Positions 1 through 64,000 of a stretch of DNA of 64,000 nucleotides are shown in pieces. The DNA lies in NCBI GenBank assembly GCA_021792135.1, contig JAJYVF010000001.1, forward strand, positions 62,001 to 126,000. Reading direction: 5' to 3'. This DNA comes from Acidobacteriota bacterium (lineage in GTDB: Bacteria > Acidobacteriota > Terriglobia > Terriglobales > Acidobacteriaceae). The notes under the pieces are model-generated. The model saw only the letters and a program-made list of their open reading frames with translations, was not told where the DNA came from and ran no database searches. Within the stretch, counting starts at the first letter, position 1. Each line of letters opens with the position of its first letter. The position numbers were made by a program, and so were the translations under genes.

Positions 1-1245
1 GCGAGGGCGTGGAAATGGTGCGCGCCAGTTCTGAGCTGGCGCCGGCATCCAGGGTAAAGCGGAGCTGGGGGAAATTGGCAAGGCGCTCATCGATGGACGC
101 GAGCTGCTTGATTTCAAATCCGGGCGTCAGCAGCGATTTGGTCAGGGCGGAGCCGTAGTTCACGCTGCCGAAGGTTCGGTGCGAAAGCTCGCCGCCGAGC
201 GACCAGCGCAGGCGGCCGCCGGCGAAGGCCGTGAAGCTGGCAGCGGCCACTTCCCGATTGAGGTGCAGCGATCCAAGCACGGGCGCCACGCCGGTAAAGG
301 AGCGGCGGATGGCCCAGTTCTCGTCGCGAAGATCGGCGGCGAAGCCCCAGCGCCACTGAGGCAACTCATGCGAGGGAGCGGAAAGCGACAGCCACAGGCG
401 GCGCTTCTGCGAGTCCCAGCGCAGCAGGGAGTCGAAATTGACAGCCGACCGCCGCATGTTCAAGTAGCGCGGATAGATCGTCTCGTACGGCAAGCCGCTG
501 AAGGTGGAAAGCAGCGCCTGAAAACGGCCCGCACCAAAGCCGTCCAGCTCCTGAGCGCGAAAGACCGCATCGAAGGCGCCGTTCTGCCGTGGATTGAGGT
601 GAATGCTCCAGGAGGGAAAGATTCCGAGAGCCTGGAGGCGCGCTTCGGTGGCGGTCAGCTGCGGTTCGCGCAGAACAGCGGCGGGCGAAAACGCAAAGGC
701 ACGATCGAGGAGCAGCCGGTGGACGCGAAGATGGGGATCGAAATGCAGGGCAGCAATGCGGGGCTTGTTGACACGATTCCAGTAGCGGAGCGCCGCGTCC
801 AGATTGCCGGAGAGGAAATAGACGGTTCCCAGAAAGTTGTTGGCGTAGTCGTCCCTGGGGTCGAGGCGCAGGGCTCTGCGCAGCCAGTGAGCGGCCGCGG
901 CGTACTGCTTCCGCTCAAAAGCGACGCCGGCCAGTTCGACGGCGAAGCGCTTCTGGCCAGGGCAGGCGCGCTGGCCCTCCAGCATCGCGCGATGCGCATC
1001 GTTCCAGCGGCCGAGACGGGCATACGCCAGGCCCAGTTCGAAATCCACATCGGGGCTCCGCGACGGCATCGCCTCGGCGAGCTTCACAACCTGCGCCCAC
1101 CGATGCTGGGCGAAGAGCTGCTGCACGCGGGGATCGCGGCTGTGCGATCCGGAGCACTGGGCGTGGGTGGTACGGGCCCAGGGAAAGCAGACCGCCGGCA
1201 GCAGAATTAATGGGAGGAGGGCGCGGGCACGGCGAGCAACATCCA
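1..1245 (-). CDS. TPR-repeat outer-membrane-type protein, C-terminus outside window
   Basis: The minus-strand frame is open from about 1245 to the left edge, so the C-terminus is missing. A basic stretch followed by a hydrophobic segment (LLPLILLPAVCFPWA) and THAQC looks like a signal peptide. The next ~150 residues alternate in TPR style (LGLAYARLGRWNDA, LGTVYFLSGNLDAAL). After that come alternating aromatic/polar strands (WRWGFAADLRDENW, RLRWSLGGELSHRTFG), as in outer-membrane barrels. The frame has no ATG, GTG or TTG near the signal sequence; a CTG at 1245-1243 lies inside the upstream peptidase gene, in the -1 frame. Translation is therefore probably coupled to the C39-like gene. Known bacterial C39-like proteins can carry C-terminal TPRs, so the two may act together. 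The role is unknown. Confidence 0.72.
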
Positions 1246-1758
1246 GTCGCCGGTTGCGCTCCAGTCTTTCTCGAATGCTGCACGCTCCTGTGTGAGGAGC
1301 TTACGCTCCGCCGGATCGTTCATGGTGACGAGGTTGCGGGCGGGATCGATGCCGTCCACAACCACATAATGCAGTTCCGACTGGCCCTCGGGGCGGATGG
1401 CGACGATCAGCGGCCGTCCTTTGGCGAGCTGCTCAGGCAGGTCGCTCCAGCGGCCGCTGAGGACGAAGACCAGGAAGCCATGCTGGCGCAGATAGGCCTG
1501 CATGGCAGAAGCCTCGATGCCGTGCGCGCGGGGAGAATAGAGCCGGCGCTGAATGACAGTCACGCTGCTGTCGCGGCCAGCCGGCCTGCTCTGCTGCGCA
1601 GCCCAGTACTGCATCACCATGGAAAGCGAGGCCGCACCGCAGCCCTCCCTGGGCTGGCTCACAAAGGGCACATCGATCCACACGGCACGCGCCGTCCGCG
1701 CGCCGGAGGCGACCGACGCCGCCAGCATCAGAGAAGCTGCGAGCGCGAATCTGCTCAT
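1207..1758 (-). CDS. Exported C39-like papain-fold cysteine peptidase
   Basis: 183 residues. An N-terminal signal peptide (SLMLAASVASGARTARA) is followed by a compact C39-like domain. The catalytic set is visible: Gln35 before Cys40 in SQPREGCGAAS, His130 in SELHYVVVDG, and Asp148 in TMNDPA. This matches the peptidase C39 family, whose best-known members cleave bacteriocin leaders after double glycine. Stand-alone exported forms like this one are of unknown substrate. There is no ABC transporter fused or nearby, so classical bacteriocin export is unlikely. The stop codon lies inside the start region of the downstream TPR gene, which implies co-translation. ATG at 1758. Confidence 0.8.
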   Translation of the reverse strand: MSRFALAASLMLAASVASGARTARAVWIDVPFVSQPREGCGAASLSMVMQYWAAQQSRPAGRDSSVTVIQRRLYSPRAHGIEASAMQAYLRQHGFLVFVLSGRWSDLPEQLAKGRPLIVAIRPEGQSELHYVVVDGIDPARNLVTMNDPAERKLLTQERAAFEKDWSATGDWMLLAVPAPSSH

Positions 1759-2033
1759 ACCATCAGTGAATCACAATTGCGATCATCACCACGATGGCCG
1801 CGCGATGACAGGCCAGGCCCCAGTAGTGAGATGGCCGGTGTTCAGCGCGATAGCTACGCCGCAAATTTCTCCGCCGCTGTTGGCCTTGGTTCAGGCTCCG
1901 CTGCCCGGCCGCGAAGGCCGGAGGAGCAGCCGCTCGCGATCAGAATTTCGTCCGCACCAATCCGTCATGGCATAGTCTTATGGAAGCGGCTGCTCGCATG
2001 GCGGCCGCCCAGCCTGAGAAACGCTGCACACCT

Positions 2034-3227
2034 ATGCTTCGGATTCTGCTGGATCTTGGCCTCCTCGGCCTGCTCACCTCCACCGCATTTACGCTGCTGG
2101 CCATCGCCGGCCTGCGGCGCTTTCTCAGAGAGCCGGCGGCGGCGGTCGAGCTCTCTTTTACCCCCCCGGTGAGCCTGTTCAAGCCGCTGCACGGAGCCGA
2201 GCCGAATCTGGAAGCGCATCTGGAGACCTTTTTCCTGCAGGATTATCCCCGCTTCGAGATATTGTTCTGCGCCCGTTCAGCGGGCGACCCGGGCCTTTCT
2301 GTCGCTCGGCGGGTGGCCGCGCGCCATCCACAGATCGCCGCCCGCTTTCTGACCACGGGCGAGGACACCTACAGCAACGCGAAGGTCTCGTCGCTCGAAC
2401 GGATGCATGCCGCGGCACGCCACAATATCTTCGTCATCAGCGACAGCGATGTCCGGGTGAGCCCGGGCTATCTCCGCGAAGTCATTGCCCCGCTGGCCGA
2501 CGATGCCGTGGGCGCCGTTACCTGTCTGTACCGCGGGGTAGCGGACGGTACATTGTGGTCGAAGCTGGAAGCGGCCGGCATGTCGGTCGAGATGACCTCG
2601 GGAGTGCTGGCGGCCAATCTGCTGGAGGGGATGAGATTCGCGCTTGGACCGACGATGGCAGTCCGCCGCCGCTGCGTGGAGCGGATGGGGGGCTTCGGAG
2701 TGCTGGGGCCCTACTGCTCGGACGATTTTCTGCTGGGCGCCAGGGTGGCGGAGCAGGGCGAGGTCGTGGTGCTTTCGCGGCACGTCATCGATCACATCAT
2801 TCTGAACATCGGCTTCCTGGATTCGCTGCAGCACCAGACGCGGTGGATGAAATCGACGCGCTTTTCACGGCCTCTGGGACACCTGGGAACGGGGCTGACC
2901 TTCAGCGTTCCCTTTGGAATTCTGGCCTGTGCCGGCGCGGCGGGCCTCCATCATCCTGTCGCCGGACTGTCGCTGCTGGCCTACGGTATCGCCCAGCGCA
3001 TGCTTCTGGCCGCGCTGCTGGGCTCCGGAGCGGTCCACGAGCGCCAGCCGCTGCGCACCGTGCTGCTATATCCGATCCGCGATCTGCTGGGCTTCTGCTG
3101 CTGGGCTGCCAGCTACCTGGGCAGCACGATTCTGTGGCGCGGAAACCGCTATCGCCTGACCCGCGGCGGTCTGATGCACCCGCTCTCCGTGCAGTCCGGC
3201 GAGCCGGAATCCAGGGTACCGGCTTAG
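2034..3227 (+). CDS. hpnI: GT21 glycosyltransferase, HpnI-like (hopanoid/ceramide glucosyltransferase family)
   Basis: 397 residues from ATG 2034. An upstream in-frame ATG at 1980 adds a polar leader that would spoil the N-terminal membrane helix, so 2034 is preferred. One N-terminal helix (DLGLLGLLTSTAFTLLAIAG), a cytosolic GT-A domain and several C-terminal helices match the GT21 layout. The signature residues are present: SDSD at 136-139 (metal/nucleotide), CSDD at 228-231, and QHQTRW at 266-271, the (Q/R)XXRW processivity-type motif. In HpnI the reaction adds GlcNAc to bacteriohopanetetrol; ceramide glucosyltransferases share the fold. No other hpn gene is in the window, so the symbol rests on family similarity alone. 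Confidence 0.75.
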   Translation: MLRILLDLGLLGLLTSTAFTLLAIAGLRRFLREPAAAVELSFTPPVSLFKPLHGAEPNLEAHLETFFLQDYPRFEILFCARSAGDPGLSVARRVAARHPQIAARFLTTGEDTYSNAKVSSLERMHAAARHNIFVISDSDVRVSPGYLREVIAPLADDAVGAVTCLYRGVADGTLWSKLEAAGMSVEMTSGVLAANLLEGMRFALGPTMAVRRRCVERMGGFGVLGPYCSDDFLLGARVAEQGEVVVLSRHVIDHIILNIGFLDSLQHQTRWMKSTRFSRPLGHLGTGLTFSVPFGILACAGAAGLHHPVAGLSLLAYGIAQRMLLAALLGSGAVHERQPLRTVLLYPIRDLLGFCCWAASYLGSTILWRGNRYRLTRGGLMHPLSVQSGEPESRVPA

Positions 3228-3445
3228 ATCAGACGCCGGCACAAACGCCGCGATGCCGATCCAGCCACGCGGCAGGTTGGAGCCGGGCCAACGGTTTCCG
3301 CAGAAATCTGCGCATACGCCCGCGTGAGTTGCTCAACGGAATGTTCGGATGAGAGAATACGACCGTTCGTTCGACGAGCAGAATTTATGTGGGTTCCCAG
3401 GACTGCCTTTCCCCAGGCATTCCGGATCTCGAAGAGGGAGATCGA

Positions 3446-4339
3446 TTGCGCATCCTTCGGAGTTCTCTGATTGCCTGCGGCCTGATCGCTTCGTTTTTCA
3501 GTCTTTCAGCCAGCGGCGCGAGCGGGCAATCGGCGGAGAACGACCGCCTGCCTCCGCCTCCGCACGCTGAGACGATCCATGTGAAGCATGTGCTGGTGAT
3601 CGGCGAGACCAAAGGCTTCGAGCACGATTCCGTGCCCGATGCGATGGCCGCCATTTACAACATGGGCAAGCAGAGCGGGCTGTGGGATACGGTCATGCGG
3701 ACCGACACGGAGCTGCTGACCAAGAAAGACCTGGGGCGGAACGCGAAAAATCTGAACTATTTCGACCTGATCGTCTTCGCCAGCACTACCGGCGAACTGG
3801 ACATGGACGACAGCCAGAAGAAGGACATGATGTCCTTCATCCATGACGACGGAAAGGGATTTGTCGGCATTCACGCAGCGCTCGACACCAATTACAAATG
3901 GCCCGAATACGGAGAAATGATCGGCGGCTGGTTTGACCAGCATCCCTGGTTCACCTTCATGGCGCCCATCATCAATGAGGACCCGAGCTTCCCGGCGGTA
4001 CGCCACTTCCCGCATGAATTCGTCAAATACGATGAGATCTATCAGCCGAAGGACTGGTCGCGGGACAAGGTGAACGTTCTGCTGAGTCTGGATCCGAGCC
4101 GGCTGGATTACTCGAACAATCCGCGGATCCACCGGCAGGACCACGACTTTGCGGTGGCCTGGGCCAAGATGTACGGAAAAGGACGCGTTTTCTATTCCAC
4201 GCTCGGTCATACCGAACAGGCCTGGGAAGATCCGGATATCCGCAAGATGTACTTTGAGGCGATTAAATGGGCTCTTTGGCTGACGGATGGAAGCACGACG
4301 CCGCACCCGCGGCCGGCTTCCCCGGACCAGTCTCACTGA
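3446..4339 (+). CDS. Exported ThuA-like domain protein
   Basis: 297 residues from TTG 3446, chosen because GAGGGAG lies five bases upstream and the protein then begins with a clean signal peptide (SLIACGLIASFFSLSASG). A GTG at 3389 would add a non-signal leader. The body is a ThuA-like fold (glutamine-amidotransferase-like): VLVIGETKGFEHDS at the start of the domain, FDLIVFASTTGELD, GFVGIHAALDT, MIGGWFDQHPW, HDFAVAWAKMYGKGRVFYSTLGH. ThuA is linked to disaccharide oxidation in rhizobia; exported ThuA-like proteins often accompany cytochromes and quinoproteins. First gene of a likely three-gene operon with the triheme cytochrome and PQQ enzyme downstream. The biochemical activity of this family is not settled. 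Confidence 0.82.
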   Translation: MRILRSSLIACGLIASFFSLSASGASGQSAENDRLPPPPHAETIHVKHVLVIGETKGFEHDSVPDAMAAIYNMGKQSGLWDTVMRTDTELLTKKDLGRNAKNLNYFDLIVFASTTGELDMDDSQKKDMMSFIHDDGKGFVGIHAALDTNYKWPEYGEMIGGWFDQHPWFTFMAPIINEDPSFPAVRHFPHEFVKYDEIYQPKDWSRDKVNVLLSLDPSRLDYSNNPRIHRQDHDFAVAWAKMYGKGRVFYSTLGHTEQAWEDPDIRKMYFEAIKWALWLTDGSTTPHPRPASPDQSH

Positions 4340-4411
4340 TGCGGCGGGGCGACCTTCCGCGCCAGGGCATGTGCCTTGTTCTCCAGCGATGACGAAAGGG
4401 AGTGCAGCGAG

Positions 4412-5485
4412 TTGAGGTGGGTGAGGGGCGTTTGTTTCGCAGCAGCGTTGGGAGCCATGGCAGCGGGCTCCTTCGCCAGTCAGGCGGATGCGGCGATCCA
4501 GCCGGGACAACAAACCGAGAGTCAGAGTACCGGCGCGGCTTCCTATGCGCAGCGCTGCGCCGCATGTCATGGCGATCAGCGTCAGGGGCATCCGCCCTCG
4601 TTTCCTTCGCTGATCGGCGTCGGCCAGAGAATGACGGCGGAGCAGATTGCGAAGCAGATTCGCAGCGGAAAAGGAAGCATGCCGCCGTTCCCCGGATTAT
4701 CGGATCAGGAAGTGCAGGCACTGGTGCACTATCTCACGGCGCCCGAGCCGACCGGAGCCGCGACCATGAGCGATACCCAGGCGAATGCCTCGGCGACGCC
4801 CCCTTCGTCGGCTGTGGAAGCGGGCAGCGCATTGTTTGAGCAGAACTGCGCTTTCTGCCATGGCCGCGACGCCGAGGGCGGCGAAACGGGTCCGGACCTG
4901 ACGCGGTCAAAGCTGGTGCTTTCCGACACGACGGGCGCGAAGATCTCTTCGGTAGTGCACGAGGGCCGGCCGGGGACGAAAATGCCGGCGTTCAACTTTT
5001 CCACGCAGCAGATGGAGAGCATCATCGCGTTTCTGCGCATGCGGGTCATCGCCGCCAATGCGGAGAAGGGTGAGCGCCGCGGGGTGGATGTTTCCGATCT
5101 GCAGACCGGAAACGCCGCGGCCGGGAAAGCCTATTTCTACGGCGCGGGAGGCTGTTCGAAGTGCCACTCGCCCACAGGCGATCTGGCCGGAATCGCCACG
5201 CGTTATCAGGGACTGCAGCTGGAGCGGCGCATGCTCTATCCTCGCGATGCGAAGAGCACGGTGACGGTGACGCTGCCGTCCGGCAAGACGATCAGCGGGA
5301 CCCTCGCTTATCAGGATGAATTCACGATAGGGCTGCGGGACAGCAGCGGCAGGTATCACTCCTGGGAGGCCAGCCGGGTGAAGTACAAAGTGGACTCGCC
5401 GGTGGATGCGCATGTCGAGCAGTTCGCCAAATACACCGATGACGACATTCATAACCTGATGGCTTATCTGCAAACGCTGCGCTGA
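4412..5485 (+). CDS. Exported triheme cytochrome c
   Basis: 357 residues from TTG 4412, preceded by AAAGGGAG and opening with a signal peptide (VCFAAALGAMAAGSFA). A TTG at 4376 is also in frame. Three CxxCH motifs lie at about 49 (CAACH), 146 (CAFCH) and 248 (CSKCH), each starting a cytochrome-c domain. Possible Met ligands are in GSMPPFPGLS and GTKMPAFNFS. In the third domain, about 60 residues of beta-rich sequence (VTVTLPSGKTISGTL, FTIGLRDSSGRYHSW) are inserted between the heme motif and the final helix (DDDIHNLMAYLQTLR). The 20-bp gap to the downstream quinoprotein suggests this cytochrome takes its electrons. Confidence 0.88.
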   Translation: MRWVRGVCFAAALGAMAAGSFASQADAAIQPGQQTESQSTGAASYAQRCAACHGDQRQGHPPSFPSLIGVGQRMTAEQIAKQIRSGKGSMPPFPGLSDQEVQALVHYLTAPEPTGAATMSDTQANASATPPSSAVEAGSALFEQNCAFCHGRDAEGGETGPDLTRSKLVLSDTTGAKISSVVHEGRPGTKMPAFNFSTQQMESIIAFLRMRVIAANAEKGERRGVDVSDLQTGNAAAGKAYFYGAGGCSKCHSPTGDLAGIATRYQGLQLERRMLYPRDAKSTVTVTLPSGKTISGTLAYQDEFTIGLRDSSGRYHSWEASRVKYKVDSPVDAHVEQFAKYTDDDIHNLMAYLQTLR

Positions 5486-5505
5486 ACCAGAGGTCTTGTC
5501 TCGAT

Positions 5506-7062
5506 ATGAAGCTGCTGAAATCCGCCCTGGGGGTCCTGCTGGGCTTCTGGTTCCTGCTGAGTGCCTGTGCCCCGCGCCTGGGGGCACAGGATCTGACCAA
5601 CGCTGAGCTGCTGCATCCCTCGCCGGACAGCTGGCCGACCTACCACGGCGATTACACCGGCGAGCGGCACAGCCACCTGACGCAGATCACTCCGGCGAAC
5701 GTGCACGATCTTGCTCTGTCCTGGGTTTTCCAGAGCAAACAGACGGCGACCATCAAGTCCTCGCCCCTGCTGGTGGACGGGATTCTGTATTTCACGGTGC
5801 CGGATAACGTGTGGGCCGTGGATGCGCGCTCCGGTCACATGCTGTGGCATTATTACCGGCCCTCGACGCAGGGCGACCACATCGGGCATCGCGGGGTCGC
5901 CATGCACGGGGGCTGGCTTTACTTCACGACGCCGGACTGCCACCTGATTTCGCTGAATGCGAAAGACGGCACGGTGCGGTGGGACAAACTGATTGCCAGG
6001 GTGAATCGCGGCTACTGGACCACGATGGATCCGCTGGTGGTGGGGAACCACGTCATCGTCGGGGTTTCCGGCGACTTCGATAACCTGACCGGCTATCTTC
6101 GCTCCTTCGATCCGGACACCGGCGCGACGCAATGGCAGTGGGACAGCACACCTCCGGCCGGTACGCCGGGCAAGACCACGGGAGGCATGACGTGGATGAC
6201 CGGCACCTACGATCCGTCGCTGAACCTTGTTTACTGGGGCACCGGGAATCCCACTCCGGTACTGAACGGAAAGACGCGGCCCGGCGCCGATCCCTGGACC
6301 TGCAGCATCGTGGCCATCAACCCGGACACCGGCAAGCTGGTGTGGGGCTTCGTTGCATCCCCGCATGACACGCATGACTGGGATGCGGTGGAGACACCCG
6401 TTCTGGTCGACGGCAATTTTCACGGGCATCCTCGCAAGATGCTGATGCAGGCTTCGCGCAACGGCTATTTCTTCGTACTCGACCGCACCAGCGGCAAGAG
6501 CCTGCTCACCGTCCCCTTCGGGCCGGTGAACTGGTCCCTGGGAGTTGACGCGCAGGGACGGCCAATTCCGAATCCGGAAAAGGAGCCTGCTCCGGACGGG
6601 CGGCTGGTTGCTCCGGATGAGGGCGGCGTGACCAACTTCCGTGCGCCGAGTTTCGATCCGAAGACCGGCTTGTTCATCGTCGATGCACACCCCAGCTACA
6701 GCATCTATTTCGCGAAACCGGCCGACGGAGCGTTTGGCTGGGCGGGCGCGGATTATGGATTGTGGGGCAAGGGGGTGATTGAGGCCATCGATTACCAGAC
6801 GGGCAAGATCCGCTGGAGCCATTTTGTCGGCCGCGGCGGGGACGGCGCCGGAGTGCTGACCACCGATTCGGGGCTGACCATCACCGGCGACGGAGAAGGA
6901 AACGTGCTCGCGCTCGCAACCAGCAACGGCAAAACGCTGTGGCACGCCGGCACGAGCTCGCCGATGGAGAGCTCGCCGATCTGTTACGAAATAGACGGCC
7001 GCGAGTACATCATGACCAGCAGTGGCGGCGACCTGTTTGCCTGGGCGCTTCCGCAGGAATGA
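5506..7062 (+). CDS. PQQ-dependent alcohol/sugar dehydrogenase-like quinoprotein
   Basis: 518 residues with an N-terminal signal or lipoprotein-like leader (VLLGFWFLLSACAPRLGAQ). The fold is an eight-bladed PQQ propeller with recurring W-motif blades (GYLRSFDPDTGATQWQW, SIVAINPDTGKLVWGF, VIEAIDYQTGKIRWSHF). The stretch SPHDTHDWDAVETP corresponds to the catalytic Asp region of methanol/ethanol dehydrogenases. The vicinal Cys-Cys pair of methanol dehydrogenases is absent, so a periplasmic alcohol, aldose or glycoside substrate fits better than methanol. It is about 80-100 residues shorter than classical type I enzymes. Third gene of the ThuA-cytochrome operon; the triheme protein is the likely electron acceptor. 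Confidence 0.88.
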   Translation: MKLLKSALGVLLGFWFLLSACAPRLGAQDLTNAELLHPSPDSWPTYHGDYTGERHSHLTQITPANVHDLALSWVFQSKQTATIKSSPLLVDGILYFTVPDNVWAVDARSGHMLWHYYRPSTQGDHIGHRGVAMHGGWLYFTTPDCHLISLNAKDGTVRWDKLIARVNRGYWTTMDPLVVGNHVIVGVSGDFDNLTGYLRSFDPDTGATQWQWDSTPPAGTPGKTTGGMTWMTGTYDPSLNLVYWGTGNPTPVLNGKTRPGADPWTCSIVAINPDTGKLVWGFVASPHDTHDWDAVETPVLVDGNFHGHPRKMLMQASRNGYFFVLDRTSGKSLLTVPFGPVNWSLGVDAQGRPIPNPEKEPAPDGRLVAPDEGGVTNFRAPSFDPKTGLFIVDAHPSYSIYFAKPADGAFGWAGADYGLWGKGVIEAIDYQTGKIRWSHFVGRGGDGAGVLTTDSGLTITGDGEGNVLALATSNGKTLWHAGTSSPMESSPICYEIDGREYIMTSSGGDLFAWALPQE

Positions 7063-7166
7063 CGCCGGCGGCCGCCGCGCGGCGCTTCGGCGGGCGTCTC
7101 GGCTGAACGCAGGTTCGCTCGCGATCTTCACCCGGGAGTTGCAGCAGCTCCCCGGAACGCTGCACG

Positions 7167-7189
7167 GCCGCCCTCCGGAGGGGAGCCGC
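7167..7189. terminator. GC-rich inverted repeat between convergent genes
   Basis: The 185-bp gap between the converging PQQ dehydrogenase and membrane-protein genes contains CCCTCCGGAGGG (about 7171-7182) flanked by partly complementary GGCCG/AGCCGC sequence. It could fold as a hairpin on both strands. There is no T-tract, so a termination role is inferred from position only. Confidence 0.3.
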
Positions 7190-7247
7190 GACTGCGCCGG
7201 GCAGGGCCACACGACACCCGGCTCAGACGGGTCCTGTCCGCTGAGGG

Positions 7248-7910
7248 TCAATACATCCAGCTGCAGTCGCGGGTAAAATCGGTTGTCTCGGCGCGCCGCC
7301 ACGTCCCGCCGGATTTCTCGACGACGAAGATTCCGCCGCTGCCGCAGAACCCGCCACAGTTCCGGATGACCGAAACCAGCGCCCGGGTGTGCGCGCGGTC
7401 AAAGCCGGGAACGCCCAGGAAGCGCACATGACGAACCTTCCGGTAGTCATCGCATCCGGAAACCTGCTGATCGTGGACCTGCAGACAACGCTGCACCCGC
7501 GCCACCTGGCTGCGCCCCAGCACCTGGTATCCCTGCGGTATGGCGAACTTCGGCTGCCAGTCATGGCTTTGCCGATTGGCAGCCTCGAAGGCATCGGTCA
7601 TCTCATGCTCGTCGGGTGTTGCCGGCCTGAGACAACTGCCACCCACCTGGGGGATGTCGGTGACCGAATTTTCCGCGAAGACCAGCGGTTCCTGCACCGG
7701 CGCCTTGTAGAGGGCCGAGTAAACATCGTAGGCATCAGCGGGCACGGCTCCGCCGCCCGGCTGGTTCAGCGGACTGGTAGCCGCCAGATCCGGGATGGAG
7801 CTGCCAGCCGCTTTCCTCGCGGGGTGACGGGGAACAAGCCGTACCCAGAGGAGCGCCACAGCGGCCACCACCAGAATCAGCCGAAACCACCCGCGCCCCG
7901 ACAAACGCAT
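7248..7910 (-). CDS. Membrane-anchored protein of unknown function
   Basis: 220 residues from ATG 7910, chosen because GGGAGGAGAG stands directly upstream; a longer frame to 8039 has no such site. One N-terminal helix (FRLILVVAAVALLWVRLVP) is followed by an extracytoplasmic domain of about 190 residues. That domain has conserved-looking features: a Cys pair NCGGFCGSGG, single Cys residues at CLRPAT, CLQVHD and CDDYRK, and a beta-rich end (GIFVVEKSGGTWRR). The six Cys residues suggest disulfides. I do not recognise the family. It converges on the PQQ dehydrogenase gene upstream in the window. Confidence 0.7.
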   Translation of the reverse strand: MRLSGRGWFRLILVVAAVALLWVRLVPRHPARKAAGSSIPDLAATSPLNQPGGGAVPADAYDVYSALYKAPVQEPLVFAENSVTDIPQVGGSCLRPATPDEHEMTDAFEAANRQSHDWQPKFAIPQGYQVLGRSQVARVQRCLQVHDQQVSGCDDYRKVRHVRFLGVPGFDRAHTRALVSVIRNCGGFCGSGGIFVVEKSGGTWRRAETTDFTRDCSWMY

Positions 7911-8154
7911 TCTCTCCTCCCAGTACAGAAAGGGGGCTGTAACCGCGGAACCTCTCTGCTGAAATTGTAGGCCCGCAGCAGCCCTGCCCCGAAGCCTGCC
8001 CGGGGCTGGCGGTCGCGCCACGATCTCCGCCCTCGTCACCGAAATTTTCTCTTAACTCACCCTTTGCCGATCTGGCGAAATCGTTGCTGCGCTGTTTGTC
8101 GGCGCGGCGGCGGGCATTTCTTCCATCGTGCTGCCCCTCACTGGGTTTTCCAAT

Positions 8155-8813
8155 ATGTCCAAACGGCTGGCTGCCAGCATCGCCGGAGCTGTCTCCCTCG
8201 GCAGCTATGAAGCCGGAGTTCTGTGCGAAGTCCTGGACGCGGTCAGCCAGCATAACCAGGACCCGGCAACCGCGGACGAAGACCACATCGTCATCGATGT
8301 TCTGACCGGAGCGTCGGCCGGCGGCATGACCGCGGTCATCCTCACCCAGAAGCTGCTGTACAGCGCTGGAGGGGCTTCAGGCGACGGGCGACGACGAACC
8401 CGCTCCAGTCGCGGGGCAGGCGGAGGCCTTGCGGGACGCCGTGCTGGCTTTCGAGACCGCCGCGGGACTGGGAGCGGGGGATTACGTGTGCATTTACGGG
8501 ATCACGGCGAGCGACAGCCAGCTGGCAGGCGCGGGGCTGGAAGCATTTCCTGGATTCTTCGATCAGCGCTTTCGCGACCACGACTACGCTGTGGGACGCT
8601 CGCATGCTCGCGCCGTTCCGCAGGATGCTGCTGGACGGGATCAGCCTCGGTCAGGTGCCCAATTCCGACCTGTGCCTGTTCAAGGCAGGCATGCGCAGAC
8701 GAGTGAACCGGATGCTGGAAGAGATGTGGGGGCCGGTACTCTCGCTCCCGGCGATACCGGGCTCGGACCTGATCCTCGAGCCGGTACTGGAGCGCATGAT
8801 CGCGCGGAGTTAA
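8155..8813 (+). pseudogene. Broken patatin-like phospholipase gene
   Basis: The 5' part (ATG 8155) encodes a patatin start: SIAGAVSLGSYEAGV is the oxyanion-loop region and DVLTGASAGGMTA the GxSxG nucleophile elbow. After KLLYS (about 8362) the homologous-looking sequence continues in the +1 frame (LEGLQATGDDE, then DYVCIYGITASDSQLAG and FFDQRFRDHDYAVGR up to about 8600). A third frame then carries MLAPFRRMLLDGISLG through LEPVLERMIARS, stopping at 8811-8813. Three frames in 660 bp, and a length far below the ~500 residues of intact relatives, indicate at least two frameshifts and a large internal loss including the catalytic Asp region. No complete enzyme can be made. Confidence 0.75.
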
Positions 8814-9033
8814 GAGCAGGAGCCGGCCAGGATCCGGATCAGCACCTGCGCAATCATGCGCTCGCGGGAAGCGGGTAACCCGGCACGTTACGGGTTCAAT
8901 CCTCGCGCCTCTGTGACCGGACGCACAGACACGTGCTCCTGTCCGTGCCACAATCTGCGGCGTCGAATCCTCGCACGAGACCCAACTCTCGCGAGTTGTG
9001 CTGGTTCCGGTATTTCGGTCACGGAGGGTCACT

Positions 9034-9555
9034 ATGACTACCTCGGTGCTGGTTACCTGGTCCACCCGCTATGGTTCAACGGAAGAGGTTGCTCAGGTTA
9101 TCGCGTCGGTCCTGCGCGAAGCGGGTTTGGCGGTGGAAGCCCGGCCTGTCGGGACAGTGGAGAGCCTCGAACGCTTCGAGGCAGTGGTGCTGGGATCGGC
9201 GCTTTACATGGGCCGGCTCCACCGCGATGCGCGCCGCTTCCTCTCGTCGCAACGCGATGCCCTTACCGGGCGGTCCGTCGCACTCTTCGTTCTGGGTCCG
9301 ATTCACAAGGACGAAAAGGAATGGACAGGCGCCCGCTCGCAGCTCGACAGGGAGATGAGAAAACTCCCCTGGCTGAAGCCATTCGCTCAGCAGATGTTTG
9401 GTGGCAGATGGGATCCGGCCAGGTTGGGCTTTCCCTTCAGCCTCTTCCCGCCCCTCAGAAGGATGCCCGTGAGCGATGCCCGGGACTGGGATGCCATTCG
9501 TGCCTGGGCGGTGAGGCTGGCCGGCGCCCTGCAGCCGGCGGCGCGGACGGCCTGA
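9034..9555 (+). CDS. Flavodoxin-domain protein (HemG-like)
   Basis: 173 residues from ATG 9034, preceded by GGAGGG with good spacing. The N-terminus has the FMN phosphate loop (TWSTRYGSTEE), and VVLGSALYMGRLHRDAR follows at the position seen in menaquinone-dependent protoporphyrinogen oxidases of the HemG type. That family oxidises protoporphyrinogen IX to protoporphyrin IX; many flavodoxin-domain relatives annotated this way have other or unknown redox roles. No haem genes are adjacent, so I do not assign hemG. A thioredoxin-fold gene follows on the same strand 195 bp away, possibly a redox pair. Confidence 0.75.
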   Translation: MTTSVLVTWSTRYGSTEEVAQVIASVLREAGLAVEARPVGTVESLERFEAVVLGSALYMGRLHRDARRFLSSQRDALTGRSVALFVLGPIHKDEKEWTGARSQLDREMRKLPWLKPFAQQMFGGRWDPARLGFPFSLFPPLRRMPVSDARDWDAIRAWAVRLAGALQPAARTA

Positions 9556-9749
9556 CGGATCTGCCGCCGATCCACCGGTGGGGACGTCCAGCCTCGGCGC
9601 CGGAAACGGGCGACGAGTTCCGCTGAGCTTTTGCCGCGCCGACCGCGGATGTGCAATTCTCTCGCAGGAACCAGGGTCAACAGGGTGAGAGAGGGCTGGT
9701 ATGACGACCGCCAGGCCGTGATCTCAGACTATGGAGAAGGAGGTTTTCC

Positions 9750-10307
9750 ATGGCGCGAACCGAATCCTCGATGCTGCCGCTGGCGACACAGGCACCCCAT
9801 TTTCAGCTGAAGGACGTGCGCGACGGCACTTCACACAGCACTGAGTCGCTCATGGGTTCGAAGGGCCTGCTGGTCATGTTCATCTGCGCACATTGCCCCT
9901 TCGTTCAGCATGTGGAGCATGAACTGGCGCGACTGGGAACCGAGTACCAGAGGTCGGGGATCGGCATCGTCGCCATCAGCAGCAACGATGCCGATTCGTA
10001 CCTGGACGATGCCCCGCCGGGACTTGCCCGCCAGTCCGGGCGGCTGGGATTCGTCTTTCCTTATCTGTACGACCAGACGCAGGAGGCCGCCCGAGCGTTC
10101 GACGCGACGTGTACGCCTGATTTCTTTCTCTTCGACAGCGCCGGAAAGCTCGTCTACCGCGGCCAGCTCGACTCCAGCCGTCCGGGGAACGGGATTCCGG
10201 TCACGGGAGCCGATCTTCGCGCCGCCATGGATGCGCTGATCGCGGGCAAACCTGTCTCCCGCGAACAACGGCCCAGCCTGGGGTGCAACATCAAATGGCG
10301 GAAATAA
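9750..10307 (+). CDS. Thioredoxin-fold protein, AhpC/TSA-type
   Basis: 185 residues. AGAAGGAGG just before ATG 9750 gives a strong ribosome site. The domain starts with the peroxiredoxin-like LATQAPHFQLKD. The redox motif is CAHC at 46-49 followed by PFV, and a cis-Pro region CTPDFFLF follows about 70 residues later, then LVYRGQLDSSRPGN. This pattern is the stand-alone thioredoxin-family/peroxiredoxin-like group found in many bacteria. It has no signal peptide and is probably cytosolic. Substrate unknown; a disulfide reductase or peroxidase role is inferred from the CxxC motif. Confidence 0.85.
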   Translation: MARTESSMLPLATQAPHFQLKDVRDGTSHSTESLMGSKGLLVMFICAHCPFVQHVEHELARLGTEYQRSGIGIVAISSNDADSYLDDAPPGLARQSGRLGFVFPYLYDQTQEAARAFDATCTPDFFLFDSAGKLVYRGQLDSSRPGNGIPVTGADLRAAMDALIAGKPVSREQRPSLGCNIKWRK

Positions 10308-10483
10308 CGGCATGAGGAGAATGCAGTCAGGCAGGGAGCAATGCTCGAAGCCGCTCCCGCAAGGCATTGAAAACAAAGCATCGGCTTTTCATCGAAGGAT
10401 GGGGGGACTCGGAAGAGCCAGACCAGCAGCTGACCGCTTCTGCGCAGACTCGCAGACCGGCGGCTCTCGCGCCGGTCCGCCGC

Positions 10484-11260
10484 TCAGTCCAGCCGCACCA
10501 GCCAGGCATCGCCCTCGCTCGGCCGCAGCCGGTGGGCGATGGCGACCGCCATCTGCCGGTTGCCGTTCTGCGGCCGAATCCGCACCCAGTACCCCGTGGG
10601 CCCATGGAATTCGATCACGTTGGCAGTCCGGTATTTTCGCTCCAGTTCGGACTGAAGCCGCAGCGCCGCCTTAGCCCGGGAAAACGCGCCGATCTGCACG
10701 CACCAGCGTCCTCCTGCATCGATCGGCTTCGGCGTGCTGTAAACGTCGATGCGCACCTCGGCTACGCCCGGACGCCAGACGCCGACCTCTTTGGCCGCCG
10801 CCAGGGACAGGTCCAGAATCCGTCCCTGCACAAACGGTCCGCGGTCGGTAACGTGCATAATCGCCGACTGGCCTGTCCTGACATTGGTCACCCGGATCAG
10901 CGATCCCATCGGCAGCGTCCGGTGCGCCGCCGAGACCCGGTTCTCGTCGTACACCTGCCCGTCGGCGCCGACCCGGTGGTGGTAGGGCGGTCCGTACCAG
11001 CTCGCCCTGCCGAACTGCGTAAAGATGGGAGCATGCGTTGCCACGAACTCCTCGTCGGCGCTGAGCCCCGCGCCGGGCTTCGCTCCCGCCGCCGGCGGGT
11101 AGGGTGCCGGCGGCGCCGCAAGGGGAGGAGGCGGAGGAGGAATGTAAGCTACTGGTTGTTTGTGTCCGCAGCCGGCAATCAGCCAGGCGAACAGAGCAGC
11201 GACGCCGGCAGCGCGAACCTGCCGGCAGAAAGAGGAGGGTTGGCCGCAGCCGAAGATCAT
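10484..11260 (-). CDS. rlpA: RlpA, septal lytic transglycosylase lipoprotein with SPOR domain
   Basis: 258 residues. A lipoprotein signal ends in LIAGC (Cys31), followed by a Pro/Ala-rich linker (PPPPPPLAAPPAPYPP). The double-psi beta-barrel domain begins at GRASWYGPPYHH and carries DENRVSAAHRTLPMG, TNVRTGQSAIMHVTDRG and GRILDLSLAAAKEVG, all RlpA signatures. The last ~80 residues (GRWCVQIGAFSRAKAALRL to GYWVRIRP) are a SPOR domain that binds denuded glycan strands at the septum. In Pseudomonas, RlpA cleaves such strands and aids daughter-cell separation. Divergent from the gene at 11459. Confidence 0.93.
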   Translation of the reverse strand: MIFGCGQPSSFCRQVRAAGVAALFAWLIAGCGHKQPVAYIPPPPPPLAAPPAPYPPAAGAKPGAGLSADEEFVATHAPIFTQFGRASWYGPPYHHRVGADGQVYDENRVSAAHRTLPMGSLIRVTNVRTGQSAIMHVTDRGPFVQGRILDLSLAAAKEVGVWRPGVAEVRIDVYSTPKPIDAGGRWCVQIGAFSRAKAALRLQSELERKYRTANVIEFHGPTGYWVRIRPQNGNRQMAVAIAHRLRPSEGDAWLVRLD

Positions 11261-11458
11261 CGCTTACCCAGTATTCCGGTGCGTATCCCGTTGGTCAATG
11301 CCCCCCCGGGGGATGTTCCGGATCAGTAACGCATGCATCCCCGAAGCCCCGAGGCGTATCCCAGGTTGTTAAGTCCCGCTCGTCTCCGGGGGGGCACCAT
11401 CCGTCTCTTCAACAGCCCTGAGTATTGGCGGCAGCACAACGGAGGACCCTTAGCGGGA

Positions 11459-12466
11459 ATGGCTCGAACTACAACAGCTGGCTCCGCGCCCCGGCCGGTT
11501 CACGTGCCCGCATGCATCCGCCAACTGCGTGCCCGACGCCTGCGGAGGCTGCTTCCGCTGCTCCTGTTGCTTGTCGCCGCCCTGTTCTGTCCCGCCTGCC
11601 GGGCACAGTTCGAGATCCCGGATGCTCCCACCCCCCAGCCCGATCTCCGGGTCAGCGCCCCGGTGCCAGGGGCCTTCGCTGGTCCGGCCTCCGGGCCGGT
11701 TCCCGGCCAGCAGAGCTTCCCACCCACCGCAAGAGTACGGCACGACCTGAGAATCCCGGGACTGGAGCCGAACTATCTGCCCATTCCCCAGCACTGCTCC
11801 CTGCGATCATGCAGCCAGACGGCAACGTCAGGCGCCTGCTGCCGGACCCAGTACGACGCGTTCGCCAATTACCTGAAGCAGAATGCGGCGGTTACGTACA
11901 CACCCGGCGGTCTGGGCCGTCTGGCCTTCCGCGGCGTGATCGATCCCTTCAACCTGCTGACCATCGGTGGCACATCCGCGATTTCCGTTGCCAGCTCCCC
12001 ACACTCCCCCTACGGCCCCGGCATGTGGGGATGGACCAAACTGAACGGAGTGACCCTCACGGAAGACATGACGAGCGAGTTCGTCGGCACCTTCCTGATC
12101 CCATCGCTCGACCACCAGGACCCTCACTACTACCGCATGCCGAATGCACCGATTATCCAGCGCGTGGCCCACTGCATCTATCAGCCCTTCTGGACGGTCA
12201 GCCAGACGGGCCAGGGGATGGTGAACTATTCGAACGTTCTCGGCGCCATCATCGAGGAAGCCGTCGACATCAGCTACGTTCCCTATCAGAAGGTGGGCTG
12301 GGGCCCCAGCGCTCTCCGCATCAGCACCAACTATGCCACCATGCCCATCGGCAACTTCGTCAGCGAGTTCGTCCCGGATGTAGCCCGGCGCATCAACCTG
12401 CATGCGGTCTTCCTGCAGCGCATTATCAACCGCGTCGCGGTGGAGGAGGGCGGCGGACCGTTCTAG
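11459..12466 (+). CDS. Exported protein of unknown family, paralogous to 35784-36572
   Basis: 335 residues from ATG 11459; an earlier in-frame ATG (11333) would add an unlikely leader. An arginine-rich start and long hydrophobic segment (LLPLLLLLVAALFCPACRA) form a signal peptide, followed by a Pro-rich linker and a Cys cluster (CSLRSCSQ, ACCRTQ). The C-terminal ~200 residues contain YGPGMWGWTKLNG, PSLDHQDPHYYRMP, QRVAHCIYQPFW and NFVSEFVPDV. The same succession, with an equivalent for each motif, occurs in the protein at 35784. Probably periplasmic or outer-membrane associated. I do not recognise a named family and assign no function. Confidence 0.75.
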   Translation: MARTTTAGSAPRPVHVPACIRQLRARRLRRLLPLLLLLVAALFCPACRAQFEIPDAPTPQPDLRVSAPVPGAFAGPASGPVPGQQSFPPTARVRHDLRIPGLEPNYLPIPQHCSLRSCSQTATSGACCRTQYDAFANYLKQNAAVTYTPGGLGRLAFRGVIDPFNLLTIGGTSAISVASSPHSPYGPGMWGWTKLNGVTLTEDMTSEFVGTFLIPSLDHQDPHYYRMPNAPIIQRVAHCIYQPFWTVSQTGQGMVNYSNVLGAIIEEAVDISYVPYQKVGWGPSALRISTNYATMPIGNFVSEFVPDVARRINLHAVFLQRIINRVAVEEGGGPF

Positions 12467-12475
12467 GCTCCCGGC

Positions 12476-13663
12476 TCAGTTCGATTTGCGGAAGTACTTC
12501 GGCTGCCGGCCTGGGAGCCACGGATCGTAATGCGCGGCAAACTCGGCCCGCTGCTCCGTCGAAGGATGGCTGTAGGTCCAGAACTCCACGAAAGGGCTGG
12601 GCGAGGGATCGTCGAGCCACAGCTGACCATCGCGGCAGAATGACCGAACCGCGGTTGCCTGGGCATCGGGAACCAGTCCGTGGATGACCTCCTGCCCGTA
12701 TACATCCGCCTGATGCTCGATATGCCGGCTGAAGGCGTTGGCAATCGGCTGGGAAAGAAAACTGAGAGCCGTCGCCAGCAGAAGCAGCAGGCCCACGGAA
12801 CTCCAGTTTCCTACCGCATCGATTCCCCACTCCGTGCCGCGGCACCCTGCAAGCCAGCGGGCAAGGCGAAAGAAGATCCAGTAGAAGAACAGAATGACGG
12901 GCGCCGAGAAAGCGATCCCCTTCAGGATGTGGTGCAGCACGTAATGCCCCTGCTCGTGCCCGTAGGTGAACAGAATGCCGCCGGGCGACTCTTCCGTAAG
13001 GGTGGTGTCCCACACCACAATGCGCTTCGAGGCGCCCAGTCCCGTCACATAGGCATTGGGTCCGGTAACCTTGCGGCTCGCATCCATCAGGAAGATGCGG
13101 TTCGGAGGGATGTGCAGGCCGCCCCGCGCGGCAACCCGCTGCAGCTGATCCACAAGGGCCGGATCGGTCCTGGCCAGCGGCTGAAAACGATTGAAGAGAG
13201 GATCGATGACCACCGGGGCGACGAAGACCATGAAGGCCTCGGCGGGCAGGGTGAAAACCCAGAACCAGAGCCACCAGCGCCGCGGCGAGCCGCGGATCAC
13301 CGCAAAGAGCACCTCGAGGACGATTGTCCCGATCACCAGAGAAAGGACCGTGGATTTCGCCCAGTCCATCCACCATGCGGGCCAGCGCTCGATGGAGAGG
13401 CCAAAGCGCAGGCCGATGTGGTGCCCCACGACGGAGGCCGGCACTTCCAGCAGACCGATGATCAGCAGCCACAGCGGAGCGGCGATCAAACCCTGCATCC
13501 AGGGCCGTCCTGAGAACCGGGTGGCCGCACGGGCTACGGCCGGCCCTGCGCGCATCCGCAGGAGCACCCAGAGAGCAATCAGCAGCCAGGCGGTATCGCC
13601 GAAGTAGAGACCGGTTCGCCAGCGACTGAGCGCAACGGCCTTCGCCAGGATCTCCGGCGGCAT
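12476..13663 (-). CDS. M48 family zinc metalloprotease (Ste24-like)
   Basis: 395 residues from ATG 13663. Several membrane helices (TAWLLIALWVLL, LIAAPLWLLIIGLLEV, STVLSLVIGTIVLEVLFAV, WFWVFTLPAEAFMVFVAP) precede the zinc motif HEQGH at 236-240. The third ligand is Glu316 in HIEHQADVYG. SRKVTGPNAYVTGLG is the conserved M48 substrate-groove region. Length and topology match the Ste24/CAAX-protease branch; in bacteria the usual job is membrane-protein quality control. The frame upstream of 13663 continues as AILVPLIAAAQQPVC, which looks like part of a signal peptide, so the true start may lie further up near the end of the response-regulator gene. Confidence 0.88.
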   Translation of the reverse strand: MPPEILAKAVALSRWRTGLYFGDTAWLLIALWVLLRMRAGPAVARAATRFSGRPWMQGLIAAPLWLLIIGLLEVPASVVGHHIGLRFGLSIERWPAWWMDWAKSTVLSLVIGTIVLEVLFAVIRGSPRRWWLWFWVFTLPAEAFMVFVAPVVIDPLFNRFQPLARTDPALVDQLQRVAARGGLHIPPNRIFLMDASRKVTGPNAYVTGLGASKRIVVWDTTLTEESPGGILFTYGHEQGHYVLHHILKGIAFSAPVILFFYWIFFRLARWLAGCRGTEWGIDAVGNWSSVGLLLLLATALSFLSQPIANAFSRHIEHQADVYGQEVIHGLVPDAQATAVRSFCRDGQLWLDDPSPSPFVEFWTYSHPSTEQRAEFAAHYDPWLPGRQPKYFRKSN

Positions 13664-13718
13664 GCTGCAGACAGGTTGCTGTGCCGCCGCAATCAGCGGT
13701 ACCAGGATCGCCGCGGAG

Positions 13719-14543
13719 TTATAAATTGAAGAGCTCCCGCAGACGCCGTGTCTGCGCCCGGCTCACCGGAATTTCCGTCTGTTTCTTATCCGCCATGCGC
13801 AGCTGGTAGCTGCTCTTGAACCACGGGACAACTTCGCGGATATGGTTGATGTTGACCAGGTAGGAGCGGTGGGCCCGCCAGAACATCGCCGGATCCAGCA
13901 GATCGTAGAGTTCGTCCAGCGTGCGGCACTTCGAGTGGCCCTCGAGGAGCAGCGTGGCGACCGAAATGATGCCTTCGTCGATGGAGGCGAAGCAGATGTC
14001 CTTCTGATCGACCAGGAGCAGACGGCTGCCGGACTGAAGGACGATTTTGCCGCTGTGCGGGCGCGGCACCTGCTGGTCGATCAGTTTGAGCAGCTGGTCG
14101 ATGCGCAGGTCGCCCCGGGGCTGCAGAGCGTCTCCACTCTGGCCGGCCTCCTGCAACCGCAGCCGCGCGCGGTCGAGCGCCTGGAGCACGCGCGCACGGT
14201 CGAAGGGCTTGAGCAGATAATCGATGGCGTTGACGTCGAAAGCCCGCACCGCATACTGGTCGAAGGCGGTTGCGAAGATGATCTGCGGCAGTTCGTCCGC
14301 CTCACCCAGTTCCAGCAGCTTCTTCAGAACGGCGAAGCCGTCGAGTCCCGGCATCTGTACGTCGAGGAAGACAACGTCCGGATGATGGGTGCGGATGAGG
14401 TCCACGGCTTCCACGCCGTTCTTTCCCTCGGCCACGACGTCGACACTCCCGGCAGCGTCGAGCAGGTACTTCAGCTCTTCGCGGGCAAGTTCCTCATCAT
14501 CGACGATCAGGGCGGTCATGGGCATAGGCGGCGCCTGGGCCAT
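13719..14543 (-). CDS. LytTR-type response regulator
   Basis: 274 residues. The receiver domain (about 10-130) has the acidic pair in ALIVDDEELA, phospho-acceptor Asp61 in VVFLDVQMPGLDG, the Thr/Ala switch (IIFATAFDQYAV) and the conserved Lys in IDYLLKPFDRAR. After a linker, the LytTR DNA-binding domain runs from about 175 (KIVLQSGSRLLLVDQKDI) through FWRAHRSYLVNINHI and TEIPVSRAQTRRLRELF. LytTR regulators bind paired imperfect repeats upstream of targets and usually work with a LytS-type histidine kinase; none is next to it here, so it is an orphan in this window. ATG at 14543; an ATG at 14519 would also give a complete receiver domain. Confidence 0.92.
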   Translation of the reverse strand: MAQAPPMPMTALIVDDEELAREELKYLLDAAGSVDVVAEGKNGVEAVDLIRTHHPDVVFLDVQMPGLDGFAVLKKLLELGEADELPQIIFATAFDQYAVRAFDVNAIDYLLKPFDRARVLQALDRARLRLQEAGQSGDALQPRGDLRIDQLLKLIDQQVPRPHSGKIVLQSGSRLLLVDQKDICFASIDEGIISVATLLLEGHSKCRTLDELYDLLDPAMFWRAHRSYLVNINHIREVVPWFKSSYQLRMADKKQTEIPVSRAQTRRLRELFNL

Positions 14544-14641
14544 TCAAAGTATAGGAAGCTGCGGGAACCAGGGTCAACGAAGGGGCCGGAGGGCTGGCAG
14601 GGAAAGATCCGGATCCGAATCTGTGTCAGCAACCATGCCCG

Positions 14642-15193
14642 TCATTCGGCAAACGCATGCAGGCGGGCAGGAGGATGGTCGGAGGAGAGATTATGACCGC
14701 AATAGACGCAGTAGAGATCCGTAACCTTCGCTGTCCGGTGGCAGTTCCCGCAGCAGGGAGCCACCTGATAGGCACACTGCGGGCAAAAGTGGTAGTCGCT
14801 TTCGATCCGGCAGCCGCAGGCGGGACAGAGCGAGAGGACGGACTGCCGCAGAAGGAAATAGAGCACGGCGCCAATACCGCTGGGCATCACCAGGCAGACC
14901 ACGGTCCAGATGCCCGCGCTCATGCCACGTCTGGGGCTGTCGCGGGAGATGTAGCCCACCATCAGCACGTAGAGCGATGCCAGCGCGCTGATGCTGATGT
15001 TGAAGTAGATTCGGAAACCGAAGGGCACGGTCGACGGATGGTGCCGATGGGCGGGAACGACGATCCACATCACGTACTGCATGACGGTAAAGGCCAGGAG
15101 GGCTCCGGCGACTGACCACAGCGGGATCAGCCGCAATTCGCCGGAGAATCCGTTCGCCTGCATTTCGCCGCGCTTCTGGGTTGAGGTTCGCAT
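14642..15193 (-). CDS. Membrane protein with two C-terminal zinc ribbons
   Basis: 183 residues. Three hydrophobic helices (LWSVAGALLAFTVMQYVMW, FNISISALASLYVLMVGYI, GIWTVVCLVMPSGIGAVLYFLL) are followed by a cytosolic-looking Cys-rich tail with CPAC...CPQC and CGNC...CVYC, two double zinc-ribbon knuckles. Such domains usually mediate protein or nucleic-acid contacts. It is third in line after the ECF sigma factor and a small two-helix membrane protein on the same strand (24-bp gap), so it may belong to that signalling unit. I do not recognise a named family. Confidence 0.75.
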   Translation of the reverse strand: MRTSTQKRGEMQANGFSGELRLIPLWSVAGALLAFTVMQYVMWIVVPAHRHHPSTVPFGFRIYFNISISALASLYVLMVGYISRDSPRRGMSAGIWTVVCLVMPSGIGAVLYFLLRQSVLSLCPACGCRIESDYHFCPQCAYQVAPCCGNCHRTAKVTDLYCVYCGHNLSSDHPPARLHAFAE

Positions 15194-15217
15194 AGCCGAG
15201 GGATATGAGAGGGAATC

Positions 15218-15565
15218 TTACCGCCAGCCGTCGTGGGCGTCGCGATTGCCGCCCCTCCAGGTGACGAGCAGCACCGCCAGGACAGCCGAAACCAGAGCGA
15301 AAGCCAGCACCACCACCATGAAAGGCATATCGAAGAAGTGGTCGCCGGAGCTGAGGTCGTTCACCTCGCTCCACAGCGCGGGTGTCACCAGCACCACCAG
15401 GCCTCCGAGCGCCAGCAGCGCAATGCCGATCTGCCGCCGCTGCCGTTTGCGCCGCGTCTGGATCTCGCGGGCAGCCTCCATCACCGAGCGCCGGGTCCGC
15501 AGGACGAAGTCAGGGCGGGGATGCGGGCCGGAAGCAGGCAGAGGATGCAGCGAGTCCGGCTTCAT
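15218..15565 (-). CDS. Small two-helix membrane protein, possible anti-sigma partner
   Basis: 115 residues. A basic N-terminal cytosolic half (RTRRSVMEAAREIQTRRKRQRRQ) precedes two helices (IGIALLALGGLVVLVTPALW and MPFMVVVLAFALVSAVLAVLLV). The start codon overlaps the stop of the ECF sigma gene by four bases (ATGA at 15562-15565 on the minus strand), a classical arrangement for sigma/anti-sigma pairs. It lacks the HxxxCxxC motif of zinc-containing anti-sigma factors and is short, so the anti-sigma role is inferred from position and topology only. Confidence 0.72.
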   Translation of the reverse strand: MKPDSLHPLPASGPHPRPDFVLRTRRSVMEAAREIQTRRKRQRRQIGIALLALGGLVVLVTPALWSEVNDLSSGDHFFDMPFMVVVLAFALVSAVLAVLLVTWRGGNRDAHDGWR

Positions 15566-16254
15566 TGCGACTCCCTTCGGCTTGAGTGCGCAGCCTCCAC
15601 ATGAGGCTTCAGCGCGGCGAGGCCCCGGTAGAGGCGTGATTTGACGGTGGAAAGGGGGGCACGCGTAACCCGCGCAATCTCCTCGAGAGACATTTCCTCC
15701 TGGAAGCGCAGCGCCAGGACTTCGCGATGCAGAGGATCGAGATCGAGAAGCGCTTCGGCGATCAGCTGTTCGCTCTCCAGCGTCAACAGGTGATCGAAGG
15801 GTGACTTCTCCTGGCTGGGCACTTCGAAAGCCCGGTCGTCGTCGCCGCTCTCGAATATCTCCTCCAGGCTGGCCATGGAGCGTCTGCGGCGCAGATCGGT
15901 CACCAGATTCCGGGCAATGGCAAACAGCCAGGTGTCGAAACGGGAATTGCCGTTGAACTGCGAGCCGCGCATCAGCACCCGCATCCAGGTTTCCTGGAAC
16001 AGGTCCTCGGCCATCTCGCGATTACCGGTCAGATAGAGAAGATAGCGCAGCAGCCGGTGCTGATACTGAAGGATCAGCTCGTCCAGAAGCTCCGGGTCCT
16101 GGCGCTTCAATCCCGCTGCAACCAGGGCATTTTCCCGCCGGATCTGCTCCGCAAGCTGGAGGGCTGCTGTGCTCATGTCATGTTCAGAGACGGACAACTC
16201 CCGCCGGAAGACGCTGGCAGCTACAAGTTTTTCGACTTTTTCAGCGAAATCCAT
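15562..16254 (-). CDS. ECF-type RNA polymerase sigma factor
   Basis: 230 residues from ATG 16254; ATG 16176 (MSTAALQLAEQ) is an equally good start. The sigma-2 region is clear: LILQYQHRLLRYLLYLTGN, then AEDLFQETWMRVLMRG (-10 recognition helix region) and FDTWLFAIARNLVTDLRRR. The sigma-4 region follows: LDPLHREVLALRFQEEMSLEEIARVTRAPLSTVKSRLYRGLAALK, whose helix-turn-helix reads -35 elements. First gene of a three-gene minus-strand unit with two membrane proteins. Divergent from rlmB. The signal it responds to is not evident. Confidence 0.93.
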   Translation of the reverse strand: MDFAEKVEKLVAASVFRRELSVSEHDMSTAALQLAEQIRRENALVAAGLKRQDPELLDELILQYQHRLLRYLLYLTGNREMAEDLFQETWMRVLMRGSQFNGNSRFDTWLFAIARNLVTDLRRRRSMASLEEIFESGDDDRAFEVPSQEKSPFDHLLTLESEQLIAEALLDLDPLHREVLALRFQEEMSLEEIARVTRAPLSTVKSRLYRGLAALKPHVEAAHSSRRESQ

Positions 16255-16367
16255 ATGAGCAAGTCGAGCGTGAGGCGGAAGCGACTCGGCCGAGGCTGTG
16301 GGGCAGCGCCTAACGTCCCCATTATGAGCCGAATTTCGCCGCCCTCACAAGGATACACTGGTTACCA

Positions 16368-17156
16368 ATGGAACTTCTGTACGGTCTCCACGCGGTGGAG
16401 GAAGCCCTCCGCGCCGGAAACCGCCGCTTCGACCATATTTGTGTGGCGCGCGAGCGCCACGATGATCGGCTTGCGCGCATTGTCTCCCTCTGCCGAACGG
16501 CTGGCGTAAAGATCCGTCCCGAGCCACGGGAGGCCCTTACTCGCCTTGCCCATACCGCTGCTCACCAGGGCGTTGTCGCTGTGGTGCGGGAGCGGGAGTT
16601 TCTGGGCGTGGAGGACCTGCTCGAAGGCCAGGAGCCGCGGCTGACTCTGGCCCTCGATGGCGTGGAAGATCCGCAGAACCTGGGTGCGCTCCTCCGGACG
16701 GCCGAGGCTGCCGGGGTCGACGGCGTCCTCATCACGGAGCGCCGTTCGGCGCCGCTGAGCGCGGTCGCCGTAAAGGCCTCGGCGGGAGCCGCCGAGCATC
16801 TGCGGCTGGCACGCGTGGTCAACCTGGTCCGCGCCCTCGAGAGGCTCAGGGAACACAACTTCTGGTGCGTGGGCCTCGACGAGCGGGGCAGCGAGGATTA
16901 CGATCGATTCGACTTCACGTGCAACACCGTAATCGTCCTCGGACGCGAGGGCGCCGGCCTGCACGAGCTGGTTCGCCGCACCTGCGACCACCTCCTCCGC
17001 ATTCCCATGGCGGGCCAGGTGGCCTCGCTCAATGTGTCCGCCGCCGGCGCCGTTGTGCTATTTGAAGCGGCCCGCCAGCGCCGCTCCGCGGTGTGCGCGA
17101 ATGCCGCCGTGAGCAGCCATCTCCCGTTGAGGAAGCAAAAGGGCCTGGGTTCATGA
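16368..17156 (+). CDS. rlmB: 23S rRNA 2'-O-ribose methyltransferase, TrmH/SpoU family (RlmB)
   Basis: 262 residues. An N-terminal substrate-binding domain (ELLYGLHAVEEALRAG, the L30e-like part of RlmB) precedes the SPOUT catalytic domain. The three SpoU motifs are present: LALDGVEDPQNLGALLRTAEA (Asn and Arg residues for S-adenosylmethionine and catalysis), IVLGREGAGLHELV, and RIPMAGQVASLNVSAAGAVVLFE with the trefoil-knot closing loop. RlmB methylates G2251 of 23S rRNA in E. coli, using S-adenosylmethionine. The last codons overlap the start of the M1-like gene (ATGA at 17153-17156). Confidence 0.92.
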   Translation: MELLYGLHAVEEALRAGNRRFDHICVARERHDDRLARIVSLCRTAGVKIRPEPREALTRLAHTAAHQGVVAVVREREFLGVEDLLEGQEPRLTLALDGVEDPQNLGALLRTAEAAGVDGVLITERRSAPLSAVAVKASAGAAEHLRLARVVNLVRALERLREHNFWCVGLDERGSEDYDRFDFTCNTVIVLGREGAGLHELVRRTCDHLLRIPMAGQVASLNVSAAGAVVLFEAARQRRSAVCANAAVSSHLPLRKQKGLGS

Positions 17157-18958
17157 CGTATTGCAGATCTCTTGCCGCGGCTTTTCTCGGCGCTTCTTTG
17201 GTTTCAGCACAGCAGACCGAACGGCCTCAGGTTCTCTTCTCCGGCCCGCCCCCGGCGGCGCAGCAGAAAATCCCGGCGGCGCCGAGTTCCGCCGTCACGA
17301 ACGCCGAGCGCATGGCGGTGGTCATCAGCGCCTGGGATCTGGATGTGCACCTCGTCCCGTCCCGGCAGTCTCTGGAGGCTCAGGCCCGGGTCACGCTGCA
17401 CAATGCCGGAGCCTCTCCACTAGGTTCCATTCCGCTGCAGCTGTCTTCCACCCTGAAATTCGAGCAGGTCGAGCTGAATGGCAGGCGGCTGTTCTACGCC
17501 GAGGACACCATTGACAGCGACACCGACCACACCGGCCACCTGCATGAGGCCGCCATTTCCCTGCCGGAGCCGCTCGCGCCCCGGGCCCAGATAAGCCTCA
17601 CCGTCAGCTACGGCGGCACGATTCCGCTCAGCGCCGGCCGACTGGTGGCTATCGGGGCGCCTGAGGAGGCCGCTCGATCCTCTGACTGGGACCGCATTTC
17701 GGAGGACTTCACGGGCCTGCGCGGCTTCGGGGATGTCGTCTGGTATCCGGTGAGTTCCGTGCCGGCGTCTCTGGCCCGCGGCGCCAGCGTCTTCAACGAA
17801 ATGGGGCGCCAGAAGCTGCTCGACCAGGACGCCACCGTTGCGCTGCGGATCACCGACGAGTTCTCTTCGGAGCCGCCCAACGCCGCGGTTCTGGACGGCC
17901 ACTTTGTGACGCTGGACAAGCCTGCATCGATGCCGTCCGCGTCCTTTCCCGGCGTCATCACCTGCTCGCTGCCCGCGACGCCGCTGGGCTTCGATACGCC
18001 TTCGCTCTTCCTGGCGACGCGCGAGGAGACCGATGGCACGGGCGTGCGCGTGCTCTCGACCGACGCCGGGGCGGCCAGCGCCCTGGGCTACCTTGCCGCA
18101 GCGCGGGTTACGCAGCCTCTGGTCAATACCTGGCTGGGCAGGAGGCAGCACGAGCCCCTGACGATCCTCGAATTGCCCGAAGCCAACGACGCTCCGGCGG
18201 AAACCGGCGATCTTCTCGTCACGCCCCTCACCGCCGCGCCCAGTTCCCGGCTGGAGCCCCTCCTGGCTCACGGGCTGGCACACGCGGCCTTCTGGTCGCC
18301 GCGCGGCTGGCTGAATGAAGGCGTCGCCGCCTTCATCGGGACGCTCTGGATCGAGACCACCGAAGGCCGCACCGCCGCGCTCGAGAATCTCAACGCCGGA
18401 CGGCCTGCGCTGGCGCTCGCCGAACCGGCCACCCCGAGCGAAAGCGGCGGGGAGGACCTGCTCCATGCCATCAGCGCCGTCTATTACCATTCCAAGGCTG
18501 CCTACGTTCTGTGGATGCTGCGCAGCATCGCGGGCGACAACGCACTCCAGAAAGCCCTGAAGGCCTACGATCCCTCTCAGGATCGGCAGCCCGACTACTT
18601 CGAGCATCTGGTGGAACAGGCCAGCGGAGAGAACCTGAGCTGGTTCTTCGACGACTGGGTCAACCGCGACCGTGGTCTTCCCGACCTTTCCATCACCAAC
18701 GTCTATTCCAACCCCGAGGGGAATCACCAGACGGTGGTTGCCATTGAAATCGCCAATAACGGATACGCCGAAGCAGAAGTACCTGTCACGGTGAAGGGCA
18801 TCAATGCCGCCGTCACCCAGCAGGTGCGGGTACCGGCCCGTGGACACATTACCCATCGCATCTCGATTGAGGGAAAGCCCCAGGAGGTGGATGTCAATGA
18901 CGGCAGCGTCCCGGAAGTTCAGGACAGCATCCACCGCAAGCTGTTCAGCGGGAGCTGA
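17153..18958 (+). CDS. Exported M1 aminopeptidase-like protein with degenerate zinc site
   Basis: 601 residues from ATG 17153, which overlaps the rlmB stop by four bases. A signal peptide (SLAAAFLGASLVSAQQ) is followed by an M1-style N-terminal beta-sandwich (ISAWDLDVHLVPSRQSLEAQ), a catalytic-like helical domain and a C-terminal beta domain. Where M1 enzymes have HExxH-x18-E, this one has H373-GLA-H377 and Glu389 (LNEGVAAF), only 11 residues further on. The catalytic Glu is Gly, so zinc peptidase activity is unlikely. DLLHAISAVYYHSKAAYVLWML and SWFFDDWVNRDRGLPDL keep the M1 character. Probably a binding or scaffold protein, or an enzyme with a changed mechanism. Confidence 0.82.
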   Translation: MTYCRSLAAAFLGASLVSAQQTERPQVLFSGPPPAAQQKIPAAPSSAVTNAERMAVVISAWDLDVHLVPSRQSLEAQARVTLHNAGASPLGSIPLQLSSTLKFEQVELNGRRLFYAEDTIDSDTDHTGHLHEAAISLPEPLAPRAQISLTVSYGGTIPLSAGRLVAIGAPEEAARSSDWDRISEDFTGLRGFGDVVWYPVSSVPASLARGASVFNEMGRQKLLDQDATVALRITDEFSSEPPNAAVLDGHFVTLDKPASMPSASFPGVITCSLPATPLGFDTPSLFLATREETDGTGVRVLSTDAGAASALGYLAAARVTQPLVNTWLGRRQHEPLTILELPEANDAPAETGDLLVTPLTAAPSSRLEPLLAHGLAHAAFWSPRGWLNEGVAAFIGTLWIETTEGRTAALENLNAGRPALALAEPATPSESGGEDLLHAISAVYYHSKAAYVLWMLRSIAGDNALQKALKAYDPSQDRQPDYFEHLVEQASGENLSWFFDDWVNRDRGLPDLSITNVYSNPEGNHQTVVAIEIANNGYAEAEVPVTVKGINAAVTQQVRVPARGHITHRISIEGKPQEVDVNDGSVPEVQDSIHRKLFSGS

Positions 18959-18964
18959 ACGGAG

Positions 18965-21484
18965 CTAAGGAGCGGCGATCGAAGCCAGGACCGGGTGCGC
19001 CAGGGTGCCGCCAATCCGGATTGGGCCGCGCCGGGTCTGCACCGTCAGATCGAGATGACGATCGAGCGAGATGGAACCACGCACCGGAGCAACGCGGCGA
19101 CCCCGCGCGATGCCGCCGCCCGTCAGCGTTAAGGCGCCGTCGGCGATGGAGCCCGTCGCACTCCATCGGTCAAACTGCTCCAGCGTCGCAGTATTCTGGA
19201 GGGCGCCGGCCACAAATCCGCCTTTCTGCCAGGTAAACCGGAACTCGCCGCTCGCCGAACTCACCAGCTGCGAAGGGGTATAGCCGCTGAGAGTCAGCCT
19301 GGTTTCGCCATCGATCGAACCGCCGCCCCACTGTTCGTGAAAGAGGGTTCCGGCCTGCGCCGGACGCAGGCTGGTCAGCCGCACATCGAGAGTCCAGTGC
19401 GGCGCACCACCCTGCAGCCGCATGCTTCCGGCCGCATGCAGCACCCCTCCCAGGGCAGCAGCGTCCAGCGAATCGATCCGCAGCCCGTCCTGGCCCACCG
19501 CAACGGAAGCGGCTGCATTGCTCAGCGGCAGCCTGCCCAGTTCGAAGGCAGCACACCGGATGGTGCCATGGAGCGGAGGCCACGGAGAAAGCCTCGCCCC
19601 GCCCAGCGCATCTTCCAGGATCTGACCGAGGAGACCCTGTCTGCGCCCGGCAAAGGCCGCCTCGATCGCACTCGCGCTCAGCGATTCAGCCTGCAGCGCG
19701 AAGGTTCCCCCGCAGGGAGCCGGCTGCGCACACAGCGCGGGGAACTGCAGGGAGCCCTGCATCGCCATACCGGCATACCGGAGCGCGACGTTCTGCCAGG
19801 AGACCTGCTCCGGAGCCATGCTCACATCGGCGGAGATGACCTGCACCGGGGCGCGCAGGAAGCCAGGGCGCAACTCCGCGTTCTGGAGGTGAATCACGCC
19901 GCTCGTCGCGATCCCCGAGCCTCCGCCGGACAAGGGCGGACTCCAGTCGCCTTCGGCCGCAATATTCAGGTCGGCGCGTCCCTTCGGCTCCATCGCGTTG
20001 ATGGAGTTTTCCAGCAGTCCGAAATTCGCACCCTGGGTCAGCAGGCGATCGACGGACGCATCGCCCGTCACATGCAGCTCAAAGCCGGCTCTGGTGAAGC
20101 GCGCATCCAGTTCCATCGGCTCAGGCTCGCCAAACGGGATGGCGAAGGTCTGCAGTTCGAGAGCATTCCGCGCGGCCGATCCCGGGGGCTTCCTCCTGTG
20201 CAGCGGCGGCGGAGGCAATGCAACAAAATGCAGTTCCGGAAGGGCGAGCGAAGTTCCCGGCCAGGATACAGAACCTGGGGTTGCCGTCGCCTCTCCCGAA
20301 AATGAAGGCGTCTGCCCGGTCTCGATCCGGAAACTTCCGTTGATTGTGCCCGTCGCCGTTACATTTTGCGCGCGCTGCCGCATCAGCCCCAGCACGGCCA
20401 GGGGAAAGGATGACGGAATGTGATTCAGCTCAAACTGAAGATCGGCCTGCGGAGCCGCGAATCCCCGGACGCTGCCGGTCAGCAGCAGATGCCCGGCCGC
20501 AATCGGCCAGAAGCAGGTAATGTTGCCCAGCGTTTGAGTGGCGTGCCGATACTGGCTCTGGCAGGTTGCATCGAGGTCCACCGTGGTCACCGGCTGAAAC
20601 TCCTGGCGGCGCAGATTGCCGATCTTCAGACGCGAGCGGAGAAGCAGATCGCCGATATTGCCGCGAATGGTCGCGGTCGCGTCCAATTCCCCGCGCCATC
20701 CGCTGTCGAAGCCTGCCAGCAGGCGGCTGACCTGGCCCAGTTGGGCAGCGCTCCACTCCGCGCGCAGGTCCACCGGCATATCCCCCAGATCGGCGGCACG
20801 CCGGAGCGAGCCTTCCAGCCGCAGATCTCCGGTATCGGAGAGGTGCAGTTCCAGATCGGTGCGCACCGGTTGTGCATCGAGGCGCAGCCGCCACTCTCCG
20901 CCGCCGGCCTGCCACATCGAGAATTCGGCATTCATCAGCGAGAAGGGCTTCTTCTCCACGCCCTGCTTGAAATTGATTCTGGCATCGCTGGCTTCGATGT
21001 AGGGAAAACGCAGAGTGGCGCCCGGACGCCTCTGCGCGGTCGGAGCATTGGGAATCTGCGACGCGCGCAGGAGAATCGAGCCGATGCTCCACTGTCCGGC
21101 GCTGTTGCGCACCAGATTGAGGCTGGCTTCGTCCAGGCTGATCCGGCTCACCTCCAGCCGCCCGCGCCAGAGAGAACTGAGCCGGAGAGATGCGACCACG
21201 GAGTCAGCATGCAGCGCCGGCTCGTATCCGAAGGCCGGATCTTCCTCCACCGTGAAATCCGTCATGGCGATGCCGGGGGTGGGCAGCAGACGCATCTGCA
21301 TCCCCCCGACGTAGACAGGGCGACCGAGGGCCGCCGACATGCTCGTAATGATCGAGTGGCGGTAGCGCCCGAGACTGACCAGCGGGGGAAGGAAAATCGC
21401 CAGGATCAGCATCACGATGACGGCCGCGAAGAGCAGGAGCCGGCGCGATGCGGAGCGCCCGCGCGGCTCTGCCGTCGCGTTCAT
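18965..21484 (-). CDS. AsmA-family large envelope protein
   Basis: 839 residues. One N-terminal membrane helix (LLLFAAVIVMLILAIFLPP), then an AsmA N-terminal domain (ALGRPVYVGGMQMRLLPTPGIAMTDFTVEEDPAFG, with LRLSSLWRGRLEVSRISLDEASLNLVR). The long middle consists of beta-strand repeats, and the C-terminus has the AsmA_2-like pattern (GGSIDGETRLTLSGYTPSQL, ATGSIADGALTLTGGGI, PIRIGGTLAHPVL). AsmA-like and TamB/YhdP proteins form long grooved tubes thought to move phospholipids between the inner and outer membranes. The sequence alone does not show which subgroup is nearest. It ends 6 bp from the convergent M1-like gene. Confidence 0.87.
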   Translation of the reverse strand: MNATAEPRGRSASRRLLLFAAVIVMLILAIFLPPLVSLGRYRHSIITSMSAALGRPVYVGGMQMRLLPTPGIAMTDFTVEEDPAFGYEPALHADSVVASLRLSSLWRGRLEVSRISLDEASLNLVRNSAGQWSIGSILLRASQIPNAPTAQRRPGATLRFPYIEASDARINFKQGVEKKPFSLMNAEFSMWQAGGGEWRLRLDAQPVRTDLELHLSDTGDLRLEGSLRRAADLGDMPVDLRAEWSAAQLGQVSRLLAGFDSGWRGELDATATIRGNIGDLLLRSRLKIGNLRRQEFQPVTTVDLDATCQSQYRHATQTLGNITCFWPIAAGHLLLTGSVRGFAAPQADLQFELNHIPSSFPLAVLGLMRQRAQNVTATGTINGSFRIETGQTPSFSGEATATPGSVSWPGTSLALPELHFVALPPPPLHRRKPPGSAARNALELQTFAIPFGEPEPMELDARFTRAGFELHVTGDASVDRLLTQGANFGLLENSINAMEPKGRADLNIAAEGDWSPPLSGGGSGIATSGVIHLQNAELRPGFLRAPVQVISADVSMAPEQVSWQNVALRYAGMAMQGSLQFPALCAQPAPCGGTFALQAESLSASAIEAAFAGRRQGLLGQILEDALGGARLSPWPPLHGTIRCAAFELGRLPLSNAAASVAVGQDGLRIDSLDAAALGGVLHAAGSMRLQGGAPHWTLDVRLTSLRPAQAGTLFHEQWGGGSIDGETRLTLSGYTPSQLVSSASGEFRFTWQKGGFVAGALQNTATLEQFDRWSATGSIADGALTLTGGGIARGRRVAPVRGSISLDRHLDLTVQTRRGPIRIGGTLAHPVLASIAAP

Positions 21485-21487
21485 CCG

Positions 21488-22267
21488 CTACTTCACCCGG
21501 TGGAAGGTACGGCGCCAGCGCGTCTGGTCGAAGAAGTGAACGGTCTCATGCAGGATCCAGCCGATTCGATCCTGCACGGAGGTCTTGTACTCCTGGTTCT
21601 CCGGCGTCTCGAAGGACCAGTAAACGAAGAGCGGCCGTCCGACGATATTGGCTCGGGGCACGAATCCCCAGTAACGGCTGTCCAGACTGACCAGCCGGTT
21701 GTCGCCCATGACCAGGTACATGCCCGGCGGCACCACCAGGTCGCCGTTGTGGACATAGGAGGGCAGGGCCTCCGCCCACTCAGCCGTCACATCGCCGCTT
21801 TCGGCCGGAGACACCGCCGGGAAATCATCCCGATACGGCAGGTAATTCGAGTCATTGGGCATGGCTGCGTAGGGCTCGTTCAACGCCACCCCGTTCCGGT
21901 AGACAACGCCGTCGCGGAGGTGGATCCGGTCGCCGGGAACCCCAATCACCCGTTTCACCAGAAAGAGATGTTCTCCGTTGGGTTCGACGGTCGGCTTGTA
22001 GAAGACGATGACGTCCTCGCGGCGCACATCCCGGTAGTAGACAAAGGGCGCCCAGCGCGCGGGCGGCGCCAGGGTAATGCGGTCGACGAGCACGTGATCG
22101 CCCACCAGCAGCGTCTTCACCATCGACGACGAGGGGATGGCGAAATTCTGAAAGACGAAGGTAAGGACGAACAATCCAACGGCCAGGACGCCGCAGATTG
22201 AGGCGAACGCCTCCAGCGGGGTCTCCTCGTGTTTGGGGGCTACTTTTTTTTCCAAGACCTCTGCCAT
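21488..22267 (-). CDS. lepB: Signal peptidase I, first paralogue
   Basis: 259 residues. One N-terminal transmembrane helix (FASICGVLAVGLFVLTFVFQ), then the S26 catalytic boxes: Ser48 in IPSSSM, Lys105 in LFLVKRVIGVPGDRIHL, and box E MYLVMGDNRLVSLDSRYWGFVP. The Ser/Lys dyad cleaves signal peptides of secreted proteins on the outer side of the inner membrane. A second lepB lies directly upstream on the same strand, in line with rnc, so this is a tandem duplication; the two differ clearly in their C-terminal halves. Fits the very large number of exported proteins in the window. Confidence 0.93.
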   Translation of the reverse strand: MAEVLEKKVAPKHEETPLEAFASICGVLAVGLFVLTFVFQNFAIPSSSMVKTLLVGDHVLVDRITLAPPARWAPFVYYRDVRREDVIVFYKPTVEPNGEHLFLVKRVIGVPGDRIHLRDGVVYRNGVALNEPYAAMPNDSNYLPYRDDFPAVSPAESGDVTAEWAEALPSYVHNGDLVVPPGMYLVMGDNRLVSLDSRYWGFVPRANIVGRPLFVYWSFETPENQEYKTSVQDRIGWILHETVHFFDQTRWRRTFHRVK

Positions 22268-22285
22268 GAGCTATCCGGACGCCGA

Positions 22286-23113
22286 TCAGCGAATCACGCG
22301 CAAAAAGCGGTTCCAGCGCGCGAAGTCTTCCATGCTGTCCAGCGGATCGTTTTTCTGTCCGAGTCTATCATCCGGCAGTCCGGCGCTTTGGTTGGCCGAC
22401 TTCGGGCGGAGGGAGAAATAGATGACCAGAGGCCGCCCGACAATATGGTCTCGTGGGACAAATCCCCAGTAGCGGCTGTCGCGGCTGAAATTGCGGTTGT
22501 CGCCCAGAACGAAATACTGGCCTGGCGGCACCACCAGATCGCCCTCCCGCACCTCGCGCCGCATCTCCATCCACCACTGCGAGTCGACGCCGGGATCGGT
22601 ATACAGCCGGGTCGGGAAGCTGTCGCGGAAGTTATCGGGGTAGGCCGGTTCGAAGACCGCATAGGACTCCCGCAAAGGCTGGCCATTGACCCAGGCCCGG
22701 CCGTCTTCGAGGTGAACATGGTCTCCGGGAAGTCCGATCACCCGCTTGACCACATGCTCCGGCGGATCGGGCGGAAAATGGAAGACCACGATGTCGCCGC
22801 GCTGGATGGTGTGATACGGCAGCAGCCACTTCCAGTGCCCGGGCGGGGCGTAAGCCGCCTTGTTGACCAGCAGGAAGTCTCCCACCAGCAGAGTCCGCTC
22901 CATCGACTTCGAGGGAATCCGGAAAGGCTGCACGATGAAGGTGAGGATGAACAGCGCGATGACAATCACCGATACGAGGGAACGCACCAGATCCATCACA
23001 TTAGGGGCCACGATCGGCGGCGCAGCGCCGGCCGTTTCCGCGGTCACGGCGCCGGCCGCATCCGGGGGGCGGGCCAGCATGCCTTCCGGAGACGGAGGGG
23101 AAGTCGCGCTCAT
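22286..23113 (-). CDS. lepB: Signal peptidase I, second paralogue
   Basis: 275 residues. A Pro/Ala-rich N-terminal tail of about 35 residues precedes one helix (SLVSVIVIALFILTFIVQPF). The catalytic dyad is Ser70 in IPSKSM and Lys123 in VVKRVIGLPGDHVHLEDG; box E is YFVLGDNRNFSRDSRYWGFVP. The start codon overlaps the rnc stop by four bases (23110-23113), so it is co-translated with RNase III, as in the classical lep-rnc pairing of many bacteria, but with gene order reversed. 18 bp separate it from the other lepB. Confidence 0.93.
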   Translation of the reverse strand: MSATSPPSPEGMLARPPDAAGAVTAETAGAAPPIVAPNVMDLVRSLVSVIVIALFILTFIVQPFRIPSKSMERTLLVGDFLLVNKAAYAPPGHWKWLLPYHTIQRGDIVVFHFPPDPPEHVVKRVIGLPGDHVHLEDGRAWVNGQPLRESYAVFEPAYPDNFRDSFPTRLYTDPGVDSQWWMEMRREVREGDLVVPPGQYFVLGDNRNFSRDSRYWGFVPRDHIVGRPLVIYFSLRPKSANQSAGLPDDRLGQKNDPLDSMEDFARWNRFLRVIR

Positions 23114-23886
23114 TCCGCTCCCCCGGGGAGCCGCAGTGCTTCGATCGCCTGGCGGGCCGCTTCCTGCTCGGCGTGCTTGCGGGTCTGGCCCGCGCCCTCG
23201 GCCAGGATTCGGCCGCCGACCCGCGCCTCCACAAAGAACTGCTTGCGATGATCCGGTCCGATCTCACCGGTAGTGCAGTATTCCGGGGGACCCTGTTTCC
23301 GGGCCTGCAGCATTTCCTGCAGTGTCGACTTGAAGTCTCCGATCCCCTCCCCAGCCAGCAGTTGCTCACGGAGAAGGGCCACGGAAGGCCCGAGGACTCG
23401 GGCTTCGATCACAGGCCGCGCGGCTTCCAGGCCGCCATCGAGATAGAGCGCCCCGATTACGGCTTCCATTGCATCGGCCAGCAGCGCCAGTTTCGCACGA
23501 CCACCGCTCCGCTCCTCGCCACGCCCCAGCCGCAGATGCCTGCCGAGATGCAGGCCCTGGGCGACCTGGGCCAGATGTCTGCGGCTCACCAGGGCTCCGC
23601 GCAGCCGGGTCAGGGAGCCCTCCGGAAGCTCCGGATAGCGACGATAGAGCGACTCGGCGGCCAGCAGCCCGACCACGGCGTCACCGAGAAACTCGAGGCG
23701 TTCGTTATCTCCTGCTTCGTGCTCTCCGCGCTCGTAGGCCAGCGAACTGTGCGTCAGGGCCCGGGCCAGCAACTCTCTCTGCGCGAAGCGATGTCCCAGA
23801 GCCGCTTCCAGGTTCTCCGCCGAGTCACCCTCGCGGGGTGGAAGCGACTCTGTCAGAATGCCGGAATGCTTAACCGATGATTCCAT
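23110..23886 (-). CDS. rnc: Ribonuclease III
   Basis: 258 residues. The RNase III signature NERLEFLGDAV sits at 61-71, giving Glu65 and Asp69. The second acidic pair is Asp138/Glu141 in LLADAMEAVIGALYLDGG. The C-terminal double-stranded RNA-binding domain begins about 185 (DFKSTLQEMLQARKQGPPEY) and ends with TRKHAEQEAARQAIEAL. It cuts double-stranded RNA, including rRNA precursors, with magnesium. First gene of the rnc-lepB-lepB unit, overlapping the next gene by 4 bp. Confidence 0.95.
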   Translation of the reverse strand: MESSVKHSGILTESLPPREGDSAENLEAALGHRFAQRELLARALTHSSLAYERGEHEAGDNERLEFLGDAVVGLLAAESLYRRYPELPEGSLTRLRGALVSRRHLAQVAQGLHLGRHLRLGRGEERSGGRAKLALLADAMEAVIGALYLDGGLEAARPVIEARVLGPSVALLREQLLAGEGIGDFKSTLQEMLQARKQGPPEYCTTGEIGPDHRKQFFVEARVGGRILAEGAGQTRKHAEQEAARQAIEALRLPGGAE

Positions 23887-23955
23887 GCAGGCCCGCTGAC
23901 TCTTCCATTATCGCAGAGCCCGCAAGGGATTCGGCCTCCGGGCTCAGCGCAGCGG

Positions 23956-25719
23956 CTACCGGGGGTCAGGATGAGGCTGGGAAGCGGCCGTCTTCGGAGC
24001 TTCGGAGCTGTCGCTGTCGGCCTGCGCCTGGTGCGGCAAAGTGAAGGGCTGCTTCAGGCCCGATTCCGCTGCCCGCTTCGTGTCCGGCTGGCCGTCGCGC
24101 ACAGTGAGCGCAGCCTTGTACTCGGCGACGGCATCCTCGCGCTGATCCTCCACATCCAGAATGCGTCCCAGATAGATGTGCGACCAAGCCAGGGTGCGCG
24201 GGTCCTTCGATGTCGCCAGGGCGCTCCCGAACGCCGCCTGCGCATCGTTGATCCTGCCGTTCATCAGGTCGGCGCGGGCCAGGATGAAATACGCCTGGCC
24301 GGCATCGCCGGTATGGGTTTCCAGCGCCTGCTGGGCGATCTGGCTGGCGCCTGTCACGTCGCCCTTCATCAGTTTCATCTCCGCCAGGTCCAGCCCCTTC
24401 GGCTGCGGCGGAACATGGGTCATCATATCGCCTTCGCCCTGCTGATCGAAGGTGATCTGTTTGGCCTGATGCAGTTCCGCGCTGACATCCATGCCGTAGA
24501 CCATCGGCCCGATGGCTTGGTCCAGGCTCTCCGGACTCTTCTCGAACGCGATCATCTGGTTGTAGAAGTACTGGGTCAGCACGTACCCCTGGGTCATGTC
24601 GTGGTTGACGGTCTGCTGCCGGATGGCAGTGATCTTTTCCAGGGCGGCGCTGCGTGCCTCCTCGTAAGGAACGGCCTCGCTGTGCGTCAGGTTGGCGGGG
24701 ACCTTCACGACCGGCACCCCGGTGTCCATGGTCCGCGCTTCAATGGCCTTGATCATGCACTCGATCACCAGGGCGACAATGTCGCTCTTGAAGGTGAACT
24801 CCAGAGGAGCATCGTCGAGCGTGCGCAGAATGGGCAGCATCCGGTCCAGGGAGTCCTCACGCTGATAGAGCAGCGGCTCAATCTGGTAATGGAGATAGGC
24901 ATGCCGTACCAGCTGCATATAGATGTGCCCGTCCCTGGGCGAGGCCACCACGACATAATCGGACCCGTAGACCCGCGCATTCGTCTCTTCCGGCGAGAGC
25001 ATCGGCTCCAGCACCACCAGGAAGCGCCGGCCGTTAAACGTCGATGCAGGAATCTTGAGGTAGTAGTCGGTGCTCACGATCATGGCGGACAAAGGCCCGT
25101 GCAGCTGGTTCGTCGCCTCGTCGTACGCGGGGCGGTTCTCGACCCAGATGACGTGGAGGTCCGTCGCCCAGACAAAGCGCCGCAGCAGGGGCAGCACCAG
25201 CTCGACTCCGGAAGCATCGGGCGGCAGATCCTGCTCGTCGACGCTGGGCGTCAGCTCGGGGGGCGGGGTCAGATACAGCGCCAGAGACACATACTGCGCG
25301 AGGTCTCGGGATGGGTCCTCAAGCCGGTGCTGATCGATGAACAGGCACAACCTGTCCCGAGCGTCCCGGGCGTCTGCGGAAGCCTTGGTAGCCTGATTCA
25401 CCTCGTCGCGGACGTGCTTCCGCACCGGGTCCGATTCGTTCAGCCCCTTATCGTACCCGCATGCATTCAAGGCCACCGCCACATCGAACATGGCCTCACT
25501 GGTTTCGAGGCTCACGGTTGGCCCGGCGGGATCCATCAGCGAGGGTGCCGGCGGCGCAGTCTGCTGCTGCGCCGGCGCCTGTGCCTGCTGCGGATTCGGT
25601 CTGGCAGTGGCCGGTCCGGGCCCGCCCTGTGGCTGCTGCGCCAGGCACGGCAGAGACAACAGGGTTCCCGCGATGACCACAAGAAAGGAAAGACGGCAGA
25701 GGCAGGAAACCGGCGGCAT
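23956..25719 (-). CDS. Exported TPR-containing protein of unknown function
   Basis: 587 residues from ATG 25719. A TTG at 25755 is in frame but lies upstream of the likely transcription start, so the ATG is preferred. A signal peptide (LCRLSFLVVIAGTLLSLPCLAQ) and Gln/Pro/Ala-rich linker lead into an alpha-helical body (SEAMFDVAVALNACGYDKG; LPLLRRFVWATDLHVIWVENRP). The C-terminal quarter has TPR-like helices (LAEMKLMKGDVTGASQIAQQALETH, AYFILARADLMNGRINDAQAAF, IYLGRILDVEDQREDAVAEYKAAL). Probably periplasmic. I do not recognise the central domain. Confidence 0.8.
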   Translation of the reverse strand: MPPVSCLCRLSFLVVIAGTLLSLPCLAQQPQGGPGPATARPNPQQAQAPAQQQTAPPAPSLMDPAGPTVSLETSEAMFDVAVALNACGYDKGLNESDPVRKHVRDEVNQATKASADARDARDRLCLFIDQHRLEDPSRDLAQYVSLALYLTPPPELTPSVDEQDLPPDASGVELVLPLLRRFVWATDLHVIWVENRPAYDEATNQLHGPLSAMIVSTDYYLKIPASTFNGRRFLVVLEPMLSPEETNARVYGSDYVVVASPRDGHIYMQLVRHAYLHYQIEPLLYQREDSLDRMLPILRTLDDAPLEFTFKSDIVALVIECMIKAIEARTMDTGVPVVKVPANLTHSEAVPYEEARSAALEKITAIRQQTVNHDMTQGYVLTQYFYNQMIAFEKSPESLDQAIGPMVYGMDVSAELHQAKQITFDQQGEGDMMTHVPPQPKGLDLAEMKLMKGDVTGASQIAQQALETHTGDAGQAYFILARADLMNGRINDAQAAFGSALATSKDPRTLAWSHIYLGRILDVEDQREDAVAEYKAALTVRDGQPDTKRAAESGLKQPFTLPHQAQADSDSSEAPKTAASQPHPDPR

Positions 25720-25744
25720 AGGAGGGTGGGAATCGCTGCCTTTC

Positions 25745-25774
25745 AGTCTATGCAACGCGCCAAAGACGGGTCAA
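25745..25774 (-). promoter_or_regulatory. Sigma-70-like promoter of the TPR gene
   Basis: On the minus strand, TTGACC (25774-25769) and TAGACT (25750-25745) are separated by 18 bases, a good -35/-10 pair. The predicted transcription start near 25738 lies just upstream of ATG 25719. Confidence 0.5.
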
Positions 25775-25775
25775 A

Positions 25776-25797
25776 CCTTATTTAAGGTGATTTAAGG
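25776..25797. repeat. ACCTTA/TAAGGT inverted repeat with an extra half site
   Basis: ACCTTA-TT-TAAGGT is a perfect two-armed palindrome, followed at once by a direct repeat of TTTAAGGTG. It is the most AT-rich spot in the neighbourhood. It overlaps the last codons of the RES toxin gene and abuts the -35 box of the TPR gene, so it may be a regulator site. Confidence 0.4.
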
Positions 25798-26256
25798 TGT
25801 GTGCCGCCGGAACAGTCTGCGATCCCACTGCACCGGCCTCGTCTGGCCCGCCCGGACCTCCGCAAATCCGAGATGGGCCGGATTGATGAGAACATTTCGC
25901 TCGATCCCGGCAGTCACCAGGCTCGGCACCAGGAGTACCGCGGTTCGGCCTTCCTCGATCCACCGGTCGCCGAAGGCCCGGCTCGCGATCCGATCTTCGG
26001 CATCCCAGCCGAGGACGCGGTTGGGATCTGCGTGTTCCACAGCGAGCGATTCAGGGATTTCGATCTCCACCCATGCCTGGGTTTGCGGTACGCGTCCTAC
26101 GCTGGCATGCACCAGAAGCTCGAGCAATGCTCCGGCATAGCTTTCCGACGCATAGATGACCGCGCGGCCGGGCGAATTCCAGCGGCCTCCGATCAGGCGC
26201 GCTCCGGTGCCATCGAAGATCGGATGTCTCCGGTCAGCGATGCGGTATGCCCGCAT
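25792..26256 (-). CDS. RES-domain toxin of a type II toxin-antitoxin system
   Basis: 154 residues. The RES fold is recognisable from MRAYRIADRRHP, GARLIGGRWNSPGRAVIYASES, LLELLVHA and the C-terminal VLINPAHLGFAEV. RES toxins of the MbcT/ParT type degrade NAD+ or ADP-ribosylate targets; the conserved Arg, Tyr and Glu lie in these blocks (YRIA, GGRW, YASES, ALLELLVHA). Its ATG shares one base with the antitoxin stop (TGATG), typical of translational coupling. Complete length for the family. Confidence 0.9.
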   Translation of the reverse strand: MRAYRIADRRHPIFDGTGARLIGGRWNSPGRAVIYASESYAGALLELLVHASVGRVPQTQAWVEIEIPESLAVEHADPNRVLGWDAEDRIASRAFGDRWIEEGRTAVLLVPSLVTAGIERNVLINPAHLGFAEVRAGQTRPVQWDRRLFRRHTP

Positions 26257-26687
26257 CAGGCGGGAATTCCGTAGAACAGCCGGTCGAGCAGTTCCTCAGC
26301 GCGCCGCGCTCCCAGTTCCGTCATCGCCGAGTCGAGGGGCGTGCGTCCGCCGAGCTCCGCATGCGGACGGGTGAGCCACTCCCGCGCGAGGGCACGGTCG
26401 TTCCATGCATGCTCGGCCGCGGCAATCACCCGCGCCAGCCGCTCCGTGCGCTCGCTTTCCGCGTGGGACAGCCGGGTTCGCCGCTTGAATGTCGCCTCGG
26501 GGACAACGCGAAAAACGGCCCGGCGTGCCTCTCCGGCTGCCGGATAGACCCGCTCGACAGTCCGGCGCAAGGCCCGGCGCGGCAGCCCGCGCGAGATCGC
26601 CCCCTCGAGGTCGTCGATGGAGCGGATGTGCCGTCCCAGAACCGCCGTTCCGCCCATCACCTCCGCAATGTTTTCGGGCAGCACCAT
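26256..26687 (-). CDS. Xre/MbcA/ParS-type antitoxin
   Basis: 143 residues from ATG 26687, with GGAGGA six bases upstream; an ATG at 26720 is further from any ribosome site. The N-terminal helical region (IAEVMGGTAVLG, IDDLEGAISRGLPRRALRRTVERV) is the Xre-like part. The C-terminal DUF2384-type domain (ESERTERLARVIAAAEHAWNDRALAREWLTRPHAELGGRTPLDSAM ... GARRAEELLDRLFYGI) is the toxin-binding half; GGRTPLD is its hallmark. It should neutralise the RES toxin and autorepress the pair. Confidence 0.9.
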   Translation of the reverse strand: MVLPENIAEVMGGTAVLGRHIRSIDDLEGAISRGLPRRALRRTVERVYPAAGEARRAVFRVVPEATFKRRTRLSHAESERTERLARVIAAAEHAWNDRALAREWLTRPHAELGGRTPLDSAMTELGARRAEELLDRLFYGIPA

Positions 26688-26761
26688 GGATCGTCCTCCA
26701 GGGATCATTATAGCCCTCAATTCCGCTCAATTGATCCGCCGCGGGAGCACGTCGCGGCCGC

Positions 26762-27841
26762 TCAGGGGTGTCCCCCACTCTGCCATTTGTGGACGGTGAC
26801 CCCGCCGCGGATCCGCCCCTGAAGAACATCTTCGAAGAACATATAAGGATGCGCAGGTTCGAGCGCGGTCGCTTCATCGAGGCTGCGGCGCAGTTCCGCG
26901 GGAATCGCGAAGTCCAGGCACGTCAGGTTATCGTCCAGCTGCTGCCGGCTGGTCGCGCCAACCAGCGTGGATGTGACCCCGGGCTGAGTCGCCACCCAGT
27001 TGAGCGCGACCTGCGCCATGGAACGTGCCAGCTTCCCGGCGACGGATTCCAATGCCTCGAGCGTTTTCCAGTTTCGCTCAGTGAATTTGGCAAAGACGGG
27101 ATTGTTCGTGTTCTTCAGAACCTCCAGGCGGCTGTTGCCGCCCTGAGTGCTCCTGCCGCGCCCGTACTTGCCGGAGAGAAATCCGCTGGCCAGCGGGCTC
27201 CACGGGCAAATGGCCAGCCCCAGTTCCTGGGCGGCAGGGACATGTTCACGCTCGATGGTGCGCTCGACCAGCGAGTACTCGAGCTGCAGCGCAATCGGTT
27301 TTGAAAGCCCGTGGCACTCCGCGAGGGAGGCGGCTCGTGCCGCATACCACGCCGGAACATCGGAGAAGGCGTAGTAGCGAATCCTGCCCGCGCGGATCAA
27401 ATCGTTCAGCGTCCCGACAACTTCCTCGACCGGCGTCAGCCGATCCCAGGCGTGCAGCCAGTAGAGATCGACATATTCCATGCCGAGGCGCTTCAGCGAC
27501 CCATGGAGAGCGCGGTAGATATTCTTCCGCCCGTTGCCACCCGCGTTGGGATTGCCCTCTTCCGCATTGAAGGTGAATTTCGTCGCGATCACCAGCCTGT
27601 CGCGCAGGCTGCGCTCGGCCACAAAGCGGCCCAGCAGCTCTTCGCTCCGGCCGAGGGCATAGCTGTCAGCGGTGTCGAGGAAATTTCCTCCCGCCTCGAG
27701 ATAGCGGTCAAAGATGGCACGCGATTCCCTGTCTTCGGAACCCCAGCGTTCATTGCCGAACGTCATGGTTCCGAGGCACAGCGGGCTCACCCGCAGGCCC
27801 GATCGTCCCAGCGTGATGTACTCCTGCATGCGCGTGGTCAT
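26762..27841 (-). CDS. Aldo/keto reductase
   Basis: 359 residues from ATG 27841; an upstream in-frame start at 27874 has no better ribosome site. The (beta/alpha)8 family motifs are plain: LGRSGLRVSPLCLGTMTFG, NFLDTADSYALGRSEELLG (Asp and catalytic Tyr), VIATKF (Lys), and YWLHAWDRLTPVEE (His). The NADP(H)-binding end has ICPWSPLASGFLSGKYG and TSTLVGATSRQQLDDNL. The family reduces aldehydes and ketones with NADPH; the substrate cannot be told from sequence. No obvious operon partner. Confidence 0.93.
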   Translation of the reverse strand: MTTRMQEYITLGRSGLRVSPLCLGTMTFGNERWGSEDRESRAIFDRYLEAGGNFLDTADSYALGRSEELLGRFVAERSLRDRLVIATKFTFNAEEGNPNAGGNGRKNIYRALHGSLKRLGMEYVDLYWLHAWDRLTPVEEVVGTLNDLIRAGRIRYYAFSDVPAWYAARAASLAECHGLSKPIALQLEYSLVERTIEREHVPAAQELGLAICPWSPLASGFLSGKYGRGRSTQGGNSRLEVLKNTNNPVFAKFTERNWKTLEALESVAGKLARSMAQVALNWVATQPGVTSTLVGATSRQQLDDNLTCLDFAIPAELRRSLDEATALEPAHPYMFFEDVLQGRIRGGVTVHKWQSGGHP

Positions 27842-27990
27842 TGTCTGCCGATCTCCGCAGATCATTTTATGCAATGGAAGACATGTCCAACGGCCGGGCC
27901 GCCGCGGGGCCCTGCAAGACTCAGGGATTCGCTATCGACGTCTCGGGAATTTTCCGGCAGACGCCGAGTATGCGCTCCCGGTCCGGTGAC

Positions 27991-29574
27991 TTATGCCGGT
28001 TTCGTGTCCTCCGGGGCGGCGTGAGGATGTGCAAAGGGGTCGCGAATCCGCTCCACGATTTCCCTGGCCGATGCCTCAATCTCCCCGACCAGAGCGCCGG
28101 GAGTCTGCGGCCCGGAGCGGGGTTTTCCCTTCTCATCCAGGAAATACAGCAGTTCGCTGACGCCGTTCAGGGGAACGGTCTCGCGATTGACTCGGATCTC
28201 CACCAGCGTGGTTGTGTACGGGAAGAAGAGCCGGTCCGTGCTGGAGGTGAGGTGGCTGATGTCCAGCAACACATCGCCGTTCCGCGGGTCCAGAGGGATG
28301 GGGTTGCCTGAGCTGTTGTACGGCTGATACTGCAGGAGCCGTGTACCGGTCGAGGCATTGAGGCGGATATAGAGACGCTGCTGGGCATTCCGCGCAGCTT
28401 CTGTTTCTGTTCCGGGCTCGGGCGGCAGGACCTCCACCGGCAGATTGACCTGGAAGCAGCGCAGGCTCGGATCTGCCCGATAGGCATGAACGTCGGCCTC
28501 GAAATCCTGCAAGATTCCTTCCGCCGATCCGGCAGCATCGCGGCAAAGAGTAACTGAATAGTCCGTGATGGGATTGGCGTTTTCATCCACGGCGCGGATG
28601 ATAAATTGTTGCCATCCCTTCTTCCCCGCGCCGCCGGAGGCATCCATCTTCTCAATGGCGCTGCTTCCGAAGCTGCGAGCTTTGCTCCGCCATGTGCCGA
28701 ACGAAGCTTCGGTATCGACGTTTTGAATGAAATCCGCGACCAGCTCGGCCAGGGAAAGGCCGTCCACCCGTGTCGATCCGGCATCGGCAAGGATCGTGGC
28801 ATGATTGGCTCCCGGCACGCCGATGATGGGGATATCCTGGCGGCCATTGGCCCAGGGGCTGATGGAAACAGCCGATTGCGAACCGCTGCCATCGGGCTTT
28901 CGCGTAAGATCCACATTGATCTTGCGCGTGTTCAGGCCGCAACCGGCCCAGCGCACCGTGCCGTCGGTCGCCGGCTCATCGACAACTGCGCGAATCCCTT
29001 TATAGGGCGTGTCGCCGATGAAGACGGCTACGTAGGGGCTATCGTCGCTGTTCGTATAGAAAGGCGGCTCGGCAAGCAGGTCGCGGTGCGTCAGGTCCCA
29101 GGTGAAGCGGCTTGCCAGCTCAAGGGCGTCCAGGACCTGGTCGCCGGCGTTCAGAAAGTCCGGACTGAGGGGATCGTGGTTTCCCTTGAAGATGGAACCG
29201 AGAAGGCTCCGGCCCTTGTGCGCCAGGGGCGAACCGAAGGTGGCGGGTGCGAGCCCGACCAGATGTTTCAGGCGGCCTCGCCGCGGCCCGTAACTGACCA
29301 GCCAGGAACGCAGCACCAGCATTCCGGTGGAATGGACGACGGCATCGAACTCCTTCTGCTCCCCATCCGCCCAATGGAGCTGATACTCGAGGGCGCGATC
29401 CAGCCCTTCGCCGATATCGGTGATGGTGACCTCGTTGTTCAGGGTGATGTAGGTACAGACATCGACAGTGGCAACGTTCGCTCCCAGTGAAACCAGAGCG
29501 TGTTTCCAGGCCTCGAAGGACTGGCCTTTGTCGGAATATCCATGGATCAGCACAATAGGGCGTGTAAAAGGCAT
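27991..29574 (-). CDS. Alpha/beta hydrolase (esterase/lipase-like) with C-terminal extension
   Basis: 527 residues; GAGG precedes ATG 29574 by six bases. The N-terminal part has an oxyanion HG (VLIHGYSDKGQSF) and a likely nucleophile Ser82 in AVVHSTGMLV, a GxSxG variant in which the first Gly is Val. A candidate His is in GVPGANHATIL (about 255). The last ~220 residues (from FIIRAVDENANPITDYSV) look like beta-sandwich domains, ending in EIRVNRETVPLNGVSELLYFL. There is no signal peptide. It is divergent from the cytochrome/GMC locus, with TTGACA elements on both strands between them, so it may be co-regulated. Substrate unknown. Confidence 0.82.
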   Translation of the reverse strand: MPFTRPIVLIHGYSDKGQSFEAWKHALVSLGANVATVDVCTYITLNNEVTITDIGEGLDRALEYQLHWADGEQKEFDAVVHSTGMLVLRSWLVSYGPRRGRLKHLVGLAPATFGSPLAHKGRSLLGSIFKGNHDPLSPDFLNAGDQVLDALELASRFTWDLTHRDLLAEPPFYTNSDDSPYVAVFIGDTPYKGIRAVVDEPATDGTVRWAGCGLNTRKINVDLTRKPDGSGSQSAVSISPWANGRQDIPIIGVPGANHATILADAGSTRVDGLSLAELVADFIQNVDTEASFGTWRSKARSFGSSAIEKMDASGGAGKKGWQQFIIRAVDENANPITDYSVTLCRDAAGSAEGILQDFEADVHAYRADPSLRCFQVNLPVEVLPPEPGTETEAARNAQQRLYIRLNASTGTRLLQYQPYNSSGNPIPLDPRNGDVLLDISHLTSSTDRLFFPYTTTLVEIRVNRETVPLNGVSELLYFLDEKGKPRSGPQTPGALVGEIEASAREIVERIRDPFAHPHAAPEDTKPA

Positions 29575-29724
29575 AAGTAACCTCGGCCGCGACCTGCTGA
29601 GCTTTGAGTCAGGTCCTTACATGATATTCCGGCTGTCAAGCGAGGCTGCGGCCATCCTTCCTGCTGAGTGGGGACAGAAGACTGACTCTCTGATTGGTCG
29701 TCCAGGACAGCGCACAAAATCTGC

Positions 29725-29753
29725 TTGACAGTATCGCGTGCGCGTTGGATGAT
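29725..29753 (+). promoter_or_regulatory. Sigma-70-like promoter for the cytochrome/GMC operon
   Basis: TTGACA (29725-29730) and GATGAT (29748-29753) with a 17-base spacer, about 90 bases upstream of the ATG at 29843. A second TTGACA occurs on the minus strand about 95 bases to the left (near 29635), facing the hydrolase gene, though without a convincing -10. Confidence 0.5.
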
Positions 29754-29842
29754 AGGTCGCTTCAGCGCTGAAGACTGCTTCACCCCACGCATCTGCTCGG
29801 AAGCTCTGTCTCGACTGAACCAGGGGAAACGGAGGTGCCGGC

Positions 29843-32332
29843 ATGAACGACCGCAGGCGCATGCGTATTCTTGCCCTGATTACTGCCTCCGCACTGCTCA
29901 TCGGCGGATGCCAGAGGCAGCCTGCTCCCGGGACCGTTCAGGACGAAGCTCTCCGCGCGCATCGCGATGTCTCGTCCTTTCCCCCTGCCGAGGAGGACTA
30001 CTTCCACGACATGGACGGGGGCCTGGCACTCACGCCGGAACAAATAAAAGGCCGGAATATGTGGCTGGTCTGGTCCGGGGGGAACGATCGCCTGTGGGAC
30101 ACGATCGGCGTTTCCAGCTTTGGCGCTCTGGACTTTCTCAAGACCCTGTCGTCGCATCCCAGCCTGAAGTATTCGCGAGATAACCGGTGGGCCTACTTCG
30201 GACTGATCAATGAACCCTGCTTTCTGAAAGCTACGGGTCCCGATCCGGACCGCTATGGGCTATGGCTGGATAAACGCGACCCCCAATGCCCTCCCGATCC
30301 GTTTGAGAACGAGAAGAAATACCCCGGGGTGCGGATCGGAGCACGGGGCCTTAACCTGCCAGTCGGCTCGTACTACGGATGGGCTTCCGGAATTGTCGGA
30401 CTCCGGCTTTTCCCCAACCCCGCGTTCGACGCGGCGGCCGCCAGGAAGTGGGATCCTGTGCGGTATTACACCGATCCCAGTTATTACAACAATAAGGATC
30501 TGATCCGGCCCTATCGCGTGGGTATGTCATGCGCCTTTTGCCACGTCGGGCCGAATCCTCTGAAACCGCCGGCGGACCCGGAGCACCCCGGCTGGGAGAA
30601 TCTCGCCTCGAACGTAGGCGCCCAGTATTTCTGGCTCGACCGCATTTTCGACTGGCAGGCGGACCCCGGCAACTATGTCTTCCAGTTATTCCACAGCCAG
30701 CTTCCAGGAACGCTGGACACTTCCCTGGTCTCCACCGACAACATTAACAATCCGCGGACAATGAATGCCATCTATGAAGTAGGTCCGCGGCTGAATCAGG
30801 CTCTGCGCTTCGGCAAGGAGACCCTGGCGGGGGGCAGCCTGAATAACAGGCAGCTCAACGACTATGTTCCGGCCTCGTCGCCTCTGGCGCAATATTTCAC
30901 CGCACCGGCTACTGCATATTCGCCGCGTGTCCTGAAGGATGGCGCGGATTCGGTTGGGGTGCTGGGGGCGCTTAACCGCGTCTATCTGAACATCGGCCTG
31001 TTCAGCGAAGAATGGCTGCTGCACTTCAATCCTCTGGTTGGCGGCAAGCCAACGACCCCGATTGAAATCTCCGTTGCGCGGAAGAACTCGGTTTACTGGC
31101 AGGCTACGGAAGCGCAGAGTCCCAATATGGCGCTCTTCTTTCTGGCCAGCACGGCACCGCATAAGCTGAAGGATGCCCCCGGCGGTGCGAAATATCTGAC
31201 GGCCAGTGCGGCAACGCTCGATCTGGGCAGGACTGTCTTCGCCGATCGCTGCGCCCGCTGCCACTCGAGCAAACTCCCCAAACCGGCTCCCGGGCTCGAT
31301 CCGGGAGGGTGCTCCGGCCCCGACTACCTTAGGTGCTTTCACGCCTACTGGGACTGGACCAAAACCGCCGATTTTCAGAAGAAGATGGAGGCCATGGTCA
31401 AGGCCCCGGATTTCCTGGACGGGAATTTTCTCTCGGCCGAGTTCCGGGTTCCGGTGACTCTGCTGCAGACCAACGCGTGCAGTCCGCTGGCTACGAATGC
31501 CATTCGCGGAAATATCTGGGATAACTTTTCCTCCGATAGCTACAAAGACCTGCCTTCGGCAGGCACCATCACCTACTTCGACCCGTTTAACGGCCAGCCG
31601 CACTCCTTTACCCTGCCGGGAGGCGGCCGCGGCTATACGCGCCCTCCGTCGCTGATCAGCCTCTGGTCCACGGCTCCGTTCCTGCTGAACAACAGCGTCG
31701 GGCGTCTGAATCCGAAGGCGGCAAACGACGAATGGAATCCCAGTCCCACGGTGGATAACCGCATGGCCGCCTTCGAGGATGCGATTACGAAGATGCTGTG
31801 GCCGGAACGCCGCGAGAAGGATCCGGTGATCGGGAACCTGGTAGGAAACAAGGTGGCCGGCTCCCTCATTGAGCGGACGACGACCAGGAGCTACATCCGG
31901 ATCGCAGCCGGGTATGTTCCGGACAATCTGAAAGGACTGACCAGCCTGGGTCAGAGGCTGCTGCCAAGCGTGTTCGGCCAGGGCGGGATTCAAATTGGCC
32001 CCATCCCGGCGGGCACACCAGTGGATCTGCTCGCCAATCTCGACCTGCTCGGAGACGATGCCGATGTGGCGGGCAAGATCAACCATGACCAGAAGCTGCT
32101 GGATCTCCTGCTCAGGCTGCAGCACGATTTGAAGGCTCTGGGGCCGAAACCGAGCGATGACGATGCGCGGAGGGTATTCGCCAATCTTGTGCAGCCTATG
32201 ATGCAGCTGAGTAAGTGCCCCGATTTCATCGTCAATCGCGGGCATTACTTCGGAACCAGCTATTCTGCCGGGGAGCCGGGACTGAGCGATAAGGAAAAGC
32301 TGGCCCTGATCGAATACCTGAAGACGTTTTGA
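29843..32332 (+). CDS. Large diheme cytochrome c lipoprotein
   Basis: 829 residues; GGAGGTG precedes ATG 29843. A lipoprotein signal ends at Cys23 (ALLIGGC). CxxCH motifs occur at Cys230 (CAFCHVGPNPLKPP) and Cys470 (CARCHSSKLPKP), each starting a heme domain. Large low-similarity stretches lie before, between and after. The 240-residue spacing and large size recall the diheme peroxidase superfamily (MauG, and RoxA-type rubber oxygenases with widely spaced hemes), but I cannot show the distal ligands. The periplasmic lipid anchor suggests it passes electrons outside the cytoplasm. First gene of a five-gene plus-strand run. Confidence 0.88.
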   Translation: MNDRRRMRILALITASALLIGGCQRQPAPGTVQDEALRAHRDVSSFPPAEEDYFHDMDGGLALTPEQIKGRNMWLVWSGGNDRLWDTIGVSSFGALDFLKTLSSHPSLKYSRDNRWAYFGLINEPCFLKATGPDPDRYGLWLDKRDPQCPPDPFENEKKYPGVRIGARGLNLPVGSYYGWASGIVGLRLFPNPAFDAAAARKWDPVRYYTDPSYYNNKDLIRPYRVGMSCAFCHVGPNPLKPPADPEHPGWENLASNVGAQYFWLDRIFDWQADPGNYVFQLFHSQLPGTLDTSLVSTDNINNPRTMNAIYEVGPRLNQALRFGKETLAGGSLNNRQLNDYVPASSPLAQYFTAPATAYSPRVLKDGADSVGVLGALNRVYLNIGLFSEEWLLHFNPLVGGKPTTPIEISVARKNSVYWQATEAQSPNMALFFLASTAPHKLKDAPGGAKYLTASAATLDLGRTVFADRCARCHSSKLPKPAPGLDPGGCSGPDYLRCFHAYWDWTKTADFQKKMEAMVKAPDFLDGNFLSAEFRVPVTLLQTNACSPLATNAIRGNIWDNFSSDSYKDLPSAGTITYFDPFNGQPHSFTLPGGGRGYTRPPSLISLWSTAPFLLNNSVGRLNPKAANDEWNPSPTVDNRMAAFEDAITKMLWPERREKDPVIGNLVGNKVAGSLIERTTTRSYIRIAAGYVPDNLKGLTSLGQRLLPSVFGQGGIQIGPIPAGTPVDLLANLDLLGDDADVAGKINHDQKLLDLLLRLQHDLKALGPKPSDDDARRVFANLVQPMMQLSKCPDFIVNRGHYFGTSYSAGEPGLSDKEKLALIEYLKTF

Positions 32333-32383
32333 GCAGCAGGCGGGCAGGGGCAGCTGATTCGCCCGAGCGGAGCATAGCCGCAA

Positions 32384-34279
32384 ATGAGCGAAGGGGATTT
32401 CGATTACGTAGTCGTCGGATCGGGAGCGGGAGGAGGCCCGCTGGCAGCGAACCTGGCTAAGGCCGGATTCAGCGTGCTGCTGCTCGAAGCCGGCGGCGAT
32501 CCATGCTCGGCGAGCGATACGGGCCGCTTCATGTATGAAGTTCCCATCTTCCACGGTCTCTCCACCGAGTATCCGGAGTGCGCGTGGAACTATTTTGTGC
32601 AGCATTACAGCGACGACACGCAGCAGGCGCGGGATTCCAAGGTCGTGGAGACAGGAGGAAAGCCCCGGATCTGGTATCCACGCGCGGGTACCCTGGGCGG
32701 ATGCACCGCGCACAATGCCATGATTACAGTGGTTCCCCAGGACGACGACTGGAACTTTATCGCCCAGCTTACCGGCGATAGCTCCTGGTGCGCCGATAAG
32801 ATGCGCTCGTACTTTGAACGTCTGGAGTGCTGCCGCTATGTCTCCGCCGCGGGAACGCTGGAGGCTGACGCTGCAAGGGTGCTGTCGACCATTAGACAGT
32901 TATTCACGGGAAAGGAAGACTGGCACGACCGGACCGAGGGTCACGGCTTCCACGGCTGGCTCACTACTTCCGAAGCGGACCCGCTGCTTGTCCTGAAGGA
33001 TCACGAAATCGTGCGGCTCCTCCTTGGCAGCGTGCGAGAGACGCTTGCCGACCATCTCGGATCGCCCGTCGTCGGGATTGAGACGCGTCTGGATCCCAAC
33101 GACTCCCGCAACGGCAGTTCCGGCCCCGAAGGCCTGGCATTTACTCCCCTGGCTGTCGACCAGGGAAAGCGAAACGGGCCACGAGACTATCTGCTTCGCG
33201 TCGCCCAGCAGTTTCCGAAGAATCTCGCCATCCTTCGCAATTGTCTGGCTACCCGAGTCCTGTTCGAAGGAGCTCGCGCAGTCGGGGTCGAGTTCATCGA
33301 ACAGACGCATCTCTATCGCGCCGATCCACACGCCGGCCCCGTCGCTTCGGACCTGCCCCGCCAGGATGTGCGTGCCCGCCGGGAAGTCATCCTGGCGGCC
33401 GGGGCCTTCAATACCCCCCAACTTCTTATGCTTTCCGGCGTGGGACCGCGCGAACAGCTGGCGAAGTTCGGAATCCATCAGGTCGTGAACCTGCCCGGAG
33501 TCGGCGCCAACCTGCAGGACCGGTATGAAGTGGCTGTGGTATCGAGCTTCGCCCGTGACTTTGCCCTCATCAGCGGCGCTACCTTCGCGCCGCCCGATCC
33601 GAAGCCCGACAGCTATATGAGCCAGTGGCTGCGGAACGGAACCGGCGTGTACGCCTGCAATGGTGCGCTCATCGGGATCATCCGGCGATCCAGGAAGGAT
33701 CTGAAGGACCCCGACCTTTATATTTTCGGATTGCCCGGCTGCTTCCGTGGCTACAAGCCGGGATACTCCAAACTGTTCGAGTATTACCACAACCGCTTTA
33801 CCTGGGCGATTCTCAAAGCGCGCACCAATAACTTCGGCCGCGTGGAACTGCAGTCCGCGCTCCCGTGGGATACGCCGTCAATCAATTTTCAGTATTTCGG
33901 CGATGGCACCCGCACGGAGGATCCGGATCTTGAGGCACTGGTGACGGCCGTGCAGTTTGTCCGGGACATGAACGAGGGCCTGCAACGCGAAGGGCTCATT
34001 ACCAGCGAGGAAACTCCCGGCCCGGCCTGTGAGACACCGGACCAGCTGCGCGAATTCATCCGCAATGAGGCCTGGGGCCATCACGCTTCCTGCACCTGCA
34101 GGATTGGTCCCGATACGGACGACATGGCGGTTCTGGACAGCCGATTTCGCGTTCGCGGAACCGAGGCACTGCGGGTGGTGGACGCTTCCGTCTTCCCGAA
34201 AATACCCGGCTATTTCATCGTCACGGCAATCTACATGATCAGCGAGAAGGCCTCAGACGCGATCCAGGCGGATACCTGA
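32384..34279 (+). CDS. GMC family FAD-dependent oxidoreductase
   Basis: 631 residues. The N-terminal FAD-binding fold reads YVVVGSGAGGGPLAANLAKAG and ends in VLLLEAGG. GMC signature regions follow: PRAGTLGGCTAHNAMI, REVILAAGAFNTPQLLMLSGVGP (GMC signature 2), LPGVGANLQDRYE. The catalytic site has His566-His567 in AWGHHASCTCRIG and, downstream, VVDASVFPKIPGYFIVTAIYMISEKASD. These enzymes oxidise primary or secondary alcohols, including sterols, choline and aldoses, passing electrons to oxygen or to another acceptor. No signal peptide. It sits 51 bp after the diheme cytochrome gene, a plausible redox partner only if electrons can cross the membrane. Confidence 0.92.
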   Translation: MSEGDFDYVVVGSGAGGGPLAANLAKAGFSVLLLEAGGDPCSASDTGRFMYEVPIFHGLSTEYPECAWNYFVQHYSDDTQQARDSKVVETGGKPRIWYPRAGTLGGCTAHNAMITVVPQDDDWNFIAQLTGDSSWCADKMRSYFERLECCRYVSAAGTLEADAARVLSTIRQLFTGKEDWHDRTEGHGFHGWLTTSEADPLLVLKDHEIVRLLLGSVRETLADHLGSPVVGIETRLDPNDSRNGSSGPEGLAFTPLAVDQGKRNGPRDYLLRVAQQFPKNLAILRNCLATRVLFEGARAVGVEFIEQTHLYRADPHAGPVASDLPRQDVRARREVILAAGAFNTPQLLMLSGVGPREQLAKFGIHQVVNLPGVGANLQDRYEVAVVSSFARDFALISGATFAPPDPKPDSYMSQWLRNGTGVYACNGALIGIIRRSRKDLKDPDLYIFGLPGCFRGYKPGYSKLFEYYHNRFTWAILKARTNNFGRVELQSALPWDTPSINFQYFGDGTRTEDPDLEALVTAVQFVRDMNEGLQREGLITSEETPGPACETPDQLREFIRNEAWGHHASCTCRIGPDTDDMAVLDSRFRVRGTEALRVVDASVFPKIPGYFIVTAIYMISEKASDAIQADT

Positions 34280-34393
34280 GAAGAAATATCCCCTGCCCGT
34301 ACTTACTGCTTCGCTTTTTGAAGCGTTCGGCCGCTCCGAACACGATCGGCCGAGAGCCAGCTCCAGCCAGGAACACAGGAACCGAGGTACCCC

Positions 34394-35764
34394 ATGGGAA
34401 CGATAACCACAGGAACGGCGGTCAACACAGTTACAAACTGGTTCGGCAATATCGTCTCGCATCCCGCTGTCATCGTCGATGCGAACGGCGTCGATGACAT
34501 CATCGCCGTCATGAAGGACCCGGCGCGGTATCCGTCGCCAGTACGTGCTGTTGGATCGAATCACTCGACGTCGGCCTGCGGCGTTGCCGATGGGGGCACA
34601 CTGGTGCGCATGAGGATGAACCGGATCCTGAGTATGGGGTCCGATGGCCTGACGGTTGAGGCGGGCGCGGTCCACCTCGATATGGCGAAAGCCCTTGAGG
34701 CGCAGAAATTGCAGTTCTACGTCAACACGGAGATTGGGAGCCTCTCGGCAGGCAGCGCCGCCTGCGCCGGGACGAAAGACTCCTCTTTCCCCGGCGAGTA
34801 TGGACAGGTGGGCTCCTACATTACCGGAGTCAGGATGGTGCTGCCCGGCGGCGATCTTCTGGAGGTGACCGAGGAGTCCGATCCCGTGCTGATGCAGAAG
34901 GTACGCTCCAGTTATGGGCTGTTGGGGATCGTTTACGAGGTAACTTATCAGGTTCGCCCCCTCACGCCGATGCATGTGCACCACACGACCTACAGCCTGC
35001 AGGACTTTGTGACGGCCCTGCCTGATCTGAAACAACTCGGCTACTCGATGATGTATTACCTTTTTCCCTTTGAAGATAAAATCACGGTGGAGTTCCGCAA
35101 ATATAACCCCGGGGCGAGCGGCGAACCCAATCGCGCCGCCTGGGCGCTGAGGAACCATATCTGGGGCACCTCCGGGCCGAAATTCGGACACGAGATCGAG
35201 GAGAATGTCCCAATTCCCTCTCTGCGCTACGGGATTATCGACACGTTCAACGCCGCATGGCGGCTGCAGCTGGGGGCGATTGTCTCCAGCGATAACACGA
35301 TCCCCGGCGATCAGATCATCCATTACCCGCCGGTTTCGAATGAGAGCCGCTACACATTCAGCCTCTTTGCCTTTCCTGAGGATGAGTACCCCGCCGCACT
35401 GACCGATTTCTTTGCGTTCTGCCGAACTTATTACGCGCAGAAGGGCTATCGCTCCAACCTTCTTTATGTGGGTTATCGCATTGCGCAGGATCAGAGATCG
35501 CTGTTGTCGTACTCCTGGGACGGCAATGTTATGACGATCGATCCCGTTTCCACGGCAAACCCGGGCTGGGACGAATTTCTGGACGCTTACAACCAGTTCT
35601 GCATCGATCGCAACGGCATTCCCCTGCTGAACCAGACACCGGGCCTGAAGGCGCCATGGCTGCAAAAGGCCTACGGCGCTCGGCTGGACACGCTCAGATC
35701 CGCACGTGCGCACTACGATCCCACCGATCGCCTGCTCAACACCTATTTCCGGCAGCTGCTGTGA
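34394..35764 (+). CDS. VAO-type FAD-linked oxidase (aldonolactone/cholesterol-oxidase-like)
   Basis: 456 residues, with ACCGAGGTA before ATG 34394. The FAD domain has VRAVGSNHSTSACG, where His57 is at the position that often binds FAD covalently in the VAO family, then DGLTVEAGAVHLDMAKAL and IGSLSAGSAACAGTKDSS. The substrate domain begins around VRPLTPMHVHHTTYSL. The C-terminus LDTLRSARAHYDPTDRLLNTYFRQLL (arginine and DP motif) is shared by aldonolactone oxidases such as L-gulonolactone oxidase. It probably oxidises a hydroxylated or lactone substrate. Third in the plus-strand run after the GMC enzyme. No signal peptide. Confidence 0.88.
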   Translation: MGTITTGTAVNTVTNWFGNIVSHPAVIVDANGVDDIIAVMKDPARYPSPVRAVGSNHSTSACGVADGGTLVRMRMNRILSMGSDGLTVEAGAVHLDMAKALEAQKLQFYVNTEIGSLSAGSAACAGTKDSSFPGEYGQVGSYITGVRMVLPGGDLLEVTEESDPVLMQKVRSSYGLLGIVYEVTYQVRPLTPMHVHHTTYSLQDFVTALPDLKQLGYSMMYYLFPFEDKITVEFRKYNPGASGEPNRAAWALRNHIWGTSGPKFGHEIEENVPIPSLRYGIIDTFNAAWRLQLGAIVSSDNTIPGDQIIHYPPVSNESRYTFSLFAFPEDEYPAALTDFFAFCRTYYAQKGYRSNLLYVGYRIAQDQRSLLSYSWDGNVMTIDPVSTANPGWDEFLDAYNQFCIDRNGIPLLNQTPGLKAPWLQKAYGARLDTLRSARAHYDPTDRLLNTYFRQLL

Positions 35765-35783
35765 TGATGCGCGGAAGGATCCC

Positions 35784-36572
35784 ATGCTCGCTCGCTCCCT
35801 TCTGCTGATCCCGATTGCAGCCGCGGCCTGTAGCCCCGCCCGTGCTCAGGCCATTCCCGTTGTTTTCCCCAAAACAGTGCGGGTCTGCCCGGGCGCATTT
35901 CCTACGGACCTGACGGCGACCGATTGCCGTTACGATGCGTCGAAGCGGACGCTGGATTTCGTCACCGGGTCGCTGACCGACCAGGCCGCTCTTGGTGCTG
36001 TGATTTTCGGGCTGGGGGCGCAAATCATCCAGTCTCCTTCCGAATGGAAGAGAACCTGGTATGGGTACGGTATGCGTGTGGGCGCCAGGTATACTCAGGC
36101 GGTCGGCAAGGGAACTGCTCAGTATCTCAGCGGTCTCATCCTGCATGACGATCCGCGATTTCTGGCTTACAGGAACGATCCGGCCGTCATTCGCCGGCGA
36201 CAGGCCGCGGTCACTGCACTCACCTCCGGCGAACGGGCCTCCGTTCCGACCACGCATGACGGCTGGCAGCGCTTTGGCCATGTCTGGTATGACGTTGTGA
36301 CGGTGCGGCGATCCACACGATCCGGCGACGGGCACCGCATCCCGGCGATCTCGCGCTTCGCCGGCGAATTTGGCGGCGCTTACGCAGGATATCCCTGGTA
36401 TCCCGGTCCGGAAAACAGGTTTCCGCAGGTGGGTCTGCGCGCCGCCGGTGCATTCGGAACGGCGGTGCTCTCGTCCTTCTGGACCGAGTACCGCCCCGAG
36501 ATCACGAACCTGATGGGAGCCATCTTTCGCCGGAATTCTCAGCCCGCCTCCCCGGCCGGAGCCATGCCATGA
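35784..36572 (+). CDS. Exported protein of unknown family, paralogous to 11459-12466
   Basis: 262 residues from ATG 35784, preceded by GGAAGGA. A signal peptide (SLLLIPIAAAACSPARAQ) is followed by a helical domain. Motifs line up in order with the protein at 11459: WYGYGMRVGARY, LSGLILHDDPRFLAYRN, WQRFGHVWYDV, ISRFAGEFGGAYAG and FWTEYRPEI correspond to YGPGMWGWT, FLIPSLDHQDPHYYR, IQRVAHCIYQ and FVSEFVPDV. The mature part is probably periplasmic or outer-membrane bound. The next gene overlaps by four bases, so it is co-translated with the esterase-like lipoprotein. Function unknown. Confidence 0.78.
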   Translation: MLARSLLLIPIAAAACSPARAQAIPVVFPKTVRVCPGAFPTDLTATDCRYDASKRTLDFVTGSLTDQAALGAVIFGLGAQIIQSPSEWKRTWYGYGMRVGARYTQAVGKGTAQYLSGLILHDDPRFLAYRNDPAVIRRRQAAVTALTSGERASVPTTHDGWQRFGHVWYDVVTVRRSTRSGDGHRIPAISRFAGEFGGAYAGYPWYPGPENRFPQVGLRAAGAFGTAVLSSFWTEYRPEITNLMGAIFRRNSQPASPAGAMP

Positions 36573-38131
36573 ACCGGGCCGCGATGCTGCTGTTCGGCGC
36601 GTTTGTGCTGCCTGCAGTTCAGGGCTGCCAGGTGCCTCTGCGCCCCTATCGGCTGCAACATCCCGCCATTGAGATCGCCGCCAAAGCCGGCAACGGGTCG
36701 AGCCTTACGCAGGCCACACCGGACAAGGACTGCGTCAGGGCCGGTGCGCCAATCTGCCTGGCTTTCATCGAAGTCGACGATATGGGCGAGATGTTCGACA
36801 AGGCAGAACTGGATACCGCCCTCAGTGTCATTCGCCGCGCCAACCGCTATGCAGAGGCGACCGCCAGTCCTTCGGGTCCGGTAGTCATCACCTTCATTCA
36901 CGGCTGGAAAAACAATGCGGCTCCGGACAATGGCAATGTTGCCGGTTTTGAAGCCGCACTGCGGGATTTATACCAGCGCCTGCACAGGACCAGACCGGTA
37001 ATCGGCATTTACATTGGGTGGCGGGGCAATCTCATCCGCAAAGCATGGCCCGTCGCTCAGCAACTCTCCTACTACAACCGCGAGGCGGCTGCGACGCGGA
37101 TCCCCGGCGCAACGCTGGCAAGTGCGCTGACGCAGATTGCTGTGCGCACGCACGAGAACCGCAGAGCCCAGGCCATCTTCATCGGGCACTCGTTCGGCGG
37201 ACTGCTGCTGGAGCGCGCCATCAGCGAGGCGACCGCGAGCAGCATTGCTCAGGCCACCATCTATACGCAGGAGGGTGGCGCTCTGCCGCGAGGTTCGCCG
37301 GAGGCCGCCGAGAAGCTGCGTCTGGCTGCCGCGGCAACCGATGCACGCGCCGACCTTGTGATTTTCATCAATCCCGCCGGGGCGGCGACCGAAGCCAAAC
37401 AGATGCTGGATTTTCTCCTGGAGAACGGATACCGGTATCAGCCGGGTATGCAGAGCAGCGCCACAGGACCGGGAGACCCGTCGGCGGACAAAGCCGCGGA
37501 CCGGCCGCTCTTCGTTTCGCTCACCTCTACGGCTGATCTGGCCACGAAGGTCGCTGTGCCGATCGGCCACGCCTGGCCGGACCTGCGCTTCCGGATGGCC
37601 GGCAGCTTTCGCAATCTGAGCGACAAGCCCAACGGCAACTACCGGCTCTCGTGTTTCGATCCTCATGCGGAACCGGAGTACCGGGAGATCACGACGAAGC
37701 AGCAGGGCGCGCTGCCGCAAAGCTCGTATTACATGAACACCGCCCCGCACATGCAGATTCTGCAGAGCCACCTTATGCTCAAAGCTGTCAGCGCGCGCCA
37801 GATGCAGGTATCATCCACGGGGCAGAAGATCACGATCCATAACCCCAGGGCAATTGCCGAGTGCAATCGCGATCTCTTCAATCAGGAGCATCTGAATATC
37901 GTGAGCACATTTCGTCTCTTCGACACGCAGACCTGCTTCGCCATCCAGGAGCGACCCAACCGCTGCAATGGCTCCCCCTACTGGCTGATGGAGATAGACC
38001 CTGACGTTGTGCCCGACCACAGCACGATCTTCACGCAGAGATTCATTGACTTTCTGATCGATACTTTCTTTCTGACGCCCGAGGGCCGACCGATCGAGCG
38101 GATCAGCCCGCGGCTCACCGAGAAGCACTAA
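36569..38131 (+). CDS. Alpha/beta hydrolase lipoprotein (esterase-like)
   Basis: 520 residues. ATG 36569 overlaps the previous stop (ATGA). A lipoprotein signal ends at Cys20 (VLPAVQGC). The hydrolase core has VVITFIHGWKNNAAP (oxyanion), IGIYIGWRGN and the nucleophile elbow IFIGHSFGGLL with Ser208. The middle and C-terminus are unfamiliar; NTAPHMQILQSHLM could hold the His. Probably anchored at the periplasmic face. Last gene of the 29.8-38.1 kb run; together with the hydrolase at 27991 it suggests an ester-containing substrate that is later oxidised. Specific substrate unknown. Confidence 0.83.
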   Translation: MNRAAMLLFGAFVLPAVQGCQVPLRPYRLQHPAIEIAAKAGNGSSLTQATPDKDCVRAGAPICLAFIEVDDMGEMFDKAELDTALSVIRRANRYAEATASPSGPVVITFIHGWKNNAAPDNGNVAGFEAALRDLYQRLHRTRPVIGIYIGWRGNLIRKAWPVAQQLSYYNREAAATRIPGATLASALTQIAVRTHENRRAQAIFIGHSFGGLLLERAISEATASSIAQATIYTQEGGALPRGSPEAAEKLRLAAAATDARADLVIFINPAGAATEAKQMLDFLLENGYRYQPGMQSSATGPGDPSADKAADRPLFVSLTSTADLATKVAVPIGHAWPDLRFRMAGSFRNLSDKPNGNYRLSCFDPHAEPEYREITTKQQGALPQSSYYMNTAPHMQILQSHLMLKAVSARQMQVSSTGQKITIHNPRAIAECNRDLFNQEHLNIVSTFRLFDTQTCFAIQERPNRCNGSPYWLMEIDPDVVPDHSTIFTQRFIDFLIDTFFLTPEGRPIERISPRLTEKH

Positions 38132-38203
38132 CTCCCCGGGACGAAAGGACCATCCCCGGGCTCCCGCAGTGGACTTAAGTCGCCTGATAAGTGGCGAACA
38201 GGG

Positions 38204-38228
38204 GGGCGCAGGGAGTCAACCTGCGCCC
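38204..38228. terminator. Bidirectional hairpin between convergent genes
   Basis: GGGCGCAGG (38204-38212) and CCTGCGCCC (38220-38228) form a perfect 9-bp stem with a 7-base loop. It lies in the 113-bp gap between the convergent esterase and TonB-receptor genes. No T-tract follows on either strand. Confidence 0.55.
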
Positions 38229-38244
38229 TGGCTGAACCGCCAAT

Positions 38245-41200
38245 TCAGAACTGCAGCCGCAGCGCAAGCTGACCAGTGCGGGCGCCCCCGAAGTCGGTGC
38301 CCACGCTGCCGGTGCTCTGGTCGCCGATGGTGCCGGTGATCTGGCCAAAGCTGGCCGAACTCAGATCCATGATGGGATCACCGAGGTTGGTATGGTTGAG
38401 GACATTGGTGAAGGTACCTTCCGCCTGCAGATGTAATCGTTCGGTGATGGCGATGCTCTTGCTGAGCCCGGCGGAGAGATCGATCAGTCCCGGTCCGGGA
38501 ACGGAGCCCACCTGAGAATTGCCAAAGCGGCCGATGGGATTGGGGACGGTGTAGATGGTGCCGTTGATCTGCTCGCAGTTCGTGCAGATGGTGTTGCCAT
38601 GCGCATCCGTGACGGAGGCGCCGGCGTTCCCGGTGGCGCAGGGATAGCCAGGAGCCCAGTGCGGATCGCCGGGGCAGGCAAAGCCAGTGGGGCTGACCCA
38701 GTTCAGGCGGCCTCTGTTACGGGGGAACATGCGAGCGCCGGCGACCCGGTCAGCGTATTGGTCATGATGGCCTGGATCGAACCCGGCGGCGCTGCTGGTG
38801 AGGCCGGAGCCGGTTCCGGACGGGTCGCCCTGGCCCGCCGGGAAGTACGCTGTCTCGAAGGGCCCGGTTTGCCAGGTGAAGATCGAGGAGAGCCGCCAGC
38901 CCCCGGCCAGCATGTTGGCAGCACGTGATATGCCGGAGCCAAAAGCCTGCCCGCGCCCAAAGGGAAAATCATAAAGCAGGGTGGTGTTCCACTTCAGGCG
39001 GCGATTTCCGTAGACGTTGCCGAAGTCGACGTGGCGATCGAGGATGGAACTGGCGCGGCTGCCGCCTCCCTCACCGGCGAAGCCGTAGTTGTCAGGGTAT
39101 CCTCCGGGGCCCTGGTTGTCAGAGAGAGCCCTGGCCCAGGTGAAGACAGACTGGTACTCGAGGCCCTGCTGCAGGCGATGACTGGCTTCGGTCTGGAAGG
39201 AGTTATAGCTTTCGTTGGCGCTGGTGGCGCGGTTTTGGACGCGGCCCCAGTTGGGAAAGCGCCGCGCCGTGATCGGTGCGTTGTAAGCGGACACGGTTGT
39301 GGAGAACGGCAGCGTATTTTCGTCGGGTGCCCAGACCAGGTGGTGGGCCTCAGAGCCAATGTAGGAGATGCGGCCGGCATAACCGGAACCGAAGTCGTGA
39401 TCGATGCTCAGAGTCCACTGCTCGGTGTAGGGATCGATCCAGTGTGGGTCGTTGGCGGTACCGAAGTAGTCGGTCCCGAAGCAGGTAGTACACCCGCCGT
39501 TACCCGCACCGGCATAGATGTGCGGCCACTGATAACCGATGGCGTGCGTCGCCGGGTTATACGTGTTCTGATACTGCTCGGTGGCGGCCTGAAGGGTTCC
39601 GGTGAGCGAATAGAAACTGGAGCCGAGCATGTTGATGTTGTACATACCGGCGCCGGCGCGAATGACCCAGTTATCGCTGTTGGTGGGGCGGAAGGCGACT
39701 CCGAAGCGCGGCATAAAGCGGAGGCGTGGATATTTCTTGAGACCGACGGGATAACCGGCTGTGGCATTGCCCAGCACAGGCATGCATGGCGCACCGTTCA
39801 CCACGGCCGAATTGGTGTTGTGGATGCCGTCGGCGTCGCATGCATTGGCGCTGGCCAGATAGGAAGTCGCCAGCAGCGCTTCCTTTCCCTGGGGATAGAG
39901 CACGCGACCGGCCAGCGGGAGACTGGGGTCGAAGTTACCGATATCTCCGTAGCGGTCGTAATAGCCGGGATGCAACTCATAACGCACACCGTAGGAGAGA
40001 GTCAGGCGAGCGCTGACGCGCCACTCATCCTGGCCGAAGGCGTTGTAGTGGTCGGAGAGACCATCGTTGTCCTGCCGGACCACATCGTAGAACGTCTCAT
40101 AGGGCGTTCCGATGAGGAAGTCAGCAAAATCGACGCCGGTAAACAGACCGGCGCTGCTGCCGGAGAGATTAAAGCTGTAGGTTCCATAGTTATTGGCGCC
40201 GACAAATCCGAGCGGTGTGATGGCCTCGAGAGTCTGGATATCGATGCCGGTCTTGACGGTGTGGGTGCCTTTGGTCCAGATGAGCACATCGTTGTACTCA
40301 TAGGTGAAGGACTTGTTGAGGCTGGTCAGACGGTCAATGTTGAGGGACTGGATGCGATTGAAATCCATCTCCGGAACGCCGTTGAAGAAGAGGTTCTGAA
40401 GCCCCTCCCAGCCCTGCTGATTGGTCCAGGCAAGGCCGTTGAAGCTGTCGGTCTGCCCGGAAATATAGCGCGTGAAACCGAATCCACCCTCATTGACGAG
40501 ATTCGGAGTAATGCTCCAGTTGGTGTCGAGCTTCAGGACCCGGGTCTGGCTGTTATTGACCTCGGAGGGGATGTTCAGCTGGGCTGCGCTGTTGGTGGGG
40601 AAATTCTTCCAGGTAAATCGTCCCCAGACGAGGAACTTCTGATTGGAGCCGAAGTACTGGTCGCCGCGGATGTCGAACTGGTCTGAGGATCCGCTGGCGT
40701 TGACGTTCTCCTGCCAGTTCGCGATGTTGTTGTCGGTGTATGTGGTGGGATCACCAATATTGGGGTCGGGGTAGAAGGTTTTCAGGGTGCTGAGCGCGAT
40801 AGGATTGATCGCCCCGGAGGGAATCTTAGTTCCCCAACTCGTACCCGTGTAAGGATCGCGGAGACCCGTGAAACCGGCAGCATAGTATTTGGAGAAATCG
40901 CCCTGTTTCATCAGGGTGCTCGGGACCTTCTCCAGAAGAACCACCTGGGCGGGATGGCGCCAACCCTCGTAAGCACCGAAGAAGAAGGTTTTATTGTGGC
41001 CATTGTAGAGATGCGGAAGAACCACCGGGCCGCCGAGGCTGGCTCCGAAGGTCTTGCCCTGCAGGCTGGGCTTGGTCGTGGTCGTGGGGTAGGTGTAGGC
41101 GATCGCATCGAACGCGGAGCTCTGATAGTAGAGGAAAGCGGAGCCGTGAAGTTCGTTGGTGCCACCCCTGGTGGTGACGACGACCTGTCCCGGATCTCCA

Positions 41201-41898
41201 TACTCGGCGTCGGCCAGCACGCCGTCAGCGCGGATCTCGGAGATGGATTCAGAGGAGGGGAAGGCGTCGCCAATAATGCTGTCGCCCGCCGGATTCTTGA
41301 CGGTGACGCCGTCCACGGTGACTTCCAGCTGGTACGGAAGACCGCCCTGAAGCGAGAAGCCTCCGGTGGCGCTGTCCCCCTGCATTCCAGGGAGCGCACC
41401 GAGGATGTTATAGGCGCTGGTCCCGCCAAAGCTGGCGCGCGTGTTGACGGGGAGGTTGAGAGCGTCATCAGCCGTAAAGACGCTGCTGATGGTGGGCGAG
41501 TCGGTCTGGATAGCACTGACGGTGCTGCCGCTGACCGTGACCTGCTGCTGCACGGCCCCTACGGCAAGGCTGGCATCCACGCGAAGTTCCTGACGGACGG
41601 CCAGCGCAAGGCCGTCAACGACCCACTTCTGGAAACCGCTGTGTTCAACGGCGAGGTTGTAGCTGCCAGCTTCGAGGTCAACAAACTTGTAATCGCCGGA
41701 GCCGTTGGTTTTCGTGGTCAGCACGGTTCCTGCGCCAAGGCTTGTCAGGGTGACCGCAGCGCCGGGGACGACAGCCCCGGCCTGATCGCGAACCGTACCG
41801 ACAATCGTGCCCTGCGTGGACTGGGCTCTCAGCGCCGGGATGAGGAACATCGCCGACGCTATCCAGATACACAAATATTTGTAGAGTCGTTGCCGCAT
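38245..41898 (-). CDS. Oar-like TonB-dependent receptor with carboxypeptidase-regulatory-like domain
   Basis: 1217 residues from ATG 41898, with CAGGAG nine bases upstream. A signal peptide (WIASAMFLIPALRAQ) precedes a Cna-B/carboxypeptidase-regulatory-like domain (GTIVGTVRDQAGAVVPGAAVTLTSL ... GDYKFVDLEAGSYNLAVEHSGF). The plug domain has ILGALPGMQGDSATGGFSLQGG and QVVVTTRGGTNELHGSAF. The long barrel ends with an aromatic C-terminus (QLALRLQF). This is the Oar-like group expanded in Acidobacteriota, used for import of large or complex nutrients with TonB/ExbBD energy. No ton genes are nearby. Ligand unknown; the neighbouring phosphoesterase suggests, but does not prove, a phosphorylated ligand. 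Confidence 0.92.
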   Translation of the reverse strand: MRQRLYKYLCIWIASAMFLIPALRAQSTQGTIVGTVRDQAGAVVPGAAVTLTSLGAGTVLTTKTNGSGDYKFVDLEAGSYNLAVEHSGFQKWVVDGLALAVRQELRVDASLAVGAVQQQVTVSGSTVSAIQTDSPTISSVFTADDALNLPVNTRASFGGTSAYNILGALPGMQGDSATGGFSLQGGLPYQLEVTVDGVTVKNPAGDSIIGDAFPSSESISEIRADGVLADAEYGDPGQVVVTTRGGTNELHGSAFLYYQSSAFDAIAYTYPTTTTKPSLQGKTFGASLGGPVVLPHLYNGHNKTFFFGAYEGWRHPAQVVLLEKVPSTLMKQGDFSKYYAAGFTGLRDPYTGTSWGTKIPSGAINPIALSTLKTFYPDPNIGDPTTYTDNNIANWQENVNASGSSDQFDIRGDQYFGSNQKFLVWGRFTWKNFPTNSAAQLNIPSEVNNSQTRVLKLDTNWSITPNLVNEGGFGFTRYISGQTDSFNGLAWTNQQGWEGLQNLFFNGVPEMDFNRIQSLNIDRLTSLNKSFTYEYNDVLIWTKGTHTVKTGIDIQTLEAITPLGFVGANNYGTYSFNLSGSSAGLFTGVDFADFLIGTPYETFYDVVRQDNDGLSDHYNAFGQDEWRVSARLTLSYGVRYELHPGYYDRYGDIGNFDPSLPLAGRVLYPQGKEALLATSYLASANACDADGIHNTNSAVVNGAPCMPVLGNATAGYPVGLKKYPRLRFMPRFGVAFRPTNSDNWVIRAGAGMYNINMLGSSFYSLTGTLQAATEQYQNTYNPATHAIGYQWPHIYAGAGNGGCTTCFGTDYFGTANDPHWIDPYTEQWTLSIDHDFGSGYAGRISYIGSEAHHLVWAPDENTLPFSTTVSAYNAPITARRFPNWGRVQNRATSANESYNSFQTEASHRLQQGLEYQSVFTWARALSDNQGPGGYPDNYGFAGEGGGSRASSILDRHVDFGNVYGNRRLKWNTTLLYDFPFGRGQAFGSGISRAANMLAGGWRLSSIFTWQTGPFETAYFPAGQGDPSGTGSGLTSSAAGFDPGHHDQYADRVAGARMFPRNRGRLNWVSPTGFACPGDPHWAPGYPCATGNAGASVTDAHGNTICTNCEQINGTIYTVPNPIGRFGNSQVGSVPGPGLIDLSAGLSKSIAITERLHLQAEGTFTNVLNHTNLGDPIMDLSSASFGQITGTIGDQSTGSVGTDFGGARTGQLALRLQF

Positions 41899-41923
41899 GT
41901 CATGGTCTCCTGGTCCGGCAACC

Positions 41924-41953
41924 ATAACATTGCTTTGTTAAGATTCCGTGCAA
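41924..41953 (-). promoter_or_regulatory. Weak sigma-70-like promoter of the TonB receptor
   Basis: On the minus strand TTGCAC (41953-41948) and TGTTAT (41929-41924) are 18 bases apart, about 26 bases before the start codon, in an AT-richer island. Matches to consensus are only partial. Confidence 0.3.
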
Positions 41954-42086
41954 AGTCCTGAAGACTTGTCGCACTGCGGTGAGCCAGCCGGTTTGTTGGC
42001 TATACCAATTGCAGAGGCGGGTAGATCTGATGTTACCAGGCAACCGGACGGGGATCCCCTCCGGATTCAGCGCGCGAAGTCCGCAC

Positions 42087-44744
42087 TTAGCGAGAGGGCA
42101 CCGGATGCCGATGGAATTGCTGCTCGATTTCCGCAGGGTCGTCGCAATCGAGTAATTCCCGTGCTTCCTCCGCAGTTTTGGGATGAGCCAGGCGGGCCTT
42201 GTGAGGGTCGAAGACCCGCGGGTCAGAGGGCAGAGCGGTATACGGGGCGAAATCAGGCTGGGTGGTGAATACGCCGGCCAGCCCGGCAGCAAGGGCGTCT
42301 TCCAGATTCAGGGGACCGAGGCCGAGGATCTGGTAGATGGTTTTCTGGACGCTGACGAAGCTGGCGGCAACGTGGGAGATCGTTCCCCGGCGGACCCATG
42401 GGCTGATCACCAGCAGCACGCTGCGATGCGCATCGACGTGATCCACGCCGCTCTGGGCGTCATCTTCGATGACAAAGATGGCAGACTCGCGCCAGATTCG
42501 GCTGTGGGAGATCAGCTGGACCATTCGGCCGAGGGCAAGGTCGTTGTCGGCAACATAGGATGCCCTGTATGGATAGCCGTCACCGGGGCGTGGATCGGCA
42601 GTATGGTCGTCCGGCAGACGAATGACCGTAAGTGCGGGCAGATCGCCGCCGGCAAGCCGGCGGGGAAAGTCACGCCTGAATTCAGCAAACCGGTACTGAT
42701 CGGGGATACCAAGGTTGAAGGTTGGATAGCGACGATCCGTGGAGTTGAAAACCGGGTTTGGCAGCGGCGCGTTGAGCAGGAGGCGCTGGCCTTCCGGCGC
42801 GGTGTCGTCGGCCTCGTCGCTGCCTTCGAGCTCGAGCCCTTCGCCGTAATTGAGGATGCTGAGATTCGCATCCGCCACGTGCTCCCAGAGGGAGCCATAC
42901 TCAGGCTCGTCCTCGGGCATCGGAGCGTCGGCGCCGCCGAACATCGCCCGCCGTCCGGGCACGGGACTGGTGGGATCGCTGGTGCGGCGGCCGCCGTAGC
43001 CGGAGGTCCAGGCAACGTTGAACCACGGAGTCGGGGCGATGCCGACCGCCCAGCGGTGTCCGTCGGCGGAAACATCGCTGTCGGTCGAGAAGCGATCGCT
43101 GGTGGCAAAGCGCGCTGCCAGGGCGTGGGCATTGGGGGTGACCTTCAGATCCCGCACCGCGGGGTCTTCATCGGCCCAGCCATGGAGGCCGTAGCGGGCC
43201 AGCTTCGGGTCGCCGTTGGCCCCCGGCAGATCTCCCAGAATTTCGTCGAAGGTGCGGTTCTCGCGGATGATGAGAAAGACATGGTGGATGGGGGCCGACG
43301 GCATCGGGGTGGAATTGCGAAGGGCAGCTTCGTTATCGGCGACAACCGTACTGGTCATCGCCGCGAGATGCTCGTCGATGTCGCTGATCGGAACCGCGGA
43401 GAGGGTGCCGTGCTCCAGCTCGCCGATGTAGTAGCGCTTGCCGTCGATGTAGTTGGGACCGGCGCCTTTGCCTTTGTTGTTGAGGATGAAAAGGCGCTGC
43501 TGATCCGGTGAAAGGGCAACGGCGGCGGGATACCAGCCAGCCGGGATGTGGCCGAGCACGCGATTGGCGCCGGTATCGATGACGGCGACGGCGTTAATAC
43601 CGGATTCGGCCGCATAGAGGCGATGACCTGCGAGCGCCAATCCCTGGGGGGCAACTCCGCGGAGCGGATGTCCGGCACGATCCAGAAATACGGTGCCGCG
43701 AAAGGGCGAGAGCGGGATGTCGGTCTCTTCCCGCTGACCATCGGCAGAAATGACGGCAACGGAATCCTCGTGAGCGAGGGACACATAGACGTGCGCGTCG
43801 CTGGCGACAACTCCCGAGGGCGATGCGCCGCCCACCGGGTCGCCGCGCCGTTCACCGATTCTGGCCCCGAGGCGAAGCTGTGCTGCCAGGCGCGGGGCGC
43901 GCGGGTCGGAAAGATCCCAGGTCCAGAGGGAGCTGCCGCGCGGGCTGTTTTCGTCGCCCAGACCCGCAATCGCGTGGCCGTCGATCTCAGTCCCCCGCCG
44001 GGCGGCGCTCGATGGATAGCCGAAGGGCGGGAAGCGAAGGCCGGTTTTGAGAATGTCGTCCCTGTCGAGGCCGCCGATGGTCTTGTACTCGAAGAGGCCC
44101 GAGTTGGTCACGTAGAGGTGACGGCCGTCCGGGGAGAGCGCCAGCGCAAACGGGTCGACCCCAGTGGGCACGGACGCAATGCGCGTGCGGGTGGCTGTAT
44201 CGATGACCACCACGCGCCAGTTCCCCTGGTCGAGCACATACAGCAGGTGACCGTCAGAGGACAGGGCCAGCGCAGCGGCAAAGCTCGACTCAAAGCTGTG
44301 ATCGCCGGTGGTGCCGTCGAGCGGGATGCGGGCAACTCGGCTCCAGCCGGTGGTGGAATAGATGTCTACGGCGCCGGAATCTCCGGTTGCGTCGTAGAGC
44401 AGATGGCCGTCGGGTGAATAGGCGACCCCGGCATGGACCTCGACCGCGGGGTCGTTTTTCATCCCGGGCGGAATTCGGCGAACCTGTGTGTGGTCTGTGC
44501 CGGGGCTATCGATAATGTTGAGCGAGAAAGGCCACCCAATCGACGGAGCCACGATCTGTCCGCCGTCAGGACGCACAGCCATCGTGAATGGGAAAGGGGC
44601 CAGCTGGGTGGCGGTGCCCGCGGGGGTGATCACCCGCCCGTTCGGGAGCAGCGTCGGCGGAGCGCCGGCTGGCTGAGCAGCCGCCGGGATCGCGAAGAGG
44701 ATGCCAACGAGAGGACCGCAGAAAAGGCGTGCAGGGTTGCGCAT
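42087..44744 (-). CDS. YncE-like beta-propeller fused to alkaline-phosphatase-superfamily phosphoesterase
   Basis: 885 residues from ATG 44744 (AGGA six bases upstream); a GTG at 44768 is also in frame. A signal peptide (LVGILFAIPAAAQ) leads into a seven-bladed propeller of about 430 residues with blades such as ALALSSDGHLLYVLDQGN, ALALSPDGRHLYVTNSG and PAAVALSPDQQRLFILNN. The C-terminal phosphoesterase begins near 485 with the phospholipase C/acid phosphatase motif IIRENRTFDEILG, and continues with DRFSTDSDVSADGHRWAVG and FVIEDDAQSGVDHVDAHRS, which supplies metal-binding Asp/His. It should hydrolyse phosphate esters outside the cytoplasm. Follows the TonB gene's strand, 189 bp away. Confidence 0.9.
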   Translation of the reverse strand: MRNPARLFCGPLVGILFAIPAAAQPAGAPPTLLPNGRVITPAGTATQLAPFPFTMAVRPDGGQIVAPSIGWPFSLNIIDSPGTDHTQVRRIPPGMKNDPAVEVHAGVAYSPDGHLLYDATGDSGAVDIYSTTGWSRVARIPLDGTTGDHSFESSFAAALALSSDGHLLYVLDQGNWRVVVIDTATRTRIASVPTGVDPFALALSPDGRHLYVTNSGLFEYKTIGGLDRDDILKTGLRFPPFGYPSSAARRGTEIDGHAIAGLGDENSPRGSSLWTWDLSDPRAPRLAAQLRLGARIGERRGDPVGGASPSGVVASDAHVYVSLAHEDSVAVISADGQREETDIPLSPFRGTVFLDRAGHPLRGVAPQGLALAGHRLYAAESGINAVAVIDTGANRVLGHIPAGWYPAAVALSPDQQRLFILNNKGKGAGPNYIDGKRYYIGELEHGTLSAVPISDIDEHLAAMTSTVVADNEAALRNSTPMPSAPIHHVFLIIRENRTFDEILGDLPGANGDPKLARYGLHGWADEDPAVRDLKVTPNAHALAARFATSDRFSTDSDVSADGHRWAVGIAPTPWFNVAWTSGYGGRRTSDPTSPVPGRRAMFGGADAPMPEDEPEYGSLWEHVADANLSILNYGEGLELEGSDEADDTAPEGQRLLLNAPLPNPVFNSTDRRYPTFNLGIPDQYRFAEFRRDFPRRLAGGDLPALTVIRLPDDHTADPRPGDGYPYRASYVADNDLALGRMVQLISHSRIWRESAIFVIEDDAQSGVDHVDAHRSVLLVISPWVRRGTISHVAASFVSVQKTIYQILGLGPLNLEDALAAGLAGVFTTQPDFAPYTALPSDPRVFDPHKARLAHPKTAEEARELLDCDDPAEIEQQFHRHPVPSR

Positions 44745-44958
44745 GGAAATCCTGAGGAGTTTGGACACTGCAGAAGACTACAACCCGCGCGTTGCGGCCG
44801 GGTTAACAAATTTGCGCCCTCCGTGGGTTTGCTTCGGATGCGATGCCCCGCAGCGGCAGGCGTACGAGGCTCGGCCCGGACAACCGTGGCGGAATCGGGG
44901 AAGCGGACCGGAACCAGCTTCAGGCCCGCCTGCAGCAGGCCTTTGCCTCATCGGCCCT

Positions 44959-44981
44959 CCACGCAGGCTGGCCCTGCGTGG
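44959..44981. other. Perfect hairpin upstream of the GH78 gene
   Basis: CCACGCAGG (44959-44967) and CCTGCGTGG (44973-44981) pair over 9 bp with a 5-base loop. It lies in the 288-bp divergent region between the phosphoesterase and GH78 genes, about 50 bases before the GH78 start, so it would be in that gene's leader or promoter. Role unknown. Confidence 0.5.
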
Positions 44982-45032
44982 CTCGCCCCTGACGGCAGCT
45001 AAGCTGCGCCCTGTTCTGTTAGCCTGTGGGCC

Positions 45033-47429
45033 ATGTCCCGTCCTTTGCTGATTGCTCTGCTTGGCTGCTGCGGTCTTTCCGCTCTCGCGCAGACGAATCG
45101 TCCGCTCAATCCCGATCTTGTGGCGGCGCGATGGAAGGCGTCCTGGATTGCCAGCCCCACCGCGCTCGCGAAGGCTCCGGGCGTGTTCTACTTCCGCAAA
45201 GATCTGACGCTGAGCAGCGTGCCGGAGCACTACTGGGTCCATGTGAGCGCCGATAACCGCTACGTGCTGCACATCAACGGCAAGTACGCAGCCGAAGGGC
45301 CAGCCCGAGGCGACCTGTTCCACTGGCGGTTCGAAACGGTTGACCTCGCGGCTCTGTTGCATCCGGGAACCAATGTAATCGCGGCCGTGGTCTGGAATTT
45401 CGGTGAGTTGGCTCCCGTCGCGCAGATGAGCAACCGAACCGGATTTCTGATGCAGGGTGACACGAGCGAAGAAGCGGCGGTGAACACGGGCAGGGACTGG
45501 CGCGTTCGCAGCGAGCCGGGCCGCGGGGCTCTCGGCCACGAGGGCGCGCATGGCTACTATGCGGCCGGTCCGGCGGAGAGGATCGACGGCCGGGTGCTCG
45601 ACTGGGGCTGGGATCAGCCCGGAGAGGACGGCACGGGCTGGGAGACTCCGCAACCGGTGGGTCACGCCGCCACCCGCGAAGCCCAGGACGCCGACAACAA
45701 CTGGGAGCTGGTCGAGGACCCGCTGCCCCCCATGGAACATCAGCTGGTGGACGCAGGCACGCCGGTGCGCGTGGAGGGGCTGCCATCGCTGCCGAGTTTT
45801 CCCGCGTCTGCTCTGGAGATCCCGGCCCATTCGCATGTCGTGCTGCTGCTCGATCATCGCGTGCTCCAGACTGCCTATCCTGAGCTGACCATCAGCGGCG
45901 GCAGGGACGCCGAGATCCGGATCACCTATGCTGAGGCGCTGTACGATGCCAATGGAGAGAAGGGCAATCGGAACGATATCCAGGGCCGGCATATTGAAGG
46001 GATCACCGACGATTACGTTTCCGGCGGGGGCGAGGCCCGCGTCTATCAGCCCCTGTGGTGGCGCACCTGGCGCTATCTGCAGCTGGATATAACCACGAAG
46101 GCGGAGCCTCTGCGGCTCGATTCGCTGCGTGCCTGGTTCTCGGCGTATCCCTTCGACGCGAAGGCGGCCATCAGCGGAGACATTCCGGAACTGCAGCGAC
46201 TGTGGGAGACAGGCTGGCGCACGGCCCGCCTGTGTGCACACGAAACCTACATGGATGCACCCTACTGGGAGCAGCTGCAGTACGTCGGCGATACGCGGAT
46301 CCAGGCCCTCATCTCGTATGTCATGACCGGCGACAGCCGCCTGGCACGCCAGGCCGTGACCAATATCGACGATTCCCGCATACCCGAGGGGATCACGCAG
46401 AGCCGCTATCCGTCAGGACTGCCGCAGTTCATTCCGCCGTTCTCTCTTTTGTGGGTGGGGATGCTGCACGACTACTGGATGTACGTCGACGATCTGCCGC
46501 TGGTGAAGGAGACGCTGCCCCATACGCGCGGCGTGCTCGACTGGTATGCGGCCCGGCTGCGCCCCGATGGTCTGCTGGGCAAGGTTGGCTGGTGGGAGTT
46601 CGGCGACTGGACCGAAGACTACCCTGCCGGCGTTCCGCCCCAGGATGCAGACGGCGGCTCAACCTTCCTGACGCTGCAGTTCATCGAAGGGCTGCGCGAT
46701 GCGGAAGGCATGGAAGCCCGATTCGGCAGCCCGGAGCGGGCAGCCCGTTACCGCGCCCTGATCGGGAAGGCCTCGCAGGCTCTGAATCGCGAGAGCTGGG
46801 ATCCGAAATACGGCCTGTACGCCGATACCCCCGCGAAGAAGACGTACAGCCAGGAGGCCAACATACTGGCTGTATGGCTGGGTGTAGCGCCGCGCGGGCA
46901 GCAGGCGCCCATTCTGCGCAGGCTCCTGGCGTCGAAGCCGAATGAAGCGGTGACCGTCGATGGCGGCCCGGTTCCGCCGTTGTCGATTCCGAGCTATTAC
47001 TTCCGCTTCTATCTCACGCGGGCGCTGGTGCAGGCGGGCATGGCCGATCAGTACATCAGGGAGCTGGGTCCCTGGTACAACATGCTGCGTCTGGGGCTGA
47101 GCACCTGGGCGGAAACGCCGGAGCCGACGCGCTCCGACTGCCACGCCTGGAGCGCCAGTCCGAATTACGACCTGCTGACCGTGGTGGCCGGAATCCAGCC
47201 GGGATCGCCCGGATTCAAGACGGTGCGGATTGAGCCGCATCTGCGCGGGCTGCACCAGTTGAATGCGTCGATGCCGCATGCGGGCGGCCTGATCCATACC
47301 GTATACAAACTCGACGGGAGCCGGTGGAAGGCCACAGTGACGCTGCCCCAGGATCTGAGCGGAGAGCTGGTGTGGGGCGGAAGGACCTATCCTCTGCATC
47401 CCGGCAGTCAGACCGTTGCACTGCCCTGA
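45033..47429 (+). CDS. Exported GH78-like alpha-L-rhamnosidase
   Basis: 798 residues. A signal peptide (LLIALLGCCGLSALAQ) is followed by an N-terminal carbohydrate-binding beta-domain (WKASWIASPTALAKAPGVFYFRKDL, VHVSADNRYVLHINGKYAAEG). The (alpha/alpha)6 catalytic region is marked by ETYMDAPYWEQLQYVGDTR (about 402-420), the GH78 acidic cluster, by VGWWEFGDWTEDYPAG, and by TRSDCHAWSASPNYDLL near the end. GH78 enzymes release terminal L-rhamnose from plant and microbial polysaccharides or glycosides. The C-terminal beta-sandwich (GFKTVRIEPHLRGL) is typical. Starts the carbohydrate region; the ribosome site is weak. Confidence 0.9.
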   Translation: MSRPLLIALLGCCGLSALAQTNRPLNPDLVAARWKASWIASPTALAKAPGVFYFRKDLTLSSVPEHYWVHVSADNRYVLHINGKYAAEGPARGDLFHWRFETVDLAALLHPGTNVIAAVVWNFGELAPVAQMSNRTGFLMQGDTSEEAAVNTGRDWRVRSEPGRGALGHEGAHGYYAAGPAERIDGRVLDWGWDQPGEDGTGWETPQPVGHAATREAQDADNNWELVEDPLPPMEHQLVDAGTPVRVEGLPSLPSFPASALEIPAHSHVVLLLDHRVLQTAYPELTISGGRDAEIRITYAEALYDANGEKGNRNDIQGRHIEGITDDYVSGGGEARVYQPLWWRTWRYLQLDITTKAEPLRLDSLRAWFSAYPFDAKAAISGDIPELQRLWETGWRTARLCAHETYMDAPYWEQLQYVGDTRIQALISYVMTGDSRLARQAVTNIDDSRIPEGITQSRYPSGLPQFIPPFSLLWVGMLHDYWMYVDDLPLVKETLPHTRGVLDWYAARLRPDGLLGKVGWWEFGDWTEDYPAGVPPQDADGGSTFLTLQFIEGLRDAEGMEARFGSPERAARYRALIGKASQALNRESWDPKYGLYADTPAKKTYSQEANILAVWLGVAPRGQQAPILRRLLASKPNEAVTVDGGPVPPLSIPSYYFRFYLTRALVQAGMADQYIRELGPWYNMLRLGLSTWAETPEPTRSDCHAWSASPNYDLLTVVAGIQPGSPGFKTVRIEPHLRGLHQLNASMPHAGGLIHTVYKLDGSRWKATVTLPQDLSGELVWGGRTYPLHPGSQTVALP

Positions 47430-47439
47430 AGGTGGGCCC

Positions 47440-48474
47440 TCAGACCCGCCTTCCTGCAGTTCCGCGCGCGCGGGAGCGTGACGATCTTCTGTGGGGCCGG
47501 ACGGAGTGTCTGTGCCAGGACGCCGTTCGCAGGACAGCCCGGTGGCGCCGGTGGCGATGCCGGACGGGGGGATGCAGGATGGCGGCGACGCGATGCTCCG
47601 CGACCGTGGGCTCGTCCTCGTACCGGGGATCGAGCATGGCAATGACGGATACGGCTCTTGCGCGATAGAGTCTGGCCCACTGGCTCCGTATCAGGGAGTA
47701 CTGAACGGTTTTCCAGTGTTCCCCGTTCGAAGCGATGGCCGTACCGGGCCCGCCATCGTTATTGATCAGATCCAGGAAGTGCCCGAACTGCTCAAGATTG
47801 ATGCCCATCTGATAGACCAACTGGCTCAGAGCCATCTGCTGGGGGCCGGTCAGATCATCAAAGTTGCGGCAGTAGGCCCGGGCGTTCTCGATTGCCTGGA
47901 TGGCCGAGACGCGAAGCAGACTTGTTGCTTCCTGGTCCGTGATCTCGGGAGGAAGGGCGGGAATCCTTCTGCGGAATCGCCTCTTCTTCCAGACCGCAAG
48001 GTTCTCGTCGTACCGGTCGAGGATCTGCCGCAACCGGTCCGGGTTCAGCCCGGCGGCCTGCCAGAGCTGTGCCGAGGACGGCTCGACGAACTGATGCGGA
48101 TTGAGCGGGTCAGGCTGCGGGTGTTCCCGCTCGGGCAGATCGAGGCTGAATCCGGCGCCGATCAGCGGCCTGCCGGTTTTCGGGTCGGGATACGCCCCCA
48201 GGACCCATCCTTCATGGCGGCGGTCGCGCAGGAGGTCCATCAGGTCCGCGAGGCTGAACTTCACCTTGGAAGCGGGGAAGTCGAGCAGTTGCCGAACCGG
48301 AGACAGGACGGCCGAGGCCTCAGGATTCGCACTGGATTCCGGGACGATGGGAGGCATCGGCGGGATCAGCTGCCGCAGGTCGACCGGAGCCGGCGCTGAG
48401 CTTTGTCCAGCGGCAGAAAGGAGACTGCCACATGCCAGCACGGCAGTACTCAGATAGCGCAGAAGGGCGGTCAT
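47440..48474 (-). CDS. Exported T4-lysozyme-like protein
   Basis: 344 residues from ATG 48474; a longer open frame upstream is not coding-like. A signal peptide (YLSTAVLACGSLLSAAGQ) and Pro-rich linker precede a lysozyme-like domain: RRHEGWVLGAYPDPKTGRPLIG aligns with the T4 lysozyme active site. Glu88 and Asp97 match Glu11 and Asp20, spacing nine. Where T4 has Thr26 and His31 (TIGIGH), this protein has LIGAGF. The C-lobe motif LTGPQQMALSQLVYQMG matches the T4 MVFQMG region. The tail is very rich in Arg and His (RHRHRRHRAVLR...SRARGTAGRR). A muramidase role is likely but the altered residues leave it open. Confidence 0.78.
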   Translation of the reverse strand: MTALLRYLSTAVLACGSLLSAAGQSSAPAPVDLRQLIPPMPPIVPESSANPEASAVLSPVRQLLDFPASKVKFSLADLMDLLRDRRHEGWVLGAYPDPKTGRPLIGAGFSLDLPEREHPQPDPLNPHQFVEPSSAQLWQAAGLNPDRLRQILDRYDENLAVWKKRRFRRRIPALPPEITDQEATSLLRVSAIQAIENARAYCRNFDDLTGPQQMALSQLVYQMGINLEQFGHFLDLINNDGGPGTAIASNGEHWKTVQYSLIRSQWARLYRARAVSVIAMLDPRYEDEPTVAEHRVAAILHPPVRHRHRRHRAVLRTASWHRHSVRPHRRSSRSRARGTAGRRV

Positions 48475-48647
48475 GGCCGGGGTTTGTGTCGACTTCCTCT
48501 TCCCATAGACACAATGAACCCCAATGAGCCCCGGGGGCAATTGCCGGAAAGCAGTATGTATGCAGAAGGTAACCCTTTCGACGCAAGCGGCGCTTCGGCC
48601 CGCTGAGGTCAGGCACGCAGCGACAAGGCGACGGCAGGAATCCAGTC

Positions 48648-49804
48648 TTATGACCGCAGCCGGACCAGCACCAGAATCCCCTGCGGCGGCAGCGTGACCC
48701 TGCGCTGACCGGGAGGGCGCGTGGCATCGCCCAGGACGATGCGCGTCCGGTCCGGCAGATCCAGGGCAGCGTCCTGCGTTCCATGGTTGATCAGCACAAA
48801 GACGCTGCGCCCCTCGCCCACTCTCCTGCAGGCCTCGACTCCGGCGGGCAGCGGACCGAATACAGGCGTCACCCCGGCCTGCTGAACGAGGCGGCCGATC
48901 ATCTTCTGCATCAGGCTGGGGCCGAGCAGCGCGCCCAGATAGTCGAGGGTGCCGCTGCCGATGCGGCGCTCGATCATCGCAGGCTGCCCATCCAGCCATC
49001 CATTACCGGCGCCATAGTGCAGCAGCGCCGTGGTCGCAGCATTGCGGAGCGAGAGCTGCTCGGCCCATATATCGGCATCGCCCGTTCCGAACGCCCCCTG
49101 CACCGGAATCGCGCTGTCAATCGCATAGAACTGCTCCACCCGCCCACCGAGGGGACCGCCAGCGGCCCCGGCTGTCGCTCCGGACTCAATCCGTCCTCCT
49201 CGTTCTTCATGCCGGAACGCGGCCCCAGCAGCAGATGCCCGCCCTGACGCACATAAGCAAGCAGATGGTCCGCCAGTTCCTGAGGAAGGACGTTGAGCGC
49301 GGGAGCGATCACCAGCCGGTATCCATCGAGCGGAGCCGTGGCCTCCACGATGTCCACCGACTGCGCAGCAGCGAGGAGGGGGCGATAAAAATCGAGCAGG
49401 ACCTGCAACTCGTTGTACCGCACCGTATGAGGCTGAAAATCGATGGCCCAGCGGCTGTCGCAGGTCAGAATGAGAGCCACCTGGGAGCGCGGCGCCGTGC
49501 CCGCGAGCGCAGGCGCAGCCCGGTGAAATTCATCGGCCGTCCGGCGGATCTCCGGATCGATGGGCAGCGGGGTTCCGTCCGGACCGACGATCGCCCCGTG
49601 ATACTGCTCCTGGCCGTTGAGCCCGGCAGCCTGCATGAGGGAGAGATCCACCTCCCATCGCTGCTCCGGCCACTGCTCGGGATACCAGGCTGCGCCCATG
49701 AGGGGCTGCCCCGGAAGCGACAGCGGCGCGGCTGCCCGGGCCCGGGCAGCCGCGCCGCCGCAGAGCACAGCCACAGCGAGCGCTTGCAGGATCTGCCTAC
49801 GCAA
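48648..49804 (-). pseudogene. Decayed GH42 beta-galactosidase gene with internal deletion and frameshift
   Basis: A TTG at 49804 overlaps the MaoC stop and opens a signal peptide (ILQALAVAVLCGGAAARA). LMGAAWYPEQWPEQRWEVDLSLMQAAG is the N-terminus of GH42 enzymes. It is joined directly to LNGQEQYHGAIVGPDGTP, sequence from the far end of the catalytic barrel, so about 300-350 residues including both catalytic Glu are gone. The trimerisation domain follows (YNELQVLLDFYRPL to HLLLGPRSGMKNEEDGLS). At about 49150 the frame shifts and the C-terminal part continues as GPLGGRVEQFYAIDS through GILVLVRLRS. No active enzyme is possible. Confidence 0.82.
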
Positions 49805-50252
49805 GGCCGCTTCTCTTCTCCACGAGGTACAGATGATCGCAAACCAGCACCGTCTGCTGTTCCTGATTCCGCACCTCGATCGCCTCAACCACCACACCGT
49901 GCTTCGGCCGCCTGGGCTCTTCCCTAAGTTCACGGATCGTGGCCGTGGTGCAGATCGTATCGCCGATAAAAACGGGACGAACAAAGCGCACGCGATCATA
50001 GCCGTACGACATCGCGCGGGGATTGATGTCCGCGGCGGTCATTCCGACTGCAATGCTCAGCACCAGCGTGCCATGAGCCATCCTGCGCCCAAAGGGCTGC
50101 GTACGGCACCACACTTCGTCCATATGATGCGGATACAGGTCTCCCGTATGTCCGGCGTGCAGCACGATGTCCGCCTCGGTCATGGTGCGGCCGCTCGTGA
50201 CACGCTGGTCGCCAGTCTGGTAATCCTCGAAAAATGCTTCGTGAAGCCTCAT
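49797..50252 (-). CDS. MaoC-like hotdog hydratase
   Basis: 151 residues. The hydratase-2 motif is present as [18 protein letters not shown], giving the catalytic Asp and His of R-specific enoyl-CoA hydratases and MaoC proteins. [18 protein letters not shown] and [18 protein letters not shown] are the usual following blocks. The family hydrates enoyl-CoA or related mesaconyl/methacryloyl thioesters. Divergent from the SBP-like/CoA-transferase/IclR operon with an 87-bp gap, which places a CoA-linked hydratase and a CoA-transferase under one control region. Its stop overlaps the GH42 remnant's start. Confidence 0.87.
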
Positions 50253-50272
50253 GGTTGCTCAGCGCCGGGGGA

Positions 50273-50318
50273 AGGCATGCCTGTCAGCTGTGAAATCTCT
50301 TTTTGCTGATAAAATCAG
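50273..50318. promoter_or_regulatory. Palindromes in the MaoC/SBP divergent promoter
   Basis: Two palindromes lie in the 87-bp divergent gap: AGGCATGCCT (50273-50282) and CTGAT-AAA-ATCAG (50306-50318). The second is followed by TATAAC (50328-50333), a -10-like element for the plus-strand gene, with TTGCTG 18 bases before it. They are candidate sites for the IclR protein encoded at 52651. Confidence 0.45.
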
Positions 50319-50339
50319 AGGGCCAATATAACACCGCTA

Positions 50340-51512
50340 ATGACCCAGTCTCAACAAGGCCGCCTTCGCGGGATCACCTGGAAGCACAGCCGGGGACTGA
50401 TGCCGATGCTGGCAACGGCGCAACGCTTCGAGGAACTGCATCCCGAGGTTGCTGTCTCCTGGGGAACACGGTCGCTGCAGTCCTTTGCGGACCAGTGCGT
50501 GGAAGATCTTGCCCGCGGGTACGACCTGCTGGTCATTGATCATCCATCGTGCGGACACGCGGCGCGGTCGGGCGTCCTGGCGCCTCTCGACGATTTGCTT
50601 CCGGCTGAATTCCTGCGCGATCAGGAGCGGAATTCCGTCGGGCAGTCGTACACCAGCTATCTGTGGAATGGCCATCTCTGGGCTCTCCCCATCGACGCGG
50701 CGGCGCCGGTCAGCCTCTACCGTCCGGACCTGCTGCACAGGTTTTCCGTCACCCTCCCTCGCACGTGGGAAGAGCTGATGGACCTTGCTCGCCGGGGTTT
50801 CGTGGCAGTACCGGGTCTCGCCATCGACGGCCTGATGCACTTCTTCATGCTCTGCATCGCGCTCGGCGAGGAGCCATTTGCGGCGGACGATGGTGTGGTC
50901 ACTCCGGAGGCGGGAGCCAGGGCCCTGCAGCTGCTGCGCGAGTTGCTGCAGGCGTGTCCCCCGGATTGCCTGGAGGCGAACCCCATCGCAGTCTGGAACC
51001 GGCTGTCGTCAGCTGACGATGCCGTGTACTGCCCGTTCGCCTATGGTTATTCGAATTACAGCCGCCGCGGCTATGGAACCTATGTCGTCGAAGCAGGCGA
51101 ACTGGTGAGCTTCGGCGGCAGGCCGCTGCGATCCGTGCTGGGTGGGGCGGGTCTCGCGATCTCCTCACGCTGCAGGGATCTTCCGGCAGCCGCGGCGTAT
51201 GCGAAGTGGGTTGCGGATCCCGAGTGCCAGAGGACGCTCTATTTCGATTCCGGCGGGCAGCCTGGCCATCGCGCGGCGTGGCTCGATCCCGAGGTGAACC
51301 GGCGCTCCCATGGTTTCTTCGAAAAGACGCTGCCCGCGCTGGATCGCGCCTGGCTGCGTCCGCGCTTCGATGGCTTCATTGAATTTCAGGATCGCGCCGG
51401 GCGCCTCCTGCATTCCTGGCTTCGCCAGGGCGGTGCGGAAGAGGAAGTCGTGGGGGAGATGAATCGTCTTCTGCATGCGGCGCGCCAGCCCCGGGGAGTT
51501 ACCGCCTCATGA
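50340..51512 (+). CDS. Solute-binding-protein-like protein without signal peptide (first)
   Basis: 390 residues. The fold is that of family 1 extracellular solute-binding proteins: [83 protein letters not shown], and [29 protein letters not shown]. The N-terminus ([18 protein letters not shown]) has no hydrophobic segment, lipobox or Tat motif, and the upstream frame gives none, so the protein should remain in the cytosol. No ABC permease or ATPase is in the window. Its ATGA overlap with the CoA-transferase gene means tight coupling. A ligand-sensing or substrate-handling role is inferred. Confidence 0.82.
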
Positions 51513-52654
51513 AACCGCTCGAAGGCCTTCTCGTCATTGACCTCAGCCAGTTCCTGGCGGGCCCCTCAGCCTCTCTGCGCCTCGCGGATCTGGGTGCGCG
51601 CGTCATCAAGATCGAACGGCCTTCCGGCGGCGACCTGTGCCGGAACCTGTACATTTCCAATCTCGAGCTGGATGGGGACAGCACACTCTTCCACTCGATC
51701 AATCGCAACAAAGAGAGCCTGGCCGCCGACCTGAAGGATCCTGCGGAACGCGCGGCCGTGCTTGCGCTGGCGGCCAGGGCTGACGTGCTCATCCATAATT
51801 TTCGTCCCGGAGTCATCGAGAAGCTGGGTCTCGGCTATGACACGCTGAGCCGGCAATTCCCCCGTCTCGTCTATGCGGAAGTCAGCGGATTTGGGCGAAC
51901 GGGGCCGTGGTCGCGCAAACCCGGACAGGACCTGCTGGTGCAGTCGCTCTCCGGACTGCCGTGGCTCAATGGCGACGCCGGTCAGCCGCCGGTGCCTTTC
52001 GGCCTCGCCGTCGCCGATCTTTCTGCGGGAGCGCACCTGTGCCAGGGGATCCTTGCGTGCCTCGTTCGCCGTGGGATCACCGGCCAGGGCGCAAGAGTGG
52101 AGGTGAGCCTGCTCGAATCGATCCTCGATCTGCAGTTCGAGGTGCTGACCACGTTTCTGAACGACGGCCACAAGCTGCCGCAGCGCAGCGTCCGCAACAA
52201 CGCGCATGCCTACCTTGGAGCGCCCTACGGCATTTACTCCACAAAGGACGGTTATCTCGCGATCGCCATGGGTTCTCTGGCGGCTCTGGCCGAACTGCTG
52301 GAGTGCCCCGCCCTGCTTGCTTACACCGACCCGAAGGCGGCATTCGAACGCCGCGACGAAATCAAAGCTGTGCTGGCCGAACACCTGGGGCAGCGCACCA
52401 CCACCGAGTGGCTGGCGCGGCTGGAACCTGCCGACTACTGGTGCGCCGATGTTTTCACATGGCCGCGGCTGCTGCAGCACCCGGCCTTCCAGGCGCTCGA
52501 CATGATCCAGACTGTCGGCCGCGACGAAGAGGTCACGATGCAGACGACGCGATGCCCCATCCGCATCGACGAGACGCTGCTCAGGAGCCCGCGGGGAGCG
52601 CCGCGCCTGGGCGAGCATACGGAGGCGATACGGCGGGAATTTGGGCTGCCATGA
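51509..52654 (+). CDS. Class III CoA-transferase (CaiB/BaiF family)
   Basis: 381 residues. [35 protein letters not shown] is the family's N-terminus; [33 protein letters not shown] and [12 protein letters not shown] follow. Asp141 in the last motif corresponds to the aspartate that forms the CoA-linked intermediate in formyl-CoA transferase. The enzyme moves CoA between carboxylic acids. It overlaps the SBP-like gene upstream and the IclR gene downstream by four bases each. With MaoC on the other side of the promoter it implies activation and then hydration of an acid, perhaps a sugar-derived one. Confidence 0.92.
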
Positions 52655-53481
52655 TCGCCGCAACGGACGCTCCTGGTGCCGCACCTGGAGCAGGGAAATC
52701 GCGAACGAACCCCAGGTACTCCGTTCCCGCCCTGGAAAAGGGGCTGGACATTCTTGAAGCGCTCGCCGCGGCGCAGGTTCCGCAGTCGCTCACCGAGCTG
52801 GCCCGCACGATGGACCGCACGCCCAGCGAGCTTTTCCGCATGCTCGATGCGCTGGAGCGGCGCTCCTGGATCGCTCGGGATCCTGTCTCCGAGGGCTATC
52901 ACCTGACGCTCCGGCTCTATGAGCTGGCGCATACGCACTCGCCTGTGGATCACCTGCTCAGGGCGGCGGCAATTCCCATGGCTGAACTGGCAGAGAAGAT
53001 TCATGAGTCCTGCCATCTGTGCGTGCTCAACGGACCCATGCTGGTCGTGATCGCGCAGACGGAAAGCCCCGAGCCGGTGCGGCTCTCCGTCGAGATCGGC
53101 TATCGCGTGCTGCCTCTGACCACCGCTTCCGGCCGCGTGCTGGTGGCCTTTCTCGACCCGGCCGAGCAAAAGCGATTCCTGGCAAACGATGCCACCTGGG
53201 CTGCCATGTCCAGGCGGGAAAAGGCAGACCTGTCTGCGGAACTGGCCCGCATTCGCAGGCAGGGCCATCTGCTTGCATCGAGCACGCGGCGCACGGGTAT
53301 CGACGTCTCCTGTGTGGTCGGCAATCCCCGCGTAGGCGTACGCGCGGTGCTGGGAGTGCCCTTCCTGCCCGGCTCCGCGAACGAAGGCAAAGAACGTCGG
53401 CTGATTGCCACGATTGAGGCCTGTGCCGCGCGCATTACAAACGCGCTCGGCCTGACCCCGCCCTTCTCTCGCCGCCGCTGA
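52651..53481 (+). CDS. IclR-family transcriptional regulator
   Basis: 276 residues from ATG 52651, overlapping the CoA-transferase stop by four bases. The winged helix is clear: [45 protein letters not shown]. The effector-binding domain has [42 protein letters not shown], and [25 protein letters not shown]; the Cys in DVSCVV occupies the usual ligand-pocket position. IclR regulators control aromatic, glyoxylate and sugar-acid catabolism, often from divergent promoters. The closest control region is the 50.27-50.32 kb palindrome pair, and it may also act on the glycosidase genes downstream. Confidence 0.93.
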
Positions 53482-53506
53482 AACCGCTTCTCGAACCGGA
53501 GGTACC

Positions 53507-54661
53507 ATGTCAGCTTTCAACCGCCGCCAGTTTCTGGGCAGTGCCGGGGCCACACTGGCTGCCGCCGGACTCGAACCCGCTGCCCGCGCCTCCTCCGGGC
53601 ACGTCGCCACGCCAACGGCCCTTCAGACGCCGTTCAAACTGAACCGCCTGGTCCTGAAAGGCACAGGGAACGCGGGAGATTTCGACGAGAAGTTTGTCGA
53701 CTGCCCTTTCGTCTTCCGCGACGGCGCTGAGTTCCGGATGACCTATATCGGCTTCGACGGCACCGGCTATCAAACCGGCCTTGCGCGCTCCACGGATCTT
53801 GTCCGCTGGGACCGCGTCGGCTGCATCCTGCGGCGCCAGCCGGACAATCCGATCTTCCGCTACAACATCGCCATGACGTGGATCGTTCGCGAAAACGACG
53901 CCCTCAGCCCCGGCAATCTGAAGAAGGTGCGTGGACGCTATCTGGGCGCATGGCATGCCTACCCGAATGCCGGCATGGAAGCCGGCCCCGCGGTCATCGG
54001 CCTCTGCTGGAGCGACGATCTGATGCACTGGGAACTCGAAGAGCCCTGCCTGCGGTCCGACGATCCGGACACCGCCGCATGGGAACAGGGCGGCCTCTAC
54101 AAGCCATGCCTGGTCGAATACGAGGGCCGCTTCTGTCTCGTCTACAACGCGAAAACCCGGCCTCTGCCGGCAGGCCAGGGGGGCGGCTGGCACGAACAAA
54201 TCGGCCTGGCCACCTCAACGGATCTGAAGCACTGGACCCGCTCGCCGTACAATCCCGTCATCCGCAACGGGCCGCCAGGAAGCTGGGATGACCGCTTTGC
54301 CAGCGATCCGTGCGTCGTGCGATGGCGGAACGAGTGGGCTGTTTTCTATTACGGACTGAGTTCGAAGGACGGCAAGGCCCGCGATCTTCTGGCCCTCGGC
54401 ACGTCGGTGGATCATCTGGTCAAGACAGACAGCATCCTGGTGAATGCGGGACCGCCGGGCTCTGTCGACGACGATTACGCGCACAAGCCTTCGGTCATCG
54501 CATGGAATGGAGCCTTTTACCACTTCTATACCGCTGTTTCCGGAAAATACCCGCACGATATTCGCGGCATCTCCGTCGCGCGGTCGCACCCGTGGAAACA
54601 GCAGTTCACCGCGCACCAGACCGGGGGACCGGGTTCGAGAAATGGTACAGGCCGGACTTAA
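53507..54661 (+). CDS. Tat-exported beta-propeller glycosidase-like protein (GH43/GH32/GH130-like)
   Basis: 384 residues, with CCGGAGG directly before ATG 53507. A Tat signal NRRQFLGSAGATLAAAG is followed by a five-bladed-propeller pattern in which each blade begins with an acidic or hydrophobic motif: VDCPFVFRDGAEFRMTYIGF, TGLARSTDLVRWDRVG, IGLCWSDDLMHWELEEPC, LATSTDLKHWTRSPYNPVI, SDPCVVRWRNEWAVFYYG, and HKPSVIAWNGAFYHFYTA. This repeat style is shared by GH43, GH32, GH117 and GH130 proteins. The exact family and substrate (arabinoside, fructoside or mannoside) cannot be set by eye. Follows IclR by 25 bp. Confidence 0.82.
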   Translation: MSAFNRRQFLGSAGATLAAAGLEPAARASSGHVATPTALQTPFKLNRLVLKGTGNAGDFDEKFVDCPFVFRDGAEFRMTYIGFDGTGYQTGLARSTDLVRWDRVGCILRRQPDNPIFRYNIAMTWIVRENDALSPGNLKKVRGRYLGAWHAYPNAGMEAGPAVIGLCWSDDLMHWELEEPCLRSDDPDTAAWEQGGLYKPCLVEYEGRFCLVYNAKTRPLPAGQGGGWHEQIGLATSTDLKHWTRSPYNPVIRNGPPGSWDDRFASDPCVVRWRNEWAVFYYGLSSKDGKARDLLALGTSVDHLVKTDSILVNAGPPGSVDDDYAHKPSVIAWNGAFYHFYTAVSGKYPHDIRGISVARSHPWKQQFTAHQTGGPGSRNGTGRT

Positions 54662-54740
54662 CCCGGAACACGCGCGCCGGAGCTTTTTGGTATCCTGGCC
54701 GAGTGCGCAGCCAAGACCTCTGCATGAAAGGCCTATCCCG

Positions 54741-55970
54741 GTGACCACGCTGCGAATCGCGTTTCGTCAGTTCTCCGACTTCGAGAACGCCCTGGCGGCA
54801 CAGATTCGTCAATATTGCGTGCACGCTCCCGGCGTAACCATCGAAGCGGTTCCTCTGGAGCTGGAAGCTCTCCATCGGGAGCTGTTCGCTGAGAGCGGGC
54901 TCCGCTCCGGCAAGTGGGATATCGGCACGCTGGTGACAGACTGGCTGGCCGACGCCATCGCTGCCGGTACGATCGAGAACCTGACTCCCTGCATGGACGT
55001 CGCGCCGTTCCCCGACTGGCCCCATGGATGGGCGCCCTCCCTCATCGAACCGCTCAACTTCGGCGGCAGTTACTACTGCATTCCCTGGCACGACGGACCG
55101 GAATGCCTGATTTACCGCACCGATCTCTTCAGTTCCCCGCGCGAGCAGCAGGCGTTCCGCAAAGCTTGCGGCTACGATCTGGCTCCGCCGAAGACCTGGA
55201 AGCAATTTGAGGAAATCGCGCGCTTCTTCACGCGCCCGGCAGAAAACCTCTACGGCACGCTGTTCGCCTGTTATCCCGACGGTCACAACACGCTTTACGA
55301 TTTCGCGCTCCAGGTATGGAGCCGCGGGGGTGAGTTGCACGACCGTTCCGGCCTGCCTGCGCTGGCGACGCAGCAGTCCATCGCTGCCCTGGATTTTTAC
55401 CGCCGCATCGTTCGCGACCCCACAATTTGCCATCCGCAGTCGATGGGGATGGATTCCGTGCTGTCGGGTGAGGCCTTTCTCCGCGGCTCTGTTGCCATGA
55501 TGGTGAACTGGTTTGGTTTCGCCGCGCGCAGCGCTCGCGCCGGCGGCGCGCTGGAGGGCAAGGTGGCGCTGGCGCCGATACCCTGCTCGGAGGGCCTCGC
55601 CGCCGTCTCTCTCTCCGTTTTCTGGACGATGGCCATCGGAAGCGGCTCGAAGCACAAGCGCGAAGCCTGCGATTTTCTCCGCTTCCTCGCCGGTCCGGAG
55701 CAGGACCGCGAAGTAGTGCGGCATGGCGCTGTCGGCGTTCGGCTCTCCACCTGGCGTGACCCCGAAGTCCAGCGCACGATTCCCCCTTTCGCGCAGATTG
55801 AGTCGATCTCGCTCGGCGCGCGCCGCCTGCCACGAACTCCGAGCCTGCCCGCCTTCGCGGAAATCGTTAACGGCATCGTCGAATCCGCGCTGAGAACCGA
55901 CGAACCCTCTGCCTCGATCCTGCAGCGCGCCCAGCAGCAGGCGGTCGCTCATGGGATTCATTTCCAGTGA
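54741..55970 (+). CDS. Solute-binding-protein-like protein without signal peptide (second)
   Basis: 409 residues from GTG 54741. Solute-binding blocks are present: TTLRIAFRQFSDFENALAAQI, SGKWDIGTLVTDWLADAIAAG, YYCIPWHDGPECLIYRTDLF, PKTWKQFEEIARFFTRP, and SVFWTMAIGSGSKHKREACDFLRFLAG. As in the protein at 50340, the N-terminus has no signal peptide; the upstream frame is soon closed or lacks a hydrophobic leader. The two proteins share domain order but are clearly diverged, so they may bind different ligands. No permease follows. Probably cytosolic; function inferred only from context. Confidence 0.82.
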   Translation: MTTLRIAFRQFSDFENALAAQIRQYCVHAPGVTIEAVPLELEALHRELFAESGLRSGKWDIGTLVTDWLADAIAAGTIENLTPCMDVAPFPDWPHGWAPSLIEPLNFGGSYYCIPWHDGPECLIYRTDLFSSPREQQAFRKACGYDLAPPKTWKQFEEIARFFTRPAENLYGTLFACYPDGHNTLYDFALQVWSRGGELHDRSGLPALATQQSIAALDFYRRIVRDPTICHPQSMGMDSVLSGEAFLRGSVAMMVNWFGFAARSARAGGALEGKVALAPIPCSEGLAAVSLSVFWTMAIGSGSKHKREACDFLRFLAGPEQDREVVRHGAVGVRLSTWRDPEVQRTIPPFAQIESISLGARRLPRTPSLPAFAEIVNGIVESALRTDEPSASILQRAQQQAVAHGIHFQ

Positions 55971-56083
55971 TTCTCCGGCCGAAGATGGCGCATGGATGAC
56001 GATCTCACCGGACGCGCCCGGGCACTATGCGGTGAGACTCCACGAAGGCGGCCGGACAAACTGATTCTGTGGAGGGAAGTTCG

Positions 56084-57895
56084 TTGCCGGGACACAAGGA
56101 CTTTTCGCGCAGGCATTTCCTCGCTGGCGCCGCAGCGGCCGTGGCTTCGGGCGCATTGCGGGCAGAAACCCGTCCCGTCAACACGGCGGACACGCTCCAC
56201 GAATTCGACTATGGCGCAGTCCGGCTGACGGGAGGACCGCTTCAGGAGCAGTACGATCGCCTGCACGCTTCGTACCTTGCACTCGATAACGACCGTCTGC
56301 TGAAGGTCTACCGGGAGCACGCGGGGCTTCCTGCCCCAGGCGCCCCGATGGGAGGCTGGTATGGCCCGGACGGCTTTGTGCCGGGTCACTCGCTGGGGCA
56401 GTACATCTCAGGACTGGCGCGCATCGGGAAAACGACAGCCGACGCGTCATGCCACGACAAAGTTCGCGCGCTCGTGGAAGGATTCGCGGCAACGATGGGT
56501 CCGCGCGACCAGGTCTTCGCGGCGCCCAATGCAGAGAAAATCTGGCCGTGCTACGTCCTCGATAAACATCTGATCGGCCTGATCGATGCGTATCGGCTGA
56601 GCGGCGTAGCTCAGGCTCGCGAACTTCTGCCTCGCGTCTTTCGCGGCGCGGTGCCGTACATTCCGGAGCGCGGACACGACCGCGTCGGCAGGAAAGACCC
56701 ACCTTACGACGAGCCGTACATCATGCCGGAAAATCTGTTTTCCGCCTGGGAACTGACCGGCGACCGGGCTTTCTACAATCGGGCCATCGCATATCTGCTC
56801 GACCGCGAGTATTTCGATCCTCTGTCTCGCAACGAAGACGTATTGCCGGGCCGCCACGCGTACAGCCACGTGATGGCGCTGAGTTCGGCGGCCAAAGCGC
56901 GGCTGGTCCTCGGCGAGAGCAGATATCTCGATGCCATGAGGAATGCCTGGGAGTTCCTCCGCAGCGAGCAGCAGTACGCTTCGGGCGGCTGGGGCCCGAA
57001 CGAAGCTTTCGTCGAGCCCCACAAGGGCCAGCTCTATGAGAGCCTCCGCACGACCGAGGATCATTTTGAAACCCCGTGCGGCAGCTACGCAGCCACCAGG
57101 CTGGCACGCTATCTGCTGTGCGCCACCGGTGACGCCGGCTATGGCGACGGTCTGGAGCGGGTCATCTTCAACGCGCTTCTGACAGTGAAGGAACCGGACT
57201 CCGGCGGCGATTATCCCTACTACTCAAGCTACAATGCGGCGGCACGCAAAGGCTATTACCCGCAGAAGTGGCCGTGCTGCTCGGGCACCCTGGTGCAGGG
57301 TGTAGCCGATTATGTCAGAGACATCTACTTCCGCACGAATGACGGTCTCGCGGTCGTTCTGTACACGCCTTCGCAGGTGCGCTGGAGCGAGCAGGGCGCA
57401 TCCGTCACAGTCACGCAGCAAACAGGTTATCCGCTGGCAGAAAGAACCACGCTGCGCATCGACTGTTCCGCCCAAACCACGTTTTCGCTGAAGCTGCGTA
57501 TTCCCGGCTGGCTGGATCGGCCGCCGAAGCTTCTCGTAAACGGCAGACTTACTCCGGTCGAAACCCGGCGAGGATGGGCCGTGCTCCGCCGTCAATGGAC
57601 GGGGGGCGACACAGTCGAACTGGAACTGCCGCAGAATTTCCATACCGAACCCATCGACGGCCAGCATCGCGACACGGCGGCCCTGCTGCGGGGCCCTCTT
57701 GTCTGCGTCGAGATCAACCCCGTGCGCGGCGGATCTGCGCTCGTTCCCATTGGAACGTTGCGCCGAATCCCGGAAGCACCAGGCTTTTACTGCGAGCAGA
57801 AGTCCGGGAGAACGCGAGTGTATCTTCCGCTCTGCTGCGTTCGCAATGAAACCTATACAACGTATTTCGCAACTCCCGATTCGCAGCCGGTATGA
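56084..57895 (+). CDS. Tat-exported GH127-like beta-L-arabinofuranosidase
   Basis: 603 residues from TTG 56084, which has GGAGGGAAG just upstream; a GTG at 56069 would lie inside the ribosome site. A Tat signal SRRHFLAGAAAAVASGA is followed by the DUF1680/GH127 (alpha/alpha)6 domain. In GH127 the zinc site uses a Glu and three Cys; here DHFETPCGSYAA supplies Glu and Cys and KWPCCSGTL the Cys pair (398-399). The first motif is ETPC rather than the ETC of the known bifidobacterial enzyme. The C-terminal beta domain starts near LRIDCSAQTTFSLKLRIPGWLDRPP. Likely releases L-arabinofuranose or a related sugar outside the cytoplasm. Confidence 0.87.
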   Translation: MPGHKDFSRRHFLAGAAAAVASGALRAETRPVNTADTLHEFDYGAVRLTGGPLQEQYDRLHASYLALDNDRLLKVYREHAGLPAPGAPMGGWYGPDGFVPGHSLGQYISGLARIGKTTADASCHDKVRALVEGFAATMGPRDQVFAAPNAEKIWPCYVLDKHLIGLIDAYRLSGVAQARELLPRVFRGAVPYIPERGHDRVGRKDPPYDEPYIMPENLFSAWELTGDRAFYNRAIAYLLDREYFDPLSRNEDVLPGRHAYSHVMALSSAAKARLVLGESRYLDAMRNAWEFLRSEQQYASGGWGPNEAFVEPHKGQLYESLRTTEDHFETPCGSYAATRLARYLLCATGDAGYGDGLERVIFNALLTVKEPDSGGDYPYYSSYNAAARKGYYPQKWPCCSGTLVQGVADYVRDIYFRTNDGLAVVLYTPSQVRWSEQGASVTVTQQTGYPLAERTTLRIDCSAQTTFSLKLRIPGWLDRPPKLLVNGRLTPVETRRGWAVLRRQWTGGDTVELELPQNFHTEPIDGQHRDTAALLRGPLVCVEINPVRGGSALVPIGTLRRIPEAPGFYCEQKSGRTRVYLPLCCVRNETYTTYFATPDSQPV

Positions 57896-58027
57896 ATTCG
57901 TCAGCAGACCGGGATGTCCCAATGCCCGCCCAATCCAGGGAGAAAGGCCCGGGTCGCGCTTCGCAGCTTTTTTGCCGGTGCCGGGAGGGCGCCGTTCAGG
58001 CTTGATCCCGATCCCCCGACCCCAGCC

Positions 58028-59350
58028 TCAGTCGAAGAAGTCCCGATCCTCGTCCGAAAGGTGTGCTTTGGCGGCCCGCACATTGAACGTGACGCCAAGC
58101 CCCGGCTTATCCCAGACGTCGATAAAGCCGTCTTTGACAATCGGATCCGGGAGGCCTTCCACAATGTCATACCACCACTCCGGCTGGCCCTTGGCGTATT
58201 CGAAAGCAATATAGTTCTGCGGGCAGACCGCCCCCAGATGCACCTGCGCCGCAACGCCCAGGAGTCCGTCGAAGATTCCGTGCGGAGCCACCAGGATTCC
58301 GTGGAGATTGGCATACTCGGCGATCCACTTCAGTTCCGCGATTCCGCCCACATCCTCCGGATCCGGCCCGATCACATTCACCGCCTGCGTCTCGATCAGG
58401 TCCTTGAAGTTCTCCCGCAGATAGATCTCCTCGCCGGTATGAATCGGCGTGGAGGTGCTGTCGGTTACCTGCTTGAAGACCTGAGCGTTCGGGTAAGGCG
58501 TGTAATCGCCCGTGATCAGGTCTTCGAGCCACGTAATGTGCAGCGGCTCCACCGCGCGCGCAAAGCGGATGGCATCCTTGACCACCCAGCCGGGCCCGCA
58601 GTCCAGCGCCAGGCCCACTTCGTCGCCCAGGACCTTCTTCGCCGCTTCGACGCAGGCGATGACGTTGTCGATGCCCCGTTCCGTCATCAACCCGCGATCC
58701 ATGTAGGGCGGCCCGGCCTTCCATTGCTTGCCGTACCAGGAATTCGGGAGGGCCGTCATCATAGCCGCGTTGTGGTAGCCCACGGGCATCTTGAAGAGCG
58801 TGTAGCCCTCTCTGGCTTCCTTCATCTGCGCCGCCAGATCGGCATAATCCTGTGGTGTGTGGAGCTCCCTCTGCCCATTGTTTTCGGAGTTTCCGTAAGG
58901 GCGGACGCGGTCGCGGATCTTTCCCCCCAGCAGCTGATGCACTGGCAGTCCCGCCGCCTGACCCGCCACGTCCCACAGCGCGATTTCGATGGCGCTCACC
59001 GCCGCCCCCCATGGCTTAAACGCGCCCATGCGCCGGATCTTCAGCATGATCCTCGCGACGTTCGTGGGGTCTTCACCGATGAGATAGTTCCTGTAGAACA
59101 GCACCATCGGTTTGAGATACGGCTTGGCGGATTCTGCCTGACCGTAGCCGGAAATCCCCTGATCCGTGACGATCCGCACCGTCGGATTGCGGCCGATGAT
59201 GGCACATCTGAGGTCGGTGATCCTGACCGGCGCACTCCCCGTGCGTTTTTCCGGGGGAGCCATCGCAGCCGCCGCCTGACCTGCCAGCACCGTTGCAGCC
59301 GCAGCTCCCGAAAGCGATCCCACGAATCCTCTGCGCGTCAACTCCCCCAT
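58028..59350 (-). CDS. Tat-exported enolase-superfamily enzyme (mandelate racemase/sugar-acid dehydratase type)
   Basis: 440 residues; AAGGAG precedes ATG 59350. The N-terminus TRRGFVGSLSGAAAATVLAG is a Tat signal. The enolase capping domain holds VRIVTDQGISGYGQAE; the barrel gives the metal ligands Asp250 (LALDCGPGW), Glu276 (TWLEDLI) and Glu307 (PIHTGEEIY). Lys187 (LFKMPV) and His357 (VAPHGIFDG) are the candidate acid/base residues. This matches sugar-acid dehydratases and racemases such as galactonate or rhamnonate dehydratase. Export of such an enzyme is unusual because the products normally feed cytosolic aldolases. Convergent with the GH127 gene. Confidence 0.9.
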   Translation of the reverse strand: MGELTRRGFVGSLSGAAAATVLAGQAAAAMAPPEKRTGSAPVRITDLRCAIIGRNPTVRIVTDQGISGYGQAESAKPYLKPMVLFYRNYLIGEDPTNVARIMLKIRRMGAFKPWGAAVSAIEIALWDVAGQAAGLPVHQLLGGKIRDRVRPYGNSENNGQRELHTPQDYADLAAQMKEAREGYTLFKMPVGYHNAAMMTALPNSWYGKQWKAGPPYMDRGLMTERGIDNVIACVEAAKKVLGDEVGLALDCGPGWVVKDAIRFARAVEPLHITWLEDLITGDYTPYPNAQVFKQVTDSTSTPIHTGEEIYLRENFKDLIETQAVNVIGPDPEDVGGIAELKWIAEYANLHGILVAPHGIFDGLLGVAAQVHLGAVCPQNYIAFEYAKGQPEWWYDIVEGLPDPIVKDGFIDVWDKPGLGVTFNVRAAKAHLSDEDRDFFD

Positions 59351-59737
59351 TCAGCTTCTCCTTTTGGAAATCTCGATCAACTCGCATTCGTCGCCGAATT
59401 TTACGCTGCCCTGCACCCATGCGCCATCATTTCATCCTTCACCTGAGCCGCGATCGCCTGGACCCGGAGAGAGCCGGGAATCCGTACCACGGAGCGGGAC
59501 AGCCAGGTCCTGCGGCGCACCCCCGGCAGGTATGCCGTCCGAGGAAGCCCACCGTCAGGCGAGGATCGCTGTCTGTCCCGCAGGTACCTCCTCGCTGTAG
59601 AATTTCTGCTGCATTCTGCGTCCGTGCGTGAAGATCGCTTCCTTTTCCGAGGAGATTCTTTCCATCCCGCAAGGGAACCGCGAGTGTACAGGCCCTGATC
59701 GGGCCCTGATCCGGGACCTCAATCGCAGGAGATGGAC
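59351..59737. other. Intergenic region between enolase-type and DoxX-like genes
   Basis: 387 bp between divergently transcribed genes. I see no supportable ORF or RNA gene. Near the right end a short near-repeat CCTGATCGGGCCCTGATCCGGGA precedes the ribosome site AGGAG at 59727-59731. Promoters for both neighbours should lie here, but I find no clear -35/-10 pair. Confidence 0.5.
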
Positions 59738-60607
59738 ATGACCGCAGAGGTCGGGGGGATGATGGGCGCGGGCGTGGCCGCGCTGGTTGCGGGACTCGTT
59801 CTTGTCCGGGCGCGGTTCCGGGCCGCTTCCGGCGCCGGCAGGGCTGTGGCGCTCGGGCCGGTCTTCGAGGCCACCGCTCTCGCGGTCTTTGCTGCGGAGC
59901 ACTTCACGGCCGCGCGCGATCTGATGCCCATCGTGCCACGCTGGCTGCCTGAGCCTCTCTTCTGGACCTATTTCGTTGGCGCCGCGCTGCTGGCCTCGGC
60001 CATCAGCTTCATAGCCTGGCGGCATGTGCGCTGGTCGGCAGTGCTGCTCGCCCTGCTGTTCCTCATCATCGTCGCCACCATCGACCTGCCTACCCTGCCG
60101 AGGCACCTGCATGAGCGGCTTTTCTGGACGCTCACCGTTCGCGAGCTGGCCTTCGCCAGCGGAGCGATGGTGCTGGCGGGCAGCGTCTGGCCCCGCGGAA
60201 GCCTCGCAGGGCCTGTGCTCGAACGGATCGGCCGCGGCATCGTCGCAACCACGATGATCTTCTATGCGATCCAGCACTTTCTCTTTCCCCGGCATGTGCC
60301 AGGCGTTCCGCTGGAGAAGCTGACGCCAGCCTGGGTACCGGCGCCGACGCTCCTTGCGTATCTGATCGGCACCACGCTGCTCCTCGGGGGGATTGGGCTG
60401 TTCATCCGCCCTGCGATCCGCATCGCAGCCGCCAGTGCGGGGATCATTCTTCTGCTGCTCACGGTGTTCTTCTACGTTCCGGTCCTGGCGATGGAGTTCC
60501 ACTCGACGGCGCTCGCCGTGGATGGAATCAACTACGCGGCCGACACCTTGCTGTTCGCAGGGACTGTTTTGCTCGCAGGCCTCGGAGCGAACGGACCGAC
60601 AGTCTGA
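59738..60607 (+). CDS. DoxX-like multi-pass membrane protein
   Basis: 289 residues from ATG 59738; AGGAG ends six bases before it and directly abuts an earlier ATG (59732), so 59738 is preferred. About eight hydrophobic helices cover the whole protein (GAGVAALVAGLVLVRARF, LFWTYFVGAALLASAISFIAW, ALLFLIIVATIDL, LAFASGAMVLAGSVW, IVATTMIFYAIQHFLFP, LLAYLIGTTLLLGGIGLFI, AAASAGIILLLLTVFFYV, YAADTLLFAGTVLLAGL). The layout resembles the DoxX/DUF417-like membrane families, but I cannot point to a diagnostic motif. Function unknown. Confidence 0.78.
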   Translation: MTAEVGGMMGAGVAALVAGLVLVRARFRAASGAGRAVALGPVFEATALAVFAAEHFTAARDLMPIVPRWLPEPLFWTYFVGAALLASAISFIAWRHVRWSAVLLALLFLIIVATIDLPTLPRHLHERLFWTLTVRELAFASGAMVLAGSVWPRGSLAGPVLERIGRGIVATTMIFYAIQHFLFPRHVPGVPLEKLTPAWVPAPTLLAYLIGTTLLLGGIGLFIRPAIRIAAASAGIILLLLTVFFYVPVLAMEFHSTALAVDGINYAADTLLFAGTVLLAGLGANGPTV

Positions 60608-61002
60608 GAACCTGCACGAGCGATCCGTCCGAGAGAGGATGCCGTGACGCAACCAGGCTCGGACATCGCGAAAGAAATTCAGGAGACCCCAGAAGCCCCA
60701 GGCATGCGACAATGATGCGATTCGGATCCGGTCACAACCGAATATGGGAACTCGCCCTGCAGATTAAAGATAAGATCTGCATGACCGAAGACTACCGTTC
60801 GCAGCCCATCCGCTTTTCGGACGCTTCACGGCCCCGAAGAGTCGGGGGACCGACCTTTTCAACCGCTATATCCGTCCACCCCAGATATAGTACGACTGTC
60901 CGCTTTTCCGGATTAACCGATCATCTCCACGAAGGTATCCAACCCTCTATGCTTTCTATCTGCCGGTTCCACCCTGCTCGGCCTGCCCAGCACAAAGTGT
61001 CC
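60608..61002 (+). other. Intergenic region upstream of the GH5-like gene
   Basis: 395 bp without a supportable gene; an open frame from 60712 runs into the GH5 gene but has no signal peptide and reads like non-coding sequence. It contains an inverted repeat TGCAGAT...ATCTGCA (60758-60764 and 60775-60781, 10-base loop), and AT-richer patches around 60760-60780 and 60870-60900 (a TATAGT sequence). Regulatory sites are likely but not definable by eye. Confidence 0.5.
60758..60781. repeat. Inverted repeat upstream of the GH5-like gene
   Basis: TGCAGAT (60758-60764) and ATCTGCA (60775-60781) are perfect 7-base arms around TAAAGATAAG-type sequence. It is a possible operator or leader hairpin, 220 bases before the start codon. 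Confidence 0.35.
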
Positions 61003-62481
61003 ATGCGTACGCCCGCGGCGCATTTCGTACCGCTTCTCGTGCTCCTGATGGCGGTTTCAGCGCAGGCGCAATCCTTCGTACAGAAGCACGGAACTCATCT
61101 TGAGCTGGACGGCCAGCGCTTTCGTTATAGCGGCCCGAACATTGAATGGCTGGGACTCGAAGGTTACGGGCCCCATGATCCCGCCGGCCCCCGTTACCCG
61201 AGCCGTTTTGAGATCGACGACGGATTCGCTACGGCAGCGGAAATGGGCGCGCGAGTCGTCCGCTCCCAGACGATGGGCGACACCGTGGGTTGCCGCCGGT
61301 GCATCGAACCGGAGCTGGATACATTTAACGACGCGGCGTTTCAGGCATCTGACTATGCCCTGTTGGTCGCCAGAAGACATGGGATGCGTCTTATCATCTC
61401 CCTTGTTGGTGACTGTGCTGTCTGCGCAGGCGGCGGCATCGGGCAGTACCTTGCCTGGAATCACAGGCACAACTTCCAGGACTTCTTTACTGATCCCGCG
61501 GTTATCGCCAGCTACGAACGCCATATCGACGCCGTTCTGAACCACCGGAATCCGCTGACCGGGCTGCTCTACCGGGATGATCCGACCATCATGGCCTGGG
61601 AAAACTGCAATATGTGCGGCATCGTTGCCCAGATCACGGGTGCCGGACCCGAAGCATTGCAGCAGATCGCCGACTGGTCCGAGGAAGTCGGGGAACACAT
61701 CAAGAAGATCGACCGCAGACACCTCTATCTGGACACGACCGGAATCTTTCGCACCTATCCTCGGATTCTGACGAATTCGAGCACCGATCTTGCGACGTTC
61801 GAGTACTACCCTCACTGGGAGCATCTGTTTGGACCTGGTGCACCAGCTCTTACCGCTGCGACCTTCGCACAGGATGCCAAAGAGGTCACCTCTCGCGGCA
61901 AGGTTTTCATCGTCAATGAATTCGGCTGGGACACAACAGACTGGCAAACTCGTGCCGATCTCCAGAAGGTTCTCGATCTGCTGGTCCACGACCCCGACAT
62001 TTCCGGTGACGATTTCTGGGCCCTTCAGGCGCATCTCGCCAACTTCGGGTTTCAGCCGATTCCGGCAGACTGCAGAGATGTCACCTACGCAAGAAACGGA
62101 GAGTGCGGAGAATGGTGGGCGCTGTACTACCCCGGCAGGGAGACTCTTGTTATGTCTGCTGAGGATATGGCAGCCCGCGCGCAGCAACTTCGGGCGCACG
62201 CATACGCCATGGCAGGTATCCCGGTCCCCCCGCATGCGGTTCCTCCCGCTCCGGTCGTGACCTCCACCGTCATCGGCGGTCTCGTTGCATGGCGAGGTTC
62301 TGCAGGCGCTGTACGCTATTCCATCGAGCGTTTCGATACCGCGAGCAGGCAGTGGCAAACGATTTGCGACAAATGCGCAACCGATGCTGATGATCCGTGG
62401 ACAGACCCACATCCTCCGCGATTTGGAGGAACCTATCGCGTGATTGCGTGGAACGCGGACGGAGTTAGCAGCAAACCATAA
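61003..62481 (+). CDS. Exported GH5-like glycosidase with four CxxC motifs
   Basis: 492 residues from ATG 61003, the first start giving a signal peptide (FVPLLVLLMAVSAQAQ). The (beta/alpha)8 domain opens with FVQKHGTHLELDGQRFRYSGPNIEWLG, the pattern of exported mannanase-like GH5 enzymes. Candidate acid/base Glu200 is in IMAWENCNMCG, and nucleophile Glu306 in FIVNEFGWDT, about 106 residues apart as expected. A fibronectin-III-like tail (PPAPVVTSTVIGGLVAWRGSAGAVRYSIERF) ends the protein. Unusually it has CRRC (97), CAVC (138), CNMC (202) and CDKC (455). Likely acts on mannan or a related beta-glycan. Confidence 0.85.
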   Translation: MRTPAAHFVPLLVLLMAVSAQAQSFVQKHGTHLELDGQRFRYSGPNIEWLGLEGYGPHDPAGPRYPSRFEIDDGFATAAEMGARVVRSQTMGDTVGCRRCIEPELDTFNDAAFQASDYALLVARRHGMRLIISLVGDCAVCAGGGIGQYLAWNHRHNFQDFFTDPAVIASYERHIDAVLNHRNPLTGLLYRDDPTIMAWENCNMCGIVAQITGAGPEALQQIADWSEEVGEHIKKIDRRHLYLDTTGIFRTYPRILTNSSTDLATFEYYPHWEHLFGPGAPALTAATFAQDAKEVTSRGKVFIVNEFGWDTTDWQTRADLQKVLDLLVHDPDISGDDFWALQAHLANFGFQPIPADCRDVTYARNGECGEWWALYYPGRETLVMSAEDMAARAQQLRAHAYAMAGIPVPPHAVPPAPVVTSTVIGGLVAWRGSAGAVRYSIERFDTASRQWQTICDKCATDADDPWTDPHPPRFGGTYRVIAWNADGVSSKP

Positions 62482-62612
62482 AGCGAGGCTATCTTGTCAT
62501 TGGTGCGGCCTTCTGCGGTCTCGGAAACGCGAACTATTTCGCCTTCGCACTCCAGGAGAATGCCGGGGGACTGGCTGCGTTTTGGGTGACCGGTTCGCGG
62601 ATATAAGGCACG

Positions 62613-64000
62613 CTAAAACGAGTTGTCCGCATTCCCAAACGGCGGATGTCCAATGAGATCCGGGTTATAGTGGTGCAGCGCGGCCAGCTTCGCTGCAGGC
62701 ACAAACCTATCCCATTGTGTGACAGCTTTGGGTTCCGGCAAAGTGGACACTGTCTGGAAATGAATGGTCACAATCTGTTGCGGCCTTACGGAAACCCGAT
62801 AAGTCCCTGGTCCTTGTAGTTCGGACTGCTCACGGCCTGTCAGATCGGTGAGGACTGCTCGTTTGTGCGGAAGCGTCAGCGCAACGGTTGCGATTCCTTT
62901 GCGACCGAAGCATTCAACCATGCGGAGCTCAATGTGATCGCCCTCGCACCTGAGTGCTTCGACAATGACATTATCAGATGTTTGAAGGAACGAATGCGGA
63001 CTCTGAACCGCCCGACGTTCGATGAGAATCGGCGGGCAATTATATTCCCACGCCGCCTGCGGAATACGCGCGTCCTCCCATGAATCCTCGCGCGGATAGA
63101 GAGCATAGGAGATCACATGTTTCCCCTTTCCGCTCAGCCACGAATTTGGATACCCGTGATACCTGTTCTCCGCATTGAGAAGATAGATAAGGGGCGTGCT
63201 TCCGTCCAATTCGCGTCCAGTTGCGCCGCGATCGAAAATGGCGACACCGCCGCTACCGGCGAAGTTGTAGTCGATCCAGCGGACAGCAGGAACGATGCCT
63301 CGCGTCCAGCCGAAGAGATCGGGATCGGGCTTGCTCCATGGACCGTGCGAGAACCCGTAGGGAATGCCGCGGCGAATGTCCGATATGTCCATGGCAAGAG
63401 GAAACTGAGCAACCACCACGGTGTAATCCGGAATGTCATTCAGCTCGGTCTCAAAATCGATGCGGCGGCTCTCATGATAGAGACGGATGACGCGTCGAAT
63501 TGCTCCGCCTCCGTAAAACGTGCCCTTCACCTCGATCGTGCAGGTCACGGGTCCTCGTAGCGATCGGGTGATTGATGGGTGATCGCTGGAGGTTGCCAGT
63601 TGCACGCGTTCAGGAGCGGGAGGCATGAAGTCGGCCGGCGATGGCTCCTGTTTCCGGGGGCGTTCGGCAACAATCACATTCGCCGGCCCCGCCAGCAGTT
63701 CGCGCTGGGATTTTCTGAACCTGATGCTCGTGACAGCGCCGGATTGGCGGTCAACCCGTACTGAATAATACTTCGTCTCAATCCTGTCCGGGAGATCGAC
63801 AGGCGTGGGTGGCGCAGCCGCGCGATGCTCCAGCTTCCAGCCGCCGACGCCACAGGAGGGGATATCCATCCGGCAGAGAACTGTGTTGTCCGGAAGCAGT
63901 TCGCTGTCGGTACCTGCGATTGTTGCCCCCAGGGGCAGCCTAAGCGAGACCGGATCGTTGCGGTTCCAGTTCAGCTGGTTAAAAAGGCCAATATCATCAC
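62613..64000 (-). CDS. GH38 alpha-mannosidase, C-terminal part (N-terminus outside window)
   Basis: The frame is open at the right edge; 462 C-terminal residues are visible. GLFNQLNWNRNDPVSL is the start of the beta-sandwich that follows the GH38 catalytic domain. YYSVRVDRQSGAVTSIRF, RRIDFETELNDIPDYTVV, QFPLAMDISDIRRGIPYGF, YNFAGSGGVAIFDRGATG and ECFGRKGIATVAL are typical C-terminal GH38 blocks. Catalytic residues lie beyond the window. GH38 enzymes remove alpha-mannose residues. Convergent with the GH5-like gene, which suits a shared mannan- or glycoprotein-glycan-degrading role; cell location cannot be judged without the N-terminus. Confidence 0.87.
   Translation of the reverse strand, partial: DDIGLFNQLNWNRNDPVSLRLPLGATIAGTDSELLPDNTVLCRMDIPSCGVGGWKLEHRAAAPPTPVDLPDRIETKYYSVRVDRQSGAVTSIRFRKSQRELLAGPANVIVAERPRKQEPSPADFMPPAPERVQLATSSDHPSITRSLRGPVTCTIEVKGTFYGGGAIRRVIRLYHESRRIDFETELNDIPDYTVVVAQFPLAMDISDIRRGIPYGFSHGPWSKPDPDLFGWTRGIVPAVRWIDYNFAGSGGVAIFDRGATGRELDGSTPLIYLLNAENRYHGYPNSWLSGKGKHVISYALYPREDSWEDARIPQAAWEYNCPPILIERRAVQSPHSFLQTSDNVIVEALRCEGDHIELRMVECFGRKGIATVALTLPHKRAVLTDLTGREQSELQGPGTYRVSVRPQQIVTIHFQTVSTLPEPKAVTQWDRFVPAAKLAALHHYNPDLIGHPPFGNADNSF

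Follow-up and report, generated by a model that had tools for sequence, protein, structure and literature searches.

In the genome of a soil acidobacterium, two genes for proteins resembling the sugar-binding components of transporters lie among genes for CoA enzymes, an IclR-type regulator and exported sugar enzymes, a combination for which the initial annotation knew no named pathway. The initial annotation of the window (the whole 64-kb stretch of DNA analysed here) read it as a single system, in which an exported set frees and dehydrates a sugar acid that cytosolic enzymes activate as a CoA thioester. Comparison with related loci supported this reading in part: SBP1, a CaiB-type CoA-transferase, SBP2 and MaoC, sometimes with IclR, form a well supported conserved module, and the exported genes are mostly not conserved with it.

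Gene layout and conservation of the core

The genes and reading frames first described, both 4-bp ATGA overlaps (SBP1/CaiB at 51509 and CaiB/IclR at 52651) and the three Tat-type N-termini, with a twin-arginine motif (RR) in the propeller, GH127 and enolase-type proteins, were all confirmed in the sequence (Table 1). The GTG start of SBP2 was placed from its relatives. The window CaiB is the single PF02515 match in the 5.1 Mb genome and adjoins SBP1; this, with the adjacency of the two genes in most of the relatives compared, argues for more than chance.

Table 1. Genes of the locus (positions in the window)
Feature	Position	Strand	Domain match or remark
MaoC-type hydratase (R-specific enoyl-CoA hydratase family)	49797-50252	-	PF01575, 73.1 bits; divergent from SBP1
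SBP1, solute-binding-protein-fold protein, 390 aa	50340-51512	+	PF01547/PF13416
CaiB/BaiF class III CoA-transferase (assigned from sequence)	51509-52654	+	PF02515, 338.5 bits, residues 4-371
IclR-type regulator	52651-53481	+	PF09339 and PF01614
Tat-signal propeller glycosidase-like protein (GH43/GH32-type), peripheral	53507-54661	+	PF04616, 45.8 bits
SBP2, second solute-binding-protein-fold protein	54741-55970	+	PF13416/PF01547
Tat-signal GH127 protein, peripheral	56069-57895	+	PF07944, 153.1 bits
Tat-signal enolase-superfamily (MR/MLE) protein, peripheral	58028-59350	-	PF13378, 151 bits; converging

Relatives were found by an alignment-based genome scan (a single-sequence genome scan gave no match), and 96 SBP1 loci, mostly the top matches of one scan, were compared. 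A CaiB gene lies within 11 kb of SBP1 in 92 of them and a MaoC or crotonase hydratase within the same distance in 91, crotonase replacing MaoC in six. SBP2 is present at 250 bits or more in 74 loci, a count that leaves out five weak matches (54-126 bits) in L010, L011, L012, L014 and L015, loci that contain annotated ABC-importer SBPs. IclR genes were found near SBP1 in 36 loci, in 34 of these at 100 bits or more, and for 90 of 100 SBP1 frames a CaiB lies on the same strand, the two centres being less than 1.7 kb apart. The initial annotation had named neighbourhood conservation as a check on its proposal, and for the core the outcome was favourable. In 199 Flavobacteriaceae genomes, a sample not selected for the module, CaiB was present in all 17 genomes with SBP1 and in 6 of the 182 others (Fisher p 6e-20). 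Of the genes in this sample, 30 of 38 for CaiB and 17 of 20 for SBP1 were within 6 kb of each other. SBP1 also occurs with no CaiB nearby, at L022, L054 and L087 and in 3 of the 20 places in the Flavobacteriaceae sample, and is thus not an obligate CaiB subunit.

Record titles place the module in Acidobacteriota, Bacteroidota, Pseudomonadota, Verrucomicrobia, Bacillota and Thermomicrobiales, and together with SBP2 also in a halophilic archaeon, whose version has an AMP-binding, CoA-ligase-type gene. The module is flanked by real ABC importers in some Pseudomonadota, and E. coli genomes gave one 96-base match.

The exported genes did not bear out the single system: among 11 acidobacterial and other non-Bacteroidota loci, GH127 was found in one, the propeller in none and an enolase-type gene in four. 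A related propeller (at least 100 bits) lies beside the module at 23 loci besides the window, mostly in Pedobacter and Hymenobacter; GH127 is also present at locus L059. The window propeller weakly matched the N-terminal part of NF049877 (a glucuronidase/beta-L-arabinofuranosidase model), with 108.5 bits for a cut-off of 1800. GH127 carries its family domain and scored 79.4 bits against the aceric acid hydrolase model NF049879 (cut-off 950), and the best NCBIfam match of the enolase-type protein, galactonate dehydratase at 160.4 bits, lies below the equivalog cut-off of 311.

Binding-protein folds, CoA-transferase and hydratase

The initial annotation had also taken the SBP-like proteins to be cytosolic, and here it held up. 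Neither a signal peptide nor a lipobox for export was found in the N-termini of 53 SBP1 and 34 SBP2 sequences, with the caveat that start codons of unannotated relatives were picked by script to match the family length. None has a strongly hydrophobic N-terminus: the maximal 12-residue mean was 1.23 for SBP1 and 1.04 for SBP2, whereas two periplasmic SBPs reached 2.44 and 3.10, so that both families look cytosolic. AlphaFold models (pLDDT 95.0 for SBP1 and 94.8 for SBP2) predict sugar-binding-protein folds with high confidence, and the top Foldseek matches of the SBP1 model were maltose-, trehalose- and sulfoquinovose-binding proteins. A few titles among the 50 matches listed name other proteins, probably as fusions to maltose-binding protein. 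By the Foldseek matches of both models, the predicted fold is that of ABC-type family 1 sugar-binding proteins (MalE3 and the trehalose/maltose- and sulfoquinovose-binding proteins), but SBP1 and SBP2 differ from these in having no signal peptide and no permease gene on the contig, and in being coupled to CoA enzymes. The 53 SBP1 relatives moreover share 30 invariant columns, including acidic, aromatic and arginine residues, which does not imply their placement in the cleft.

In the window CaiB the residue D170 is conserved in 167 of 167 relatives and aligns with an Asp present in both YfdE and the succinate-hydroxymethylglutarate CoA-transferase, the best solved relatives of the protein. It is the counterpart of the catalytic Asp169 of formyl-CoA transferase. 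With the family domain at full length and this Asp in place, the protein can be assigned from its sequence to the class III CoA-transferases, as typified by the succinate-hydroxymethylglutarate and YfdE/formyl-CoA transferases. The alpha-methylacyl-CoA racemase branch of the family has its catalytic His in a GHD motif; at the position of this His the relatives have Q140 (166 of 167), followed by D141, which disfavours a racemase. Many loci carry two paralogues, CaiB1 and CaiB2, in a two-gene organisation like that of the two-subunit benzylsuccinate CoA-transferase (9fn0 A and B), and the window protein falls on the CaiB1 side of the tree. Unlike in these class III CoA-transferases, the paralogues are naturally fused in three Hymenobacter loci and are coupled to an SBP-fold gene; the fusions disfavour the idea that the two CaiBs perform unrelated steps.

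The best NCBIfam match of MaoC is the C-terminal part of PaaZ, at 89.2 bits for a cut-off of 562.8. As for the crotonases found in its place, PMC9007349 describes a crotonase-type enzyme that does the job of PaaZ's MaoC-type domain.

Sugar-pathway neighbours and the dehydratase

Genes for deoxyhexose use (GH78/GH106, GH29, FucP, RhaT) lie near module loci, and a Gfo/Idh gene is present in 80 of the 96. These neighbours point to non-phosphorylative catabolism of 6-deoxyhexoses of the rhamnose or fucose type, in which a dehydrogenase, a lactonase and a dehydratase are followed by an aldolase or by an SDR and an FAH-family hydrolase. CaiB, MaoC and SBPs are not known to be part of this pathway, and the usual dehydratases of sugar acids are metal enzymes. 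No match to the models of the Gfo/Idh dehydrogenase or the lactonase was found within the 64-kb window; about 28 kb downstream of SBP1, the same contig carries an SDR-enolase-FAH cluster (SDR and FAH hydrolase at C24:138463-141599), whose FAH gene scored 228.9 bits against NF053535, below the cut-off of 500.

The genes around several loci match the pathway. The Klebsiella spallanzanii locus (L072) has a RhaT-like permease, a mutarotase, a Gfo/Idh dehydrogenase, a fuconolactonase-like amidohydrolase (107 bits, cut-off 400), a DHDPS-family aldolase and a lactaldehyde reductase (665.7, cut-off 537), and SBP1, CaiB1, CaiB2 and MaoC occupy the slot of the expected dehydratase; the genome has 17 PF13378 matches elsewhere. 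A Flavobacterium locus (L061) has L-fucose dehydrogenase (355.9, cut-off 300), FucP (355.8, cut-off 280.4), a lactonase (263.5, cut-off 400) and an FAH hydrolase (376, cut-off 500), whereas a dehydratase gene is missing from the locus. Its genome contains two MR/MLE matches of about 100 bits (frames of about 345 aa) and one of 26.3 bits, one IlvD-family gene, and one UxaA gene inside a KdgK/Eda operon.

In the 73 two-CaiB loci no enolase- or UxaA-type gene was found within the stretch of up to 11 kb on each side, whereas 11 of 19 one-CaiB loci have one nearby, a contrast that is not independent of descent. The absence sets these loci apart from the known L-fucose/L-rhamnose pathway, and it leaves unsupported the earlier suggestion that an exported enolase supplies the acid to the cytosolic enzymes. 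The one-CaiB loci with such a gene and the SDR-enolase-FAH cluster of the window's own genome suggest that there the CoA step would be redundant or have a different role.

The expectation that FAH operons lacking a dehydratase should track SBP1 gave a modest and mixed result. In 50 places in Flavobacteriaceae, FAH was within 10 kb of an enolase-type gene in 17, of SBP1 in 2 and of neither in 31. An enolase- or UxaA-type gene lay within about 12 kb of FAH in 2 of 10 places in SBP1 genomes against 26 of 40 in others (p 0.014, ignoring shared descent), and complete fucose operons in the regions examined were without a dehydratase in 4 of 4 SBP1 genomes and in 6 of 12 others, one of them cut by a contig end. 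The genomes G425 and G408 are counterexamples: both lack SBP1 as well as any PF13378 match at E<=1e-36, and carry only a UxaA gene, placed in a KdgK/Eda operon. In two SBP1 genomes (G272, G282) FAH and an enolase-type gene lie no more than 2 kb apart, and two of nine Flavobacterium genomes (G248, G255) have an MR/MLE match above 160 bits.

A possible CoA-dependent route and its alternatives

What the core may do has a precedent in the carnitine CaiB-CaiD cycle, where a class III CoA-transferase and a hydratase carry out a CoA-cycling dehydration of a 3-hydroxy acid; CaiB structures were among the matches of the family profile. Transferase and hydratase are encoded together there as in the module, which differs in its sugar-gene neighbourhood, its usually MaoC-type hydratase, its SBP-fold partners and its two CaiB paralogues. 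Judged from these genes, a CoA thioester of a sugar acid would be the most economical reading, and the archaeal CoA-ligase-type gene counts in its favour. We propose, tentatively and at somewhat short of an even chance, that the core serves the non-phosphorylative catabolism of deoxyhexoses as a CoA-dependent module that has spread horizontally. Oxidation of a 6-deoxyhexose of the L-rhamnose or L-fucose type would yield a lactone, whose opening would give the sugar acid. The SBP-fold protein may bind this acid in the cytosol and offer its carboxylate to the CaiB-type transferase, which would swap CoA onto it from a donor thioester. The thioester would acidify the C2 proton enough for the 3-hydroxyl to be eliminated by MaoC or, in other lineages, by a crotonase; this removal of water would stand in for the metal-dependent dehydratase. 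The enol would tautomerise to a 2-keto-3-deoxyacyl-CoA. Once its CoA had passed to a further sugar acid, the 2-keto-3-deoxy acid set free would be taken on by an aldolase, or by the SDR and FAH-family hydrolase, with pyruvate and either lactaldehyde or lactate as products. IclR may sense a pathway intermediate. Counting against this proposal are the dehydratase-type genes described above, the occurrence of SBP1 without CaiB and the lack of Gfo/Idh and lactonase matches in the window; lactone formation would also be expected of a sugar-acid thioester whose 4-hydroxyl is free.

The substrate might instead be a sugar that is an acid in its own right or has a carboxyl branch (aceric acid from rhamnogalacturonan II, for instance, or a uronate), with CoA loaded onto that carboxylate, MaoC eliminating or hydrating within the ring-derived skeleton, and the deoxyhexose genes present through joint release. 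Such a substrate would suit the PaaZ ring-opening domain as top match of MaoC, the relation of the window GH127 and propeller to aceric acid/NF049877-type models, and a Pedobacter locus (L034) where GH2, GH78-type and GH106 genes and a presumably GH137-type protein, matching NF049877 in its N-terminal part at 509.7 bits, lie beside the module. We consider it unlikely, as the GH127 match is weak and FucP, RhaT, rhamnose mutarotase, L-fucose dehydrogenase, FAH hydrolase and lactaldehyde reductase are in keeping with a neutral 6-deoxyhexose. A comparably low probability goes to the SBP-fold proteins being the true enzymes for sugar lactones or 2-keto-3-deoxy acids, or chaperones of these compounds, with CaiB and MaoC handling another acyl-CoA in the same operon: the leading structural matches of SBP1 are sugar-binding proteins and its adjacency to CaiB in most loci, with near-perfect co-occurrence at the genome level, speaks for a common task, against which stand its invariant residues and two loci (L054, L171) where SBP1 without CaiB adjoins SDR and enolase-type genes.

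Ordinary acyl-CoA metabolism, for instance of a short hydroxy acid or ester side chain of a glycan, co-regulated with polysaccharide genes and with SBP1 and SBP2 as sugar sensors, seems improbable. The closest solved relatives of CaiB would agree with it, as would esterases or a fucosidase near L005 and L009 and, in Roseibium (L010), a thiolase gene and an AMP-binding one located 4-7 kb away, next to genes for ring-hydroxylating dioxygenases; but no thiolase/beta-oxidation set recurs in the other gene lists examined, where many genes are unnamed, and the partners found repeatedly are sugar oxidoreductases, lactonases, mutarotases and sugar permeases. It is extremely unlikely that the genes are neighbours by chance, or that the SBPs belong to an ABC importer and are periplasmic proteins with misplaced starts, as the family name and the real importers flanking some Pseudomonadota modules might suggest. 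Co-conservation in the 96 loci and in the Flavobacteriaceae sample refutes this for the core. Mis-started periplasmic proteins are rejected by the N-termini of both families, relatives' starts being partly chosen by family length, and an importer remnant is rejected for the window, whose contig has no BPD permease match, all 10 of the genome lying on other contigs.

No published description of this gene set was found in the open-access literature searched, which does not prove its absence in print. If the proposed deoxyhexose module is real, it would be an unrecognised route for breaking down sugars such as rhamnose and fucose, in which a thioester-based alternative to metal enzymes joins sugar breakdown to CoA chemistry. 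It could explain the missing dehydratase of two-CaiB deoxyhexose loci such as those of Flavobacterium and Klebsiella, and would give a role to cytosolic proteins whose annotations make them parts of transporters, as in Sinorhizobium, Roseibium and Rufibacter. It is possible, though less likely than not, that sugar catabolism here uses a class III CoA-transferase with cytosolic SBP folds as dedicated substrate-binding subunits and fatty-acid-type hydratases in place of metal-dependent enolase/IlvD enzymes, a form of metabolism that would have spread over several bacterial phyla and in part to a halophilic archaeon.

Gene layout and conservation of the core

The window sequence and family searches bore out the eight genes of the initial annotation, with their frames and two ATGA overlaps. 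The window is a portion of contig C24 of a 5.1 Mb genome, and contains two solute-binding-protein-fold genes (SBP1 and SBP2) beside genes for a CaiB/BaiF class III CoA-transferase (CaiB), a MaoC hydratase and an IclR regulator. Judged by its relatives, SBP2 most likely starts at the GTG at 54741. The propeller, GH127 and enolase proteins have twin-arginine N-termini. Glycosidase genes flank the cluster, and a GH38 gene lies near the module in L020 too.

Features of the window and of compared loci
Feature	Location	Context
GH78-type and GH38-type glycosidase genes	window 45033-47429 and 62613-63869	flank the cluster
Presumed GH42-type glycosidase, broken across two frames (by eye)	window 48648-49750, minus strand	just past MaoC
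MaoC	window 49797-50252	divergent from SBP1, gap 87 bases
SBP1	window 50340-51512	4-base overlap with CaiB
CaiB	window 51509-52654	4-base overlaps with SBP1 and IclR
IclR	window 52651-53481	4-base overlap with CaiB
Second MaoC paralogue (278.8 bits)	L117 1521-2060	same contig, 1.5 kb past the window's right end
SDR, enolase-type and FAH-hydrolase cluster, conventional-looking for deoxyhexose acids	L117 12463-15599	same contig, beginning some 12 kb past the window's right end
CaiB1-CaiB2 fusion	L047 11324-13702	Hymenobacter
CaiB1-CaiB2 fusion	L053 11278-13659	Hymenobacter
CaiB1-CaiB2 fusion	L071 11259-13715	Hymenobacter
SBP1 beside IclR, a GH29-type gene and presumed rhamnose isomerase, kinase and aldolase/dehydrogenase genes	L087 9992-18060	Fodinibius
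Archaeal version: SBP2, CaiB, MaoC, two Gfo/Idh, enolase-type gene, mutarotase, amidohydrolase, alpha-L-fucosidase, IclR, AMP-binding CoA-ligase-type gene	L158 1-21188	Halostagnicola larsenii plasmid

A single-sequence query (E<=1e-15) found SBP1 in 2 of 246 other genomes of the phylum, both from the host's own family, and tblastn with SBP1 matched 145 of 72,556 plasmid records. An alignment scan of genome contigs gave at least 594 candidate stretches, at least 556 of them related, and the best 80 were retained; with 12 plasmid loci, 3 whole-genome loci and the window these made 96 loci, L003 and L004 being excluded as duplicates. Genes were mapped by HMMs each built on a few relatives, the labels RhaI, RhaB, RhaD, KdgK, Eda and ALDH being assigned by the appearance of the seed sequences and the others from database matches.

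CaiB lies within 200 bp of SBP1 in 84 of the 96 loci and within 11 kb in 92. MaoC or crotonase lies within that distance in 91, Gfo/Idh is present in 80, SBP2 (at least 250 bits) in 74 and IclR in 36 (34 at 100 bits or more). The common order in Bacteroidota is SBP1-CaiB-CaiB-SBP2-Gfo/Idh-MaoC. Among the four loci lacking CaiB, L017 meets a contig edge right after SBP1; L022, L054 and L087 are real exceptions, and neither CaiB nor MaoC was found in the tabulated L087 stretch. Because the 80 scan loci were selected as best hits, they form a biased set, and an evenly drawn sample of 199 Flavobacteriaceae genomes was therefore examined. Here SBP1 is present in 17 genomes (E<=1e-40) and CaiB in 23 (E<=1e-20): all 17 SBP1 genomes have CaiB versus 6 of the 182 others (Fisher p 6e-20). 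Of the 38 CaiB genes, 30 have SBP1 within 6 kb, and of the 20 SBP1 genes, 17 have CaiB at that range. The core is a real, widely distributed and apparently unrecognised module.

A more distant SBP1 subfamily in Flavobacteriaceae (L168, L169, L170, L152) is accompanied by crotonase, an SDR and matches to lactonase and RraA models; CaiB lies within the retrieved sequence of three of these loci.

The initial annotation had joined the core and the exported propeller, GH127 and enolase-type genes in one system. The core, with IclR in part of the loci, is indeed co-conserved in most of the 96; the exported genes are not fixed partners among the window's relatives, where GH127 is near the module only in L059 and an enolase-type gene in L019, L020, L039 and L054 (11 loci). 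At 100 bits or more, 23 further loci have a related propeller next to the module, chiefly in Pedobacter and Hymenobacter. The second MaoC paralogue lies between CaiB and SBP2 in L020, L023, L025 and L027.

Binding-protein folds and paired CoA-transferases

Both SBP families lack a signal peptide, the starts of unannotated relatives having been picked to fit family length. Their high-confidence predicted structures (pLDDT 95.0 for SBP1, 94.8 for SBP2) have maltose-, trehalose- and sulfoquinovose-binding proteins as top PDB matches, and 30 columns of SBP1 are invariant in 53 relatives, including W41, D62, D67, Y107, D119, Y237, Q307, W314 and R340. BPD-permease searches gave 10 matches in the window's genome and none on contig C24.

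When 167 CaiB sequences are placed in a tree, the two copies separate at all 72 two-CaiB loci (Bacteroidota, Klebsiella, Neiella, Croceibacterium and one Verrucomicrobia MAG): one falls within an 83-leaf clade to which the window's CaiB belongs (midpoint root, SH-like support 0.848), and the other falls outside it. Of nine proteobacterial single copies, five (L008, L010, L011, L012, L015) cluster with the second paralogue and L066 with the first; L013, L014 and L016 stand apart. D170 is invariant (167/167) and Q140 is present in 166. In three Hymenobacter loci CaiB1 and CaiB2 are naturally fused into a single protein of 792-818 aa, an argument that the two act together as one heteromeric enzyme.

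Deoxyhexose neighbourhoods and a proposed CoA cycle

From their gene content, the module neighbourhoods appear to be those of 6-deoxyhexose oxidation. In Klebsiella spallanzanii (L072) SBP1, two CaiB genes and IclR accompany lactaldehyde reductase, MaoC, rhamnose mutarotase, a DHDPS-family aldolase, a fuconolactonase-like amidohydrolase, Gfo/Idh and a RhaT-like permease. In a Flavobacterium locus (L061) one strand carries genes for L-fucose dehydrogenase, lactonase, FAH hydrolase and SDR, and the divergent one carries SBP1-CaiB-CaiB-SBP2-Gfo/Idh-MaoC-FucP. The Pedobacter locus L034 has GH78-type genes, one of them cut, together with GH106, GH2, a match to the N-terminal part of NF049877, and FucP. 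Beside the module in L097 and L166 are presumably a four-carbon sugar-acid kinase and a PdxA-type dehydrogenase, neighbours that hint at another branch of sugar-acid use.

In L072 and L061 sugar-acid dehydration is the step without a gene, and the genes that remain unassigned encode CoA-transferases, a hydratase and SBPs. Enolases use a metal ion to overcome the poor acidity of their substrate, a barrier that is lower in a thioester. Crotonase replaces MaoC in 6 of the 96 loci, and the window's MaoC has the PaaZ MaoC-type domain as its best NCBIfam match; PMC9007349 describes a crotonase-type enzyme substituting for that domain. On these grounds we propose that the sugar acid would be carried as a thioester and dehydrated by the MaoC or crotonase-type hydratase. 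This proposed CoA cycle would resemble that of carnitine metabolism.

Several results speak against the proposal. An enolase/UxaA-type gene is nearby in 11 of 19 one-CaiB loci versus none of 73 two-CaiB loci including fusions (stretches of up to 11 kb each side; nominal p 1.4e-9, shared descent ignored). SDR, enolase-type and FAH genes lie about 28 kb downstream of SBP1, and a conventional dehydratase may therefore exist in the window's own genome. The Klebsiella genome of L072 has 17 PF13378 (enolase-type) matches. Among nine Flavobacterium genomes (G247-G255) PF13378 above 110 bits is present in G248 and G255 and gave no match in the other seven, which carry one PF00920 (IlvD family) gene in five cases and two in G250 and G253; the UxaA of G247 and G398 sits in a KdgK/Eda operon. 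A test of whether fucose-type FAH operons without a dehydratase-type gene track SBP1 in the Flavobacteriaceae sample had a modest and mixed outcome; G425 and G408, searched for SBP1, PF13378 and UxaA, are counterexamples. The SBP1 genes that lack a CaiB neighbour, as in L022, L054 and L087, also count against the proposal. The crotonase-type loci L042, L093 and L096 have an aldehyde dehydrogenase after crotonase (in L042 471.7 bits to NF007497, below its cut-off of 500), and FAH gave no match at E<=1e-30 in their genomes, so this branch ends differently.

CoA-dependent dehydration of a sugar acid is a tentative assignment for the core reaction, somewhat less likely than not; that the core is a single functional unit of sugar-acid metabolism with CoA is quite probable.
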